55,236 nucleotides of DNA from a virus: IMG/VR virus record IMGVR_UViG_3300028802_000019, positions 1-55,236 of that record. One strand, 5' to 3'. Shown piece by piece: positions 1 through 55,236 of the stretch; positions within the stretch are counted from its first letter, which is position 1, and every line of letters begins with the position of its first letter. Made by a program: the position numbers and the translations under genes. A model generated the notes under the pieces. It was not told the origin of the DNA. It saw only the letters and a program-made list of their open reading frames with translations, and searched no databases.

Positions 1-1360
1 TGTGAGCCGATTCCTCGGCCGCGTGGTGACCCAGTTCGTGGATCACCGTGGCCACGATCTCGTGGTTGTTGCCGACGTGGAACCATTCCCAGCCGACAGC
101 GCCCTGGTTGAAGATGACTGAGCCACGGCTGGCCGCGGCGATGCAGTGCGGAGCGTTGGCGCCGCCGTTGATGCTCACCGTGATGGTGTCGTGGGGGAAG
201 GCGACCTTGGCCACCGCTCGTGTCCAGCCGACCACGCGCACCGCATCGGGGTGCCACTCGTGCTCGGGGATCGGAGCATCGAGCGATCCCTCGACACCGC
301 TGCCGAAGTCACGCGTGCTGGCTGGCGCCAGGTCCACGTACACGTCGCGGGCACGCTTGACCGCGTCCCACGCCTCGGCGTTGAGCGAGCCGCCGTAGAT
401 GACAGCGCGACCGGCCGAGGCAGCGTCAGCGTTGGCGCCACGGTTGGGTGTGGCCACCACCGCATCGGGACCGAAGCGGCCCGTGATGATGGCCTGAGCG
501 GCCACAGGCGTCGTGTGCTTGCCGAGGGTGTCCCCGGCCCAGCCCTGTGCGTCCTCGGTGGTCAGCTTGTCGCGCTCAGCGAGAGCGTTGGTGACGACGG
601 CCAGGATCTTGGCCACGGTCGGCGCGGCCACCTGGTCGCGTGCGTGGTCCATCTTCAGCCGACCGTGGACGTTGATCGAGTACGGGCACTCGACCGGCTG
701 CACGGGCATGCCGAGGACGTGGAGCGTGGGACCGTGTGAGCCAGGCTCGTGGAGCGTGATGAGCACGGTGCGCGAGAGCGTCACGAACTTGTACGGATCC
801 TCGGCCGAGGACACGAACAGCGGCAGTGCCGTGCGCGTGTCGAGCAGTGCGGGGCGCGGTGCGAGCACCATGCCGTTGACGGTCACGCGCTGGCTGAGGT
901 CGAGCACGATCTCACGCAGCGCTGCGATCATCGTCGCCTGGTCCTCGCGGTTCATGCGCATCACGAACTCGTGACGCGAGCCGACATCGGTCTTGGAGCG
1001 CAGCATCGTGCGCGTGCCGTTGCGGTCGAACCGCACGCTGCCCGACATCGTGGTGATGACGCCCTCGACGCAGTAGGCGAGGAACTCTTTCTCGCCCATG
1101 TTGAAGATGCCGCGCTTGCGGTCGTCGTTGGCCTTGGTGCTCGGCGCGAACAGCGTGAACGAGTCGGCCAGGTTGACGTAGCCCACGGGGTCGTTGTCGG
1201 TGACCACCACCCGGCCGAGGCCACGCCCATCGGGCGTGATCTCGACCGTGATCTCGGTGGCGTCGGTGTCGAGTGCGTTCTGCACCATCTCGGTGATGAC
1301 CTTGGCCAGGCTGCTGTTGGAGCGCAGCCCAGCGAGGTCGGTGTCCAGCCAGCCGGTCAT
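1..1360 (-). CDS. GHKL-type ATPase with C-terminal HExxH motif (3' end outside window)
   Basis: The gene starts with ATG at 1360 and overlaps the Ku stop codon by one base (TGATG). It runs off the left edge with 453 residues visible. Residues 20-110 look like a Bergerat-fold (GHKL) ATPase: an N-box with E24, N28 and D31, then a TDNDP segment (D55, D57) like the ADP-binding DxGxG loop, and a later GIFNMGEKEFL stretch that resembles the GxxGxG lid of Hsp90, MutL and topoisomerase VI B. Near the left edge is HELGHH (H441, E442, H445), a classic zinc-metallopeptidase signature. Known phage GHKL proteins include the T4 rIIA type, but a linked HExxH motif is not something I recognise. It sits last in a MoxR-Ku-GHKL operon, so it may be a partner of the MoxR/VWA pair. 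ATP binding is well supported by motifs; the protease activity is inference, since the third zinc ligand is out of sight. Confidence 0.82.
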   Translation of the reverse strand, partial: MTGWLDTDLAGLRSNSSLAKVITEMVQNALDTDATEITVEITPDGRGLGRVVVTDNDPVGYVNLADSFTLFAPSTKANDDRKRGIFNMGEKEFLAYCVEGVITTMSGSVRFDRNGTRTMLRSKTDVGSRHEFVMRMNREDQATMIAALREIVLDLSQRVTVNGMVLAPRPALLDTRTALPLFVSSAEDPYKFVTLSRTVLITLHEPGSHGPTLHVLGMPVQPVECPYSINVHGRLKMDHARDQVAAPTVAKILAVVTNALAERDKLTTEDAQGWAGDTLGKHTTPVAAQAIITGRFGPDAVVATPNRGANADAASAGRAVIYGGSLNAEAWDAVKRARDVYVDLAPASTRDFGSGVEGSLDAPIPEHEWHPDAVRVVGWTRAVAKVAFPHDTITVSINGGANAPHCIAAASRGSVIFNQGAVGWEWFHVGNNHEIVATVIHELGHHAAEESAH

Positions 1361-2160
1361 CACGCCACCTTGCCCTTGGCAGCCTGCGCCGCCTCGATGC
1401 TGGCCTGAAGCGCCGCCATGAGGTCATCGGTGGCGGCGACCGCGATCGGTGCGGGCTTGGGCGCCCCACCGGCCTTGGCGTCCACGTAGGCCTGCACCAC
1501 CGGAGCGGTGTCGTCCACGATGACCGGCGTGTCGATGCCGATGGCGTCGATCAGGGCCGTGGCCATGTCGATCTCGGCCTTGGTGTGCTTGCCCTGATCG
1601 AGGGCCAGCGGCTGGCGCACCGCGTCGGCGGTGAGGATCATGCGCAGGTCGCCGTCGCTCGTGAGGATGGCGTAGCGGGCGGGGCCGCGCATGGCCATCT
1701 TCACGAGGATCCCGACCTTGCGGGCCTTCAGGCCTGCGAACAGCAGGCTGAGCGCCTTGACGCCAGAGCGATCCGGCACGCCCTTGATGGACTTCGGACG
1801 GACCTGGTACAGGCCTTCGGTGAGGTACTGGTCGAAGTCCTTCGTAGGAACGAATGACACGATCTCGGCCACGCCCTTGGGGCTGGTGCAGGCGGCGATC
1901 TCGTCGTCGTCCAGTGCGACCCAGGTGCCGTTCGTGGCCTGCGCCATGCGAACGACATCGGTCGAGTGGATGGTGTCGCCCGTGTCCTTGCGGATCGGGC
2001 TGCGTCCGACCTCGACCGTGGTGTCCCCTGCGAAGAACTCTTTGCGAGACACGCGGGTGGCCTCAGTCGAGGTGTAGACGCTGAGCGGGATGTTGAGCAT
2101 CCCGGCTGCGAGCGTGATGCTCGTCGTGGCCCTGGTGGGCGCTGCGGCTGTTGCGTACAT
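1360..2160 (-). CDS. ku: Ku-family DNA end-binding protein (phage Ku)
   Basis: The 266-residue product matches the bacterial Ku core throughout. It has an N-terminal strand (TLAAGMLNIPLSVYTSTE), the DVVRMAQ..GTWVALDDDEIAA segment, the EIVSFVPTKDFD motif and KALSLLFAGLKARKVGILVKMAMRG, all in the usual Ku order. Bacterial Ku homodimers ring DNA ends and recruit ligase LigD. Mycobacteriophages Omega and Corndog are known to carry Ku. A hydrophobic Ala-rich helix (AALQASIEAAQAAKGKVA) forms the tail in place of the long basic tail of some host Ku proteins. The start at 2160 has AAGGAAG about 6 bases upstream and lies behind a triple CCGAA leader. No LigD-like ligase is visible here, so host LigD would be the expected partner. 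It is likely to act on genome ends or on breaks made during replication. Confidence 0.9.
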   Translation of the reverse strand: MYATAAAPTRATTSITLAAGMLNIPLSVYTSTEATRVSRKEFFAGDTTVEVGRSPIRKDTGDTIHSTDVVRMAQATNGTWVALDDDEIAACTSPKGVAEIVSFVPTKDFDQYLTEGLYQVRPKSIKGVPDRSGVKALSLLFAGLKARKVGILVKMAMRGPARYAILTSDGDLRMILTADAVRQPLALDQGKHTKAEIDMATALIDAIGIDTPVIVDDTAPVVQAYVDAKAGGAPKPAPIAVAATDDLMAALQASIEAAQAAKGKVA

Positions 2161-2175
2161 GATGGCTTCCTTGTT

Positions 2176-2193
2176 GGTTCGGTTCGGTTCGGT
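2176..2193 (-). promoter_or_regulatory. Leader element with triple CCGAACCGAA repeat upstream of Ku
   Basis: On the minus strand the 5' leader of Ku reads ACCGAACCGAACCGAACC, ending about 15 bases before the start codon. The same ACCGAACCGA core precedes the MoxR, VWA, membrane-protein (8495) and Topo VI A-like genes, and a shorter AACCGAA precedes 39631. A TGTGACA/TGTCACA heptamer lies just upstream at 2198-2204. The element is probably the start of the transcript or an operator at the transcription start; which of these is not decided by the sequence. Confidence 0.55.
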
Positions 2194-2216
2194 GTCTTGT
2201 GACAGTGAGGACGTTA

Positions 2217-2250
2217 CCGGGTGGAGCCGCTTGATAGCAACTCCACCCGG
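2217..2250 (-). terminator. Perfect 10-bp hairpin between MoxR and Ku genes
   Basis: CCGGGTGGAG (2217-2226) pairs perfectly with CTCCACCCGG (2241-2250) around a 14-base loop. It lies after the MoxR stop codon and before the Ku promoter and leader region, where an intrinsic or attenuating terminator would be expected. No U-tract follows on the minus strand, so it could instead act as an mRNA-stabilising or rho-assisting structure. Confidence 0.5.
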
Positions 2251-2261
2251 TTGAGGCCTGA

Positions 2262-3635
2262 TCAGGCCTCGGCTGCGACCAGTTCGGACTTCAGCATCTC
2301 CACGATGGTGCGGTCGGTGATGATGGCCTGGACCACGTCGCGCTCGGACGGGTCGAACATCCCCAGCAGGGTGTACATGGCCAACTCTGGTCCCATGGCG
2401 GTGACGTTGCGCTGGATCCGCTGAAGGGCGCTCGTGCCCACGGGGGTCTGGATCTCGGACGCCTTGCGAGCGTTGCGCAGAGCCTCGCCCAGCAGGCGCA
2501 CGGTCGGGGACTTGACCAGCTTGTTCTCCACGGTCGGGTCGTAGTCCCACACGAGGTGTTCGAACCGCTGCGCGAAGGCCTGGTTCATCTTGCCCATGCC
2601 GCGGTAGCCCTCGTTGTAGGTGGCGACCACCCACGTGTCCAGGCTCGTGGCCACGACCGAGGGCATGAACTGCCCGTCGCGCCACTCGGGCTTGTTGCGG
2701 TTGACGAAGGCGTGCCGGTGGTCGATGACCGGGTGGAGGCTGGACGTCACGCGCTCGCCCATGGCGTTCATCTCGTCCAGGTAGAGGATGCCGCCGCACT
2801 GGCTGGCCAACTCCACGATGCCGGGGAGCCACACCAGCGACTCGACGCCCGTGATCGGGTCGGTGTAGCTCGTGGTCTGACCGAACAGGTCGAAGTCGGT
2901 CACGCCGCTGGAGCCGCTGATCGTGAAGATGGGCATGGGCTTGGGCAGGCCGAGGGCGTCGGACCAGGCCACCGCCAGCGTCTCCACGAGGAAGGTTTTC
3001 CCGGACTGCGTGTCGCCCTTCAGGGCGATGTTGGTGGGGCGACCCTCGTTGGCGATGCGGTACGTGTCGCTGGCGAAGATGAGCAGGAACTCGATGTCCG
3101 TCATGCCGTTGGCCATGATCCGGTTGATGTAGCGCTTGACCTTGGAGCGCTGGGGGCGCAGGTGGTCGAGGCGCTCGTCCATCGGATCCTCGATCGGGTT
3201 GAGCACCCGGCCCTCGACCATCACCAGCGGGGCGACCACATCGGCCACGAGGGGCAGTGTGGTCGGCGGCGGGGGCGGGGGCAGCAGGCCGACCTCGGCA
3301 GCTTCAGCCTTGGCCTCAGCGATCAGGTTGACCAGTGCGTCGGTGACGTCGGCGGTGGGCGCCTCGTCCAGCACGAGCACGCCGCCGTTGCGGATGGCCT
3401 GCGCTTCGGGACTCTCGCCCACGAACGGGGGAACGAGCACCGGTTCGGCTTCAAGCTGGCGGGGCAGGATGTTGACGACGGTGCCGTCAGCGAAACGCAC
3501 CGGCAGCTTGCGGGCATCGGGGTGCCCGTCCGGGAAGGTCTTGTTGGAGATGACGGTGACGATCTCGCCAGCGCCACGCTGGTCAGCTTTGATCCGGTAG
3601 CTGAAGCCGGGGTAGAGGTCGGAGGTGAGTGCCAT
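2262..3635 (-). CDS. MoxR/CobS-type AAA+ ATPase
   Basis: The product has 457 residues. Its N-terminal 200 residues are unrecognised apart from a short proline run; a AAA+ core follows. Walker A is GDTQSGKT (about residues 207-214), Walker B GGILYLDEMNAM (about 282-293), sensor 1 the VVATYNEGY stretch, and a likely arginine finger lies in NQAFAQRFEH. This layout is that of MoxR and CobS ATPases, which remodel or load partners and nearly always pair with a VWA-domain protein; here the VWA gene diverges from it at 4055. The start at 3635 (ATG) is preceded by GAAGGGATC and by the ACCGAACCGA leader. Genuine cobaltochelatase function is unlikely because no cobalamin genes are nearby. It probably works with the VWA protein and perhaps the GHKL protein in the same operon. 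Confidence 0.88.
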   Translation of the reverse strand: MALTSDLYPGFSYRIKADQRGAGEIVTVISNKTFPDGHPDARKLPVRFADGTVVNILPRQLEAEPVLVPPFVGESPEAQAIRNGGVLVLDEAPTADVTDALVNLIAEAKAEAAEVGLLPPPPPPTTLPLVADVVAPLVMVEGRVLNPIEDPMDERLDHLRPQRSKVKRYINRIMANGMTDIEFLLIFASDTYRIANEGRPTNIALKGDTQSGKTFLVETLAVAWSDALGLPKPMPIFTISGSSGVTDFDLFGQTTSYTDPITGVESLVWLPGIVELASQCGGILYLDEMNAMGERVTSSLHPVIDHRHAFVNRNKPEWRDGQFMPSVVATSLDTWVVATYNEGYRGMGKMNQAFAQRFEHLVWDYDPTVENKLVKSPTVRLLGEALRNARKASEIQTPVGTSALQRIQRNVTAMGPELAMYTLLGMFDPSERDVVQAIITDRTIVEMLKSELVAAEA

Positions 3636-3672
3636 GGCAGTTGATCCCTTCAGATCGGTTCGGTTGCTGGCA

Positions 3673-3700
3673 ACTCTACACCCTTACCACGCTATGACAA
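3673..3700 (-). promoter_or_regulatory. Putative sigma70-like promoter for the MoxR-Ku-GHKL operon
   Basis: On the minus strand TTGTCA (3695-3700) and TAGAGT (3673-3678) are separated by 16 bases, a good match to a vegetative -35/-10 pair. The ACCGAACCGA leader begins about 8 bases downstream of the -10. The -35 is part of one of the dispersed TGTCATA sites (3693-3699) and overlaps the last codons of the upstream AP2-like gene. Confidence 0.55.
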
Positions 3701-3961
3701 CGCCATACCCGATGTTTCATCGCGCACCAGGTCAAACCTCACACAGCATGACCCCAACCGCTGCGCCTCGGCCAGGCGGTTGCCAGAGCCAGGAGCGAAC
3801 AGCAGGCCGCGGTCGTGGACCCACTTGGCGGCAGCGGCGCCGATCTCATCGGCAGTGTCGTAGCGGCCGAGGTCGTACTCACGGCCAGCGATGGTGACGT
3901 CGAGGTAGTAGCGATCGCGGTCGAACAGGATGGTGATGGTGGTGGGTGGTAGCTCTCTCAC
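3692..3961 (-). CDS. Small AP2-like DNA-binding domain protein
   Basis: An 89-residue reading frame starts with GTG at 3961; upstream frames only extend antisense through the VWA gene. The core (FDRDRYYLDVTIAGREYDLGRYDTADEIGAAAAKWV in outline) has the three short strands and one helix pattern of AP2 domains: a strand, an internal xxxGRxYxLGRYDT turn, then an alanine-rich helix. Free-standing AP2 domains and AP2 domains fused to HNH nucleases are common in phages, where they bind DNA. It lies directly upstream of MoxR and diverges from the VWA gene, with an inverted repeat between them, so a local regulator is a reasonable guess. No ATG start is available and the Shine-Dalgarno is weak, so the start is uncertain. 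Confidence 0.6.
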   Translation of the reverse strand: MRELPPTTITILFDRDRYYLDVTIAGREYDLGRYDTADEIGAAAAKWVHDRGLLFAPGSGNRLAEAQRLGSCCVRFDLVRDETSGMALS

Positions 3962-3972
3962 ACCCAGTTGAA

Positions 3973-3986
3973 GGACGGCTCCGTCC
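3973..3986. promoter_or_regulatory. Inverted repeat in the divergent MoxR/VWA control region
   Basis: GGACGGCTCCGTCC is a perfect 6-bp inverted repeat with a 2-base centre. It lies between the start of the AP2-like gene (3961) and the promoter of the VWA gene (4019-4047). Its position suits an operator or a short hairpin in the leader of the minus-strand gene. The assignment rests on symmetry and position only. Confidence 0.35.
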
Positions 3987-4018
3987 CAATGTGTCAAGAT
4001 GATCTTGTGACAGGTGGT

Positions 4019-4047
4019 GTGCAAGGGAACGGAACCTTTGATATGCT
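4019..4047 (+). promoter_or_regulatory. Putative promoter for the VWA gene
   Basis: GTGCAA (4019-4024) and TATGCT (4042-4047, preceded by TGA) are spaced by 17 bases. The TATGCT hexamer recurs upstream of the 8495 gene. The ACCGAACCGA element follows at 4058-4067, so either the transcript is nearly leaderless for a start at 4055, or translation begins downstream at 4094. A TTGTGACA sequence sits at 4005-4012. Confidence 0.5.
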
Positions 4048-4054
4048 CGTCCCC

Positions 4055-6250
4055 ATGACCGAACCGATGAGCAACAGCAAGCGCCGCAAGGCGATGACCG
4101 ATGAGGGCCGTCTGCTCCTTCAGCGGCAGCGGGCACGCATCGCTCGCGAGCAGGCTGAACTGGGCGAGAAGTGGGCCAACGAGGCCAAGCACGCCGCCGC
4201 CGCTGGCGCCGTCCTGGCCGCGAAGAACGATCCCGTCCACAACGCCATCAGCCGGGGCATCGTGCGCCGGGTCGCTGGCGTGCTGGCCTCGGAGAAGGTC
4301 ACCCCCGGCATTGAGGTGCGCCCCGTGGACCTCGATGAGGGCGAGACGATGCGGGCCTACACCGACTTCCGCACGATCACGGTGAACTACACGCCGCACA
4401 GCGACAAGCGCCTGCTGGCCGCGACGATGCGTGGCCTGATGTACCACGAGGGTGGCCACATCCGCTGGAGCACCCCGTACGACACGCTCGTGCAGATGGT
4501 GGTCGATGCTGAGTCGCTGCGCGCCGCCGTCGCTGGCGAGCGCCCCCGGCCGATCTACGTTCCGGGCCACGACGTCATGCAGCACCAGCGGGTGTGGAAC
4601 GCCCTGGAGGACCAGCGCATGGAAACGGCCGTCGTCAGCGACAGCCCGCGCAAGGCTGCGTACTTCACGCCGCTCGTGATGACCGAGATCATCCAGACCC
4701 CGGAGCGCGCCGCCGCCAACTACCCGCTGCTGGTGTGGCGCCGGTACCTGCCCCGCAACATCCGCCGCGGCGCTCGTGCGGCCTTCGTGGCCCTGGTCGA
4801 TGCCAAGGGCAACGATGGCGAGGCGCTGGCCAAGGCCTTCGAAGCTGCCACCACCAAGTACGTGTTGGCCACCGACCACCTGACCATGTGGGAGGCCGTG
4901 TGCGAGGCCGTGGCGCTCTACGCAGAGCAGCCGCCGCAGGCCTCCCTGGGCGACCAGGCGATGGGCCACCAGAGCCAGAAGAACTCTCCCGCCGAGCAGG
5001 CCAAGGCCAAGGCGGGCGAGAAGCTGGAGATCCCGGTCGATCCCTCGATGATCGATGAGGACGACGAGGGCGACGAGGCCGAGGACGACGACACGATCGA
5101 GGACGACGATCACGCCGAGGACTTTGACAACGACGACACCTACCCCAGCGTGGATGACGATGAGGCCGATGACGACAGCGACGACGAGGCCGAGGGCCAG
5201 GGCGCTGCGCAAGCCGAGGGCGACGACACCGAGGGCGACGACGAGGGCGACGCTGACAGCGGCGACGACATCGGTGAGAGCACCGAGGACGAGGCCGAGG
5301 ACGACAGCGACGAGGTTGGCGAGGGCGCTGGCGGCGATGCGGGCAACCACGAGGGCGACGACGAGCCGCTGACCCAGGACGAGATCGACCAGGCCAAGGC
5401 TGAGGCCGACGACAAGTGGCTGAACGATGCGGCCGTCGAGGAAGACCTGAAGGCCTACGAGGATGCGCTCAACACGGGCGCCTCGCAGTTGCCGGTGTAC
5501 ATCGGCGGCGTGAGCAACGACCTGGCGGCGGCTTCCAAGGCCGAGATCCTGGCCAACCAGATCGAGCAGGCGTTCCAGGCGGCGACCATGGACCGTGAGC
5601 CTGCGTGGATCGAACAGCAGCGCCGGGGGATCATCAACGTCAACCGCTACGCCACGCGCCAGGCGGGCGACGTCGAGTACTTCCGCAACTGGGTCGAGGA
5701 CGATCAGCCTGGCTACAACCTGGCCGTGTCGGTCCTGCTGGACTACAGCGGGTCGATGGGGTCGCACATGGTCGAACTGGCCCAGTGCGGCTACGCCGTG
5801 AAGCTGGCCTGCTCCAACCTCGGGATCCCCTGCACCGTCACGCTGTGGGACTCCAAGGCGGCGACGTTGTGGGACGCCAACGAGGAACCGCGTGGCCTGC
5901 CGATCATCCGCTCAGCCGGATCGACCAACCCGTCACAGGCGCTGGCCGACCTGGAGAACCAGCGGTACGAGCGGGAGAACCACCTCGTGCTGGTGATGAC
6001 CGATGGCATCTGGGACGACGAGTGGAACCAGCGCAAGAACCGCGGCCGTCCGGTGCCCTCCAACCGCACGGTGGCGTTCTACGCCGGTCAGGGCCGCACG
6101 TTCATCGGCTTCGGCTACGACACGAGCACCTACGCGGCCCAGCAGTACGCCAAGAACCTGAACGGCTACGGCATCCGCGAGAGCTACGGGATCACCGACC
6201 TCATGGCGATCCCCAAGCGCCTCCAGGAGGCGCTGATCCGCCTGGCGTGA
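4055..6250 (+). CDS. VWA-domain protein with N-terminal HExxH metallopeptidase-like domain
   Basis: The product has 731 residues from ATG 4055; ATGs at 4067 and 4094 are alternatives, and 4094 has the better AAGG spacing. The N-terminal part is helical and carries MYHEGGHIRWS with H131, E132 and H135, the zinc site expected of the DUF2201-type metallopeptidase-like domains that precede VWA domains. Residues about 330-455 are an extreme Asp/Glu-rich linker. The C-terminal VWA domain starts around residue 550, with DYSGSMGSHM (D563, S565, S567) as the MIDAS metal site and VLVMTDGIWDDEW as the later MIDAS aspartate region. This is the CobT-like partner of MoxR ATPases. In bacteria MoxR-VWA pairs act as metal-dependent chaperones and occur in vWA-MoxR conflict systems. 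It diverges from the MoxR operon. Zinc peptidase activity is inferred from the motif. Confidence 0.87.
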   Translation: MTEPMSNSKRRKAMTDEGRLLLQRQRARIAREQAELGEKWANEAKHAAAAGAVLAAKNDPVHNAISRGIVRRVAGVLASEKVTPGIEVRPVDLDEGETMRAYTDFRTITVNYTPHSDKRLLAATMRGLMYHEGGHIRWSTPYDTLVQMVVDAESLRAAVAGERPRPIYVPGHDVMQHQRVWNALEDQRMETAVVSDSPRKAAYFTPLVMTEIIQTPERAAANYPLLVWRRYLPRNIRRGARAAFVALVDAKGNDGEALAKAFEAATTKYVLATDHLTMWEAVCEAVALYAEQPPQASLGDQAMGHQSQKNSPAEQAKAKAGEKLEIPVDPSMIDEDDEGDEAEDDDTIEDDDHAEDFDNDDTYPSVDDDEADDDSDDEAEGQGAAQAEGDDTEGDDEGDADSGDDIGESTEDEAEDDSDEVGEGAGGDAGNHEGDDEPLTQDEIDQAKAEADDKWLNDAAVEEDLKAYEDALNTGASQLPVYIGGVSNDLAAASKAEILANQIEQAFQAATMDREPAWIEQQRRGIINVNRYATRQAGDVEYFRNWVEDDQPGYNLAVSVLLDYSGSMGSHMVELAQCGYAVKLACSNLGIPCTVTLWDSKAATLWDANEEPRGLPIIRSAGSTNPSQALADLENQRYERENHLVLVMTDGIWDDEWNQRKNRGRPVPSNRTVAFYAGQGRTFIGFGYDTSTYAAQQYAKNLNGYGIRESYGITDLMAIPKRLQEALIRLA

Positions 6251-6260
6251 GCCGGGTGGG

Positions 6261-6293
6261 GGAGCGGGGGCGCCGGGGGGGCGCTCCCGCTCC
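6261..6293 (+). terminator. GC-rich 14-bp hairpin after the VWA gene
   Basis: Bases 6261-6274 pair with 6280-6293 (14 pairs, one of them G-T) around a five-G loop, starting 10 bases after the VWA stop codon. The following sequence is not U-rich. A new unit with TGTGACA and GGGAG begins right after it, so termination is the likely role. Confidence 0.6.
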
Positions 6294-6336
6294 AGACGTT
6301 CCAACGACTGTGACAAGACAACCGAGGGAGAGATCA

Positions 6337-6540
6337 GTGAGTCTCATCGTGGCCGGGATCATCGGCATCAGTGGCGGCGCTTTCATCGGCCTGGCGTGGG
6401 AGCGCCTGCGAGGGCGCGACCCGCTGACACCGAAGCCGCACGCCATCACCGACGCCCAACTGGCCAAGATGCACGTGATCAAGGACGAGTGGTTTCGACC
6501 CGACGTCTACATCCGAGGAGAGCGCCGCGATGGGGAATGA
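6337..6540 (+). CDS. Small membrane-anchored protein
   Basis: A 67-residue frame starts with GTG at 6337, with GAGGGAGAG 5-7 bases upstream. The first 20 residues (SLIVAGIIGISGGAFIGLAW) form one hydrophobic segment, followed by a charged tail ending in RGERRDGE, which predicts a single N-terminal membrane anchor with the rest in the cytoplasm. It overlaps the next gene by 11 bases and lies just after the terminator hairpin of the VWA gene, with a TGTGACA heptamer at 6309-6315. The function is not recognised; the hydrophobic start is the only clear feature. Confidence 0.7.
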   Translation: MSLIVAGIIGISGGAFIGLAWERLRGRDPLTPKPHAITDAQLAKMHVIKDEWFRPDVYIRGERRDGE

Positions 6541-6823
6541 TGAGCGGGTGCCCAAGCACCCCATCAGCCTGCTCCCCGATGAGGTCGAGAGGCTGCGGCA
6601 AAGCCTGGTATGGCTGATCGAGACTCAGGTCGGGGATCCCGTCGTGCCCTGTGGCTCGTGCGGCCACGACATCTACGACCACGCTGACGACGGCACCGAG
6701 ATCGAGAACACGGGCACCGAAGGCCCGTGCCACTTCCCTCGTGGGCGGTTCGTGCGCTACGCGGACAACACGAGCGAGCCAGCGCCCAACATCGTGCTGT
6801 GCCGCTGCGGGAAGTTCGTCTAG
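6530..6823 (+). CDS. Small zinc-ribbon-like protein
   Basis: The 97-residue product has a CGSCGHDIYDH motif (two cysteines and a histidine), a lone cysteine in GPCHFP and a C-terminal LCRCGKFV pair, enough for one zinc site. ATG 6530 is preceded by AGGAGAG. The stop TAG lies within a CTAG palindrome shared with the stop of the opposing gene, so the two genes converge tail to tail. The function is unknown; proteins of this size with paired CxxC motifs are often structural zinc folds or nucleic-acid binders. Confidence 0.75.
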   Translation: MGNDERVPKHPISLLPDEVERLRQSLVWLIETQVGDPVVPCGSCGHDIYDHADDGTEIENTGTEGPCHFPRGRFVRYADNTSEPAPNIVLCRCGKFV

Positions 6824-8127
6824 CCCCTGAAGCCTCGGCCGCTGCGGTAGCGCGCCTGGCCTCCAACCGTGGCCCTCACGCCCTCGCGTGAGGTGTCCAT
6901 CGGGGGATGCCAGCCACCGGCCTGGACGTTGCCGCTCCAGTTGCCGCCACCCGCCGCAGGGCGCGGTGCTCGCGGCTCGGGGGCGTCGTAGCTGATCGTG
7001 CTGCCACCGCCCTTGTACGTCGTGCGATCGATGACACGCGAGCCTGCGGGCATCGGGCTGGGAGCGGACGGCTGAGTCGCGATCGGCTTCAGCGGCTTGG
7101 GCACGGGCAGCGGCCTGGCCGAGGACAGCGGGCCGTTGGGCTGCGATACACCTGGGCCTCCACTCACATACCCAGGTTTGGGCGCTGCGACGGTGGGTGA
7201 CTTGGGTATGGGCTTGGGCGTGGCGGGCGCCTTCACAGGCGGCTTGTAGCCAGGCTGGCCCTGTGGACCCTTGCCTGGGACCGGCGTGCCTGGCTTCACG
7301 TAGCCAGGCTGGCCTGGCTTGATCAGCCCCGGCTGGTTGGGCGCTGCGACTCCGCTACCGGTGCCGACCGGCTTGGCACCCCCAGGTGGGTGGACGTACT
7401 TCTTCGCCCCGTAGTCCCACACGGCGCCACTCGACCCGACCTGATAGGTCAGCTTGTTGCCCTTGGCGTCGGTCGTGAGCGTGTCGCCTGCTCGGTTCGT
7501 GACGCTCTTGTTGGTCGTGGGGCTGGCGAGGGTGGGGTTGCGGGTGGCCGAGGGCGTGGTGAGTGGCTTGGTCGTGGCGGCGACCTTGGAGGCCGTCGCC
7601 GCCTTGGCCGGGGTCAGCGGCTTCAGCGGGGCAGGCTTGGCCGAGGCCTTGGGCACCGGCTTGGGCGCTGGCTGAGCGACGGTGGGGGAGACGCCTGGCT
7701 TCACGGCTGCCAGCGGCTTGTTGGTGGTCGGCTTCACGGCCGCTGGATGGCTCCAAGCTGCCGACGCCTCGACCGTGTCGCGGTAGGGCGTGTCGGCCTC
7801 GTTGGGAGCGAGCGTGCGCGGCTGGCCGACTCGACCACCACCCCAGGCGTTGCTGCTACCGCCGCCGCCGCCGCTGCCGGTCGAGGTGCCGCCACCGCCG
7901 CCGCTGGACGGAGTGGTCTTGGTGATCTTGCCCGCCGTGGTCTTGGTGCCAGGCCACAGGCCGCTCCACCACGAGGGCTGAGCGGTCTTCTTGGTGTAGG
8001 ACGATCCCCAGCTACCGCTGCTGCCCCCACCACCACCGCTTCCAACACCGGTCTTCGGGATCGGCGTTGCTGTCTTCTTCTTGCTGTAGCTGCCACCGTC
8101 CGCTGTGTAGGTCTTGTTCGTGGCCAT
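6820..8127 (-). CDS. Low-complexity Gly/Pro/Lys/Thr-rich protein
   Basis: The 435-residue product is almost wholly low complexity. Glycine-serine runs fill roughly residues 27-95, followed by long Pro/Lys/Ala/Thr tracts and several GxxGYVKPG-like and QPGYKPP repeats in the middle third. The C-terminus (residues about 395-435) is more ordinary and ends in GRGFRG. No signal peptide or membrane segment is seen. ATG 8127 has AGGAGG 10 bases upstream. Such disordered proteins may be virion linkers or extracellular matrix-like decorations, but nothing here proves that. Codon use fits the genome and the frame is open for its full length, so it is a real gene of unknown role. Confidence 0.75.
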   Translation of the reverse strand: MATNKTYTADGGSYSKKKTATPIPKTGVGSGGGGGSSGSWGSSYTKKTAQPSWWSGLWPGTKTTAGKITKTTPSSGGGGGTSTGSGGGGGSSNAWGGGRVGQPRTLAPNEADTPYRDTVEASAAWSHPAAVKPTTNKPLAAVKPGVSPTVAQPAPKPVPKASAKPAPLKPLTPAKAATASKVAATTKPLTTPSATRNPTLASPTTNKSVTNRAGDTLTTDAKGNKLTYQVGSSGAVWDYGAKKYVHPPGGAKPVGTGSGVAAPNQPGLIKPGQPGYVKPGTPVPGKGPQGQPGYKPPVKAPATPKPIPKSPTVAAPKPGYVSGGPGVSQPNGPLSSARPLPVPKPLKPIATQPSAPSPMPAGSRVIDRTTYKGGGSTISYDAPEPRAPRPAAGGGNWSGNVQAGGWHPPMDTSREGVRATVGGQARYRSGRGFRG

Positions 8128-8141
8128 GTTCCAAGCGCCTC

Positions 8142-8381
8142 CTAGCGGTGCTGTGTCGCCTGCGTGCTGTGCCGAGAGGGTCGGCCGATCTTGCCCGCCT
8201 GACGCCAGCGGGGACGTTGGTCAGCACCTGGGGTGGGCATGCACATCGCCGCTTGGCCCGATCCCTTCACGAGGTGAGCGCCCTTCTCCTTGGGATCGCA
8301 GATCGATCCGCCGCGCACCATGTTGAGCGGTTGGACCTTGCGCTTGGGGTCATTGGCGCGGTCAGGCGGGGTGCCAGCCAT
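8142..8381 (-). CDS. Hypothetical small basic protein
   Basis: A 79-residue frame from ATG 8381; an in-frame ATG at 8444 would add 21 residues but would overlap the promoter region of the opposite gene. It is rich in Pro, Lys and Arg, with cysteines at SICDPKE and AAMCMP. It lies 14 bases upstream of the low-complexity gene, and its stop overlaps that gene's Shine-Dalgarno, so the pair is probably one transcript. No family is recognised. The downstream start was chosen to keep the divergent intergenic region free. Confidence 0.55.
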   Translation of the reverse strand: MAGTPPDRANDPKRKVQPLNMVRGGSICDPKEKGAHLVKGSGQAAMCMPTPGADQRPRWRQAGKIGRPSRHSTQATQHR

Positions 8382-8437
8382 ATCGGCATCCAAAGGTAGC
8401 ACTCGGATGTGTTCCAAGGTTTGGTTCCAAGGGCATC

Positions 8438-8482
8438 TTGTCATAAGACGGTGCTATGCTGTGTGTACCGAACCGAACCGAC
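8438..8482 (+). promoter_or_regulatory. Putative promoter and CCGAACCGAACC leader upstream of gene 8495
   Basis: TATGCT at 8455-8460 matches the -10 of the VWA gene; six bases later comes ACCGAACCGAACCGAC (8467-8482), followed by AAAGGA before ATG 8495. TTGTCA at 8438-8443 is only 11 bases from the -10, too close for a normal -35, and belongs to a dispersed TGTCATA site. The -10 and leader are the stronger evidence. Confidence 0.5.
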
Positions 8483-8494
8483 AAAGGACCGATC

Positions 8495-9154
8495 ATGGAC
8501 AAGCCAGTCAGCCAGATGACACCCAACGAGCACGTGCGCCACATGCAAGAGCAGCGCATCCTCGACAACATCGAGCGCCAGCAGCGCTTCCAAGCGGTTC
8601 CCTACCAGGGATCGCAGCAGCCGTACTCATCCTCGGGGATCGCACCTCGATCGAACGGGCAGCCGTACTTCACGCCAGGCGGCTTCCACGACGCCAAGGA
8701 AGGCGTGCTGGCGGCGGTCTTCGCCCCGGTCATGTACGCCTGCTTCATGGCCGCAGGGCGCCAGGGCGCCTCGTACGGCAAGGCCTTCGCTCACGCCATG
8801 AGCATGGTCATGCTGTGGAAGACGTGGGCCTTCACGATCCTCTACTGGTTCGTCAGCGGCGCCTGCATCTGGTTCTGGATGGGCGCCGAGGCCAACCAGG
8901 GCGACCCGGCAACGCACTTCACCACGGGCAAGGACGTCAGCTTCCAGGCCCACCTGCTCGTGCTCCACGCATTGCTCTTGCTGCCCGCCATCCTGCTGCC
9001 CTACTGTCACCACGTCGATAGCTCGTTCTTCAAGCAGCGGGCGGTCTACACCATCCTGAAGCCGATCCACATGGTGACCTCATGGATCCCATGGTTCGTG
9101 TTGCAGAGCCTGGTGCTGTTGCCGCTGCTGTTCATCATCCAGTACAGGTGGTGA
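8495..9154 (+). CDS. Multi-spanning membrane protein
   Basis: A 219-residue product from ATG 8495, with AAAGGA 6-8 bases upstream. The first 70 residues are polar and Gln/Ser-rich. After this come four hydrophobic segments: around residues 74-92 (LAAVFAPVMYACFMAA), 108-132 (WAFTILYWFVSGACIWFW), 152-172 (VLHALLLLPAILLPYC) and 193-217 (IPWFVLQSLVLLPLLFIIQ). A four-helix inner-membrane protein is likely. The family is not recognised. It stands far from the endolysin, so a holin role is less likely than for the gene at 17919; a superinfection-exclusion or host-takeover role is possible but unproven. Confidence 0.8.
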   Translation: MDKPVSQMTPNEHVRHMQEQRILDNIERQQRFQAVPYQGSQQPYSSSGIAPRSNGQPYFTPGGFHDAKEGVLAAVFAPVMYACFMAAGRQGASYGKAFAHAMSMVMLWKTWAFTILYWFVSGACIWFWMGAEANQGDPATHFTTGKDVSFQAHLLVLHALLLLPAILLPYCHHVDSSFFKQRAVYTILKPIHMVTSWIPWFVLQSLVLLPLLFIIQYRW

Positions 9155-9195
9155 TGAGTCCTGGCTATGCTGACACAACAAGGGAGTTGTGATAC

Positions 9196-9600
9196 ATGGC
9201 TGAGAGACTCAAAGAGTTCGACTTCAAGTCGGCGTCCAAGCTGACCACGGCACCCAAGGGTGAGTACCCCTGGGACGAGTGGTTCAGCGGAGACATCTGG
9301 CTGCTGACCGAGGGAGTGGACTTCCAGGGGCATCCGTTGATGATGGAGCGCGTGATCCGCACGAGCGCCACCAACCGCAAGGCCAAGGTGAACATGCGCC
9401 ACATCGCCATGAACGGCGAGCCGTGGGGACAGATCGTCCTTCAGCGCAACGACATCATCGGGCCGATGGCGGCGAAGAAAGCCGAGCGCTCTGCCGCTCG
9501 TGCCGCCAAGAGGGCGCCCAAGGCGGCTCCCGCCAAGGCCAAGGTCAACGGGGCTGCGGTGAAGCGCCCGTCGAAGCGGCCTGCTCGCGCAAGTGCGTGA
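9196..9600 (+). CDS. Protein with Lys/Ala-rich histone-like tail
   Basis: The 134-residue product has an N-terminal ordered region of about 90 residues, rich in aromatic residues (YPWDEWFSGDIWLL), and a C-terminal tail of about 45 residues with repeated KKAERSAARAAKRAPKAAPAKAK-like composition. The tail resembles those of mycobacterial HU and histone H1-like proteins, so DNA binding through the tail is plausible. ATG 9196 follows AAGGGAG at 9181-9187 and a TTGTGATA heptamer. The last 56 bases overlap antisense with the AP2-like gene ending at 9545. The ordered domain is not recognised. Confidence 0.72.
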   Translation: MAERLKEFDFKSASKLTTAPKGEYPWDEWFSGDIWLLTEGVDFQGHPLMMERVIRTSATNRKAKVNMRHIAMNGEPWGQIVLQRNDIIGPMAAKKAERSAARAAKRAPKAAPAKAKVNGAAVKRPSKRPARASA

Positions 9601-9805
9601 GACAGCCGTCGCGCCACTCGACCGCTTCCTCCATCGTGGCGAACGTGCCTGAGTAGTAGCGCTCGCCCTTGACCTGTAGCTGGACGAACCAGGCGTTGCC
9701 CCACGACGTCCTGTAGACGCTGCGCGGGTGGGGATATCGCTGTGACGAACGGGGATAACTCGTATCCCCGCTGTCTGCCTCGCTGCTGGCAGCTTCAGAG
9801 GACAC
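9545..9805 (-). CDS. AP2-like DNA-binding domain protein
   Basis: An 86-residue frame starts with GTG at 9805, three bases after the stop of the tandem-repeat peptide. After a Ser/Glu-rich leader, residues about 29-66 (SVYRTSWGNAWFVQLQVKG, then ERYYSGTFATMEEAVEWRD) fit the AP2 fold well: a GVYR-like first strand, W in strand 2, a G-x-F-x-T turn and a helix with A. AP2 domains in phages bind DNA and often come from homing HNH nucleases, but no HNH is fused here. It is the second AP2-like gene in the window (see 3692). Its 3' end runs antisense into the 9196 gene by 56 bases. Confidence 0.68.
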   Translation of the reverse strand: MSSEAASSEADSGDTSYPRSSQRYPHPRSVYRTSWGNAWFVQLQVKGERYYSGTFATMEEAVEWRDGCLTHLREQAASTGASPQPR

Positions 9806-9808
9806 CGA

Positions 9809-9910
9809 TCAGGTGCCCGTTGTCGGCCACGTCGTCCAGTAGACGACGTGGGCGTTGCCACTCACCGGCCAGCGCGTCCAGTAGACGACGTGAGCGCTAC
9901 CGCTGCTCAC
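9809..9910 (-). CDS. 33-residue peptide with tandem AHVVYWTxWP repeat
   Basis: A GTG at 9910 overlaps the stop of the upstream 461-residue gene as GTGA, and the frame ends with TGA at 9809. The 33 residues contain two copies, 14 residues apart, of a motif reading AHVVYWT-x-WP, each preceded by SGS or SGN. At DNA level the two copies share an identical 18-base stretch (9833-9850 and 9875-9892). The Shine-Dalgarno would lie inside the upstream gene. Coupled starts on both sides argue for translation. The composition, two copies of a Val-Val-Tyr-Trp strand with proline turns, suggests a beta-hairpin; the function is unknown. Confidence 0.55.
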   Translation of the reverse strand: MSSGSAHVVYWTRWPVSGNAHVVYWTTWPTTGT

Positions 9911-11292
9911 TCGTCCTCGGTCATCTCAGCGATGATCTCGTCGGAGGTCACGGGCGTCTCCAACATCGTGGCGTTCTGGCCCACCTGAGCGCCGAACAGC
10001 CTGCTCAGCACACCCATACCCGCCTTTGCGTCCCCCTTGGAGTCCACGGTGATCTTCAGGGAGTCGCGACTGTCCTCGATGTTGCGCCAGCGCTCCACCA
10101 TCGAGAACAGGCGGTCCATCTCCTTGCCCAACTCGGGGGAGTGCTCGCCCTGGACCTCTTCCCCGAAGCGGCCCATCAGGATGCGCTGGGTCTGGATCTC
10201 GGTGATGGCCCGGAGCACGCCCACAAGCTGGGTCTTGGTCTTGATCTCGACCGGGATCTGGTAGCTGCACGGGCTGTTCGGAGTGAACATCGGGCAGCCG
10301 ATGGCGAGGGTGCAGGTGTTGCACTGGCGCAGGCTCTCGGGGGTCACCGAGATCACCGGCAGGGTGATGTCCACCTCGTTGCCGTCCTCGTCGGTGCGGG
10401 TCTCCGAGGCGCTGCTGGTGCCCATCACTGGCAGCAGGTGGTGCCGGGTTAGAGGGGTCGGTCTGGCAACTCCTGGATTGATCGGGACCACATTGTGGGG
10501 CATCGAGGTCGGACGATTGGCAACTTCAGAATCGCTGGCCGGAACGACCGCAGTTGACAGTCCGCGCACCAGGTGGCGCTCCAGGGCGAGCCACGAGAAG
10601 ACGGCCAGACGGAGCAACTCGTCCATGTCGTCGTCCAGGATCTTGGCCACGTCCACGCCGAGGGCGTCGATCGAGGAGGCGTACTTCTCCCGCTTGATGC
10701 GCTTGTCGTCGGCGTTCAGGCGCAGCAGCCGGTTGGCAGCCCATACCTGGGTTTCGCCGTACTTCTGCACGTTCCACCAAGCACTCGATACCAACGTATC
10801 GAACCGCTCTATGCCCTTGGAACGGCCGGTGATCGCCGCCAACTGGCCGAGCTTGTTGATCGAGGCCCGAGCTTGACGCACCGCCACGGGGTTGTCCACC
10901 ACCGCATCGGGCAGGGTCACGCCGTCGTAGTTCTCGGTGTAGTCACGCAGGATCGTGGGATCGACAGCGTCCCAAACCGGCAGGAAGAGCAGGTCGGTGT
11001 TGGCCAGCCAGGTGCCCTCGTACCAAGTGATCGGGCCGGTGACTATCTCGGGCTGCACTTCAGCGCCCTGGAGCACCTCCAGAGCCGGGTCAGCAGGGAC
11101 TTGGGGGCTATCGGCATAGAGCACCCATTCCATGTTGGACAGGCGCTTGGACGAGGCCCACTTGCCGAGATTCTCGGAGTTGTTAGTAGCCCGCACGAGG
11201 TTGTGCGTGTTGACGGCTATCCGCTCAACTCCGCACTCCTTCAGGATCGACAGATGGCTGGATACCTCGGCTCCTGCGAAGTAAAGCTGCAC
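9907..11292 (-). CDS. Hypothetical protein with four-cysteine motif
   Basis: The 461-residue product begins at GTG 11292, straight after the stop of the gene upstream. The N-terminal 250 residues look like an alpha/beta fold (LYFAGAEVSSHLSILKECGV then an IAVNTHNL strand). Around residues 323-338 lies a C-x2-C-x5-C-x7-C cluster (CNTCTLAIGCPMF..SPC) that could bind zinc or an iron-sulphur cluster. The C-terminal third is helical and acidic, ending TSDEIIAEMTEDE. I considered a TGT/DpdA-like deazaguanine enzyme because of the FAGAE start, but its zinc motif is not matched. It is the last large gene of the minus-strand run before the small repeat peptide and AP2-like genes. Confidence 0.78.
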   Translation of the reverse strand: MQLYFAGAEVSSHLSILKECGVERIAVNTHNLVRATNNSENLGKWASSKRLSNMEWVLYADSPQVPADPALEVLQGAEVQPEIVTGPITWYEGTWLANTDLLFLPVWDAVDPTILRDYTENYDGVTLPDAVVDNPVAVRQARASINKLGQLAAITGRSKGIERFDTLVSSAWWNVQKYGETQVWAANRLLRLNADDKRIKREKYASSIDALGVDVAKILDDDMDELLRLAVFSWLALERHLVRGLSTAVVPASDSEVANRPTSMPHNVVPINPGVARPTPLTRHHLLPVMGTSSASETRTDEDGNEVDITLPVISVTPESLRQCNTCTLAIGCPMFTPNSPCSYQIPVEIKTKTQLVGVLRAITEIQTQRILMGRFGEEVQGEHSPELGKEMDRLFSMVERWRNIEDSRDSLKITVDSKGDAKAGMGVLSRLFGAQVGQNATMLETPVTSDEIIAEMTEDE

Positions 11293-11952
11293 TCAGGCGC
11301 CCGTCCCCGTCGCGCTCCCGCCCCACATCGGCCCGGACGGACTCTCGTCCTGCATGGAGTACGCCGACAGCATCGAGATGGCCTCGTTCCCCTGCGCCCG
11401 CCGTTGCCGCGCCCGCTCGTTGCGCTTGTCCATCTTCGCCCGCTGCTCGGGGGAGATCACCCGTTCTGTCTTGGCCGCAGCCTCTGGCTCCATGGTCGGC
11501 GTCGGTGTCGTTGGCTCCACAGTGGTGGCCTCTTCCTCGGCAGGCTCGTTGCGCCACGAGCGCATGCCCTCGATCTTCGCTGCTGAGTCAGCCTTGGCTG
11601 TCTGATCGTTCATCGCCCGTCCCAGTGCTCGTCGCTTGCGCCCGTCATCGACCCTGCCCTTGATCCTCTTCACGACGGCGTGGGAGTAGGGGTCGAGGCC
11701 CGAACCGTGACGATCGACGTCGATCATCTGGTGGTTGCGCCAGTCCTCACCCAGGCGCCCACCAGCCCCACCACCCATCCACTCGGCACGACGGTCGGAG
11801 ACAGCGCCGCGCAGCGGCCCGCCCGTGTACTCCTTCTCCCAGAACGAGCGCTGCGTATTGCGCAGCCGGGACGTGGTGTCCTTGGGATCGACCTGACGTA
11901 CGCCGACTCGTGACTGGTACCAGCGTTCGGCAGCTTCCTCATCGAAGGCCAT
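11293..11952 (-). CDS. Hypothetical charged protein, probable virion-associated
   Basis: A 219-residue protein rich in Arg, Glu and Ala. The first 110 residues include WYQSRVG and NTQRSFWEKEY stretches; the middle is a Thr/Pro/Glu linker (EEEATTVEPTTPTPTMEPE), followed by a basic helix (RAKMDKRNERARQRRAQ) and a Gly/Ser tail. The ATG at 11952 overlaps the upstream stop by one base, so the gene is in the same operon as the 430-residue gene above it. No recognised domain. Its neighbours in the long minus-strand block are tail fibres and lysis genes, which suggests but does not prove a structural role. Confidence 0.72.
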   Translation of the reverse strand: MAFDEEAAERWYQSRVGVRQVDPKDTTSRLRNTQRSFWEKEYTGGPLRGAVSDRRAEWMGGGAGGRLGEDWRNHQMIDVDRHGSGLDPYSHAVVKRIKGRVDDGRKRRALGRAMNDQTAKADSAAKIEGMRSWRNEPAEEEATTVEPTTPTPTMEPEAAAKTERVISPEQRAKMDKRNERARQRRAQGNEAISMLSAYSMQDESPSGPMWGGSATGTGA

Positions 11953-13244
11953 CAGCGCCTCCCTGCTGTCTCGTAGATGCTCTGCGGGTCATAGATGCCC
12001 CGCTGGAACTGGTCCAGGCGCCCAACGCGGAAGTCGGACTCGACGTACTGCTCCTCGCTGGTGCCGAGGCGCTGAGGCCGAGAGGCGCCAGAGGGGAATG
12101 CGGGCATCGAGCCGGTCGGGGCATAGTTGACGAAGCCGCCCTCGCCATACGTGGGTACGGGCGCCTTGGGCTTCTTCTCCTCGGTCTTGTTCTCGCCCAA
12201 CTCGTCGCTGATCTTCTTGGCGCCTCGGAGCGTGCGGTACCCGGCCCGCAGCGCCTCGATGTCAGCGCCGGTCATCCCGGCCTTCTTGGCTGCCCAAGCC
12301 TGGGGGTTCTTCTCGATCTGGTACAGGTTCTCACCGGCCCGACCGGCCGTGCCGACAGCGTTGACGTGGCCGATGTTGGCTTGGCCGCGATGGACGGCGT
12401 AGGCACTCTGAGCGAACCGGCCACCGGCCTGGCCCGCTGTCACCGAGGGGGCGAACTTGCTGCCACGGATGACGTCACCGACCATCTCCCGAGCGAGGCC
12501 GGGGGCGTTGCCTTCGAACGATGCCGCCAGGCTGGCGCGTCCACGAGCGACGTAGCCCAACTCGTTGCCGGTGATCGCCTGGCGCGCCCGAGCGAACTGG
12601 CGAGGCATGAACTCGGCCACGTCGGTGACCTTCTCAGCAGTGCGCCCGATCAGGCTCGTGGCCTCGCTGACGGCCTCGCCAGCGCGCACACCCGACAGTG
12701 CCGCACGTTCGGCACGAGCGGCCTTCCAGGCCGTCTCAGAGGCCGCCATGGCCGCTCCAGCGGCCCGTGCGCCCCGTGAGAGCGCCCCGACCTCCTCGAT
12801 GCCCTTGGCGGCTCTGACGGCACCGATACCGGCCCGTGCGCCCTCCCCGAGCTTGGCGATCCAGGCTGCCCCGGCACCGCCGCCCGTGAGTGTGGTGGCT
12901 GCGAGCAGACCGAGGTTGATGGCCAGGTTCTTGGGGTCGAGCAGTTCCTCCTTGACGATGTGGCGTCCGACTTCGAAGGCCATGTCCCAGGACTGACCGG
13001 GGTGCTGGGCGATGAAGCTCCCGGCCGCTCCGATGCCGTGCTGGATGTCGTCCCAGTGGTGCGGATCGAGCGCCCACCCGGCGCCCTGGGCAACGGTGCC
13101 GACCGTGTTGCCGACTGCCTCCACGCCGTGGACGAGGCCGGTGGCGGCGCTTCCAACGCCATGCACAGCAGCCCCAGCGAGGTCTTCGATGTCCTCGGGT
13201 ACGAGGGCATCACCGATGCCTCCAAGAAAGTCACCTAGACCCAT
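11952..13244 (-). CDS. Hypothetical Gly/Ala-rich protein
   Basis: The 430-residue product has a Gly/Ala/Val-rich amphipathic N-terminus (residues 1-75), a hydrophobic stretch near 108-135 (LAINLGLLAATTLTGG then AGAAWIAKLG), long Ala/Arg helices to about 330, and a disordered C-terminal tail. The composition is that of proteins that insert into or cross membranes, such as ejected virion proteins, but no lytic or peptidase motif is present. The ATG at 13244 lies 3 bases from the upstream stop. The family is not recognised; a virion-internal or injected protein is the best guess from composition and operon position. Confidence 0.73.
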   Translation of the reverse strand: MGLGDFLGGIGDALVPEDIEDLAGAAVHGVGSAATGLVHGVEAVGNTVGTVAQGAGWALDPHHWDDIQHGIGAAGSFIAQHPGQSWDMAFEVGRHIVKEELLDPKNLAINLGLLAATTLTGGGAGAAWIAKLGEGARAGIGAVRAAKGIEEVGALSRGARAAGAAMAASETAWKAARAERAALSGVRAGEAVSEATSLIGRTAEKVTDVAEFMPRQFARARQAITGNELGYVARGRASLAASFEGNAPGLAREMVGDVIRGSKFAPSVTAGQAGGRFAQSAYAVHRGQANIGHVNAVGTAGRAGENLYQIEKNPQAWAAKKAGMTGADIEALRAGYRTLRGAKKISDELGENKTEEKKPKAPVPTYGEGGFVNYAPTGSMPAFPSGASRPQRLGTSEEQYVESDFRVGRLDQFQRGIYDPQSIYETAGRR

Positions 13245-13247
13245 GGT

Positions 13248-13700
13248 TCAGTCCTTCCAGGGAACGCTGTCGTCAATGGTACTCACAACGTCAGACCAGG
13301 CCCGAGGTGCCGCTACTTCCCTCCAGCCAGGCGGCATAGCCGGGTATGACAGAGCCATAGTTGTGACCCCCATCGCCCTCACCTCGTCGCATACGTAGCC
13401 GTTGGTGTCGATGTAGGCGAAGACCTCCCAGCCATCGGCAAGGAAGCCGCGCATCTGATCGACACGCCAGTGATCCCAGGTATGGAGATTGTCGGGGTAT
13501 GACAAGACCGAGGACCAGCCGTTGAAGTGCTCCCGCTTCAACCACCACTTGGCGATCTCGGGGTCGGCCCTCGTCAGGGCGATCATGTTGTTGGTCAGGT
13601 GGAGGCCGTCGTAGAGCGCCTTGGCGATCTTGGTCGGCTGGGCGTTCCGTAGGTCGTCGCCTCGGGCGAGCACGCCTTCGACAACGACGACGGCGATCAT
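13248..13700 (-). CDS. Degenerate HAD-like protein (small)
   Basis: I place the start at ATG 13700, which overlaps the upstream stop as ATGA; an in-frame start at 13721 also exists. The 150 residues begin IAVVVVEGVLARGDD, the position and hydrophobicity of the HAD motif I (hhhDxDGTL), but the nucleophile aspartate is Val and the second Asp is Glu. A second strand VFAYIDTNG and MGVTTMALSYP follow. The same V-x-E-G-V-L-A-R signature occurs in the gene at 42667. If this is a HAD fold, it is catalytically dead by motif. Two TGTCATA sites (13345, 13498) fall in it and use less common TCA codons. Confidence 0.68.
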   Translation of the reverse strand: MIAVVVVEGVLARGDDLRNAQPTKIAKALYDGLHLTNNMIALTRADPEIAKWWLKREHFNGWSSVLSYPDNLHTWDHWRVDQMRGFLADGWEVFAYIDTNGYVCDEVRAMGVTTMALSYPAMPPGWREVAAPRAWSDVVSTIDDSVPWKD

Positions 13701-15391
13701 GTCGGCACGACTGGCTTCCACGCCTGGAGGGCTTCATCCCATTCCACGAGCGTGTCATCGAGCGGCTTCCACGTCTTGGTGGCGTCGTCCCACTCCATCG
13801 GCATGTTGCCCCCGCCGTCACCGGAGTACCACACGCCGTCGCGGGTGTTGAAGCGCAGCACGTTGTCATACAGCGGTACGCGCACACCGGCACAAGCAGC
13901 GTCGATCGCCGGTCGGGCAGCGGGGATGACGACTCCGGTGATCTGAGCGCTGAAGGTGTCAGGCGCCCACGGTCCCGCCAATCCCTGGTTGTCGGCGTTG
14001 GGGAACTGCCAGGTGGTTCCAAAGGGCAGCCCGGTGATCGGGCGCACCTTGGAGAGCAGGTTGCGCTGCTTCCAACCGAGGTCGTTGTCAGCGGTGAGCG
14101 CAGGGACGCCGGTCGCCGGGGGCACGATGTCCTGGAGGTTCCAGTGGGCGTAGCCGTAGCTGACCACCTGGATCTTGACGCCAGCGGTGGCCGTCGAAGG
14201 TTGATCGATGGTTGACCAGTCGAAGCTGGCGTTGCGCAGCGCCGACACCTTGACGAGTCGCACCAGACCCTGGGTCGGGATGTAGTACGGCACAGAGCAC
14301 GCCGTGGTGCATTGCGGCCCGCCTGCTGGCTGGTTGGGCCTCCAGTCGTACGAGACGTTCTGGGTGTCACCGTGACGCACGAAGGCGAAGAAGGGGACGG
14401 TGATCCGGTCCTTGCCCGCATCGATCGCCGTGCGGATCTCACGGGCCACGAAGCTGCGGAACATGTCGAAGTCGAAGTCCGGGGGCAGCGGCGCCCTGTT
14501 GTCAACGCTCAGGCCTTCGTGGGCATCGACCCACAGCACCCAGTCGTTGTTGTCGAACACGAGGGCGTCCTCGTTGTCGCGAGCGAACTGCTCGGCGTCA
14601 GCGAACTGGCGCTTGCGGAAGCCAACGTGGTCATCGAAGTAGGAGCGACCGGTGTTCGTCTTGTAGTTGACGAAGGGGAACGACTTGGTCCAGTCGATGA
14701 TCCAGTAGCGAGGGTCGCCGTAGTTGACGTCGGTGATGAACACGTCGTCAGCGAACCACTGGGTCCAGCGCACGCTCTTGCCGATGTCGAACTCCAGGTC
14801 ACCGAACTGAGCGCCGACGAGGGCGTGGATCACGGCCTCCTGGGTGGCCGTCAGGGCCGGTGGCTGCGTGGTCGAGCCGGTGCCGATCGGGAGGAAGTAC
14901 TCGCTGGTCGAGGGGTAGGGCAGGTTGACCGTGCCGGGGAGGACACGGAAGTTGGAGAACGAGACGCTGACCGACGAGATCGTGTTGAACTGTTCGAAGA
15001 AGATGTCACCGAAGGTCGGCGCCGCCGCCATCGTCACCGTCTCTTCCAAGGCCGTGTATGCCGTGCCGTCGCGGCTGTAGTAGCCGGTGACCAGCTTGGT
15101 GGCGGCGGTGTACATGAGCACCAAGGTGAGCGGGGCGACCGGCAGGTCCACGCTGATGCTGTTGAGCGGTTCGTCAGCGAGGTACTCACCGAGATAGAGC
15201 CGCACCGTCTCGGAGCCGTTGCGCAGCCGCAGTCCGTAGACGCCTGAGGTCGGTATGCCCTCGGCGGTCGCTATGACAGCGGCGTCACCGGCCGAGATCG
15301 CCTTGCTGGCGGTGATCGTGCCCGGTGGTGGATCGGGCGAGGTGTAGACGAGATCCCAGACGTCGGTGAGCGGGTAGAAGTTGGCGCTCAC
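13697..15391 (-). CDS. Probable virion protein with glycosyltransferase-like DxD segment
   Basis: The 564-residue product starts at GTG 15391, overlapping the upstream stop as GTGA. Residues about 1-165 look like a jelly-roll, concanavalin/LamG-type carbohydrate-binding domain ending SVSFSNFRVLPG. The middle part (about 190-330) includes ADAEQFARDNEDALVFDNN and DWVLWVDAHEGLS, very close to the DWVLFLDADE segment that carries the DxD metal/nucleotide-sugar site of GT-A glycosyltransferases; here one Asp is followed by AHE. The C-terminus has two WDD/WDEALQAWKP repeats. It is probably a tail or baseplate-associated protein acting on sugars. Enzymatic activity is an inference from one motif. Confidence 0.72.
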   Translation of the reverse strand: MSANFYPLTDVWDLVYTSPDPPPGTITASKAISAGDAAVIATAEGIPTSGVYGLRLRNGSETVRLYLGEYLADEPLNSISVDLPVAPLTLVLMYTAATKLVTGYYSRDGTAYTALEETVTMAAAPTFGDIFFEQFNTISSVSVSFSNFRVLPGTVNLPYPSTSEYFLPIGTGSTTQPPALTATQEAVIHALVGAQFGDLEFDIGKSVRWTQWFADDVFITDVNYGDPRYWIIDWTKSFPFVNYKTNTGRSYFDDHVGFRKRQFADAEQFARDNEDALVFDNNDWVLWVDAHEGLSVDNRAPLPPDFDFDMFRSFVAREIRTAIDAGKDRITVPFFAFVRHGDTQNVSYDWRPNQPAGGPQCTTACSVPYYIPTQGLVRLVKVSALRNASFDWSTIDQPSTATAGVKIQVVSYGYAHWNLQDIVPPATGVPALTADNDLGWKQRNLLSKVRPITGLPFGTTWQFPNADNQGLAGPWAPDTFSAQITGVVIPAARPAIDAACAGVRVPLYDNVLRFNTRDGVWYSGDGGGNMPMEWDDATKTWKPLDDTLVEWDEALQAWKPVVPT

Positions 15392-15963
15392 TTGTACATG
15401 CCCTTGCGTCGTCGGATCTCCGGGATGACGTAGGCCTGCTGGTAGGGACACTGCCAGCAGAGGTACTGACGAAGCTCCAGGGGCACCTTGTGGACCTTGC
15501 CGTCATCGTCGCGGTAGCTGGACTTCCCGATCATCTTGGAGTCGTCCATGTAGTCGGGGCAACCGGTGTCGGTGGTGGGATTGCCGTGGGCGTTGTAGCA
15601 AGCGATGGCGCCCTCGCGGTAGGTGTCCCGGTCCTCGTACCATTCGTCAGTTGCCTCCTGTAGCTCCTTGCGGATCTTGGTCACGACATCAACGGAGTCC
15701 CAGGTCTTCTGATCGATGCCGTAGACCTGGATCTGGCCATGCACGGCGGCGTTGTCATCGAGGCCGTGCTGGTGCTTGGTGATGAAGTCCTCCAGCATCG
15801 GGTCGTAGGCCGGGACCATCACGGCGTAGCCCTTGTCGTCGGTGTAGGTGTACTCCTCGCCCGACTCCCATTGCAGGCGCGCTGGGACCATCGGCGTCTT
15901 CGGTGGGACGTCGGGGAACCGCTGGAGGACGTGACAGACGTGGCAGGTGGCGAGGCGTGGCAT
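15388..15963 (-). CDS. Hypothetical zinc-binding protein
   Basis: The 191-residue product has CHVC at residues 7-10 and CWQC near 169-172, plus a CYNAHGNPTTDTGC loop, so the two ends may share a zinc site. The middle is rich in acidic and aromatic residues (TWDSVDVVTKIRKELQEATDEWYEDRDTY, a probable helix). It lies between two probable structural genes with one-base and four-base overlaps, which suggests translational coupling. No domain family is recognised. Confidence 0.72.
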   Translation of the reverse strand: MPRLATCHVCHVLQRFPDVPPKTPMVPARLQWESGEEYTYTDDKGYAVMVPAYDPMLEDFITKHQHGLDDNAAVHGQIQVYGIDQKTWDSVDVVTKIRKELQEATDEWYEDRDTYREGAIACYNAHGNPTTDTGCPDYMDDSKMIGKSSYRDDDGKVHKVPLELRQYLCWQCPYQQAYVIPEIRRRKGMYK

Positions 15964-16607
15964 CAGAACAGCGTGCCCTGCTCAGGCTCCGGTTCCGCCT
16001 CACGCTTGCGCTTGCGACCGCTGAAGACACGCTGGACGGCGCGGCTCATCTGGTCGGGGGAGAACTTGTCGAGGGCGCTGACCCGCTGGCCGCGCTCGTT
16101 GTAGCGAGGACTCGACCACTGACCCATGTAGGCGCCCTCGTACGCCCCGCTCAGGCTCTGTCGCGCCTCGTTCTCGGCTCCGACCATCACCCCGGCGTTG
16201 GCGTTCATGTTGGGGTTGTCCGGGTGCGGCTTGATCAGCCCCCGCCGAACGGCGGCGCGGGACATCCGAGCACCCTGTGCTGTCAGGGTGCTATCAGCCA
16301 CCGGGGTCAGTCCGTGCTCCTCCGACAGCGCCGCTATGAGGAGGTGGGGCGCCGCCATGCGCCGACCGGCGCCGGTCGCCAGCGCCCACGACACCTTGGA
16401 CGGCTCGTGACGGATCGGGAGTTGGGTCTGACCGGTCACGTCGGTGAACACCGTGTCCGGGTTGTCCTCCTCGGGGCGCACGAAGGACCGTGGCCTGGTG
16501 AGCGATACCTGGGCTATGACGTCCCTCTTGTCATAGTCAACGGCGAAGGCGTGGAACGTCTTGCTGTGCGTCACGTGTTCGAACTGGACACCCATGTGGC
16601 CGGTCAT
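15963..16607 (-). CDS. Hypothetical protein
   Basis: A 214-residue protein with an ATG start at 16607 that overlaps the upstream gene by four bases. The N-terminal 80 residues look like a beta-rich domain (TFHAFAVDYDKRDVIAQVSLT), then come helices, and a basic tail with SGRKRKREAEPEPEQGTLF. The VDYDKRDVIAQ segment uses the rare codons TAT and ATA and contains a TGTCATA site (16529-16535). No family is recognised; the operon position suggests a virion component. Confidence 0.7.
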   Translation of the reverse strand: MTGHMGVQFEHVTHSKTFHAFAVDYDKRDVIAQVSLTRPRSFVRPEEDNPDTVFTDVTGQTQLPIRHEPSKVSWALATGAGRRMAAPHLLIAALSEEHGLTPVADSTLTAQGARMSRAAVRRGLIKPHPDNPNMNANAGVMVGAENEARQSLSGAYEGAYMGQWSSPRYNERGQRVSALDKFSPDQMSRAVQRVFSGRKRKREAEPEPEQGTLF

Positions 16608-16813
16608 CGCGGCCTCGCGTAGACGTTCTTCTGGCGCTTCATCTCGCCCTGCTTGTCGGTGTAGTGACCGGTGGTGCAGGTGAACTCACCGCTCTCACTA
16701 CGCCGGAAGTTCTTGCGGTTGGCCGAGGTATAGCCGCACTCGGCGCATACATGGGTTTCCGCCTCGACTCCCAGCCCGTAGCTGAAAGCGTCGAGGCGCC
16801 GCTTGGCGGTCAT
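16604..16813 (-). CDS. Small zinc-finger-like protein
   Basis: A 69-residue product with CAECGYTS and, 22 residues later, CTTGHY, matching a single zinc-ribbon site (C-x2-C-x18-C-x3-H by eye). The rest is basic (ends KRQKNVYARPR). It overlaps the next gene by four bases and follows the 81-residue gene by three. It may bind nucleic acid or be a structural zinc fold; the family is not recognised. Confidence 0.7.
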   Translation of the reverse strand: MTAKRRLDAFSYGLGVEAETHVCAECGYTSANRKNFRRSESGEFTCTTGHYTDKQGEMKRQKNVYARPR

Positions 16814-16816
16814 GGC

Positions 16817-17062
16817 TCAGTAGCGCTCTTCGCCCAATCCCTCGGCACCGCGCCGCTCCCTGGGCAGCGGCAGGCGACGCAGGTGCGCCTCGGTGAACGG
16901 GGGATCCTCGTGCTCCTCGGCCTGGGTGTAGCTCGGCCAGTCCATGCGGTTGAGGGGCGGGTTCTCGATGTTGCCCCGATTGGGGCACAACTGGATGTAC
17001 GTGCTGTCGATCTGACCCTGGGTGAAGTCAGCGATCATGCTGCGACTGTCATTGACGGCCAT
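16817..17062 (-). CDS. Hypothetical small protein
   Basis: The likely start is ATG 17062, with GAGG 8 bases upstream; a longer frame from 17149 would overlap the 57-residue gene at 17067. The 81 residues include IADFTQGQIDSTYIQLCPNRGNIEN and a Pro/Arg-rich C-terminus. It is one of several small genes packed between the tail-fibre and virion blocks. No domain is visible. Confidence 0.62.
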   Translation of the reverse strand: MAVNDSRSMIADFTQGQIDSTYIQLCPNRGNIENPPLNRMDWPSYTQAEEHEDPPFTEAHLRRLPLPRERRGAEGLGEERY

Positions 17063-17066
17063 TGTG

Positions 17067-17240
17067 TTACCTCGGACGTTCTGCCTGGAGATGGCCTTTC
17101 GGACGCTCGGATGGGTGTCCGGTCCAAACCTTACGCGGTGTCTCCTCACCCTCCAGGCGGATGGTGGGGGTATGGCCCTTCTGGCGTGTCTGCTTCATGC
17201 CGGGAGTCATCTTGACTGTGAACTGATCAGGGTTGAGCAC
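17067..17240 (-). CDS. Hypothetical basic small protein
   Basis: A 57-residue frame starts at GTG 17240, 10 bases after the upstream stop, with a GGGGG run as a possible Shine-Dalgarno, and ends with TAA at 17067, four bases before the next start. The composition is Lys/Arg/Pro/Thr-rich (MKQTRQKGHTPTIRLEGEE in part) and codon use looks like that of its neighbours. No domain is recognised. The tight spacing on both sides is the main support. Confidence 0.55.
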   Translation of the reverse strand: MLNPDQFTVKMTPGMKQTRQKGHTPTIRLEGEETPRKVWTGHPSERPKGHLQAERPR

Positions 17241-17249
17241 GAGCGCCCC

Positions 17250-17654
17250 CTACCCGGCCATGTTGGGTGAGGCGTTGAAGCCTCGGAGGGTGCCCGACCA
17301 CATGTCCTCGATCTGGTCCACGCGGCGGGGCTGGAGCGGGGTGCCGGATACCCAGCTACGGATCTGCGGTGACCACCGGTCGGTGTCAAGAACGTCCTCG
17401 ATGGTCAGGGGGACGTCGTTGTAGCCCATGGTGGGCGGGAACAGTTGCTGAGGCACTACGGGACGGGTCTGGCGGATCACGTCGGCTGGTACCGACATCA
17501 ACCGCAGCGCCTCGGAGACGACGTACTCGTTCTTCGTCGTGAACGGGCGCGGCTGCCAGGGGTTCTGGCGGGTGCCGTCGTCGTAGACCTGGACCCCGCC
17601 AGGTGAGTGGCCGGATGCCGGGTCGAAGACCTCTCTATCAACTCGGATGGCCAC
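17250..17654 (-). CDS. Hypothetical protein
   Basis: A 134-residue protein, ATG at 17654, located upstream of the 57-residue gene with a 9-base gap. It has segments rich in Pro, Arg and Thr and the helix VVSEALRLMSVPADVIRQ, then an acidic TIEDVLDTDRWSPQIRSW segment. Nothing identifies a function. It is probably a structural or assembly component, from operon context only. Confidence 0.68.
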   Translation of the reverse strand: MAIRVDREVFDPASGHSPGGVQVYDDGTRQNPWQPRPFTTKNEYVVSEALRLMSVPADVIRQTRPVVPQQLFPPTMGYNDVPLTIEDVLDTDRWSPQIRSWVSGTPLQPRRVDQIEDMWSGTLRGFNASPNMAG

Positions 17655-17672
17655 TCACGCCTGCGGTTCAGA

Positions 17673-17876
17673 TCAGGGCGACCGGTAGTCCTGTACCGGC
17701 TGGGGCTGGGTGCCGTCGCCCTCGGAGATCGGCTCGGCCGGGGGACCGGTGGGGGAGACAGCGTTGCCCATCTCCTTGGCCAACCGCTCCTGGACTAGCG
17801 CCGGGGACTCCACTTCCTCCTCGTCCTCGTCAACCTCTTCGACATCATCGATGTCCTTGTCGTCGGCCTCGGCCAT
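17673..17876 (-). CDS. Short acidic protein
   Basis: A 67-residue product. Residues 3-23 are almost wholly Asp/Glu with Val, then comes a short helix (SPALVQERLAKEMGN) and a Pro-rich tail. Acidic small proteins like this are often adaptor or scaffolding pieces or DNA mimics. The ATG at 17876 has AAGGAG 5-6 bases upstream. Confidence 0.65.
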   Translation of the reverse strand: MAEADDKDIDDVEEVDEDEEEVESPALVQERLAKEMGNAVSPTGPPAEPISEGDGTQPQPVQDYRSP

Positions 17877-17918
17877 GGTGGCTCCTTATCTCAGGTATGC
17901 AGGGTCGTTAGCACGGTA

Positions 17919-18170
17919 TCACTCAGGCTCTAAGCGCCTGGGCTGTTGCTCCACCTCGGTCGTTGGTCGCTGGAGCCGCCAGTTGAAGACGTTCTCGATG
18001 GGGAGTACCCCCACCATCACCATCCCGACAGCGAGTTGGCCGAGGCGCTCCTCCGGGTTGACGAGAGCGTTGCCGATCACCCAACAGCCGAGGCCGAAGA
18101 CAACGAAGCGACGAACGAACGTGAAGACAACCTCGATGATCGTCGTCAGCCGTTGAGCAGGCTCGTCCAC
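17919..18170 (-). CDS. Candidate holin (small membrane protein next to endolysin)
   Basis: An 83-residue frame starts at GTG 18170, overlapping the 3' end of the endolysin gene by 25 bases. Two hydrophobic segments are seen: about residues 12-35 (IEVVFTFVRRFVVFGLGCWVIG) and 50-66 (LAVGMVMVGVLPIENV), with an amphipathic join and a charged tail. This is the size and topology of phage holins, and holin genes are usually beside the lysin. An ATG at 18185 would make it 88 residues. Assignment by position and hydropathy only. Confidence 0.6.
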   Translation of the reverse strand: MDEPAQRLTTIIEVVFTFVRRFVVFGLGCWVIGNALVNPEERLGQLAVGMVMVGVLPIENVFNWRLQRPTTEVEQQPRRLEPE

Positions 18171-19885
18171 GTCTTCTGCCCGCACTGGCCGTCAGCAGTC
18201 AGACCCTTGGACGACTGGAAGGACTTCAACGCCGACTCGGTACCACTACCGAACACACCGTCGAAGTTGGCCCGGTTGGAGGGGTCCATCTTCCCGTTGG
18301 CCGAGAGCATGCGCTGCATGCGCTGCACATCCATGCCCGTGCTGCCCTTGACGAGGTTGGGGATGCCGTTGCCAGCCTCCATGAACCAGTCCCAGCAGTC
18401 GCGATCGCACACGCCGTCCTGGGTGGCTCCCTTCGTGGCGAGGAAGCGGTTGAGCGCACCCTCGGTACCCGAGCCGAAGATGCCGTCGAAGTTCCCCATG
18501 TTGTTCGGGTCCATCTGGCCCGACAGGGCGAGGAAGTGCTGACAGCGCTTGACCGGCACGCCCTGGTTGCCCTTCTTCAGCACGGGCATCTTGTTCATCA
18601 GGTCAGTGACCCAGTTGGTGGTCGGCGGCGGCGTCGTAGTCGGCGGCGGCGTCGTGGTGGGAGGGGGTGTCGTGGTGGGAGGCGCTCCTGGGATCACCCA
18701 CTTCGTCGGCGGCTTCGACCCTTCCTTGATCCACTGACTGACGCTGTGCGGGAACTCGGTGAACTGGAAGTGCCACACCTCGCCGCCCCACGTGGCCTGC
18801 TCCAACCCGTACGCCTCGCAGTTGGCAGCCGCCCACTTCAGGTCACCGACCGCATCGACCGCAGCGGACCAGCCCTGGACGATGTTCTCGTGGAACGAGC
18901 GCAGCGGCGGCGCAGCGTGGGCCGCGCCCTTCTTCAACTGGTAGCGCTTGCCTTGGTAGATGCAGCAGCCCCCCGAGGTCACGACGTAGTGACGGTCGAG
19001 GAACACCGCCTGCTGCTGGGCCGTGGAGCGACCGGCCCCACCGATGCCGAGCTTGCCCTCGGAGGCGATCATCAACGCCTTCCAGCGATTCTTGTACTCG
19101 GGGTGGAGCATCTTCACCGAGGCGCGGGCGAAGACCTCTTCGATGGTCTTCTGTGTTGGCGGGCTGTTGTATCCGTCTGGATAGGTCGTTGCCACTGTCG
19201 TCTCCTTGTTCCAGGTGGTGAACCAGTTACCGAGGACAGCGGGGTCACCCCGGTAGGCGTTCATGTCGAGTTGCTTGTTGCCCCAGGTGACCTGGCAGGA
19301 GAACTGCAAGAGCACCGGGGTCAAACCCCCGTATGCCCTCCAATCAGCGCTGGCGTCGCCACCTCGGGCGGCGTACACCGAGGTCATGGAGCCGGTGGGC
19401 CAGGGCTTGGCTCCGTACTCCGCCGCAACGAGGTCGAAGCCCGCCCCCGCCATCGTGGGGCTGCCCTGCGCTGACCAGTACCAGTCGGGTGCGTAGAGCA
19501 GTGCCACCTTGTGGCCGAGGTTGCGGATGGCGTTGGCGACAGCGGTCACGTCGGACCACGCTGGCTCCTGCGGCCCGCCATCGGGGTGGCAGTTGTCGTT
19601 GGTGTCCGACTCCCAGTCGATCATGCAGTTGATCTTGGAGTCGTTGCCGACTGCCTTGTGGAAGGTTTCGGCCTGGGCCGAGGCCGGGTGCGTCTTCGTG
19701 GGGTAGACGTAGTGGTAGGCAACGACCGGGACGTTGTGTTGACGGCACCAGTTGATAGGACCGACCGCGGTCAGGTCCACCATCTGACCGATGGAGGCGC
19801 GACAGATCCCGAACCCGATGCCGTGCGGATCAGGAGGGACCAGCCCCTGCTGATACTGCGAGACATCGGGGCCGAAGAGCGTCAT
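18146..19885 (-). CDS. Modular endolysin (GH25 muramidase, M15-like peptidase, two PG-binding domains)
   Basis: The 579-residue product begins with a GH25 lysozyme domain (residues about 1-225): FGPDVSQYQ at the start and CMIDWESD, the DxE pair of the active site. Residues about 246-385 resemble an M15 D-Ala-D-Ala carboxypeptidase/endopeptidase: RSFHENIVQGW, AAVDAVGD and GEVWHFQF give the His, Asp and ExWH zinc ligands. A TTTPPPTTT linker (about 402-425) leads to two PG-binding_1-type repeats (about 432-505 and 508-577), each with FDGxFGSGTExAL. It hydrolyses host peptidoglycan at the end of infection, cutting glycan and peptide bonds. No signal peptide is seen, so holin-dependent release is expected. 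Confidence 0.9.
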   Translation of the reverse strand: MTLFGPDVSQYQQGLVPPDPHGIGFGICRASIGQMVDLTAVGPINWCRQHNVPVVAYHYVYPTKTHPASAQAETFHKAVGNDSKINCMIDWESDTNDNCHPDGGPQEPAWSDVTAVANAIRNLGHKVALLYAPDWYWSAQGSPTMAGAGFDLVAAEYGAKPWPTGSMTSVYAARGGDASADWRAYGGLTPVLLQFSCQVTWGNKQLDMNAYRGDPAVLGNWFTTWNKETTVATTYPDGYNSPPTQKTIEEVFARASVKMLHPEYKNRWKALMIASEGKLGIGGAGRSTAQQQAVFLDRHYVVTSGGCCIYQGKRYQLKKGAAHAAPPLRSFHENIVQGWSAAVDAVGDLKWAAANCEAYGLEQATWGGEVWHFQFTEFPHSVSQWIKEGSKPPTKWVIPGAPPTTTPPPTTTPPPTTTPPPTTNWVTDLMNKMPVLKKGNQGVPVKRCQHFLALSGQMDPNNMGNFDGIFGSGTEGALNRFLATKGATQDGVCDRDCWDWFMEAGNGIPNLVKGSTGMDVQRMQRMLSANGKMDPSNRANFDGVFGSGTESALKSFQSSKGLTADGQCGQKTWTSLLNG

Positions 19886-20010
19886 CAGGCCTCGTCGGGT
19901 TCCTCGGGGTCGTAGGGATCCGTCACGTTCTCGTCAGAGGTCTCGCCCTCATCAATGGTCTCGTTGTCGTCGTCCTCTGGCTCCTGGTCGGGGTAGCCCG
20001 TGGCGCTCAT
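19885..20010 (-). CDS. 41-residue acidic peptide upstream of the endolysin
   Basis: ATG 20010 overlaps the stop of the 82-residue gene upstream, and the stop at 19885 overlaps the endolysin ATG (TGATG at both junctions). The 41 residues are 45 to 50 percent Asp/Glu with Pro and Asn (QEPEDDDNETIDEGE in part). Coupling on both sides makes translation credible. The function is unknown; it may simply couple translation into the lysin gene. Confidence 0.6.
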   Translation of the reverse strand: MSATGYPDQEPEDDDNETIDEGETSDENVTDPYDPEEPDEA

Positions 20011-20258
20011 CAGAAACTCCCTTGGTTGTAGGTGCCGTACGAATCGATGTCACGAGCGTGGGACGCTCGCGGACCGGGGAAGGGACCGACGCCAGCGCGT
20101 GTACGCCAGTCGTGGGGGAAGGGGAAGGGCTGCTGGAGGCCGCTGATGTTGGTGGGCGTCGGGCGCCCACCCATCCCCAACATGTGGGTGGCGTGCGTCA
20201 CCTGGAAGTGGCCGGTCGGATCCTGGGCGGGTCGATGGGCCTGCACTCGATACGTCAT
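20010..20258 (-). CDS. Hypothetical protein
   Basis: An 82-residue protein with an ATG at 20258, rich in Pro, His and Gly (GGRPTPTNISGLQQPFPFPHDW). No domain seen. It forms a one-base overlapping chain with the acidic 41-residue peptide and the endolysin. A virion or assembly role is possible. Confidence 0.65.
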   Translation of the reverse strand: MTYRVQAHRPAQDPTGHFQVTHATHMLGMGGRPTPTNISGLQQPFPFPHDWRTRAGVGPFPGPRASHARDIDSYGTYNQGSF

Positions 20259-20270
20259 GTCGATACCTCT

Positions 20271-20453
20271 CTATGCCGGGAGTCGGCGGAACTCCTCCTG
20301 CTGGCGCAGGTTCTTGATCATGGGGGACGTCGGTGCGGGGATGCCCTGGCCGTACTTGGTGCGGTACTGGAGGTTGCGCACGACGCGCTTCTCCGGTTCC
20401 GCCGCCCAGTTGCGGGGCATCACGCGGTGACGCTTGGGGTGGAGTGGGATCAC
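20271..20453 (-). CDS. Hypothetical small basic protein
   Basis: The 60-residue product is very basic (RHRVMPRNWAAEPEKRVVRNLQYRTKYG in outline) and overlaps the upstream stop by four bases as ATGA. It has no recognised domain. It could bind nucleic acid or a partner protein by charge. Confidence 0.6.
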   Translation of the reverse strand: MIPLHPKRHRVMPRNWAAEPEKRVVRNLQYRTKYGQGIPAPTSPMIKNLRQQEEFRRLPA

Positions 20454-20737
20454 GTCAGGCCCATACCGGGGCGAGTCATCGGGCGCGCCCGAGGCTGTGC
20501 CATCGAAGGCTGGGCTGGACGCATGGCGAACTTGCCGCCACCCATCACCGGGCCGAGAGCACTACCCGGCGAGCCGCCGTTGCGCGGCGGTGGAATCATG
20601 CCTCCGGGCTGACCGATGCCACCCTGGCCGACACGCGGCGTCTGCTTCCCCAAGCCACCGCCGAACGTGCCGCCCACGGTCGGCATGGGCAACGGCTTGG
20701 TCTGCTTGGACGGCATCGAGGACACGAAACCTGGCAT
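20450..20737 (-). CDS. Gly/Pro-rich small protein
   Basis: A 95-residue, Gly/Pro/Met-rich, mostly disordered protein with GGGLGKQTPRVGQGGIG and PRNGGSPG stretches. ATG 20737; the stop overlaps the next start by four bases. It has no domain, and its composition resembles that of the larger low-complexity protein at 6820. Confidence 0.6.
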   Translation of the reverse strand: MPGFVSSMPSKQTKPLPMPTVGGTFGGGLGKQTPRVGQGGIGQPGGMIPPPRNGGSPGSALGPVMGGGKFAMRPAQPSMAQPRARPMTRPGMGLT

Positions 20738-20741
20738 GGGA

Positions 20742-21323
20742 CTACCTCCCTGGATAGGGCACTGTCATACCTGGGTTTGATCGTAGACCAGAGGCCCATG
20801 GTGGAGCTTGCTTCCTCAACACAGGGACGCGATCAGGGTTGCCTGCTTGGGCTGGCCCACCCCCGGTTGCATACCTGGACCCAATGGGGACACTACGCGG
20901 ACCCACCACTTGTCTGTCGGTGGGGTAACGCTCGTCAGGGAGGAACTCACCCATCCCTGGCGGGGAGAACTTCATGCCTTGGGACTGTGCTTGCAGGCCC
21001 GACCACAAGTTGAACTCGGGGGGCCAGAAGTAGTCCCGGTTGTCGATGCGCTCGCCCTTGTGGACGCCCCTCGTGTACGGACGGTTCTGGGTGCGCTGCT
21101 TCAGGCCATCCATCAACCGGTCGCCACGCCGGGAGGGAATGGTTCCAAGGTACCCGTCTGGGTACTGCGCCTCGGGCGTGCGCCGCCAGTACATGCGCAG
21201 GTTGTCGAGGTAATCGTGACCTCGGGGCTGTGGCCCGAACGTCTCGGCCACCCTGAACGGAGCATCGATCGACCCTGGGTAGTCCCTCGTTTGCCAGGAG
21301 TTGAACGACTGCTGCGCCATCAC
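20742..21323 (-). CDS. Hypothetical protein
   Basis: A 193-residue protein with Arg/Pro/Gly-rich composition and tyrosine and tryptophan scattered through the first half (HDYLDNLRMYWRRTPEAQYP). The start is one of two ATGs overlapping the upstream stop as TGATG. A TGTCATA site at 20763-20769 lies at its 3' end. No domain recognised; probably virion-associated from its position. Confidence 0.65.
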   Translation of the reverse strand: MMAQQSFNSWQTRDYPGSIDAPFRVAETFGPQPRGHDYLDNLRMYWRRTPEAQYPDGYLGTIPSRRGDRLMDGLKQRTQNRPYTRGVHKGERIDNRDYFWPPEFNLWSGLQAQSQGMKFSPPGMGEFLPDERYPTDRQVVGPRSVPIGSRYATGGGPAQAGNPDRVPVLRKQAPPWASGLRSNPGMTVPYPGR

Positions 21324-21574
21324 TACGAGGTTACGTCAGTAGGTACCTCGGGGTGGGGAACCTCTCCGTTGGACAGTGCCCTCATCTGTTGGGCGTCACC
21401 CTGAAGTTCTTGCACGATCGCCAGCAACTCCAGGTTCTCCCCGAGCAAGGCGGTGATGCGCTGGTTCATCTGCTCCTTGACGAACTGGCTCCGCTTGATG
21501 ATGCGGATGAGTTCTTCCTTGCTGAAGTCCTCCAACGACTGCTGCTGTGGTTGCTGCTGCTGCGTGTCACTCAT
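21323..21574 (-). CDS. Small coiled-coil protein
   Basis: An 83-residue protein: Gln-rich N-terminus (TQQQQPQQQS) followed by a helix with coiled-coil heptads from about residue 15 to 65 (SKEELIRIIKRSQFVKEQ, then MNQRITALLGENLELLAIVQ). The ATG at 21574 overlaps the upstream stop by four bases. It probably oligomerises; a tail assembly or trimeric fibre connector role is a guess. Confidence 0.68.
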   Translation of the reverse strand: MSDTQQQQPQQQSLEDFSKEELIRIIKRSQFVKEQMNQRITALLGENLELLAIVQELQGDAQQMRALSNGEVPHPEVPTDVTS

Positions 21575-21840
21575 GGTTGCTCCTGGTTGATGGCCTGAAC
21601 GGCTGCGAGAATCTGTTCGTCGGTGATCACGGCGGGGTCGTTGCCGGGGCGCTCGACGTTGTTGGCGAGGGCGTAGCTGTAGGCGTCAGCGAAGCCAGGC
21701 GCCGCCGCGATCCACCAGATGTGATCCTGTGCCCACTGCACCGGCTGATGGGTGTGCGGGATCTCGACGGCAGCGCAGGAGGCGATGCGATTGCGGAAGT
21801 CCACGTCCATGGACAGTTCGGCCTGGCCTGAATAGCTCAT
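21571..21840 (-). CDS. Hypothetical protein
   Basis: An 89-residue protein starting with ATG 21840 and overlapping its neighbour by four bases. It has aromatic clusters (QWAQDHIWWIAAAPGFADAYSYALAN) and ends in a helix with ITDEQILAAVQAINQEQP. Small proteins of this kind often sit between fibre and tail genes in actinophages. No domain is recognised. Confidence 0.66.
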   Translation of the reverse strand: MSYSGQAELSMDVDFRNRIASCAAVEIPHTHQPVQWAQDHIWWIAAAPGFADAYSYALANNVERPGNDPAVITDEQILAAVQAINQEQP

Positions 21841-22526
21841 TGAACCCTCATCTTTGGTCTGGTCACGAGTGCAGCGGTCCCCATCAACGTCCAGGTGTTG
21901 CCCTGGGTGTCCACGAATGATGTCAGCCCTAGCGCCAGGCCGGTGACATTAGGTGATGCCACCTCTGTTCCAGCACCTTCGAAGCCGTTGTAGATCGAGG
22001 CGCGTCGGAAGTACATGGCTGGGCTACCGACCGTACCTCCGGTATGCCCGCCTATGACAATGGGTGCGTTGGAGTCGAACAGGGTGAAGCCGACGTTGTT
22101 GGTGGCCGTGCCGACCTGGGTCCACGATGGCGGATCAACGAGCGAGGTGTAGAGCCGTGCCACACCGTCGCTCTTGCGCCGGGTGAAGCGCACCCCGATG
22201 TTGGTGACGGCGGGGATCGATGACGTCGGAGCAGTGACCGGCGACGGCTGGTTGGTGCCGTCCGAGGACATGAACGTGTCCACCGTGGCCGTGCCCACTC
22301 GCAGCATCCAGCATCGGTTGGGGGTACCGGTCGAGAACTTGTTGATCATCGTCTGGTTGGAGGCACCGATGACATCGATCGCCCCGTACCAGTCGATGGT
22401 GAAGTCGTCGGGCGTCTCGACCCCAGGCTTGTCGGCGGTGGTCAGGTAGTTGCCGTTGCCCGACTGACGCATCTGCGTCTCGGATGCGGAGGCTGACGAG
22501 GCGATGATCCCGACCGGCCCTGGCAT
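21837..22526 (-). CDS. LamG/concanavalin-like tail protein
   Basis: The 229-residue product is a single beta-sandwich of the LamG/concanavalin type (TPDDFTIDWYGAIDV then INKF..GTPNRCWMLRVGTATVDTFM and VRFTRRKSDGVARLYTS), the fold used for sugar binding in fibre tips. It follows two fibre genes in the same operon with one-base and four-base overlaps. It probably forms a receptor-binding accessory protein. Confidence 0.75.
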   Translation of the reverse strand: MPGPVGIIASSASASETQMRQSGNGNYLTTADKPGVETPDDFTIDWYGAIDVIGASNQTMINKFSTGTPNRCWMLRVGTATVDTFMSSDGTNQPSPVTAPTSSIPAVTNIGVRFTRRKSDGVARLYTSLVDPPSWTQVGTATNNVGFTLFDSNAPIVIGGHTGGTVGSPAMYFRRASIYNGFEGAGTEVASPNVTGLALGLTSFVDTQGNTWTLMGTAALVTRPKMRVQ

Positions 22527-23422
22527 CAGGCGAGGTCACCCGTCAGGAACCAGGTGTCAGGGGCAGCGGTCTTGATGAGCGACCCCATCGAACCCTGCGC
22601 ACGGAACCCAGCGGACGGGGTGGCGGTGAGGGAGACCCCACCAGTCGCCTGGACTGAGACCTTGCCCGTCCCCGACTGGACGAAGTCAACGCGGTACCCA
22701 ACAGGACAGGCCGTGGTCGAGTTGAGCGGGATGGTCACGGTGACCGCCGTCGATGATGTGAAGACGATGTTCTTGTTCTCATCGGTGAGGCTGATCGTGC
22801 GCGTCGTGTTGGGGTCGATGATGATGACCTGACGCAGCGGCGAGTACAGCGTGTCAGCGGTGGCCTGACTGATACCTGCGGTATCGGGGGGGACCACCCA
22901 GGTGCCGTCGTCGCGCAGGTACTTGGTGCTCGTCGCTGTCGTCGGCGGTGGCACCAGCCCTTTGAGCGTCGCCGTGAACGTGTCGAGCGTGGCGGTCAGT
23001 TGGGTGGGGGTACGTGACGCCCACGCCGAGCCGACTGACTGGATCACGTTGTTGGTGGTCGCCGTCAGCGCTGCGATGGCAGTCAGGTCAGCGTCGAGGG
23101 GCTGGGCACCGAGCGCAGTGAGCAGGTTGGCGACGGTCACATCGGTCGGTGCCGCCACGCCAGCCGTGTTGTTCATCTTCACCGTGTTGGCGGGCATCGT
23201 CGCCAACTTGACGTTGGTGATGGAGCCATCGGCCACCGACGCAGCGCTGGGAGTGACCCACTGCGTGTTGTAGTTGGTGGCGTCGATCTTGGAGAGGATC
23301 TGGTTGGCGGTACCACCGACCGGCACGCCCGGTCCCGCTGGCCCCGTTGATCCCGTCATCACGACGTCAACGAACGTCGGGACGCCTCCAACGATGGCGG
23401 TGCAGCGCTTGATGCTAGGCAT
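22526..23422 (-). CDS. Tail fibre protein with collagen-like and beta-structured parts
   Basis: A 298-residue fibre: a short N-terminal connector, a GSTGPAGPGVPVGG collagen-like bit near residue 24, a repeat-like Asn/Thr/Ala-rich shaft (residues 40-170) and a C-terminal beta-rich tip (IIIDPNTTRTISLTDENKNIVF, then GTGKVSVQATGGVSLT). The connector shares the pattern VPVGGxxxQxLxKxxxTNYxTxWVT with the start of the 1689-residue fibre, which points to the same attachment site. Confidence 0.78.
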   Translation of the reverse strand: MPSIKRCTAIVGGVPTFVDVVMTGSTGPAGPGVPVGGTANQILSKIDATNYNTQWVTPSAASVADGSITNVKLATMPANTVKMNNTAGVAAPTDVTVANLLTALGAQPLDADLTAIAALTATTNNVIQSVGSAWASRTPTQLTATLDTFTATLKGLVPPPTTATSTKYLRDDGTWVVPPDTAGISQATADTLYSPLRQVIIIDPNTTRTISLTDENKNIVFTSSTAVTVTIPLNSTTACPVGYRVDFVQSGTGKVSVQATGGVSLTATPSAGFRAQGSMGSLIKTAAPDTWFLTGDLA

Positions 23423-23424
23423 GG

Positions 23425-26400
23425 TCAGCCAAGGTGGTGGATCTCCAGTCGCCCGGTGTTGGCGTCCTCGGAAAGGTTGGCGAGGGTCATGTAGTTGGTC
23501 GTCCCATCAGCGGTGGACTTGTAGACAGCGATGCCCTTGTACGGAGCACCACTGACAAGATCCGCCGCCCATGTGGCCGGGAGGGTGATCGACACAGCGG
23601 CACCGTTCCAAGGCAGGTTGGCGTCGATGTCCGTCCCGTTGTACAGCGACGGAGCACCGGCAGGCACCGAGGTGTAGGTGTGCTCCCACAAGGTGACATC
23701 ACGATCCACGCCGTCGCCACCGTCCATGCGCTTCAGCCAAATCTTCCCCGACGTGATCGTCCGTCGCCCGCCGTAGTACAGAGTCGTGTTCGGCTTGGTG
23801 CCGTAGAACCAGCAGCCGGTGGCGTTGTATCCCGAGTTGGAGTAGTAGCCCTGAACCGGTCGGCTCGTGCCCATGGCATTCCAGGTGCCGCTGGCCCGCC
23901 AGTGGTTGGTGGACGAGGCCGTGATGTAGGTGGGCGAGGAGATCAGCGTGTATGCCGTGGCGTTGGTGTACGTGGAGTTACCAGCAGCATCAGCGGCGTA
24001 GACCCGGCAGTACACCGTGGTTCCAGCGGCATAGGTGCCGATGGTCCGGGCGGGAATGGCACCAGCACCTCGGGCCGTCCAGTTCAGTTCAACGGTCCAG
24101 GTGGAGTTGTTGATCGAACTGTCGATCCGGTACTGGGTGGTGCCAGCGTTGAGCGTGGCGTTGAGGACCATGGTGCCGTAGGTACCAGCGGGCTGGAAGC
24201 TGTTGATCGTCGGCGCTGTGGGTGGCGTGGTGTCGGGGGGAGCAGCGGTCGTGGCAGTGGTCGAGCGATACGGCGAGTAGAGCAAGCCGGTGTCCCGTGT
24301 CCGCACCTGGAACGTGTACAGAGTCGAGGCGGCGAGTCCGGTGAAGGTGTACGACAGCGCGGTGGTGAACCCCTTCGACGTAGAGCCGAGGAAGACCTCG
24401 TAGTCCTTGCGATCCGAAGAGGTAGAGGCGGGCCAGGTCGCCACAGCCGAGTCGTAATCGACGGAACTCATGGTGATGGAGGCTGGCTGCACGGGGGCAG
24501 CGTTGCCGCTGGTGATCGTGTCGTTGACGGTGGTTCCAAAGAGGCCGGTGGAACCCTTGGACCTGATGCCGAAGGTGGTCGTCTCGTTCTCGGTGATCCC
24601 CGACGCTGTGTACGACAGCGAGGATGTAGTCGTCGCCAGCACGCTGTTGACGTAGACCTCGTAGGTGTAGGTGCCGCCAGCAGGAGCAGTCCACGACACT
24701 GCCGAGTTCGTCGGCCCCGACGACGTGGCGTTCACCCCGGTGACATCGGCGGGCTTCGTCACGATGCTCACTGTTGACGAGTACGCACCACTACCTGCTG
24801 AGTTGGTGGCCCTGATGCGGTAGTAGTAGATGGTGTTGGCGGTGCGACCCGTGTCGGTGAACGTGGTGAGCGTCTTGTCAGTGGTGAGCACCACGGCAGG
24901 TGATGTCGGAGGCCAGGTCGTCCCGTTCTCCGAACGCTCCAAGGAGATGACGGTCAACGATTCGGAAGCAGCCCACTGCTGCCAGGAGAGCACCACCGAG
25001 GCACTGGTGGTGCCGTTGCTCACGGTGAGCGTCTTCACCGTTGGAGCTTGCAGTCCGAGCGGAGCGGTCTCGATCCACAGGTCACCGACAGCGACACCGT
25101 TGGCCACCGTGGGCTGCTGGTCACCGATCCAGATGTCAGCCGAGTTGGCACCATCGGTGGGGTGTACCTCCAGGATCTCCGGGTGGGTGTGCCCCTTGAT
25201 GGCGTAGGCAACGTCGCCCTCGGTTTGGGTGAGGTACAGGGGGTGCGGGTTCTCTGCCGCTTCGTGGAGAGCGACAGCCCCGAACAGTTCGTACCTGCCG
25301 TCATGGTCGTGGACGACGTCGGCGTAGAGAGTGTCCGCTCTCTCTTCTGTGAGATAGGTGGCCGCTGCCTCGTCTGCGTCGAGGTACTGCGAGTGCGGGT
25401 CGTTGTAGACCTGCCCCGCCGTTCCCAGAGTGACCGGCACCGTGTAGCCAGGCGGTGCCGTGGTGCCGTAGAAGAAGCTGATCAGGTTGGGCGCTGTCTC
25501 GGAGTCGAGCACGTTCCACTTGCCGTTGAAGCCGAGATCGACGTTGGCGATGTTGATGTGGCTGTTCGGCAGGATGGAGTGCCGTGAGTCCACCGTCAGT
25601 GTGACAACACCGGACGGATCCCATGACCAGGCGCTCACCGCCCACGGGTCTTGGATCTGGTGGTTGATGACCTGCTGACGGATCTCGGCCTGGTGGTTGT
25701 GGACCAGAGGTGCGTAGCGCACGACGGTGCCGTCAGCCTCGTACTCCTCCTTGAAGTACTGCGGGTGTGGATCAGCCGCTGCGATGTGGGCCAGGATCTG
25801 GTTCTTGACGAACGTCTCGGCCGAGAACGGGATGTACTGGAAGGTCATGTCGGCCAGCGTCAGGTCGGTGCCTGCATCATGAGCCGGGTTCGCAGGATTG
25901 AAGAGCGGGTCGATGGCGATGATCCAGTCGCCATTGGCAACCTCTACTTGGTCGTCAACGTCCACGTCGTAACGACCAGAGGCGTCGGCGTCGATGAAGT
26001 CGAGGAAGCCCGACGAGGAGCACACCCAGTACATGCCGTGGCGATAGACGGTGGGGCCAAGCTCCCAGTCCGGGTCAGGCTTGGTTCCCGTAGTCCGGTA
26101 TGCCGCAGCGTCGTACAGCCCGACGTAGAGGAGGTCACCGAGGAGCGACTCCATCTCCGCTCGGTTGGCGAAGTAGGAGGCGTGGAAGGTGTCGAGCATG
26201 TCGGCGTTGATGCCACTGTTGTCGGCGGTATGTCCCTGGTTGCCCTCGTGCCAGATCCGGTACGTCTTGTACTTGAAGAGGCTCGTCGCCGGGACGCCGG
26301 TCTCGACCAGCGAGAGCACCTGGACCCCCCCAACACCGGGGTTGCCAGCGATGTCGCTGTGCGGTGAGCCGCCCTTGTACCAGTAGAAGGCGGTGGGAGA

Positions 26401-28494
26401 GCGGAAGTACACCGTGTCCTGCCCTGCACCTCCCGTGCCCTGGATGCCGAGGCCGTGGGTGGTGCTGGCAAGGAGCAGGTGCTGCCCGGAGCGAGTGCCG
26501 AAGGTGAGTTGAGCGGTAGCGCCCGTGATGTTCAGGCTGCCGGGAGTGATCGTGCCGCCCGTCAGTTGGAGGTACCCAGCAACGACCGCCGCTGGGGTGA
26601 CAGCGATGGTGGCCAACGGTGATCCGGCGACGGCCTCGGCGTTGGTCGAGAGACGGGTGGCACCAATGACGGTGGTCGAGGCAGCGTTGATCCCGATGCT
26701 GAACGAGGCAGCGAGCGTGCCACCACCCGTGAGCGGAGAGGAGGCCGTGACGGCGATGGTCTTGTCGGCCTTGTTGTTGGTCAGGCCAGAGATCAGTGTG
26801 TCGAGGTTGGTGACATCAGCCGTGACGATGTTGGCGAAGGCACCGGGGACGGTGCTCCCGGCTGACTTCAGGAACTGACCCGTGGTGCCAGGGAGGATCG
26901 TCTGGAAGGCTCCGGTCGCTGTGGTACCGGCTGCGATCACACCGTTGGCGGTGGTGCTCGTGCTCCGTCCGGTGCCACCGTCAGCCACCGACACGTCGGT
27001 GCCGCCCGTGGTGTAGAAGTCCGAGTCGGAGTTGGCGATGTTGAACTGGCTCGCCGTCCCGGTGAGCGTGTTGTTCGTCAGGTTGATCGTCTTGCCGGTC
27101 AGTGTCTCCGTCCCGGCCAGCGTGGCGAAGTCGTTGTCGCTCAGGGCGGTGTTGAACTGAGCCGTCGTGCCGACCAAGGTGTTCGACAACAAGTTGAGCG
27201 TCTTGTTGGTCAGTGTCTCGGCGCCCGCCTGAGTGGCGAAGTCGTTGTCACTGAGCGCCACGTTGAACTGGGTGGTGGTGCCGACCAACACGTTGCTCGC
27301 CAGGTTGAGCGCCTTGTTGGTCAGCGTTTCCGAACCGGCCAAGGTGGCGAAGTCGTTGTCAGTGAGAGCGTTGTTGAACTGACCGGTGGTGCCCGTCACG
27401 GTGTTGGTCAGCAGGCTGATCGCCTTGTTGGTGAACGTCTCCAGGCCTGCCAAGGTGGCGAAGTCGTTGTCGGAGAGCGCAGTGTTGAACTGCACCGTGG
27501 TGCCGGTCACCGTGTTGTTGCCGAGACCGATCGTCTTGTTCGTCAGGGTCTGAGTGCCGGTGAGGGTGGCGAGGGCCGTCGTGTCAGCGATGCCGTGGAT
27601 CGCCGTGGTGTCCGCTTCGTGGGCGGTAAGAGCCGCAGTCGTGGAGAGCAGAGCAGTGTCAGCGATGCCGTGGATGGCTGTCGTGTCGGCCTCGTGAGCA
27701 GCAAGGGCCGCAGTCGTGGCGAGGTCGGCGTCGGTCACCGCCGTGTTGAACTGAGCGATGGTGCCGCTGATGGTGTTGGAGCCGAGGGCGATCGTCTTGC
27801 CGGTCAGTGTCTGCGTGCCCGTCGTCGTGGCGAGGATGGACGTGTCGGCAATGCCGTGGACCGAGGTCGTCGCCCCGGTGTGAGCGGTGAGCGTGGCCGC
27901 ACTGGCTGCACCGAGGGCGGTCAGTGCTGCCGCTGCTGAGGTGGCGCCCGTGCCACCACCAGTGAGAGGTAGCGCCCCGCCCGTGTACTCGGTGAGGTCG
28001 AGGATGATCGTCGCCTCGGTGCCGACAGCGGTGATGTCGAAGCCAGCAGCGGTGAACAGCAGCGAGGTGAAGGCGGTGCCGAGGGAGACACCGCCCTCCT
28101 TGACGGTGATACCAGAGATGCCCCCGCCAGCACCAGGAGGCAGTGCCCAGGTGCCATCGGCGCGCAGGTAGTTGACGGCCCCACCACCGGATGGGGGGAC
28201 GACACCTGGCTGGGCTGCGCCGAACGTGTTGACCGCCAGCGTTCGGTCAGCACTGAGGTCACCGCCACCGGTCAGTGGTGCGGTGGTGGTGATGGTGCGA
28301 GCAGCCGGTACCTCCCCGGTCAGGGTGACCCACTTGGTGTCGTAGTTCGTGGTGCTGTTCTTGGCCAGCACCTGATCGATAGAGCCGCCGACAGGAACAC
28401 CGACGCCGTTGGCTCCCGGTGGACCCTGCCCTCCAGCGCCACCGGACTTCTCCCAGACTCCGGGAGCGGTGAGGACTTTGAGGACGCCGGTCAT
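23425..28494 (-). CDS. Large tail fibre / receptor-binding protein with FN3 domains
   Basis: The 1689-residue product opens with a collagen-like GAGGQGPPGANGVG connector. Next are Thr/Ala-rich repeats such as HEADTTAIHGIADT, then five 37-residue repeats (about residues 310-495) of the type ETLTNKxxxLxxNTxxGTTxQFN. After these come a mixed region, then three fibronectin type III-like domains (about 1146-1248, 1248-1333 and 1333-1423) and a C-terminal sandwich. It is the main elongated fibre, and recognition of host cell surface is its likely job. The ATG at 28494 overlaps the upstream gene by four bases. Confidence 0.87.
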   Translation of the reverse strand: MTGVLKVLTAPGVWEKSGGAGGQGPPGANGVGVPVGGSIDQVLAKNSTTNYDTKWVTLTGEVPAARTITTTAPLTGGGDLSADRTLAVNTFGAAQPGVVPPSGGGAVNYLRADGTWALPPGAGGGISGITVKEGGVSLGTAFTSLLFTAAGFDITAVGTEATIILDLTEYTGGALPLTGGGTGATSAAAALTALGAASAATLTAHTGATTSVHGIADTSILATTTGTQTLTGKTIALGSNTISGTIAQFNTAVTDADLATTAALAAHEADTTAIHGIADTALLSTTAALTAHEADTTAIHGIADTTALATLTGTQTLTNKTIGLGNNTVTGTTVQFNTALSDNDFATLAGLETFTNKAISLLTNTVTGTTGQFNNALTDNDFATLAGSETLTNKALNLASNVLVGTTTQFNVALSDNDFATQAGAETLTNKTLNLLSNTLVGTTAQFNTALSDNDFATLAGTETLTGKTINLTNNTLTGTASQFNIANSDSDFYTTGGTDVSVADGGTGRSTSTTANGVIAAGTTATGAFQTILPGTTGQFLKSAGSTVPGAFANIVTADVTNLDTLISGLTNNKADKTIAVTASSPLTGGGTLAASFSIGINAASTTVIGATRLSTNAEAVAGSPLATIAVTPAAVVAGYLQLTGGTITPGSLNITGATAQLTFGTRSGQHLLLASTTHGLGIQGTGGAGQDTVYFRSPTAFYWYKGGSPHSDIAGNPGVGGVQVLSLVETGVPATSLFKYKTYRIWHEGNQGHTADNSGINADMLDTFHASYFANRAEMESLLGDLLYVGLYDAAAYRTTGTKPDPDWELGPTVYRHGMYWVCSSSGFLDFIDADASGRYDVDVDDQVEVANGDWIIAIDPLFNPANPAHDAGTDLTLADMTFQYIPFSAETFVKNQILAHIAAADPHPQYFKEEYEADGTVVRYAPLVHNHQAEIRQQVINHQIQDPWAVSAWSWDPSGVVTLTVDSRHSILPNSHINIANVDLGFNGKWNVLDSETAPNLISFFYGTTAPPGYTVPVTLGTAGQVYNDPHSQYLDADEAAATYLTEERADTLYADVVHDHDGRYELFGAVALHEAAENPHPLYLTQTEGDVAYAIKGHTHPEILEVHPTDGANSADIWIGDQQPTVANGVAVGDLWIETAPLGLQAPTVKTLTVSNGTTSASVVLSWQQWAASESLTVISLERSENGTTWPPTSPAVVLTTDKTLTTFTDTGRTANTIYYYRIRATNSAGSGAYSSTVSIVTKPADVTGVNATSSGPTNSAVSWTAPAGGTYTYEVYVNSVLATTTSSLSYTASGITENETTTFGIRSKGSTGLFGTTVNDTITSGNAAPVQPASITMSSVDYDSAVATWPASTSSDRKDYEVFLGSTSKGFTTALSYTFTGLAASTLYTFQVRTRDTGLLYSPYRSTTATTAAPPDTTPPTAPTINSFQPAGTYGTMVLNATLNAGTTQYRIDSSINNSTWTVELNWTARGAGAIPARTIGTYAAGTTVYCRVYAADAAGNSTYTNATAYTLISSPTYITASSTNHWRASGTWNAMGTSRPVQGYYSNSGYNATGCWFYGTKPNTTLYYGGRRTITSGKIWLKRMDGGDGVDRDVTLWEHTYTSVPAGAPSLYNGTDIDANLPWNGAAVSITLPATWAADLVSGAPYKGIAVYKSTADGTTNYMTLANLSEDANTGRLEIHHLG
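27015..27562. repeat. Five tandem 111-bp coding repeats in the tail fibre
   Basis: The minus strand encodes five copies of a 37-residue unit whose most constant parts are TLTNK, a QFNxALxDNDFATLAG box and a TNTxxGTT turn. The fourth and second units are the most alike; the last (TETLTGKTINLTNN) is truncated. Divergence between units is at many positions, so the array looks old rather than freshly amplified. Confidence 0.8.
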
Positions 28495-29249
28495 CCTGGG
28501 AACCAGAGTCCGTCGATGCGGTTGTACGCACCGGCTGCGTAGGTCTCAGCGGTACCGGTCCCTGAGTTGCGGATCACTCGGAGGTCAAGGATCAGCGCAA
28601 CACCGGCCGACGTACCGATCGCCCCCGAGAGCACGGAGTGGTACTGACTGGTGTTGGCGGCGGTCATGCACGGGTAGTCCTGGGCCTGGATGGTGGTCGT
28701 CGGACGGTCCACGATGTCCACGGAGAATGTGTCGGTGGCGACCGTCCTGTTGATCCTCAGCATCGCTGAGAAGTAGACGCTGCCGTTGATGGCCTGGGCC
28801 GGGACGGTGAGGGAACAGGCGACCCTCGGCGTCGTCCCTGAGGTGAAGCCCGCAGTGCCGCTGTTGGCGTAGCGCTTGGGGATCCGATCATCGACGTAGG
28901 CCGGGGTGGCGTAGCGGAGATCGAGGTCGGCGTCCTCGTCGGTGTCCCACCACATCTCGATGCTGGCATCGGTCGGAGCCGAGGGGCCGACCCACAGGGT
29001 GTCGGTGACGGTGCCTCCTCCCCCGCCGCCGCCGCCGCCACCGGTCCCGACGCCGAGCCACACCGGGAACTCGGGGCGCCCACCGTGGAAGGCCACCCAG
29101 CCCATCTCCGAGGACGTCGGAGGGGAGCCGACGAAGGCGGTGATGATGACGTCCTGCTCCCCGAAGACCTGGGGGACGTTGGCCGTCAGCTTGGTGCCGT
29201 CGAGGCGCTGGGCCTTCGCTCGATAGACGCCAGGGTATGGGGCAGCCAT
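28491..29249 (-). CDS. Minor tail protein
   Basis: The 252-residue product opens with YPGVYRAKAQRLDGTKLTANVPQVFG, the sort of OB-like N-terminal part found in baseplate hub and spike proteins (gpV/gp5-type beta domain); it continues with an eight-to-ten-glycine linker (residues about 70-80) and a C-terminal jelly-roll (GSVYFSAMLRINRTVATDTFSV). It lies between the SpoVS-like gene and the large fibre. Minor tail or spike-adjacent protein is the best fit. Confidence 0.7.
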   Translation of the reverse strand: MAAPYPGVYRAKAQRLDGTKLTANVPQVFGEQDVIITAFVGSPPTSSEMGWVAFHGGRPEFPVWLGVGTGGGGGGGGGGTVTDTLWVGPSAPTDASIEMWWDTDEDADLDLRYATPAYVDDRIPKRYANSGTAGFTSGTTPRVACSLTVPAQAINGSVYFSAMLRINRTVATDTFSVDIVDRPTTTIQAQDYPCMTAANTSQYHSVLSGAIGTSAGVALILDLRVIRNSGTGTAETYAAGAYNRIDGLWFPG

Positions 29250-29251
29250 AC

Positions 29252-29638
29252 CTACCTCAGGAAGAGGCGGAAGGTCTGAGCGCTGATCTCCGTGCCGTTG
29301 TCCCCTGGGACGTTGTCGAACCCGATGGCCACGCCGAGATCGAGGCCGCGCACAGCGACGTGGCCCCGAGCGATGGCGATGCCCTTGCAGGCCTGAGCTA
29401 CGGCCCCGGCACCGATGGCCCGGATCGTAGGCAGGTATGACTCATCGAAGATGCTGCGCTGGATCGAGGAGGCCACAGCCTGGGGTGGGGACGCTGCGCC
29501 GACACGCATCACGTCGCGCATGTCCATGAGCGGCTGGGGGACGGGGAGCGGCGTCGGGGTGGGACGCACCACGGGCTGGGACTTCAGGTTGTAGACGTCA
29601 ACCTCGTCGTCATCAACGACTGCGACCATTGGTTCCAC
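29252..29638 (-). CDS. SpoVS-like (Alba superfamily) protein
   Basis: The 128-residue product has a Pro-rich leader (residues 1-42) followed by a complete SpoVS-type domain (about 43-128): MRVGAASPPQAVASSIQ, then TIRAIGAGAVAQACKGIAIARG, then VRGLDLGVAIGFDNV, ending with an ISAQTFRLFLR strand. The IRAIGAGAxxQAxKxIAIARG stretch is the diagnostic SpoVS motif. Bacterial SpoVS regulates sporulation timing, and Alba-like folds bind nucleic acids. GTG 29638 has GAGGAG 6 bases upstream and a small CAGGTT-TGC-AACCTG hairpin (29649-29663) just before it. It sits between the replication and tail modules, so control of gene expression or of the host programme is plausible. Confidence 0.85.
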   Translation of the reverse strand: MEPMVAVVDDDEVDVYNLKSQPVVRPTPTPLPVPQPLMDMRDVMRVGAASPPQAVASSIQRSIFDESYLPTIRAIGAGAVAQACKGIAIARGHVAVRGLDLGVAIGFDNVPGDNGTEISAQTFRLFLR

Positions 29639-29676
29639 TGGTGCTCCTCAGGTTTGCAACCTGGGAAACGAGAGTA

Positions 29677-30183
29677 TCAGTCGGCCATGTCCCGAACCGG
29701 TGCAAGGATCTTGCGCGGTGCCCGCATGGGGTTATCAGCGATCCACTTGGCCGCTATGAAGCAGGCCTCAGCGCGGCCATCATCCTTCACACGCTTGAAG
29801 CTGTCAGCGTAGGTAGGCCAGCGTTCAGTTGCCTTACGTCGGGACAGCGCCTTGTCGTTGTTCAGCCTGAAGTGCCGCTTCCATTCCGCCGCCGTGTAGA
29901 AGGTGGTCGGGATCTCCAGAGCAGCGAGGACGCCGAGGATCACGCCGTAACCGACGCCGTAGGTGAACACCCCGGCCACGCCCTGCTTGGGCATCGAGTG
30001 AGCGCTCTCGACCACCGCCATCTTGATCGGGCCGTAGCCCTGGACCAGGCGCGCCAGCAGGTGACCGTTGACCGCCTTGCCGAGCAGAGGCATGTCTTCA
30101 AGCTCTCGGATCGTCCCGTCGAGACCGAGGAAGGCGAGCGCCCCCTTCTGTCCGGGGTCGATGCCGAGCACCTTGGTGTTCAC
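29677..30183 (-). CDS. RuvC-like Holliday junction resolvase
   Basis: The 168-residue product starts with GTG 30183, overlapping the upstream stop as GTGA. KVLGIDPGQKGALAF gives the first catalytic Asp of the RuvC/RNase H fold, AVVESAHSM the catalytic Glu and VKDDGRAEACFIA the C-terminal Asp pair. It should cut four-way junctions in replicating or recombining phage DNA. It is downstream of the RecA-like and Cas4-like genes in the same operon, which fits a recombination-dependent packaging or repair role. Confidence 0.85.
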   Translation of the reverse strand: MNTKVLGIDPGQKGALAFLGLDGTIRELEDMPLLGKAVNGHLLARLVQGYGPIKMAVVESAHSMPKQGVAGVFTYGVGYGVILGVLAALEIPTTFYTAAEWKRHFRLNNDKALSRRKATERWPTYADSFKRVKDDGRAEACFIAAKWIADNPMRAPRKILAPVRDMAD

Positions 30184-30677
30184 GGTGACCACCGTGCGAC
30201 ACGTCGCTCCACGGCCTCCCGCCCGAGGCGACGGGTCAGTTCACGAGAGACGGCGGCGGCGCTGGCCACGCAGTTCTCGTAGACCACCTGGCGCATCTTG
30301 CGCAGAGCGTAGGCGTTCATCTGATCCTGCTTGGCCTTCTCGATCTCGGGGTCGAGGGCCATCTGGCTGCGGGCCACGGTCACCTTGTCCCTGGCCGACT
30401 GCCAGTTGAGGACCATGTGCTGGGCCTCCAGGAACTTGACGTTGCGGTCGGCGCGCTCCTCCTCCACCTCGGCGGCGGCGAACTCGGTGGCGGCGTAGTT
30501 CTGCCAGGCGACGAAGCGGAAGAAGATTTGCATGAGCCGCTCATCGCTGATGATGGTGACGTCGTCAGGTATCTCCGGTACGTCGTACCGCGGCATCCCG
30601 AAGGGCACGTTTGCGGACGGCAGGTTTCGCTCGTCGGACCTTGGGCGTCGGATCCGGCGCACTCTCTCGTTGCTCAT
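30180..30677 (-). CDS. Hypothetical helical protein
   Basis: A 165-residue protein with ATG 30677 and GGAG 6-7 bases upstream; its first 113 bases overlap the 3' end of the Cas4-like gene in another frame. Two long helical stretches (FFRFVAWQNYAATEFAAAEVEEERADRNV in part, then ARSQMALDPEIEKAKQDQMN) suggest a coiled-coil dimer. An ATG at 30596 would remove the overlap but lacks a good Shine-Dalgarno. It lies in the recombination operon; the role is not recognised. Confidence 0.65.
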   Translation of the reverse strand: MSNERVRRIRRPRSDERNLPSANVPFGMPRYDVPEIPDDVTIISDERLMQIFFRFVAWQNYAATEFAAAEVEEERADRNVKFLEAQHMVLNWQSARDKVTVARSQMALDPEIEKAKQDQMNAYALRKMRQVVYENCVASAAAVSRELTRRLGREAVERRVARWSP

Positions 30678-31572
30678 CGATACTCCAGCAGGTAGCTCGG
30701 TACGGACACGACGGACAGACCTTGCCCTCCGGTCCCGTCGCCCAGTCGGGGCGCTCGGGGAGGTGGCCGGTGCGCACACATTGTGACACTTCGTGCGCCA
30801 CGTTCAGGATGGGGGCGATGAAGCTCTTGTTGTAGTCCACCACGAACTCCTTGGTCTGCTGGTGGAACTTCGACTCGTAGATGAACACGATCTGCTCGTA
30901 GGCAGGCCAGGCCATCCACAGGTACAACTGGCCCTGGCGCATGTGCGACGAGAACGGGTGGTTGATGTCGCGCCAGATGTCCTCGGCCGACTGGCCGTCG
31001 AGGTACCGCTGGTACAGCCGGGGAGCTTCGAAGGCGAGCGTGCGGATGCCGATGGACTTGATCTCGATGAGGCTGCGGAACTCGGGGAGGTGGACGGCGC
31101 CATCGGCGTGGCCCTCCACCATGTAGCGCTCGTGGTGGAGCGGTAGCTCGCGGTACTCCAGGCGCTCGCTGCGACAGAACTGGCACTCGACCGGGGACTT
31201 GGCGTACCAGCGGTGGCCGCACTCCTTGCAGCGGAACCAACCGACGAGGCACCCCATCTCCCACAGCCAGGTCTGCCACTTGCCGTGGATGGCGTGGCCC
31301 TCAGCGAACACGTTGTTCATGCGGAAGCTGGGGTTGGCCGAGGTGACCTTGCCTGTGGGGGTGCCGACCAGGCGGTAGTAGTCGTGGCGCCCGCACCACT
31401 CGGGCTTGACCATGTCCGAGGGGTGCATGTACTTGTCGGAGTGGTCGTCGGGACGGGAGTCCGTCATCGTGCGCATCACGTGGCGCTCGATGTGGGGGAG
31501 CAGCAGCCCCGACTTCGATCGATACGTGTCTTTGAGCCGCCGTAGAGCGGTATGGCGCACGGTTCTTGTCAT
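30565..31572 (-). CDS. Cas4/RecB-like PD-(D/E)XK nuclease with metal-binding cysteines
   Basis: The 335-residue product contains GHADGAVHLPEFRSLIEIKSIG (Asp and the E-x-K of the PD-(D/E)XK site) in the middle, and C-terminal cysteines in KVCPSCPYRATCW that together with the N-terminal CGRHDYYRLVG cysteine fit the iron-sulphur cluster of Cas4/AddB-like exonucleases. A separate zinc-ribbon-like CKECGHRW..CQFC lies between. Such enzymes resect DNA ends. ATG 31572 overlaps the upstream stop as ATGA and falls in a TGTCATA site (31567-31573). It is close to RuvC and RecA-like genes. Confidence 0.8.
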   Translation of the reverse strand: MTRTVRHTALRRLKDTYRSKSGLLLPHIERHVMRTMTDSRPDDHSDKYMHPSDMVKPEWCGRHDYYRLVGTPTGKVTSANPSFRMNNVFAEGHAIHGKWQTWLWEMGCLVGWFRCKECGHRWYAKSPVECQFCRSERLEYRELPLHHERYMVEGHADGAVHLPEFRSLIEIKSIGIRTLAFEAPRLYQRYLDGQSAEDIWRDINHPFSSHMRQGQLYLWMAWPAYEQIVFIYESKFHQQTKEFVVDYNKSFIAPILNVAHEVSQCVRTGHLPERPDWATGPEGKVCPSCPYRATCWSIDEQRESAPDPTPKVRRAKPAVRKRALRDAAVRRTGDT

Positions 31573-31856
31573 AGTGGGAAGTCGTCCTCCTCAATCAGTA
31601 TCAGGCGGCGCTTCTTGCGGCCCATAGTGATGTGCAACGCAGGGATACGCCCATCGGAGAGGGCGTGCTTGCGCAGTTCCTCCCAGTCGTCCTCCTTGAT
31701 CGTGTACTGACGGTTGCCGGTGGTCTTCTGCTCCCAGAGAATGGCGGTCCCCTCTCGCACGTCGTTGCGCCGCAGCCATCCGCTGCCGCTGCCGCCAGTC
31801 AGGGCACCGCCACGGCGGCGAGCCAGGCGTCGCTCCTCCTTCTCCCACTCCTTCAC
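31569..31856 (-). CDS. Small PD-(D/E)XK nuclease-like protein (resolvase-type)
   Basis: The 95-residue product has ILWEQKTTGNRQYTIKEDDW followed by LRKHALSDGRIPALHI: the E-x-K motif followed by a helix and a conserved xIPALHI strand, as in short archaeal-type Hjc resolvases and phage VRR-like nucleases. The N-terminal half is basic. It overlaps both neighbours by four bases. Whether it is a functional nuclease or a DNA-binding remnant cannot be told; the acidic first motif (NDVREG) is only approximate. Confidence 0.6.
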   Translation of the reverse strand: MKEWEKEERRLARRRGGALTGGSGSGWLRRNDVREGTAILWEQKTTGNRQYTIKEDDWEELRKHALSDGRIPALHITMGRKKRRLILIEEDDFPL

Positions 31857-32074
31857 TCATCCAGCCAGACGATCCTGGTCTGCCCACCGTGGCCGTGGAC
31901 ATGCTCGACGGACTCCATGCCCCGCTCGTAGTGGACGACCGATGACGGCCACTGACTGACCCAGTGGAGCACCGCCACGTCATCGGAGAAGAGGACGCCC
32001 TCGGCCACCACGCCGGTCCCCGAGATCCCGGTGACATCGACGTCCCGATGCAGTTCGAACCGACGTGCAGTCAT
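31853..32074 (-). CDS. Hypothetical small protein
   Basis: A 73-residue protein, beta-rich (FELHRDVDVTGISGTGVVAEG then a VAVLHWVSQ strand and a TRIVWLDE end), coupled by four-base overlaps to both neighbours in the recombination operon. The fold looks like a small beta barrel. No function is recognised. Confidence 0.7.
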   Translation of the reverse strand: MTARRFELHRDVDVTGISGTGVVAEGVLFSDDVAVLHWVSQWPSSVVHYERGMESVEHVHGHGGQTRIVWLDE

Positions 32075-32310
32075 GGTTTCACCTCACCAACGACAAGGAA
32101 GTAGGCCTCGGCCAACTGGGCGCTCTGGTAGGGGGTCAGACCGGCGTCGGGGTCACCCTTGGCACACCAGTACTCGTGAGCGATGAGGTGACCGATGCCG
32201 CCGAGCACCTCGCGCAGCATGCACACTCGGTGGGCCTGGCGGGCACCCTCCTCGGTGTACAGCGTGGCCCAGTCCCCGGTGACCTCCTCCTCGCACAACG
32301 GACAGGTCAT
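32071..32310 (-). CDS. Small zinc-binding protein
   Basis: A 79-residue product starting MTCPLCEEEV, with AHRVC near residue 30 and AHEYWC near 49, so one zinc site from C-x2-C and C/H pairs is likely. The middle is helical (LREVLGGIGHLIAHE). Coupled to the RecA-like gene by an overlap of four bases. The function is not recognised. Confidence 0.68.
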   Translation of the reverse strand: MTCPLCEEEVTGDWATLYTEEGARQAHRVCMLREVLGGIGHLIAHEYWCAKGDPDAGLTPYQSAQLAEAYFLVVGEVKP

Positions 32311-33365
32311 GACTTCTTCACCCGACGCTTGGGCCGCGGTGCCTGCTCCTCGACTGGGACACCGAGGAGCAGGCGCCGCACCTCTGTGTCTACTGCACGA
32401 CGGAGGTCGAGATCCTCACGAAGGGCTTGGAGCACGGGTTCCTTGCCGGTCCACCGCTGGTCGTTGTAGTGGTACTGGTTCGTCGTACGGGTGATCACGT
32501 CGTAGGTGAGGGCGATGTTGAACACCTGGCCGACGTCGTCGTACATGCCCTTGCGGAACGGCATGTGGTCAGTGAAGTAGAAGGGTGTGACACCGACCCG
32601 CTCCGGTGGAGCCGTCTTGTTCTTCATGCCGCGGGCCTTGATGTTGAGGCCGACCTTGACCTTGGACTCCTTGTCCTCGATCCACCCGTCGCGGGCCACC
32701 TCGATGCGGGTGAAGTAGCTGAAGTTCTTGCCCTTGCCTCCGGGCGTGGTGCGAGGGTCACCGAAGACGACGCCGACGCGGTCGCGCCACTGGTTGATGA
32801 TCAGGCACAGGCAGTCGCGCTCGCCCTCCTTGCGCCGCTGGGCCGGGGGTGACTTGCGCATCAGCTTGTTGGTCAGCCGTGCCCCGAGGCCGACCACCCA
32901 CTGGTCCATGTCGCCCTCGCCCTCGGAGGTCGGTATCAAAGCCGGGTATGAGTCGAGCACCACGGCGTCCACCGACTGGGTGTCGAGCGCCTCGATCATC
33001 ACCTCGTAGGCCTCCTCCATGATGTTGGTCTGCGCCAGCACCATCCGGTCGTTGTCCACGCCCAGCGCCTCGGCCCACACCTTGTCGTAGTCCTCGCTGG
33101 CGACCCACAGCGCCCGATACTCAGGGTTGAGGGTCATGTTGGCGGCGATCGTCTTCAGCGCCAGCACCGTCTTGCCGTGGCTCTCGTTGCCGATGATCTC
33201 GTTCCAGCAGTTGAGCGGCCAGCCACCGCCGAGCATCAGGTCGAAGCTGAGGCTGCCGGTGGTGACGCGGCGGAAGGTCGGGATGCTGCTGGCGTAGACC
33301 AGCACCTCGGCCTTCAGCCGCTTGTTGACGCGGGTGATGAGGGCGTCGATCTCCGTGCTGCTCAT
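32307..33365 (-). CDS. RecA/UvsX-like recombinase
   Basis: The 352-residue product has the RecA core: GGGWPLNCWNEIIG leads to Walker A GNESHGKT (residues 59-66), a central ALWVASEDYDKVW strand, Walker B in AVVLDSYPAL, and LCLIINQWRDRVG at the DNA-binding L2/allosteric region. The C-terminus is basic (APRPKRRVKKS). It should form filaments on ssDNA and promote strand exchange with the ssDNA-binding protein and the nearby nucleases. ATG 33365 has GGGGAA 7 bases upstream. Confidence 0.83.
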   Translation of the reverse strand: MSSTEIDALITRVNKRLKAEVLVYASSIPTFRRVTTGSLSFDLMLGGGWPLNCWNEIIGNESHGKTVLALKTIAANMTLNPEYRALWVASEDYDKVWAEALGVDNDRMVLAQTNIMEEAYEVMIEALDTQSVDAVVLDSYPALIPTSEGEGDMDQWVVGLGARLTNKLMRKSPPAQRRKEGERDCLCLIINQWRDRVGVVFGDPRTTPGGKGKNFSYFTRIEVARDGWIEDKESKVKVGLNIKARGMKNKTAPPERVGVTPFYFTDHMPFRKGMYDDVGQVFNIALTYDVITRTTNQYHYNDQRWTGKEPVLQALREDLDLRRAVDTEVRRLLLGVPVEEQAPRPKRRVKKS

Positions 33366-33389
33366 GGTTCCCCTGACGAAAGAGCGGGG

Positions 33390-33779
33390 TCAGCCCTGCC
33401 AGGTGGCCTGGAGACCCTGCGTGAACAATCCGTTGTAGCCGCACTGGAAGCAGTGCGGTGCCGGTGGAGGGCCACGACGGGCGCCCTCGGTGCGGCTGTA
33501 GTACTGGTCCGACCCACACTCGGGGCACGGCTCACGGTCAACCCGGTGAGCCTTGCCGCCCCGCCAATGCTGCATCGCCCCCCACAGATTCTCGGTGGTC
33601 ACCGGAGGTAGCTGCTGCTGTTGCGGGATGGGCTGGTTGAACAGACTGAGTTGCTGCTGTGGTGGGTATCCGGGGCGTGCCACCTGCTGTGGTGGGGCTG
33701 CTGGGGCGGGCGGACGTCCCACAGCACCACCACGGGCTGCCGCCATCTTGCGCTGGTACCAGGAGGCCGAGTCAGACAT
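33390..33779 (-). CDS. Zinc-ribbon protein with Pro/Gln-rich N-terminus
   Basis: A 129-residue protein: residues 1-70 are Pro/Gln/Ala-rich and disordered, then residues about 84-115 have CPECGSDQYY and CFQCGYNG, a canonical zinc ribbon of C-x2-C type. It lies between the DNA polymerase and RecA-like genes, where a small accessory of the replisome or transcription machinery would be at home. ATG 33779 overlaps the 61-residue gene by 8 bases. Confidence 0.75.
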   Translation of the reverse strand: MSDSASWYQRKMAAARGGAVGRPPAPAAPPQQVARPGYPPQQQLSLFNQPIPQQQQLPPVTTENLWGAMQHWRGGKAHRVDREPCPECGSDQYYSRTEGARRGPPPAPHCFQCGYNGLFTQGLQATWQG

Positions 33780-33957
33780 CGCAGGACAAGGCGCACACGG
33801 CGTCAGCGAAGAACGACAGGAGCGCCCCGGCGATGCCCTGGGTGAGCATCTCCTCGGACTCCGCGGTGGGCAGGGAGGCGACGATCTGTTGAGCGTAGTC
33901 GTCGGCCAACGGGACGACCTTCTCAGCCACTGTGCTCACCTGAGTGGGCATGGACAT
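33772..33957 (-). CDS. Hypothetical small protein
   Basis: A 61-residue protein (ATG 33957) with a helical, Ala-rich body (EKVVPLADDYAQQIVASL then GIAGALLSFFADAVCALSC). The hydrophobic C-terminal half could be a weak membrane or dimer helix. It lies just downstream of the DNA polymerase gene, 12 bases away. No function recognised. Confidence 0.6.
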   Translation of the reverse strand: MSMPTQVSTVAEKVVPLADDYAQQIVASLPTAESEEMLTQGIAGALLSFFADAVCALSCDV

Positions 33958-33969
33958 GATCGTACGACC

Positions 33970-36066
33970 TCACTTCGCGCCCTTCGCTGCCGCCCACGTA
34001 TACCCCACCTTTGCAGACACTATGAGAGGGACCGGCCCGAGTATGGGATCCCCCTCGCTGTTGGTGACCCCCGACATCGTCTCGACAACCAGGGGCAACG
34101 TCTCAAACACGTGTCGTTCATCGCAACGGATCACCACCTCGTCGTGTACCTGCATGATCATCTGGGCCGGTAGTTCCTGGAGCTTGGGGTAGAGATTGAG
34201 CATGGCCATCTTGGCTATGTTGCTAGCAAAGCCCTGGATGCGGGCGTTGACCGCCTGTCGTTCGGCGTGCATCCGCGTGCCGTCGTGGTTCTCGTAGAGC
34301 ATGGGGAGCCGCCGCAGCCTGCCCACCGGAGGGATGACCACGTGCGGAGGCTTGGTGCCGTCAGCGAGATCCCCGGCCCTGCGAGCGCGCTCCAGGAGCT
34401 TGCGCTTCCAAGGCTCCAACCCGGCGAAGGTGGCGTAGTACCTGCGTATCAACTGCTTCGCCCGCTGGAGGGAGCAGTGGGCGACGAAGGCGATGCGGGC
34501 GGGGCCAGCACCATAGAGGACGGCGAAGTTCTGCGTCTTGCCGACCGAGCGCTGCTCCTCGGAGACGTCATCGAGTTCGACCTGGAACATGGCCGAGGCC
34601 GCGGAGCGGTGGATGTCCTCGCCGCGACGGAACACGGCCAGCATCTCGGGGTCGCGGGACTCGTAGGCGGCGCAGCGCAGTTCCACCTGGTCGTAGTCAG
34701 CCACGATCAGGAGGTGGCCGGGACCGGCCACGAACAACTGGCGGATCGAGGTGCGGCCCTTCTGCTCACGCGGTAGCTGCTGGGGGTTGGGCGCCGAGCA
34801 GGACAGGCGCCCCGTCTTGGTGCCGTGCTGCTTGAAGCCGGTATGGATCCGCTGCGTACCATCGGTATGCGGTTGGAGGTAGGTCTGGAAGCCCTCGATG
34901 AAAGTGCCCCGGAGCTTCTCCAACCCGGACCACTCCAGTAGCAGGGTCGCCATCGGGTTACCGCGGTTGGCGTAGTAGTCCAGCACCGCCTTGGTGACCT
35001 GGGGTACCTCGGTCTTCTCGGTGTAGCTGAGGGGCTGCAAGCCCTGGGTCTCCAACTGCACCTTGTTGGAGAGGCCGACCGGGATGGGCTTGGGGGTGCC
35101 GTGCTTGTCCCTGATCTGCTGGCCGAACATAACCCAGCGCTTGGCCTCGGTGTTGGACAGGGAGAACTCGTCCCCGGCCAGGCCCGCCGCCTCCTGCTCG
35201 ATCTCGTGGATGCGTCCGAGCAGGTCGGCCTTGACCTGTTCCATCTCGGCCAGGTCCACCGGGAACCCCTCGTACTCCATGTCGATGAGCACGGGGTACA
35301 GCGACATCTCAAAGTCGTAGACGGGGAGTAGCCGCTTGCGCCTCAGGATCTCGTGGTCGCGCTGGAACAGCAGCCAGGCATACCTGAGATCCTTACACAG
35401 GTATCGAGCGACCTCATCGAGGCCGAAGTTGGCGACGTCCTGCTTGCCGAGATCGGGGTAGATCGAGCGCCGCTCCCGCGACCAGCCGAAGGTCGAGTAG
35501 GTCAGGGGCTTCAGGCCGTACTCGATCAAGTTCTCGTTGAGCACATGCCGAGCGATGATCGTGTCGTGGTACGGCCCTGGCGGCATGGCGTCGTAGTACT
35601 TGCGCAGGCTCTGGATATCGAACTTGACGTTCGATCCGATCTTGGCGCGGCCCGAGAACATCAGCGGGCGGATGAGATCGGCCACGTCACCGGGCGGTAG
35701 CTGCGCTGGCGGGTCGGCGTAGACCGTGGGCACGGTGACGTCCACCATGCGGTGGCTGGGCTGGTGGGTGGTCGGCGTCCAGTGACGCGGGTCGTCCTCG
35801 GGGTAGAGCAGGTGGGCAGCGCGCTTGATCTTGTGCTCGCGCTCGATCACGACGCCCTTGGGGTGCTCCACGGGGATCAGGTAGGCCTCGGCGTAGGAAC
35901 CGAGGCCTACCCAACGCACCCGGTTGGAGACGGGCGTCCCCATTGTTGTCTCCAAGTCGAGCACGAACGCATCGCGCCGTTCCAGGGACCGCACCGCCCC
36001 TCGTACCTCGTCAGCAGTGAGGAGGACGTGAGGAACGTACGGATCATTCAGCCACGGGCCGCGCAC
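33970..36066 (-). CDS. Family A DNA polymerase with 3'-5' exonuclease
   Basis: The 698-residue product begins at GTG 36066, 3 bases after the SSB stop. Exonuclease motif FVLDLETT (residue about 35) marks the 3'-5' proofreading domain. The polymerase palm has motif A VADYDQVELR (about 455), motif B RSVGKTQNFAVLYG (about 507; the Phe in the Tyr/Phe selector position favours dNTPs over ddNTPs) and motif C QVHDEVV (about 637). This is the phage replicative DNA polymerase, in the class of T7-like and many actinophage PolA-type enzymes. No 5'-3' exonuclease domain is present. SSB is its immediate upstream neighbour. Confidence 0.93.
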   Translation of the reverse strand: MRGPWLNDPYVPHVLLTADEVRGAVRSLERRDAFVLDLETTMGTPVSNRVRWVGLGSYAEAYLIPVEHPKGVVIEREHKIKRAAHLLYPEDDPRHWTPTTHQPSHRMVDVTVPTVYADPPAQLPPGDVADLIRPLMFSGRAKIGSNVKFDIQSLRKYYDAMPPGPYHDTIIARHVLNENLIEYGLKPLTYSTFGWSRERRSIYPDLGKQDVANFGLDEVARYLCKDLRYAWLLFQRDHEILRRKRLLPVYDFEMSLYPVLIDMEYEGFPVDLAEMEQVKADLLGRIHEIEQEAAGLAGDEFSLSNTEAKRWVMFGQQIRDKHGTPKPIPVGLSNKVQLETQGLQPLSYTEKTEVPQVTKAVLDYYANRGNPMATLLLEWSGLEKLRGTFIEGFQTYLQPHTDGTQRIHTGFKQHGTKTGRLSCSAPNPQQLPREQKGRTSIRQLFVAGPGHLLIVADYDQVELRCAAYESRDPEMLAVFRRGEDIHRSAASAMFQVELDDVSEEQRSVGKTQNFAVLYGAGPARIAFVAHCSLQRAKQLIRRYYATFAGLEPWKRKLLERARRAGDLADGTKPPHVVIPPVGRLRRLPMLYENHDGTRMHAERQAVNARIQGFASNIAKMAMLNLYPKLQELPAQMIMQVHDEVVIRCDERHVFETLPLVVETMSGVTNSEGDPILGPVPLIVSAKVGYTWAAAKGAK

Positions 36067-36069
36067 CGC

Positions 36070-36858
36070 TCAGTCGTCGTAGTCTTCGTCGGCCAGTTCC
36101 GCAGCCAGATCGCGCAGTTCCTTCACCGTGGGCACCGAGATGATCTCGGGGGTGTAGCGCTCGATGGCGTCGAACTCAGCCTGGTCGGGGACGGTGACGT
36201 CGTAGTCCTCCTCCAGCGAGGAGGCACGGATCGGGGAGATGTTGTACTGCACGGTGCCGCCGCGGCCACCGGCCCCCGACTTCGACACCATGAAGAAGCC
36301 CTTGGTCAGGGGGGCGATCTTGGCGTCGTTGGAGTAGGCCTTCAGCACGTTGTAGATGCGGGGCTGGGCGTCCCACGACTTCAGCAGCAACTGCCCGTCG
36401 TCACCGATGATGGCGATGTTGAAGGCAGCCACCGCCTGGGGCTTCTCCCCGATCTTGCAGAGCGGGCAGTCCTTGCCGTCGAACGACTTCAAGCAGGTGT
36501 AGGCGCGGACGTTGCGCTTGCCTGGGGTGGTCGAGGCCCGCTCTATCCAGTGGCGCTTGAAGTTGACATAGGGGAGGTCATCGAGGAACTTGACGAACTG
36601 CGTGTTCTCGTCGGGCTTGAACGTCTGGGCGTAGTCCGACGTGGAGTCCATCTGCTTCTGGGCCTCGGTCCACCCACCGCGCAGCGCTGGCTTGGCCTCA
36701 CCGTTGCCCTCGGCGGCGGTGTTGGTGGCCCGCAGTCGAGCGCGGGCCTTCTTGACCTTGGGATCATCCTCGACGTCAACGGTGTTGACGTCGTCGTCCT
36801 CATACTCGGGTTCGGGAACCGGAGCGGGGCGGGGACGAGCAGGTCGCTTCGATGGCAT
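36070..36858 (-). CDS. ssb: Single-stranded DNA-binding protein (gp32-like)
   Basis: A 262-residue protein: a charged N-terminal linker (residues 1-90), an OB-like middle in which a zinc site is likely (YTCLKSFDGKDCPLCKIG), and an acidic tail ending AAELADEDYDD. The acidic tail and the zinc-containing DNA-binding core are the hallmarks of T4 gp32-type ssDNA-binding proteins. It lies directly upstream of the DNA polymerase in the same operon. ATG 36858 is preceded by GAGGTAG. Confidence 0.78.
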   Translation of the reverse strand: MPSKRPARPRPAPVPEPEYEDDDVNTVDVEDDPKVKKARARLRATNTAAEGNGEAKPALRGGWTEAQKQMDSTSDYAQTFKPDENTQFVKFLDDLPYVNFKRHWIERASTTPGKRNVRAYTCLKSFDGKDCPLCKIGEKPQAVAAFNIAIIGDDGQLLLKSWDAQPRIYNVLKAYSNDAKIAPLTKGFFMVSKSGAGGRGGTVQYNISPIRASSLEEDYDVTVPDQAEFDAIERYTPEIISVPTVKELRDLAAELADEDYDD

Positions 36859-36894
36859 TGCATCTACCTCATGTTGTGATAGTTGGGTATGTGA

Positions 36895-37332
36895 TCACCC
36901 GGCCAGTTCTTCGAACCGTCGAGCTACGTCGGCACAGAACGCAGGCGTCGGAGGCTCCTTGTTGAGCAGCACCCTGTGCTTCTGCGCCGTGGCGAGAATA
37001 GCCTCGATCTGCTCACGCGTCCAGAGACGCTTGCCCTTGTCAGAGCGACCGGCAGCGACCGGACGGACGGTGCGCGGTCCTCGGATCCCCGAGCGCGGTA
37101 ACAGGCTCATCGCCTCCCAGGCGCGGATCGATTGCACGCTGTATCCAAGTGCCTTGGCGAGGTGGGAGATCGTGAAGAACTCCCGCTTCTCGCCGTTGAC
37201 CTTGTAGTAGACGGGCTTGGCGTCCCAGTCGTTGATCTCGACCGGTGGCTTCTTCTTCCCCCTGTTCACAGGGGGCTTCTTGCCGGGGTAGTCCAGGTCA
37301 CTGAACCGCTCTTCAACAATGGTGTCACTCAC
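36895..37332 (-). CDS. MerR-like HTH transcription regulator
   Basis: The 145-residue product has a winged HTH: EFFTISHLAKALGYSVQSIRAWEAMSLLP (residues about 52-80), then GKRLWTREQIEAILATAQK, as in MerR/excisionase-type DNA binders. The first 45 residues are basic and Pro-rich. It overlaps the C2H2 gene by 8 bases and precedes SSB and polymerase, so it may control the replication operon. Confidence 0.78.
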   Translation of the reverse strand: MSDTIVEERFSDLDYPGKKPPVNRGKKKPPVEINDWDAKPVYYKVNGEKREFFTISHLAKALGYSVQSIRAWEAMSLLPRSGIRGPRTVRPVAAGRSDKGKRLWTREQIEAILATAQKHRVLLNKEPPTPAFCADVARRFEELAG

Positions 37333-37696
37333 TTCGTATCTTCTCCAGGAACTCTCGGGTGGTCTCCCGCCATTGGATCAGCGGGACGACTGCGTTGACG
37401 GGGATGCTGCCTCCGGGCCACAGCACCATGACCACGGTGGTCATGATGTCGTCGGTGGTCCAGTCCAGATCGATTCGGTTCTTCTTGGGCCGGTGCTGGA
37501 CCGACCCGTTGGCTGAGGCGATGCCGTGCTGGTTCTTGCGATGGTTGCCCAGGGCACCGGCCGTGCGGTACTGCTTGCCGCACTCGGGGCAAGGCCGCGG
37601 CTCGCGGTGGGAGGTCATGTGGCCCTGCAAGGCCAGTCGCGTGGCGAACGCCTTGTCGCAGGTGCCCACCGTGCAGGCGAACTCTTCGTCGCTCAT
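37325..37696 (-). CDS. Two-finger C2H2 zinc-finger protein
   Basis: The 123-residue product carries two classical C2H2 fingers: C8-x4-C13-x12-H26-x3-H30 and C36-x2-C39-x12-H52-x4-H57, joined by a short SHREPRP linker, with hydrophobic residues at the usual core positions (F17, L23; Y43, L49). The C-terminal 60 residues form another alpha/beta piece without a clear match. C2H2 fingers are rare in bacteria (the Ros/MucR type is single-fingered), so this phage pair is unusual. It probably binds DNA and may regulate the neighbouring replication genes. Confidence 0.84.
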   Translation of the reverse strand: MSDEEFACTVGTCDKAFATRLALQGHMTSHREPRPCPECGKQYRTAGALGNHRKNQHGIASANGSVQHRPKKNRIDLDWTTDDIMTTVVMVLWPGGSIPVNAVVPLIQWRETTREFLEKIRSE

Positions 37697-38049
37697 GCCG
37701 ACAACTCCTTGACCTTCGTCTCAGCCTTGCGCCTGGTCGTGCGCTGCTCTTGCAGGCGCTGCACCAGCAGCATCACTCGGAACGCCGCCCGGTCGGGGCG
37801 GGTGCCCTTCGGGTACTTGTACCGGTCGGGGTAGACGTAGCTGCGCGTGACCAGTTGCCCGTAGGTGCCGATCACGTCGCGCCGCTCGGTGCCGCAGCGC
37901 TCGCAGCGCAGCGTCAGTGGACTGCCCATCTCGGTGTTCCAGGTGCTGTCGTAGTCGTGCCATGCATGGCCCAAGGTGTTGCAGCGGAGGTAGCCCAACC
38001 GCTCGTGATCGGCCGTGCTCATGACGGCTGCCGCCAGTTGATCAGTCAT
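37693..38049 (-). CDS. Zinc-binding protein, possibly regulatory
   Basis: A 118-residue product with CNTLGHAW (C/H) and CERCGTERR, one probable zinc site, and a basic C-terminal helix (QRLQEQRTTRRKAETKVKELSA). ATG 38049 has GGAG 6 bases upstream. It is the second gene of the minus-strand unit that begins at 38585, and overlaps the C2H2 gene by four bases. A palindrome TGATAT-CGCC-ATATCA lies in the intergenic space above it (38072-38087). Confidence 0.7.
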   Translation of the reverse strand: MTDQLAAAVMSTADHERLGYLRCNTLGHAWHDYDSTWNTEMGSPLTLRCERCGTERRDVIGTYGQLVTRSYVYPDRYKYPKGTRPDRAAFRVMLLVQRLQEQRTTRRKAETKVKELSA

Positions 38050-38071
38050 GTTGCTCCAGTTGTGTGTCCCA

Positions 38072-38087
38072 GTGATATCGCCATATC
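38072..38087. promoter_or_regulatory. Inverted repeat in the 38050-38108 gap
   Basis: TGATATCGCCATATCA is a perfect 6-bp inverted repeat with a four-base centre, in the AT-rich gap between two minus-strand genes. It could be an operator for a dimeric regulator such as the adjacent HTH or zinc-finger proteins. Confidence 0.35.
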
Positions 38088-38108
38088 AGACGATGGTAAC
38101 TAGTAACC

Positions 38109-38585
38109 CTACTCTTCCACCAGATAGAAGGCGAAGTTCTCCGACCGGTTCCAGCACGCCTCCATCTCCTCGTCGGTGATCGTGCCGTCGAAGTTGGCAG
38201 CAAGCACAGCGTCCTCGTTGACGACGCGGACAGTTTCGGTGCATAGCTCGACCAGCCCCTTGCGCTCCAACAAGGCCATCACCTTGTCGGCGTCGAGGGC
38301 GGTGACCTCGCGGCGTACACGACGTATGCCGGTGACCTGTTTCTCGGTCAGCTTGCCGGTGGCGTTGTAGCTGGCGAAGGTCAGCGGCTCGTTGAGGTTG
38401 AGGATCCGGTGCCCACCCTCCTGAGGGGCGCCCACCTCGGCCAGCAAGGCCATGAACTCGGCCTTGTACCGGTTCTCGTGGGCGGTGGCGCGCTCACGCG
38501 CCGAGCGGTTGAGCAGGTACTCGGACACCTCATTGTCCAGGTCGTGGGCGGTCGGGACGGCGGGGCGGCGGATCTTGCGTGGCAT
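38109..38585 (-). CDS. Hypothetical DNA-associated protein
   Basis: A 158-residue protein starting at ATG 38585. The middle (YNATGKLTEKQVTGIRRVRREV then ALDADKVMALLERKGLVELC) looks like a helical, possibly HTH-containing core with a basic patch. It is the first gene of the minus-strand replication operon and diverges from the Topo VI A-like gene. No good Shine-Dalgarno is visible before ATG 38585, so it may be leaderless or start from an unrecognised site. Confidence 0.65.
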   Translation of the reverse strand: MPRKIRRPAVPTAHDLDNEVSEYLLNRSARERATAHENRYKAEFMALLAEVGAPQEGGHRILNLNEPLTFASYNATGKLTEKQVTGIRRVRREVTALDADKVMALLERKGLVELCTETVRVVNEDAVLAANFDGTITDEEMEACWNRSENFAFYLVEE

Positions 38586-38643
38586 GGGGGGACGGTAGAT
38601 GAAGTGGTTGTGTCTAGCAAGTGCGTGTGGTTGACTGGTCCAC

Positions 38644-38655
38644 AACCGAACCGAA
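38644..38655 (+). promoter_or_regulatory. AACCGAACCGAA leader of the Topo VI A-like gene
   Basis: The core element ACCGAACCGA lies ten to twenty bases before ATG 38666, with GGAG between. It is the same element as at 2176, 3655, 4058 and 8467. The -10 hexamer of this promoter is not evident; TAGCAA at 38616-38621 is a weak candidate. Confidence 0.5.
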
Positions 38656-38665
38656 TGGAGTCACC

Positions 38666-39559
38666 ATGCCACGTCTACGCAAGGACGGGAAGCCCTACGC
38701 ACCCCGTCTGAACTGGGCTTTGATCATCGCTGAAGCAGCGGTCATCGCTGCCAGCTACAGCACCACCGTCACCCTCAGGCAGTTGCACTATCGCCTCGTC
38801 GCCGCCGTGGTCGGGGGCTATGACAACACGGAGAGCCGCTACAAGGCGCTGTCGTCCCGGACCAGCGAGGCCCGCCGCAACGGCACCTTCCCGGCGCTCT
38901 CCGACACCACCCGCAGCGTCACGCGACCACAGTCGTTCGCCAGCCCCGCCGCCGCCGTCGAGTGGGTGAAGGAAATCTACCGGCGCGACCGCACCGAGGA
39001 CCAGACGTTCCAGGTCTGGGTGCTGTTCGAGAAGGCCACCCTGGCGGCGCAGGTACAGGACTGGACCTGGGAGTACGGCCTGCCCACCGCCGCTCTGCGC
39101 GGCTACTCGTCGGAGTCCCTGGAGCGAGAGATTTGGAAGGCGATGGCCGACGACGGACGCCCCACCGTCGTGTTCTACCTCGGTGACCTCGATCCCGAGG
39201 GCGAGGACATCGAGCGCAACTTCATCGACCAGGCGACGCGCATGGGCGTCAGCTTCAAGCACTGGGAGCGCCTCGGAGTGACGGAGGACCAGGCCCGTCC
39301 GGTGGCACTGGGAGGCCTGGGCCTCGTCGCCAACCCCGGCAAGCTGACGTCGTCGCGAGCGTCAGGGTTCGCCCGCAGGCACGGGGGCCGCGTGTTCCAG
39401 ATCGAGGTCGAAGCGATCGACCCCGGCGTCCTGAAGACGCTCGTCATCAACGCCGTCACCGACACGGCGTGGTTCGATCAGAGTTTGGTGGACGCGTCCG
39501 TCGCCCAGGAGGATGAGGACGTCGAAGTGCTGGAAGAGGTCGTCCAGGAGATGGAGTGA
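38666..39559 (+). CDS. Topoisomerase VI A / Spo11-like protein (single-subunit type)
   Basis: The 297-residue product resembles the catalytic A subunit of type IIB topoisomerases. TLRQLHYRL (Y42) matches the winged-helix motif with the catalytic Tyr (REIYY in topo VI A, VRDIFY in Spo11). A toprim fold follows: VWVLFEKATLA supplies the Glu (E122), VVFYLGDLDPEGEDI the DxD pair (D174, D176) that binds Mg. The protein is shorter than topo VI A (about 390 residues) and close to the Mini-A family described from mobile elements, which lacks a known B subunit. ATG 38666 has GGAG 6 bases upstream. It may nick or cleave DNA during replication or recombination. Confidence 0.84.
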   Translation: MPRLRKDGKPYAPRLNWALIIAEAAVIAASYSTTVTLRQLHYRLVAAVVGGYDNTESRYKALSSRTSEARRNGTFPALSDTTRSVTRPQSFASPAAAVEWVKEIYRRDRTEDQTFQVWVLFEKATLAAQVQDWTWEYGLPTAALRGYSSESLEREIWKAMADDGRPTVVFYLGDLDPEGEDIERNFIDQATRMGVSFKHWERLGVTEDQARPVALGGLGLVANPGKLTSSRASGFARRHGGRVFQIEVEAIDPGVLKTLVINAVTDTAWFDQSLVDASVAQEDEDVEVLEEVVQEME

Positions 39560-39591
39560 TCTTGTGTGACAAGTTTGCTCGCCACTGTTGC

Positions 39592-39620
39592 TAGGATCTC
39601 GCCCAACCTGAACCGAAAGG
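39592..39620 (+). promoter_or_regulatory. Putative -10 and leader element upstream of gene 39631
   Basis: TAGGAT (39592-39597) is a -10 candidate, followed by AACCTGAACCGAAAGG and then AAGGGAAC before ATG 39631. The leader has a single, degenerate copy of the ACCGAA element. A TGTGACA heptamer lies at 39565-39571. Confidence 0.45.
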
Positions 39621-39630
39621 GAACAACAAC

Positions 39631-40725
39631 ATGACCGAAGCCCTCCAAGAGGAACTCGACCTCGACCAGGAGATCGACCAGGAGATCGTGGAGGAAGACC
39701 ACGATCGCCGCGGCGACATCAACTCGGCCGACCGGTCGTTCAAGTCAGCCAAGGAGCGCCGCGCCGAGGCCTACGCCTCTCTCAACCAGTTCCGCTGGGA
39801 GATGTGCGAGTGCCCCTACGGCCCGCAGTTCTCACACCGGGCGTACGCCAAGGCGGTCGGCGTGGTCCACTCGACCATCGACAAGGGTGTTGCCTCCTGG
39901 CAGACCGTGGTCGATCGCGAAATGGCCACTGGGGAGCCATTCTGCGACTACGGCAGCATCCCCCACCACGTCCCCGACGCCTCTCCTGCCAAGGGCAGCG
40001 GCCCCACCGAAGACCAGGTCGGCCAGCACGCCGAGGCAACCAAGAAGGCATCCGCCAGCGAGTTGCGCGGTCTCGCCATCGAGGAACTGGCCACCCGCTT
40101 CGGCGTCGCCTTCGACACGATGAAGAGCAACACCCCCCTGATCAAGGACGCTCTCTCCCGCCTCAACGAGTACGACATCGAGGGTCTGGCGGTCGAGGCG
40201 GTGCGTCCGACGATGGCGACGATCGTCCTGGAGATTTACCAGGAGCACAAGCTGCGCGCCGCCCGCGAGAGCAGCATCCAGCGCTGGATGGCGGCGAACC
40301 GCGGCGTCGAGACCAAGGACATCAAGCCCGCCGACGTCACGTCGATGTACACCCGCATCGAGCGCGTGATGAAGCGCAAGGATCTGGAGTGGGCTGAGGC
40401 CGAGGCCGAGGTCCGTCTGTCCGACCAGCAGGATGCCGAGGCGCAGCGGATCACCAACGAGTTGGCCCGCGCCGCCCGCATGGCGATCCTCGACCTGCGC
40501 AAGTCGGGCGCCGACCTGAAGCACGCGTCGATGGAGATGGTCAAGGCGGTTCGGAAGATCGAGGCCGACCAGATCCCCCTCACCACCGACGAGCGCGACC
40601 TCTCCCTCATCGATCTGGACGCCGCTCAGGCGGCGATCCACCTGGCCCGCGCAGCCCTCACCGGGAACAGCGGGACCGATTGGGACGCCGCCCTGGCGTC
40701 CCTCACGGAAGGAGGAAATGCATGA
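39631..40725 (+). CDS. Hypothetical protein, HTH-like, possibly DNA binding
   Basis: The 364-residue product has an acidic N-terminus, then HRAYAKAVGVVHSTIDKGVASW (about residues 70-90), which resembles an HTH, and later FGVAFDTMKSN and ELARAARMAILDLRK helices. Most of the length is helical, with alternating charge suggesting coiled coils. It is the first gene of the plus-strand run that leads to primase and helicase, so a replication-organising or regulatory role is possible; no family is recognised. Confidence 0.65.
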   Translation: MTEALQEELDLDQEIDQEIVEEDHDRRGDINSADRSFKSAKERRAEAYASLNQFRWEMCECPYGPQFSHRAYAKAVGVVHSTIDKGVASWQTVVDREMATGEPFCDYGSIPHHVPDASPAKGSGPTEDQVGQHAEATKKASASELRGLAIEELATRFGVAFDTMKSNTPLIKDALSRLNEYDIEGLAVEAVRPTMATIVLEIYQEHKLRAARESSIQRWMAANRGVETKDIKPADVTSMYTRIERVMKRKDLEWAEAEAEVRLSDQQDAEAQRITNELARAARMAILDLRKSGADLKHASMEMVKAVRKIEADQIPLTTDERDLSLIDLDAAQAAIHLARAALTGNSGTDWDAALASLTEGGNA

Positions 40726-41213
40726 CAGCAACCATGACGGGGGACCAGCAGAACAGGGACTGGGCAAGCCAGATCCACACCCTGCTGGCCAACAACCCGG
40801 ATGGGATGAAGCGTGACGACCTGATGGCGGCGTGCCAGCCACCCATCCCGGACGTCAACACGTTCCACGTCGTCAAGGGGATCCTTCAGGACCGCCTCGG
40901 CTCGACGCAGATCACCGTCGTCGGTGACTCACGGACGGCCGGTCAGGGGGTCAAGGGAGGCTGGACCTACAGCCTTCAGGGGGATCCCGAGCATCCCATC
41001 GCTCGCCGCTACTCGATCTACAAGCTGCGCCGGATCTTCGCGTTCCAGCGCCGCAGCTATGTCGTGTCCACGGCGCTGGCGAACGGGATCAACGGACGCA
41101 CGGCCGTGGGTCGCGCAGCCAACCGCGTGCGGATGCAGAATCGCCGCACGATGGAGGACATCGCGGACGCCCTCACCGAACTCGGTGTGGTGCCCCCGGC
41201 CATTCCGGCATAG
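40722..41213 (+). CDS. Winged-helix-like protein
   Basis: A 163-residue protein from ATG 40722, which overlaps the previous stop as ATGA and has GGAGGAAATGC just upstream. The first 60 residues look like a winged helix (IHTLLANNPDGMKRDDLMAACQPP then NTFHVVKGILQDRL). The C-terminal half is basic and Arg-rich. A strong terminator hairpin follows, so it closes a short transcription unit with 39631. Confidence 0.68.
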   Translation: MTATMTGDQQNRDWASQIHTLLANNPDGMKRDDLMAACQPPIPDVNTFHVVKGILQDRLGSTQITVVGDSRTAGQGVKGGWTYSLQGDPEHPIARRYSIYKLRRIFAFQRRSYVVSTALANGINGRTAVGRAANRVRMQNRRTMEDIADALTELGVVPPAIPA

Positions 41214-41242
41214 GGATCTCCCCGCGGCGGACGGGGGGTACG

Positions 41243-41276
41243 AGAGGGCCAGGGGAAGGTGATCCCCTGGCCCTCT
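41243..41276 (+). terminator. Rho-independent terminator
   Basis: A perfect 14-bp stem (41243-41256 with 41263-41276), loop of six bases, followed by TGTCGTTCT, ends the 39631-41213 transcription unit. It has the best form of any hairpin in the window. Confidence 0.85.
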
Positions 41277-41313
41277 TGTCGTTCTCGTGTGATACCGTCG
41301 CGGCTCTAACAAG

Positions 41314-41346
41314 GAGAAGCCCCGGCCGCTACAGCCAGGGCTTCTC
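41314..41346 (+). promoter_or_regulatory. Leader hairpin of gene 41382
   Basis: GAGAAGCCC (41314-41322) pairs perfectly with GGGCTTCTC (41338-41346), 9 pairs, with a 15-base loop. It sits between the terminator and the start of gene 41382 and just after a possible promoter (GTGATACC at 41288-41295). It may act as a leader structure or a second terminator. The start codon itself has AGGAGG 10 bases upstream. Confidence 0.45.
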
Positions 41347-41381
41347 GGGACGAGCGACCACGTGCAGGAGGTCACCGCCGC

Positions 41382-42488
41382 ATGGCGACACTATCACAAG
41401 ACGCACGCAAAGCTGTAGCGCGGTTGAAGAAGCCCGCCGACATGCGTCCGACCACCTGGAAGCAGGAGCAAGCGCTGCTCCGGGAACTGTGCCGGTACCT
41501 GCCCAACATCCACCCCGGTCAGCGCCACCTCGCTGAACGCCTGCACACCTCCCTGTCGGTGGTCCAACGCCTCGTGGCGCGGGCCGAGGCAGAGGGCTGG
41601 ATCGAACGCTCCGAGCACCCAGCGCCAGGCAAGCCGAAGGCTGGGACGAGCTACCGATTGACGTTCCTACAGTCCCAGTTACAGTCCCAGTTTGGGTCAG
41701 AAATCGGGACAGAAGAAGACCGGAGGTCTTCGACTACGTCTCAGACACTCCGGGTTGTGGGGTTTGCGCCTTCGGCGCCGGGAGCACGTCGGCTGAAGAG
41801 GCGAGACTCTCGTGCCCACCACGGCCGACAGCCCAACCGGTTCGACGGCTACTGCCGCGTCTGCACCCACCCCGTGGGTGCCTTCCACGGCTTCCTCCAC
41901 GGCCCCCACCCAGTCCACCGCGAGTGCGACAGCGGGGAGCCAGACTGGCCACGGCTGAAGGAGTACCTGATGGCGAAACACCGCGAGCGCTACGGCGACC
42001 CCGACGCCTGGGGTCCGACCCTGGGCGACGACCCCGAAGCTCCGCTTCCCAGCTACAGCCCTCCACCGGCCAAGCCCCAGGTCAGGCTGGCCAAGCACTT
42101 CGAACAGCACTGGAACGAGTCGATGTTCAAGCGCAAGGAGTGGCGCGGCGTGTACCGAGGTATCGACCTCGGCCCCGCCATCGGGTACATCAAAACGAAG
42201 ATGCTGGACGCTGGCTTCAACGAGGAGCACATCGCCCTGATGATCGATGAGTTCTACTTCGATCTCCTCGACCCCGAGACCGACGTGATGATGCGTGACG
42301 GTCAGACTTGCTGGCAACTGTTCACAGGGTGGTGGGGACGCCACCCGGTGGAGGATCCCGTCCCGGCCCGCAAGCGGCGCGAGCGCATCGACGCCATGTC
42401 CAAGGCGGTGGCCGACCACATCGCCTCGATCACCAAGCCCGAGCGGCCACCCGTGCGCCGAAGGGTGTTGACGCAACGGAAGCAGTGA
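41382..42488 (+). CDS. Probable replication-initiation or helicase-loading protein with wHTH
   Basis: The 368-residue protein has an N-terminal winged helix (about residues 28-75: LRELCRYLPNIHPGQRHLAERL then VQRLVARAEAEGWIER), a basic linker, a cysteine/histidine pair (CRVCTHPVGAFHG then HRECD) and a C-terminal helical domain with IGYIKTKMLDAGFNEEHIALMI. Proteins of this layout often precede DnaB-like helicases in phages and load them. The next genes include the helicase and primase. It may also be a transcription regulator. Confidence 0.68.
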   Translation: MATLSQDARKAVARLKKPADMRPTTWKQEQALLRELCRYLPNIHPGQRHLAERLHTSLSVVQRLVARAEAEGWIERSEHPAPGKPKAGTSYRLTFLQSQLQSQFGSEIGTEEDRRSSTTSQTLRVVGFAPSAPGARRLKRRDSRAHHGRQPNRFDGYCRVCTHPVGAFHGFLHGPHPVHRECDSGEPDWPRLKEYLMAKHRERYGDPDAWGPTLGDDPEAPLPSYSPPPAKPQVRLAKHFEQHWNESMFKRKEWRGVYRGIDLGPAIGYIKTKMLDAGFNEEHIALMIDEFYFDLLDPETDVMMRDGQTCWQLFTGWWGRHPVEDPVPARKRRERIDAMSKAVADHIASITKPERPPVRRRVLTQRKQ

Positions 42489-42685
42489 ACTACCGTCAGC
42501 GGTCCAAGGTTCGGTCCCCCGATGGGGACACCGATGAGGCCACCATCACGGAACGCTCGACGGAGTGGGCCGAGGCTGATGAGGGACTCATCGGGGGGCG
42601 GATCTCTTGGCTACATCCGAACCTCCGAGCCTTGGAGCACTGCCGTGCATCTTCCCCGTACGCGTCATGGAACGCGGTGACCTAG
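42485..42685 (+). CDS. Hypothetical small protein
   Basis: A 66-residue frame starts at GTG 42485, overlapping the previous stop as GTGA, and ends at 42685, overlapping the next gene by 19 bases. Charged and polar, with SWLHPNLRALEHC near the end. The overlap at both ends supports translation; nothing suggests a function. Confidence 0.55.
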   Translation: MNYRQRSKVRSPDGDTDEATITERSTEWAEADEGLIGGRISWLHPNLRALEHCRASSPYASWNAVT

Positions 42686-43089
42686 CCCTCAGCGTCCGAC
42701 AGCGTTACGTCGTGGTGCTGGAAGGCGTGCTGGCACGCATCACCGACATCACCGAAGAGCGGCGCTTTCGCAACGACCGGGTGACCGGCCACAACATCTT
42801 GTGGTTCGACCTGCCGATGCGGCGTCTGGCCACCATGCGTAGGCAGTTCCCCGACACGGGCGCCGACGTGGTGACGTTCGTGGACGAGCAGGTCGCCGTC
42901 GATGCCGCCGAGTACCTCGATGCGGCATCCGTGCCGGTGGACTCATGCACATACCAGCCGTTCGATAGGTGGGTATCCCTGCTGCCCTACCAGGACGGGC
43001 TGCAAGCGGTCTTCGACTCCAGCAACGAGCGCCTCGATCGCTACGGACAGATCGGGCGCCAAGTGGTGATGGGCGAGGACTTCGTCTGA
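42667..43089 (+). CDS. Degenerate HAD-like protein (paralogue-like to 13248)
   Basis: A 140-residue protein from ATG 42667 with YVVVLEGVLARITDIT at the start; the HAD nucleophile Asp is Val, and the second Asp of the DxD pair is Glu. Other HAD-like stretches are VVTFVDEQVAVDAAEYL and DGLQAVFDSSNERLDRYGQ. It shares the VVVxEGVLAR core with the gene at 13248 (29 kb away). The start is not supported by a good Shine-Dalgarno; a TTG at 42607 would add 20 residues. The stop overlaps the helicase start (TGATG). Confidence 0.65.
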   Translation: MERGDLALSVRQRYVVVLEGVLARITDITEERRFRNDRVTGHNILWFDLPMRRLATMRRQFPDTGADVVTFVDEQVAVDAAEYLDAASVPVDSCTYQPFDRWVSLLPYQDGLQAVFDSSNERLDRYGQIGRQVVMGEDFV

Positions 43090-44366
43090 TGGATCTCCAG
43101 CAGGCGTTGCTGTCGAAGATCATCCGCGACGGTGAACTGGCCACCGTCGTCAACGCCAAGATCACCCCTGACTTCTTCACCGACGACCAGTGGAACCGCG
43201 TCTACACCCACCTGCTCAGGCACTGGCGCAAGTATGGAACCTCTCCATCCTTGGACTCGGTCCACCATGACTTCCCGACCTACCAGTGGCCCGAGGTGGA
43301 GCAGGACATCAGCTTCTACATCCACGGGCTGCGCCAGCGCCGCAAGCGCGCCATCCTCACCGAGGGGCTGAACGAAGCGGCCTCATACCTCCACGTCGAG
43401 AACGAACCCGACGCCCTCGACCTGATGGAGGTGGCCCTGCGCCAGACGCTGGCCCGCAGCGTGCTGGAGACGTCAGCGACCAGCGACATCGACTTCACCC
43501 AGCGCGGCAAGGAGATCATGGAGCGGCTGGAGCGCCGGATGGCCAACCCCGGCTACCTGCGGGGCATCTCGACGGGGATCCGGGGCATCGACTACGTCAC
43601 CGGAGGGCTACAGGCCGAGCAGTTCATCGTGATGATCGGGTTGCCCAAGGCGTTCAAGTCGGCCACCCTGCTGTGGATCGCCAAGAACATCCACGACGCT
43701 GGCAAGCGCCCGATGTTCCTCGGTTTCGAGATGTCCAACGACGAGCAGGAGGACCGTCTCACCAGCCTCTACGGCGAGGTGGGGCTGACCGAGGTGATGA
43801 ACGGGACGCTGTCGCTGGACAGTCGCCGCGCCATCCGGGTCGAGATGGACGCCCTCGCCAAGAGCGATACTCAGTTCATCTCCTCGGTGGACATCGACAA
43901 CGCTATGACAGTGTCGGGGGTGCTCTCCAAGGTGCAGGAGTACCGCCCCGATTGCGTGCTGATCGACGGGGCATACCTGATGCAGTCGGAGCTACCGAAG
44001 TCCGAGCCAGGGTCAGCCCAGGCGCTCGCTGACATAGCTCGTGCGTTGAAGAAGCTGGCCCAGAGCCAGCGGATACCGATTGTTGTAACAACCCAAGCGG
44101 ACCAAGGGCGCTCTCGTCATGGCCTCACGGCGGCGAGTGCCATGTACACCCAAGCCTGGCGGCAGTCCGCTGATGTGTTGTTGGGTGTTGAACGTGTAGA
44201 TCCCAAAGCTGACGACTTCGGGCAAGTGATGGTTCGCTTCAAGGTATTGGCCTCTCGTTCGGGGCCACGTGCGGAGACCCTCCTGGCATGGAACTGGTCC
44301 CTGGGCACGGTCCATGAAGTAGATCCCTCGATCTACCGCATGGACGATGCCGACCCGGAAGATTGA
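43089..44366 (+). CDS. Replicative DNA helicase, DnaB-like
   Basis: The 425-residue product has an N-terminal DnaB-type helical domain (residues 1-110) and a RecA-fold C-terminal domain with Walker A GLPKAFKS (residues 184-191), where Phe replaces the usual Gly before the Lys. VLIDGAYLM is Walker B, and the RFKVLASRSGPRAETLLAW segment is the late motif. As in several phage helicases the Walker A deviates from the textbook form but keeps K-S. It unwinds the fork with the adjacent primase. ATG 43089 overlaps the upstream stop by one base. Confidence 0.87.
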   Translation: MDLQQALLSKIIRDGELATVVNAKITPDFFTDDQWNRVYTHLLRHWRKYGTSPSLDSVHHDFPTYQWPEVEQDISFYIHGLRQRRKRAILTEGLNEAASYLHVENEPDALDLMEVALRQTLARSVLETSATSDIDFTQRGKEIMERLERRMANPGYLRGISTGIRGIDYVTGGLQAEQFIVMIGLPKAFKSATLLWIAKNIHDAGKRPMFLGFEMSNDEQEDRLTSLYGEVGLTEVMNGTLSLDSRRAIRVEMDALAKSDTQFISSVDIDNAMTVSGVLSKVQEYRPDCVLIDGAYLMQSELPKSEPGSAQALADIARALKKLAQSQRIPIVVTTQADQGRSRHGLTAASAMYTQAWRQSADVLLGVERVDPKADDFGQVMVRFKVLASRSGPRAETLLAWNWSLGTVHEVDPSIYRMDDADPED

Positions 44367-45279
44367 TCTCGTCCGCTACCTCGCTGACGCTGGCATCCAG
44401 CGTCTGCACGAGGGGCGCAAGGAGATCGCGGGCATGTGCCCGATGCACGTCAAGCGCACCGGGCACGCCGACACCCACCCCTCGTGGTCGATCAACCGCA
44501 CCACGTACCTCCACTTCTGCCAGTCGTGCCATTACTCGGGCACCCTCAACTCGCTGCTGGTCGATCTCCTCGGCGCCGCCCCCGAGGATCTGGAGACGGT
44601 CCTCAACGAGCAGGCCTTCCTGCGCAAGATGGCCGAGGTCCGGGCCGAACCGGACAAGGTGCTGGAGCCGGTCTTCAACCTCACCGAGTGGGGGCTGCTC
44701 AATCTCCTCCGAGACGTGCCTAGAAGGCTCCTGGAGCGCCGCTGGCTACGTCGCGAGGCCATTGACGCCTACCAGGTGCGCTGGGACGCTGAGACGAAGC
44801 AGTGGGTGCTCCCGCTGCGCTCGATCGACGGCACCCTGATCGGTGCCCAGTACCGGCAGAGCGGGTCGGTGCTCACGCTGCCGCCAGCGGTGGAGAAGGC
44901 GCTCACGCTGTTCGGCTACATCCAGATGGCGCAGTATGACTGCTGTGTGGTGGTGGAATCGCCGCTCGACGCCGTACGTCTCTACGGGCTGGGCATACCG
45001 GCTGTATCCACCCTTGGCGCCTGGATCTCGTCGGAGCAGGTCCGTCTTCTCGCCCGCACTTTCACCACCATCTACATGGCGCTCGATGATGACGCCGCTG
45101 GGCACAAGGGAGCCGAGATCGCCACCCGTGGGCTGCGTCGCCAGGGCGCTGCGGTGGTGTCGTGGAGTTACCACGGTCTTGTTGACGAGGACGGCCACAA
45201 GGCGAAGGATGTAGGCGACGTGGCCGACGACGACTTGTTGTTGGCGTCGTGGCAACACACGCGGAGGTGCTGGCTGTGA
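44347..45279 (+). CDS. DnaG-like DNA primase
   Basis: The 310-residue product starts with a zinc-binding domain of the CHC2 type: C31-x2-H34 and C58-x2-C61, followed by a toprim domain with VVVESPLDAV (Glu, about residue 203) and YMALDDDAAGHKG. It synthesises RNA primers for the replicative polymerase. It overlaps the helicase gene by 20 bases, so the two are translated in a coupled manner. No RNA polymerase-like basic extension is seen. Confidence 0.87.
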   Translation: MPTRKIDLVRYLADAGIQRLHEGRKEIAGMCPMHVKRTGHADTHPSWSINRTTYLHFCQSCHYSGTLNSLLVDLLGAAPEDLETVLNEQAFLRKMAEVRAEPDKVLEPVFNLTEWGLLNLLRDVPRRLLERRWLRREAIDAYQVRWDAETKQWVLPLRSIDGTLIGAQYRQSGSVLTLPPAVEKALTLFGYIQMAQYDCCVVVESPLDAVRLYGLGIPAVSTLGAWISSEQVRLLARTFTTIYMALDDDAAGHKGAEIATRGLRRQGAAVVSWSYHGLVDEDGHKAKDVGDVADDDLLLASWQHTRRCWL

Positions 45280-45581
45280 GTGACGACGATCGTCGGGACA
45301 GCCCAGTCGATCGCGAGCGCGTCTACGACCGGATAGCTCCGCTCATCATGGTGTTCAGCCGTCGCTGTGGTGAGGAACCGTTCCACGCCGAAGAACTGCG
45401 GACCTACGTCCGTGATCGGGTGCCGGAGATCGCACCGGCCTCTCCTGACCGGATTCTGCGGCAACTGCGCCTGGAGAAGAAGCTGGACTACATAGTCCTC
45501 AACCGCCGTGCTTCTCTCTATCAGTTCGGTCCCCCACCGCCGCGGCGGCGCCGTGTGATCCCGCCACGGGATACCTTGTGA
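45276..45581 (+). CDS. Small winged-helix-like protein
   Basis: The 101-residue product starts at GTG 45276, overlapping the primase stop as GTGA. The middle (DRVPEIAPASPDRILRQLRL then DYIVLNRRASLYQF) fits a winged helix. It lies between primase and the SNF2 helicase genes, where a DNA-binding accessory would fit. No family is recognised. Confidence 0.65.
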   Translation: MSDDDRRDSPVDRERVYDRIAPLIMVFSRRCGEEPFHAEELRTYVRDRVPEIAPASPDRILRQLRLEKKLDYIVLNRRASLYQFGPPPPRRRRVIPPRDTL

Positions 45582-45856
45582 CAATGGCCTCGAACTTGAA
45601 ACTGCTGGAGAACGCTGACGGCTCGTACACCGTGGACTACGAGTGGAAGACCTACCGCTTCCTGCTGGACGACGGGCGCACGATCGACGTGAAGGGCGTG
45701 CAGGACGACTCCACGCTGCGCGAGGCCGTGCGGACCACCGTCAAGGCCAAGGCCATCGCTGGCGTGGCCTACCTCACACCGACGCCGGTCGAAGAGGAGC
45801 CGAAGAAGCCACCGGTCAAGCGCCGTGCGCGGGCACGCGTCACCGAGGATGCGTGA
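45578..45856 (+). CDS. Hypothetical small protein
   Basis: The 92-residue protein starts at GTG 45578, overlapping the previous stop as GTGA. Residues 5-60 are beta-rich (SYTVDYEWKTYRFLLDDG), the C-terminus basic (KPPVKRRARARVTEDA). The stop overlaps the SNF2 helicase start as GTGA. No function recognised; it may be a small accessory of the helicase. Confidence 0.65.
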   Translation: MTMASNLKLLENADGSYTVDYEWKTYRFLLDDGRTIDVKGVQDDSTLREAVRTTVKAKAIAGVAYLTPTPVEEEPKKPPVKRRARARVTEDA

Positions 45857-47415
45857 GCCAACAGCTTCGTCCGTACCAGATCGAGTGCGCTGAGCGAGCC
45901 GTCGAGCGCGGCAACCTGTTGGTGGCGATGGTCATGGGGTCGGGCAAGACCCCGGCCTCGATCACTGCACTGCGCACACTGCGCCGCCAGGGGGTGATCC
46001 ACTTCGGCGCTGTCTTCGGGCCGCTGTCGTGCATGTACCAGTGGGAGGCCGAGATCCACCGCTGGGATCCTCGGGCCAAGGTGCAGGTGATCATCGGGGA
46101 CAAGCGCGAGCGCACCCGCGCCTTCCGCAACGCTCGCCGGTTCAACTACAACATCTGCTCGTACGGTGCGTTCATCTACGACTGGGATCTGGTCAAGGAG
46201 TATCTGCCCACTGACTTCCTCGTACTCGATGAGGTGTCAGCCATCAAAGGGTTCACGGCCAAGCGTTCAAAGAGAGCCAAGTTACTAGGCAGACGGACCC
46301 CAGTTCGCCTTGGTCTGTCCGGTGCTCCTGTTGAGAACAGGCCTGAGGAACTGTTCTCCATCATGGAGTTCGTTGATCCGACCGTGCTCGGTTCCTTCGA
46401 CAAGTTCGATCGCACCTTCATCGTGCGTGATGGTTGGGGTAGGCCGAAGCGGTACCGCAACCTTCATCTGATACAGCAACGGCTCGGCCCAGCGATGTAC
46501 CGGAAATCTCGCGAGGATATTGCCGAGTGGCTCCCTAAGAAGATCGAGATGGAGATGCCAGTGGTGCTCGACCGCACGGCGATGCGGTTGCACGACCTGA
46601 TCCGGGCCGACCTCAGCGACGCCATCGACAAGGCGATGGCCGGTGGAGTGTCCGGTGGCACCTTCGACGTCAACGCCCACTATGGGCGCCACGAGACCGA
46701 CGACCACACCCTGATGGGTCAGGTGATGAGCCGACTGCTGGCGATGCGCATGCTCTCCAGCCACCCCCACCTGCTGCGCTGCTCGGCCGAGGACTTCGAC
46801 AACCTCCTCACCCGCAAGGGGAGCCAGTACGCCAACGACCTGATGGCCAAGGGGCTGCTCGACAACCTGCCGCTGGAGAACGCCAAGCTCGACGGCCTGC
46901 TGGAGACGACGGCCCAGATCCTCGATGAGGACAAGCGCCACAAGGTCGTCGTGTTCTCGTACTTCAAGCCGATGCTGGCGATGATCGGGCGGGGGATCCA
47001 GAAGTCCAAGGTCGGCTTCACCACGCTGACCGGAGACATCACCTCGGCCCAGGAGCGCTTCCGTCGCATCGAACGGTTCAACACCGAGGACCGCTGCCGT
47101 GTGTTCTTGTCATCGGACGCTGGCGCCTATGGTGTCAACCTCAGTCAGGGATCTCACCTGATCAACTACGACCTTCCGTGGAGTAGTGGCGTCCTTGCCC
47201 AGCGTGTCAGCCGTATCGACCGGACCAACTCGGCCTTCGACCAAATCAACATCATCTACATGTACGGCCACCAGACGATCGAGGAGCGCATGTTCCGCAT
47301 GCTTCAACAGAAGGCAACCGTGGCACGGGCCTTCATCGACGGCGAGTTCGACATCCGCAGCGGCTCGCTGAAGCTGGACCTGGAGAGCCTGCGTGAGTTC
47401 CTCGACGCAGCCTGA
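45853..47415 (+). CDS. SNF2-type DEAD/DEAH helicase
   Basis: The 520-residue product has RPYQIECAERA near the start (Q motif), Walker A MGSGKT (residues 28-33), motif II FLVLDEVSAIKG (about 120), motif III LSGAPVENRPEELFSIMEF, and C-terminal motifs V-VI: FLSSDAGAYGVNLSQGSHLINYDLPW and QRVSRIDRTNSAFDQINIIYMY, characteristic of SNF2/Rad54 family translocases. It could remodel replication or recombination intermediates. It starts at GTG 45853. Many phages carry such a helicase next to the replication operon. Confidence 0.87.
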   Translation: MSQQLRPYQIECAERAVERGNLLVAMVMGSGKTPASITALRTLRRQGVIHFGAVFGPLSCMYQWEAEIHRWDPRAKVQVIIGDKRERTRAFRNARRFNYNICSYGAFIYDWDLVKEYLPTDFLVLDEVSAIKGFTAKRSKRAKLLGRRTPVRLGLSGAPVENRPEELFSIMEFVDPTVLGSFDKFDRTFIVRDGWGRPKRYRNLHLIQQRLGPAMYRKSREDIAEWLPKKIEMEMPVVLDRTAMRLHDLIRADLSDAIDKAMAGGVSGGTFDVNAHYGRHETDDHTLMGQVMSRLLAMRMLSSHPHLLRCSAEDFDNLLTRKGSQYANDLMAKGLLDNLPLENAKLDGLLETTAQILDEDKRHKVVVFSYFKPMLAMIGRGIQKSKVGFTTLTGDITSAQERFRRIERFNTEDRCRVFLSSDAGAYGVNLSQGSHLINYDLPWSSGVLAQRVSRIDRTNSAFDQINIIYMYGHQTIEERMFRMLQQKATVARAFIDGEFDIRSGSLKLDLESLREFLDAA

Positions 47416-47668
47416 GTGGGAGCCGCCCCGGTGCATACACGGGTTCATCATCCTGGCCTGCCCCGAGGACGACTGCCCGACCCAAGGCGCCTACCTCGAC
47501 CAGCAGGACGCCGCGGTGCGCGAGTACAACCGCACTGCCATGCTGCGGCTGCTGTCGATGATGGGCCTCGATGAGATCAACGCCTGCCACATCCTGCGCA
47601 TCATGGACCGAGAGAGTGTGCGACCTGAGCAGGCGCCCCCTGGACCACATCGGGGGTCTTGCGGTTGA
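47393..47668 (+). CDS. Hypothetical small Cys-containing protein
   Basis: The 91-residue product starts at GTG 47393, overlapping the helicase stop by 23 bases. It has CIHGF and ACPEDDC (three cysteines and a His), possibly one zinc site, and a helical centre (YNRTAMLRLLSMMGLDEI). It is the last cytoplasmic gene of the replication operon. No function recognised. Confidence 0.62.
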   Translation: MSSSTQPEWEPPRCIHGFIILACPEDDCPTQGAYLDQQDAAVREYNRTAMLRLLSMMGLDEINACHILRIMDRESVRPEQAPPGPHRGSCG

Positions 47669-47742
47669 AGGAGCGAATCGACTTCACCGTTGCTGCGGGC
47701 CTAGTGGTATCTAGCCTGCTCCCGCCCAGGTCGCAGTTGTGA
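47665..47742 (+). CDS. 25-residue micro-ORF, TTG start, coupled on both sides
   Basis: TTG 47665 overlaps the preceding stop as TTGA, and its own stop TGA overlaps the next gene's GTG start as GTGA. The 25 residues include the hydrophobic FTVAAGLVVSSLLPP. It may be a real small membrane peptide or a translation-coupling relay. The frame has no Shine-Dalgarno beyond its neighbours. Treat as tentative. Confidence 0.4.
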   Translation: MKERIDFTVAAGLVVSSLLPPRSQL

Positions 47743-47993
47743 TACTACTCGGGATCCTGGCGGTGTGGCTGGCGTGGCTGGCCGTGGAGGCCGTGATCGA
47801 GATGCCGAAGCTTGCCTGGTACGGCCTGGCGGCTGCCCTCGGAGTGGGCTGGCAGTTGCTAGCAGATTGGGACAAATGGTGGCTGGGCCTTGGTATCGGA
47901 GGCGGCGCGACACTATTGTTCTTGCTCACAGACCTGATTCTCGTGGCAACGGACGCGGCTAAGGTCACCGTCCTTCGAAGAACCAATCGTTGA
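47739..47993 (+). CDS. Small membrane protein
   Basis: An 84-residue product starts at GTG 47739, preceded by a GTGATA motif. Two or three hydrophobic segments: residues 2-20 (ILLGILAVWLAWLAVEAVI), 27-42 (WYGLAAALGVGWQLLA) and 48-68 (WLGLGIGGGATLLFLLTDLIL). Size and topology resemble holins, but the endolysin and another holin candidate are far away. An inner-membrane protein of unknown role. Confidence 0.7.
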   Translation: MILLGILAVWLAWLAVEAVIEMPKLAWYGLAAALGVGWQLLADWDKWWLGLGIGGGATLLFLLTDLILVATDAAKVTVLRRTNR

Positions 47994-48008
47994 TAGAGGA
48001 GACTGCTC

Positions 48009-48923
48009 GTGACGCTTCACATCGTGCTCGGTGACGGCTACATGCCCACCAAGGAACTGACCGCCCACCTTGTGGACATGCAGCAGAAGGCAGCCGCCGA
48101 CGACGATGGGTTCTGGTTCACGGTCCAAGCCAAGCCCGAGCCGACCGACACCGACCGTGCCCTCATCAAGTGGCTCAACGATCCCAAGAACGGTGACGGC
48201 GAGGAGGGGGTGTACTGGGACGCCATCGGGGACGAGGACTCCGCTGACAAGCTCTACGCCGACGCCCAGGTGATCCACAAGGCCACCAAGCTGGGGAGCG
48301 CCGTCGTCAAGTTGATGGACAAGACCAAGGCCGGTGGCGAACTGGACGATGACGGGGAGGAGATCCCCGGCGAGGACGCCGACCTGCTGGCCCTGTACTT
48401 CTCCGACGAGGAGGACGCCGAGGAGGACCGCTGGCTCAACGACGTGATATCGGCCGTAGCCGATGCCGGATACCCGGTGTATGCCCTCAACGACGGGATG
48501 ACCCTGATCGAGCCGCCCGACGAAGACGAGGACGACGTGGAAGACGAAGCCGTGGACGCTGACGTGATCAAGGCAGTGACAGCGCCGCCCACGCGTGAGC
48601 AGTTGTCCGAGATGGAACTGGACGACCTGAAGAAGATCGCTCTGGAGCGTGGCATCGAGGTGGCGCCTCGCTCGCGCAAGCCCACCTACATCGATGCCAT
48701 CCTCGGTGAAGAGGACGAGGTGGCCGAGGTCGAGATCGAGAAGCCCAAGGCGGCGCCGCCCCTCGTCATCAACACCACCGGGACGGTGACGACAGGGACG
48801 GCGACCAGCAGCTACGTCAACATGGCCGAGGTCAGCGGCCCAGCCATGATCATCGTCGTCTACGACGGCAGGGTGGTCTCTCGTGTTGTGACAACCGAGC
48901 AGGCCAGGGCGCTACTAAGCTGA
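48009..48923 (+). CDS. Acidic protein with SAP/HeH-like domain
   Basis: The 304-residue product starts at GTG 48009 after GAGGAGAC. It is rich in Asp/Glu (a run near residues 110-145 and again near 175-190). Residues about 197-233 (TREQLSEMELDDLKKIALER then KPTYIDAILG) form a helix-extension-helix (SAP/HeH/LEM-like) DNA-binding unit. The rest is unrecognised. It closes the plus-strand replication block, before the bidirectional terminator hairpin. Confidence 0.68.
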   Translation: MTLHIVLGDGYMPTKELTAHLVDMQQKAAADDDGFWFTVQAKPEPTDTDRALIKWLNDPKNGDGEEGVYWDAIGDEDSADKLYADAQVIHKATKLGSAVVKLMDKTKAGGELDDDGEEIPGEDADLLALYFSDEEDAEEDRWLNDVISAVADAGYPVYALNDGMTLIEPPDEDEDDVEDEAVDADVIKAVTAPPTREQLSEMELDDLKKIALERGIEVAPRSRKPTYIDAILGEEDEVAEVEIEKPKAAPPLVINTTGTVTTGTATSSYVNMAEVSGPAMIIVVYDGRVVSRVVTTEQARALLS

Positions 48924-48960
48924 AGTCCTTGGGAGTTCCGCCGCTTCCTTGGAGTTAGCT

Positions 48961-48990
48961 GGCGGTCGGGCGGTTCGCCCTCCGACCGCC
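48961..48990. terminator. Bidirectional terminator between convergent operons
   Basis: The 30-base hairpin GGCGGTC-GGGCG-GTT-CGCCC-TC-CGACCGCC has a 12-pair GC-rich stem with a small bulge. It sits between the stop of 48923 (+) and the stop of 48996 (-), the classic place for a terminator acting on both strands. Confidence 0.75.
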
Positions 48991-48995
48991 GCGGC

Positions 48996-50960
48996 TCACG
49001 TGGGGTCGGGGAAGAGGTCGATGACTGCGGGGGCGATGCCCTGCTGCCACTCGTTGCCGTCCCAGTAGGCGCAGCCATCGGTGCCCGCGGTCTGGGTCTG
49101 GATCCACTCCCCGGTCGCCCACGGCGTGATCGGGTAGGCCTGGATCCCACTGTTGTGGAGGACCGAGTAGTTCAGCGGCGGCAGCGGTGCCGGTGAGGTC
49201 CAGGCGGTCGGTCCCCACGCCCCCGGCTTACCCGCGTATGCCGTACGCGCCTTCCATGGGTTGGGAGCGCCAGTGCCGGGAACACCGAGAGCGTTCTGAC
49301 GCACGAGCACCGAGCCGGTGACCGGTGGCAAGGCAGCCTTGGGGTCGTCGGGGAAGAGCACGTCGGTGTGCGACATCAGTGGCGTGCCTGCTGGCACCCA
49401 CTGGTGGGCGAGTCCCTGCTTGGCCGCTTCCTCGTCGGTGAACACTCCGCCCTCCTGGGCGTCGGCGGTGGACATGTTCCAGGAGAAGAGGCGCCCCATC
49501 ACCGCCGTGCGGTCGTTGTACCAGCAGGAGTAGCTCTTGTTCGGGCGCTCGTACCAGGTGAAGTCGCCATCGACCCCGTACAGCGAGGCACCGTCGAAGT
49601 ACCCCCAGTCGTCGTAGTTGGAGGGCAGCGTCCCGAACTCCACGCAGACCGTGTCGAGGTCGAGATAGCTGCCCTGGGTCTCGACCCGGAGCATGGCGGT
49701 GGTGGCCTCCCCGATGTCACGCAGAGTGCGCACGTTCAGCCAGGCGCCGTTGGACAGCCACCTCTCCTCGGGGTGACCCCAGTCGGCCGCGGTGGCCACG
49801 AAGTCCGGTCCCCAGGCGAGGAAGCCGACCTTGATCTCGCCGTCGCTGCGCACCCGCAACTGCACGGTCCAGCCCCGCTCGTTGAGACGGCTGACCATCG
49901 GGAACGTGTTGGACTCCACGACCTTGGCGGCGAAGTGGCCGTAGAAGTTGCCGCCACCCGTCGAGGGCGTCTTGGTCCAGGGCAGGGGCGTGGTGCCCAT
50001 CACCACCGGGGTGACGGTGGGGGTGCAGGTCCACACCTCGCCGCGCTGGGAGCCAAACTTCACGTACACCTGAAGGTTGGTCAGTTCCGCCGCCGAGTCG
50101 GAGTCGGTGGCCCTCGTCCAGGTGCTCGCTGAGGCGATGTAGACCCCGTTGTTCTGCGCCAGCGTCTGGTCCTTGACCAGCACGCGATCGTTGGCCACGA
50201 GGGTGACGGTGTCGATCGTCAGCAGCCCGGAGAGGGCCGTCAGGTTCTCTGTGGTGGCCGCTCGCACGGTGTTGGCGATGTCGGTCGTCAACTGGGTCAC
50301 CGTGCCGTCGCTGCGCCAGAAGTCGGTGGCCTCTTCGAAGCTCGGGTTGGCGACCATGTTCATCCGCTGCGGGTAGATCCACAGGTGCTGGGTGCGGGCT
50401 GGTTCGAACGGCCTCGCTCCCACCGTGCGCACCAGCGGCCCCTCCAGAACGCCGTCAGAGGCCCACGAGAGCAGCACCCTGCCCTTGGTGGGGTCAACCT
50501 GAGGGATGACGCCGTCGCCGGGGTACATCACCGTGCCGGTGCTCACAGGCGTGTCGGTGACGAACATGACCTTGTTCTGCATCCCCTGCTTCGTCCCCTT
50601 GTAGACGAAGGCGATCGCCTTGACCATCGACTTGGGGAAGCCAGCGGGCAGTACGTAGCCGATCGAGTCGGTGAGGCTGTAGTAGGTCGTGCCGACCGTG
50701 GTGTGGACGGTGCCGATCGTGGTGGTCGCTCGCTGGGGTACGGACGGTCCCCAGCCGAGGGCTGCCTCCAACCCGGCGATGGTGTCGATAGCGGCGTATG
50801 GCGAACCGACGACCGGGGCGAGGGCGTCCACCTCCTGGTCGGGACGCAGCGCCGCAGCGGTGGGGAACATCACCATCTCGACCTGGAGACCCGGCCCGTC
50901 CATCAGGGTGACGTCGGCGGCGAGCGCAGCGCGGAAGGAGTTGGTGAAGATCGCCGTCAT
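48996..50960 (-). CDS. Tail tip or fibre-like protein
   Basis: The 654-residue product has beta-rich domains: residues 1-200 carry repeated VGTTYYSLTDSIGYV-like stretches; around 215-330 is ANPSFEEATDFW, a carbohydrate-binding-module-like start, and DRVLVKDQTLAQNNGVYIAS, a motif common in tail fibre shafts. The C-terminus (about 520-654) is Pro/Ala/Gly-rich with AYWDGNEWQQG. It follows the tail domain gene in the same operon with a four-base overlap. A minor tail or fibre protein of the baseplate. Confidence 0.75.
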   Translation of the reverse strand: MTAIFTNSFRAALAADVTLMDGPGLQVEMVMFPTAAALRPDQEVDALAPVVGSPYAAIDTIAGLEAALGWGPSVPQRATTTIGTVHTTVGTTYYSLTDSIGYVLPAGFPKSMVKAIAFVYKGTKQGMQNKVMFVTDTPVSTGTVMYPGDGVIPQVDPTKGRVLLSWASDGVLEGPLVRTVGARPFEPARTQHLWIYPQRMNMVANPSFEEATDFWRSDGTVTQLTTDIANTVRAATTENLTALSGLLTIDTVTLVANDRVLVKDQTLAQNNGVYIASASTWTRATDSDSAAELTNLQVYVKFGSQRGEVWTCTPTVTPVVMGTTPLPWTKTPSTGGGNFYGHFAAKVVESNTFPMVSRLNERGWTVQLRVRSDGEIKVGFLAWGPDFVATAADWGHPEERWLSNGAWLNVRTLRDIGEATTAMLRVETQGSYLDLDTVCVEFGTLPSNYDDWGYFDGASLYGVDGDFTWYERPNKSYSCWYNDRTAVMGRLFSWNMSTADAQEGGVFTDEEAAKQGLAHQWVPAGTPLMSHTDVLFPDDPKAALPPVTGSVLVRQNALGVPGTGAPNPWKARTAYAGKPGAWGPTAWTSPAPLPPLNYSVLHNSGIQAYPITPWATGEWIQTQTAGTDGCAYWDGNEWQQGIAPAVIDLFPDPT

Positions 50961-53401
50961 GGGGTGGGATCTCCGATCAGGTAGCCCTCAAACGGCGGCT
51001 CGTCGCGCTCGGGGCCGATCGGCTCGGCACCAGGCTGGCCTGGCGGCTCGCCTGGGCCGGTCAGAGTGAGGTAGCGATCCGGCGAGGACGCTGTGACAGT
51101 GGCCGACGTGCCGATGTGCGAGAACTGGGCGCCGCAGAGGTAGATGTAGGGCGAGTAGGTCGGGTCGGAGCCAGCCAGGCGGGAGCCGAAGTAGATCGCC
51201 GGGACGGCGTAGGCGGCGTTGGCCGGGGCGATCCCCTGGGCCGGGGTGAAGACGTGCCAGTTGGTGTCGTTGACTGGCCCTGGCCCCGGCTCGGAGACGC
51301 TGATCAGGTTGTGGTTGTCGCCCTCCACGCTGAACCACAGGATCATCAGGCGCACCTGCACGGGGGCCAGTTCGATCTTGACCTGGATCGAGAAGGAGTA
51401 AATCTCCAGCGGGGTCACCGGGATACCGGCATACCTGGGGTACAGAATCCTGACCCCCTGGAACTCGTCGTCACTGCGGTCGAGGGGGACGTTGACCTCG
51501 TAGTCCTGGGCGATGCCGTCACCACAGGTGAGGAAGACGTTGCCGGTGGCGTCGGCCTTCGACGTCCACATGCGCATCACGCCGCGCCCCGAGTTGTCGG
51601 GGGGCTTCACTGCATGCACGCCGTGCTCCAGTCGGACCTTGTCGGGGGTCAGCGGCGTGCCGATGGCGGGAGTGAAGTACGTGGGCGTACCTCCAGTAAC
51701 GGGCGTCTCGGGATGGATGCCCGCCCACGAGCCGGTGCCTTCGAAGAAGTCCGAGTCGTCGGGCAGCAGCATGGTGTTGGGGCCAGCGGTGATCTCCGTG
51801 GTGGCCTTGGTCACCGAGACCACCATCTCCTGGAGACCGAGGGCGGTGCCACGCGAGCGGTAGAGGAAGCCGATCTTTGAGACCAGCCCCCGATGACGGA
51901 TGTCCCCGAGGCCAGCTTCGTAGGGCATACCGAAGTTGGCCCCGAGGCGTCGCAGCAGCGGCACTGGCGTGAAGTCGGTGTGGTACAGGTCGAGCCAGCC
52001 GTTGACGTACTCGCGGGTGAGATCGAGGTCGTAGCCCATCACCCGCAGGAACCGGCGCAGGTCGCCATCGCCCCGGCCACCGCGCATGTTGTCGTCGGTC
52101 CACTGGTAGTAGGGGGGCAGGTTGTTGAAGAGGTGCTCAGCGTGGTGGTAGTCCCTCGGCAGCAGCGCCGAGGTGACCATGTAGCGGCGCCACTTGGTGC
52201 CACTACGGAAGAACAGCGAGTAGTAGTACCAGCGCCCGTTGGGCAGGGCGACCTGCATACCCACCCCCGGCATACCGCTGGGATCGATGACCTTGCGTGA
52301 CTCCACCGGCTGCTTGCCGTCAGCATCCTTCTTCTCGGTGTAGCCGGTGGGGAACAGCTTGGACTGGCTGGCGAGCAAGAGCGTCTGGCCATCGTTGACG
52401 GTGGTCGGGAAGCCGAAGCCCGAGCGCACGATGGCGATGGCGTTCCACTTGCTGAGGTCGAGCGTGATCCCCCAGGTGACCTCGATCGTGGCGTAGTTGA
52501 GCGGGCGGGCGTAGAAGATCCCGGTGCCGGTCAGTTCCTCGATGCCGAAGTCGGTGGTCGTCGGGAAGCGCAGCGCCGACTGCTGGACGTCGGGGCCAGT
52601 GACCACGGCGGGCGAGGTCGTGCCCCCGGTGATGGTCCAGACACGGCTCCGAGGGTCGGTGTATGTGCTGCCGGTGCCGGGATACTCGGCGGGATCGAAC
52701 CGCCACACGATCCCTGCGGAGTGCCCGTCCGGGGTGAGCCGGTCCATCTGCGCCCAGTAGATGCGCCCGAGCCAGGGAGCATTCCCACGACTGGCGACGC
52801 GCAGCGGCTGGTTGCTGTCGAACAGAGCGAACGGAGAGAGGGTCCGCGGTGTGCCGAAGGGCGTCCACGTGGTGCCGTCCTTCGACGTGAGCGCCGTGAG
52901 CTTGCCCGCCTGCGGCTCGATCTGGAGACCGAACCACCCATCGACGCCATCGGGTAGGGCCGCTGCCAACTCGGCACTGGTCGCCAGGGTCTGGAAGATG
53001 TTCTGGGCACTGCCGTCGAACGACCCACCGAAGATGAGACCACCTTGGCTCTGACGCTCAGCGAGGTACCAGGAGTTGGTGGTGGTCAACGACCAGTGCG
53101 CAACGAACGTCTGGTCCGAGTTGACAGCGGTGAGACCGTTCGGCTGGACCCGCATGGTGATCCGCACTGGGCCGGTGATGGTGAGGTCAGCAGCATCGGG
53201 AATGGAGGCGCCAGCGGCGGGTGGGATGAAGTAGGCCGGGACCGTGTAGGTCGTAGAGCCACGGACGTAGTCACCACCCTGGACGACGCCAGCGACGCTG
53301 CGCTGCGTGGTGAACGCAGGCTGCGGCCACCACTTGGTGACGTCGTCCTGATCGGAGCCTGGCCACCAGTCAGACGAGCCGGGGGGTGCGGTGTCAGTCA
53401 T
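50957..53401 (-). CDS. Tail protein with P2 gpI-like domain and LamG-like regions
   Basis: The 814-residue product starts at ATG 53401, overlapping the baseplate gene's stop (TGATG). Residues about 1-270 are LamG-like beta sandwiches (YFIPPAAGASIPDAADLTI then a VRITMRVQPNGLTAVNSDQTF stretch in part). Residues about 424-535 have RRFLRVMGYDLDL, LLRRLGANFGMP, RHRGLVSKIGFLYRSRGTALG: the phage tail protein I signature of P2 gpI and of contractile injection systems. The C-terminus is beta-rich. gpI links the baseplate wedge to the tail fibres in P2-type tails, which fits its location next to a gpJ-like gene. Confidence 0.83.
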   Translation of the reverse strand: MTDTAPPGSSDWWPGSDQDDVTKWWPQPAFTTQRSVAGVVQGGDYVRGSTTYTVPAYFIPPAAGASIPDAADLTITGPVRITMRVQPNGLTAVNSDQTFVAHWSLTTTNSWYLAERQSQGGLIFGGSFDGSAQNIFQTLATSAELAAALPDGVDGWFGLQIEPQAGKLTALTSKDGTTWTPFGTPRTLSPFALFDSNQPLRVASRGNAPWLGRIYWAQMDRLTPDGHSAGIVWRFDPAEYPGTGSTYTDPRSRVWTITGGTTSPAVVTGPDVQQSALRFPTTTDFGIEELTGTGIFYARPLNYATIEVTWGITLDLSKWNAIAIVRSGFGFPTTVNDGQTLLLASQSKLFPTGYTEKKDADGKQPVESRKVIDPSGMPGVGMQVALPNGRWYYYSLFFRSGTKWRRYMVTSALLPRDYHHAEHLFNNLPPYYQWTDDNMRGGRGDGDLRRFLRVMGYDLDLTREYVNGWLDLYHTDFTPVPLLRRLGANFGMPYEAGLGDIRHRGLVSKIGFLYRSRGTALGLQEMVVSVTKATTEITAGPNTMLLPDDSDFFEGTGSWAGIHPETPVTGGTPTYFTPAIGTPLTPDKVRLEHGVHAVKPPDNSGRGVMRMWTSKADATGNVFLTCGDGIAQDYEVNVPLDRSDDEFQGVRILYPRYAGIPVTPLEIYSFSIQVKIELAPVQVRLMILWFSVEGDNHNLISVSEPGPGPVNDTNWHVFTPAQGIAPANAAYAVPAIYFGSRLAGSDPTYSPYIYLCGAQFSHIGTSATVTASSPDRYLTLTGPGEPPGQPGAEPIGPERDEPPFEGYLIGDPTP

Positions 53402-55236
53402 CAGGTACCTGCGAGGCCTCCGACAGCGACGACCCACAGACCGTCGTGCGTGCGGTCCTCCTCCTCGATGAAGTCGGGGTACTTGGTGATGTCCTCGATC
53501 ACTTCTGTCGGGTAGATCCGGGGGATCTGCAACTCGTCGGTGATGATGTCCCCGACCTCACCGGCCGACAGCGGCGTGGGGTTGTAGCGCAGGAACTCGA
53601 TGAGCACTTCCTGGCCCGCCGTGGGCGGGAAGTTGACGATGGAGCGACGGCCCACCGTGACCGTGTACTCGGTCCACCCGGCAGCCGTGGTGCCGTGGGG
53701 GACCATGGCGCTGACGATGAGATCCCACCACGACGCCGGGTCGGTGACCGAGCGAGCGAGGATGTGGTCACCGAGCACGACGCTCTGCAACGGCGTGTGG
53801 ACATCGACCGGGACGGTCGAGGCGTCGGTGTTGGAAATGGCGAGCCGGTTCGGCTTGTTCACCACGGTGAAGTCGTCCACCCGGAACTCGCCCAGCCCAG
53901 GGTCAGCGATCGTCTGTACGGCGTCGAACTTCCACTTGGTGCCGACCAGAGACTCCGTGGTGGACACCGGCAGGCCCACCTCCACCGTGGACGAGACCGG
54001 CACGGTGGCCGAGTCCTCAGGCGGGGCGTTGGGGGAGAGCCAGCGGACCTCGGCCCACTCGACGCCCTGCACCGACATGATCGAGCGGTAGATGGCCCCC
54101 TTCGATACACGGGTACCGAAGTCCACGTTGTCGAAGGCGAGCAGGTCGGTGATCACTGCGTCCACCGCGTCACGCACGCTGGAGCGGTTGAAGTTCTCCA
54201 CTACGTAGACGGTGACCCGGATGTACACGTCCTGGAACAGCGGAGCGGGGTCGCCCTTCGGCCCCACGATCACATTGGATCCGATCAGCACCTTGTCGGT
54301 CATGTACTGCTCGACGGTGTTGCACAGCCGCACCATGGCGTCAGCGGTGGCCTCGCCATCGGGTGGAGCGACGAGGATCTTCACCGCTGTGTACACCGTC
54401 CCGTAGGCCACCGCCTTGGCCACCGAGGCCACCTGCATCGCCAGGTCGGCGTAGTCGTTGAGAGTGACCGCACGAGAGCGGATGCGCGCCCCGGCCCTCG
54501 GGATCGTGTACTTCATCGAGGCGATCGTCTCGGGGTCGGAGCCACCGATCGGAGACTCCGGGTTGGTGACCTTGATGAAGAAGGTGTCCACGCCCTTGGG
54601 CGGGACGATGATCGTGATGAGGTCTTCGGCCACGTTGTTGGCCCGTGCCCCCACGCCGTAGCGGTAGCTGGCGTACAGCTTGGAGTTGACCGAGGGGATG
54701 CGCCCCGAGGTGTTGTCACCGAAGACGATGTGAGTCAGGCCGAGGTCGTCGCCGTAGGTGGTGAACACCGACTGGGTGGGGCGCGCCGTAGAGAGGTCGG
54801 AGGTGTACGTCCAGGTGACGGTCGAGTAGCCCTCCTGCGAGACGACATTGATCGAGCCGAAGATGACACCCCGCTCACGGATGACGAACTCGGAGTTGGG
54901 CACGCCGTAGGCGGTCCCCAACCGATAGTCGTTGACCGTGACGCCCTCGGTCGCCGTGATGATCTTGTCCTTGTCGCCGGGGCTGAGGGTGATCGGGTGG
55001 TTCGTTTCGAAGGCGACGAAGGAGCCGCTGCTGTCGGCCGAGGTATGGATGGCGGTGCCCCGAGGCAGGGTGACAGGGTCCAGGGGGTGGTCGGGGTCAG
55101 GACTCTCGTCCATCGAGAAGGAGAGGTCCACTGTCGCCGCTGACTGACCGATAGGCGTGTATCCCAACATGTCCGCGATGTAGAGCACCGACTGGGGCCG
55201 CACCGCCGTGGCCAAGAAGGCCTCCGACGCCGTCCG
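53401..55236 (-). CDS. Baseplate wedge protein, gpJ/gp6-like (5' end outside window)
   Basis: The frame is open to the right edge (at least 611 residues). EAFLATAVRPQSVLYIADMLGYTP is the typical N-terminal helical segment of baseplate J-like wedge proteins (T4 gp6, P2 gpJ), and an internal TTG at 55215 is probably not the true start. The middle repeats beta strands with RAVTLNDYADLAMQV and NVVSQEGYSTVTWTYTSDL. The C-terminus (about residues 450-604 of the shorter frame) is beta-rich. These proteins are only known from contractile tails and injection systems, so the phage is most likely a myovirus. Confidence 0.87.
   Translation of the reverse strand, partial: RTASEAFLATAVRPQSVLYIADMLGYTPIGQSAATVDLSFSMDESPDPDHPLDPVTLPRGTAIHTSADSSGSFVAFETNHPITLSPGDKDKIITATEGVTVNDYRLGTAYGVPNSEFVIRERGVIFGSINVVSQEGYSTVTWTYTSDLSTARPTQSVFTTYGDDLGLTHIVFGDNTSGRIPSVNSKLYASYRYGVGARANNVAEDLITIIVPPKGVDTFFIKVTNPESPIGGSDPETIASMKYTIPRAGARIRSRAVTLNDYADLAMQVASVAKAVAYGTVYTAVKILVAPPDGEATADAMVRLCNTVEQYMTDKVLIGSNVIVGPKGDPAPLFQDVYIRVTVYVVENFNRSSVRDAVDAVITDLLAFDNVDFGTRVSKGAIYRSIMSVQGVEWAEVRWLSPNAPPEDSATVPVSSTVEVGLPVSTTESLVGTKWKFDAVQTIADPGLGEFRVDDFTVVNKPNRLAISNTDASTVPVDVHTPLQSVVLGDHILARSVTDPASWWDLIVSAMVPHGTTAAGWTEYTVTVGRRSIVNFPPTAGQEVLIEFLRYNPTPLSAGEVGDIITDELQIPRIYPTEVIEDITKYPDFIEEEDRTHDGLWVVAVGGLAGT

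Follow-up and report, generated by a model that had tools for sequence, protein, structure and literature searches.

A MoxR-type ATPase, a VWA/zincin-like protein and Ku as a conserved gene unit in uncultivated phages, with a candidate role in DNA transactions

Comparison of loci and gene trees shows that the genes for a MoxR-type AAA+ ATPase, a VWA protein with a zincin-like N-terminal part and a bacterial-type Ku are inherited together as a conserved unit among phages. The analysis set out from a 55,236-bp IMG/VR virus record of about 65% G+C, the window, which stands here for the whole stretch of DNA analysed. It carries genes for a DNA polymerase, a DnaB helicase, a primase, a UvsX-like recombinase, an endolysin and baseplate proteins, and a search of 50,697 phage records gave no close DNA match to its leftmost 25 kb. 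Families were assigned by Pfam, NCBIfam, PHROG, PDB-profile and fold searches. Four genes predicted at the left end from the letters alone, coding for a GHKL/HELGH protein, Ku, MoxR and a VWA/HEGGH protein, are real and lie at the positions given for them. With a confidence only a little above even, we read the trio of MoxR, VWA protein and Ku as a NorQD-like remodelling motor of a DNA-transaction module joined by an end-holding or end-joining Ku, with the GHKL gene standing apart.

Identity of the three proteins

The MoxR gene (2262-3635, minus strand, 457 aa) is divergent from the VWA gene. Its product is matched by Pfam AAA_5 at 2e-14, its profile matches CbbQ/NorQ structures at 1.1e-14, and Walker A (GDTQSGKT), Walker B (ILYLDE) and N341 are conserved in the family alignment. 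Sensor 1, both Walker motifs and the NorQ/CbbQ similarity are all present, and profile and alignment identify the protein as an AAA+ ATPase of the NorQ/CbbQ class. A cellular origin of this ATPase was also considered; one scan of genome contigs gave no relative. A small ORF of 89 aa between the two divergent genes (3692-3961, minus strand, that of MoxR) had been called AP2-like, a label that finds no backing in Pfam, where the ORF has no match, or in PHROG, where the only match stands at 0.26.

The VWA/zincin protein (4055-6250, plus strand, 731 aa, with a start at 4055 or 4067) consists of an N-terminal part with HEGGH at aa 131-135 and LEDQRME at aa 184-190, a long acidic linker at about aa 300-440 and a C-terminal VWA domain with a complete MIDAS (DYSGSM, T624, MTDG). 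Pfam does not detect the VWA domain; the fold search leads to NorD in the NorQD complex as top match and to the MIDAS of Midasin. An HExxH arises by chance in 2% of shuffles of the protein, and the motif is kept in every one of the 18 aligned homologues, which are 24-52% identical to the window's protein; ED(Q)xxE is just as invariant, and so are DxSxS...T...D of the MIDAS. Relatives in Gordonia and Brevibacterium phages carry the motif in the form YHELCH, and a plasmid search with the VWA protein found no relative. The AlphaFold model has a mean pLDDT of 76, with mostly 87-97 in the zincin region, and in its confident part one helix (118-138) contains HEGGH and another (174-196) contains the invariant ED(Q)xxE. 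A finger of the NorD/CbbO type, with a GRxL(L/I)xxxxT-like tip, was sought just N-terminal of the VWA domain; the segment G..NV.RY.TRQ.GD at about aa 525-539 is conserved, has low pLDDT and is compatible in spacing with such a finger. From alignment and predicted model the protein is identified as NorD/CobT-like, with a zincin-like N-terminal end and a VWA/MIDAS domain of the NorD/Midasin type.

Directly downstream of MoxR, after a gap of about 100 bp, lies the gene for Ku (1360-2160, minus strand, 266 aa). It is matched by Pfam Ku at 5.8e-13 and by TIGR02772 at 6.8e-21 over the whole model, and the profile matches solved bacterial Ku over the whole length, core and C-terminal tail, which identifies the product as bacterial-type Ku. 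It is a divergent member, because its score of 74.9 bits lies under the NCBI equivalog cut-off of 150 for TIGR02772. An ATP-dependent ligase (PF01068) was found neither in the window nor in ten other trio records, which may be fragments of genomes. Since the trio records lack a phage ligase, this Ku would either protect ends or need the LigD of the host.

Inheritance and leader elements of the trio

Contigs carrying the trio were collected from IMG/VR by a Ku search and a separate MoxR search. Besides the window, 12 distinct phage contigs have the trio with its genes in the same divergent layout (L002, L023, L024, L025, L026, L027, L029, L033, L034, L038, L042 and L043; contig ends truncate L025 and L027), a sample of uncultivated contigs within one broad phage lineage. 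The VWA gene pairs with MoxR at every locus whose contig reaches far enough. Ku always adjoins MoxR on the same strand, 0.1-1.7 kb downstream, and no second Ku occurs in any trio record searched. The trees of MoxR, VWA protein and Ku are congruent, with the same contigs grouped. The adjacency is in part plain descent, since the trio phages share further genes of the region.

The MoxR search also returned 8 further distinct lineages with MoxR and no Ku anywhere in the record (L039, L041, L045, L047, L048, L049, L050 and L052), all with the VWA partner in view except L052, whose contig begins inside MoxR. On the MoxR tree, two changes suffice to account for the presence of Ku. Because these lineages keep the pair without Ku, the pair must be able to work without it too, and the task of the motor cannot depend on Ku alone. 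A replacement of Ku by Gam or another end-binding protein in these phages was considered and rejected, the genes found there being those of HTH or unknown proteins.

The clearest sign of joint regulation comes from the relative L033, in whose 109,846 bp the 17-mer GTTGGTTTCTGCTAGCA has five exact copies, against none for the reversed control. They precede the genes for the VWA protein, MoxR, Ku, a DUF6011 protein and an SF2 helicase and no other gene, while one further copy with a single mismatch stands before a small ORF adjoining Ku. As the exact 17-mer is found nowhere else in the record, the trio, the DUF6011 gene and the helicase gene would form a common regulon, and the trio, judged from these copies, shares a regulatory element in at least this one relative.

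That leader elements are held in common in the window as well, as originally predicted, is borne out by ACCGAACCGA, present in seven copies where 0.09 would be expected; copies stand ahead of Ku, of MoxR and of two further genes, and at the start of the VWA gene. The leader of Ku (2175-2204, minus strand) holds a ACCGAACCGAACCGAACC repeat and TGTCACAAG, that of MoxR (3655-3673, minus strand) TTGCCAGCAACCGAACCGA, and that of the VWA gene (3992-4067, plus strand) an imperfect palindrome, TGTCAAGATGATCTTGTGACA, at about 3992-4012 together with ACCGAACCGA at 4058-4067. The 9-mer CTTGTGACA has three exact copies in the window versus 0.47 expected, before Ku, before the VWA gene and, at 45575-45583, before a SNF2-type helicase (45643-47415, plus strand); its exact count and position are only suggestive, the count with one mismatch not being above chance. 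Repeated, mostly palindromic leader elements are seen elsewhere too (TGCTAGCA in L026, TTGTGATACCA in L024 and GGTTCCGAACC in L042). The leader repeats of the window and its relatives look like operators, for which the motif counts provide strong evidence only in L033 and weaker evidence in the window.

Candidate functions of the trio and the neighbouring GHKL gene

That the trio occurs in 12 other contigs and is co-regulated in at least one supports a functional unit with a role at DNA ends. A role in DNA transactions is favoured because of the gene neighbourhoods of the pair and because the trio is linked with a helicase through the L033 element; distant pairs in the phages Schomber, Cantare and BUCTxx99 lie near DnaB, primase, SSB, recombinase or DNA polymerase genes. 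The module would accordingly sit in the DNA-transaction part of the genome and not in virion assembly. A mechanism of hexamer, finger, twist and MIDAS can be borrowed from NorQD and CbbQO (PMC13036017, PMC4660213). MoxR would form a hexamer on which the VWA protein docks as NorD does on NorQ; the hexamer would grip the finger of the VWA protein, and ATP-driven twisting of this adaptor would remodel a target of which the MIDAS might hold an acidic residue. The zincin domain would either cleave the target or bind metal. Ku would bind incoming or broken ends of the phage DNA and shield them or let the host LigD join them, and the motor would most likely act at that stage too, remodelling a protein complex bound to DNA.

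The rival that survives best holds that MoxR and the VWA/zincin protein are a chaperone-protease of virion assembly that reshapes and processes structural proteins, and that Ku, which would circularise the genome, lies beside them by coincidence. A role in virion assembly and processing was proposed when MoxR with a metallopeptidase-vWA protein was described in group 2.2 jumbo phages (Iyer et al., 2021; PMC7824862), a proposal of this kind also exists for the Acidianus two-tailed virus, and the lineages in which the pair is kept without Ku fit such a role. On the other side, the pair is found in replication neighbourhoods of known phages, and the element of L033 is common to the pair, Ku, the SF2 helicase and the DUF6011 gene and to no other gene in 110 kb, which leaves an assembly role a serious alternative that is nonetheless unlikely.

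A further reading, which we consider improbable, starts from Ku itself: MoxR and the VWA/zincin protein may strip, remodel or cleave Ku rings left on joined or protected phage DNA. The pair would then be a phage counterpart both of the p97-type removal of Ku in eukaryotes and of zincin proteases acting on proteins bound to DNA. The tie of the pair to Ku also poses the question how a phage clears Ku rings off its genome.

Slightly lower still we place a metal-insertion chaperone like NorQD or CobST, in which HExxH would hold a metal and cut no peptide. Its closest solved relatives are indeed NorQ and NorD, the iron inserters for nitric oxide reductase (PMC13036017), and CobS/CobT is what the labels in PHROG and GenBank suggest; against this, the loci contain no candidate metalloenzyme connected with the pair, and the CobT-like protein of the Stenotrophomonas phage BUCTxx99, a true CobT-like relative, lacks HExxH.

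The fourth gene of the window codes for a GHKL ATPase with a C-terminal HELGH (2-1363, minus strand, cut by the contig end). Pfam HATPase_c matches at 2.5e-5, just under the cut-off of Pfam; the fold search leads to TRAP1, MORC and MutL, and in the family the Bergerat-fold motifs are conserved as N box E..QNA.D and KRG.FN.GEK, with a variant G1. The best whole-length BFVD match is an unnamed protein (A0A1B1ITP9). An HExxH arises by chance in 3% of shuffles, and HE[FL][AG]Hx5H stands near the end of every full-length family member, cut and short-form members aside. The spacing HExxHx5H is that of metzincins, a direction also taken by a weak profile match to myroilysin (E 0.03); the copy in the window stops at the contig edge, at HELGHHAAEESAH, before the third ligand can be read. 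HELGH falls in a helix of the predicted model, so that the HExxH sites of both large proteins are conserved in their families and placed in helices in both models, and the VWA and GHKL proteins do carry their metallopeptidase motifs at opposite ends, as had been stated.

The original prediction had treated all four genes as a possible single system. This holds for the trio, which co-occurs in related phages, and fails for the GHKL gene, which accompanies the trio nowhere but in the window. The GHKL family is present in 17 other contigs, where it has no constant neighbour; the VWA protein of the trio was not found in the GHKL-family contigs searched whole, and an unrelated Ku is located elsewhere in two GHKL phages, in one of them close to an ATP-dependent ligase. 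As it is found with the trio only in the window and alone in other phages, the GHKL gene is not a component, and whole-record searches in both directions, together with the lack of a constant neighbour, led to its rejection as a cassette member; judged by this distribution, it is a separate accessory gene that happens to follow Ku in the window phage. A four-gene system of anti-defence or superinfection exclusion with an rIIA-like GHKL protein, to which the overlap of the GHKL start with the Ku stop codon and the match of the GHKL model to RIIA proteins over the ATPase part lend some appeal, is very improbable in view of the absence of GHKL from 20 of 20 other MoxR-VWA records searched whole (positive controls detected), the varying neighbours and missing VWA protein in GHKL phages, and PADLOC matches that are marginal. 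From the original suggestion of an anti-defence, exclusion or DNA-end system, it is the DNA-end part that is supported by the conserved and co-regulated trio.

Relation to known systems

The nearest described counterpart is the pair of group 2.2 jumbo phages, MoxR with a vWA cochaperone that carries a metallopeptidase domain at its N-terminal end, a likeness drawn from its description in Iyer et al. (2021); it differs in that the trio genes are mostly divergent with Ku after MoxR, whereas the passage on the jumbo phages names no Ku. NorQ/NorD and CbbQ/CbbO are alike in the MoxR profile, the VWA fold with NorD as top match and the complete MIDAS; PMC13036017 does not mention an HExxH for NorD, and the trio loci are without nitric oxide reductase or rubisco.

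The CobS/CobT-like AAA and VWA pairs of the Gordonia phages Schomber, Gray and GMA6 and of the Brevibacterium phage Cantare are about 26-28% identical, possess HExxH (YHELCH in Schomber and Cantare) and lie in a replication neighbourhood, but their genes are co-directional and are not accompanied by Ku (Schomber and Cantare records searched whole). Annotations often present the MoxR-VWA pairs of phages as 'porphyrin biosynthesis' or 'CobT-like cobalamin biosynthesis'. To our knowledge, no bacteriophage MoxR-VWA pair has a tested function. The tie of the pair to Ku and a helicase by position, inheritance and regulatory element offers a lead to a role at DNA ends or in replication and to a substrate that can be tested, and gives a hint of how these phages may deal with proteins at the ends of DNA or remove them.

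Other viral MoxR-vWA pairs are p618/p892 of the Acidianus two-tailed virus and the AAA/vWA proteins of haloviruses. The Acidianus pair, described in PMC7824862 as having no peptidase domain, differs further in being without Ku and acting in tail development. In the vWA-MoxR ternary conflict systems of cellular genomes, the third component is VMAP or comparable (Kaur et al., 2020; PMC7159879), whereas here the third gene is Ku and the searches located relatives of MoxR in phage contigs alone. RIIA and other GHKL phage proteins share the GHKL fold of the accessory gene; the family of the window differs in being short and in its C-terminal HExxHx5H.

On the side of Ku, the mycobacteriophage proteins of the Omega and Corndog groups likewise have a bacterial-type Ku domain, at an identity of about 25%; the absence of a phage ligase from the trio records fits a Ku relying on the LigD of the host. 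Ku-assisted recircularisation has been suggested for Corndog (PMC4351075). The AAA ATPase near Ku in Corndog was considered as a precedent for MoxR and rejected: the neighbours of Ku in Corndogvirus are a classical AAA protein (PF00004), ParB and a sliding clamp, not MoxR-VWA. The locus had been called an unrecognised system. This does not apply to the half formed by MoxR and metallopeptidase-vWA, known from PMC7824862, and applies to its union with Ku, since a literature search of open-licence papers found none that joins Ku and MoxR in phages. Phage MoxR with metallopeptidase-VWA and mycobacteriophage Ku were known already; what is new is their stable, co-regulated union.

Operator-like elements at the cassette

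In the window, the stretch that separates the small ORF on the minus strand from the divergent VWA gene holds the imperfect palindrome TGTCAAGATGATCTTGTGACA (3992-4012), which likely constitutes an operator. In L033, a relative with the MoxR, VWA and Ku trio, a 17-bp operator-like element is repeated at 3560, 3798, 5421, 5655, 8251 and 9245; the genes that it marks, for VWA, MoxR, Ku, a DUF6011 protein and an SF2 helicase, make up a regulon, and the rest of the 110 kb record contains no exact copy.

GHKL-metzincin-like proteins and a different type of Ku

Fusion of a GHKL ATPase (Hsp90/MORC/MutL fold) with a C-terminal HExxHx5H metzincin-like motif defines one phage protein family (window 2-1360; phage loci L003 and L006-L022), patchily distributed among unrelated phages with sizes up to 485 kb and without a constant neighbour gene across its phage loci. 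In a sister form (L012, L018, L019, L020), a CxxC zinc-ribbon-like tail replaces the HExxHx5H end.

A Ku of different type is present in two other GHKL-bearing phages, G024 (record of L006; 214308-214823) and G030 (record of L014; 31533-34032). In G030 an ATP-dependent DNA ligase is located approximately 1.4 kb from Ku, and the two are a candidate phage-encoded end-joining pair.

Neighbouring and annotated functions

A TGT-like protein (window 9907-11292; PHROG 887, queuine tRNA-ribosyltransferase), with relatives close to the cassette in 12 other loci, possibly has a role in DNA-base modification. Annotations of the MoxR-VWA pair (L004, L005; Gordonia and Brevibacterium phages in GenBank) read 'porphyrin biosynthesis' and 'CobT-like cobalamin biosynthesis'; for a remodelling motor with its adaptor, such names are probably misleading.
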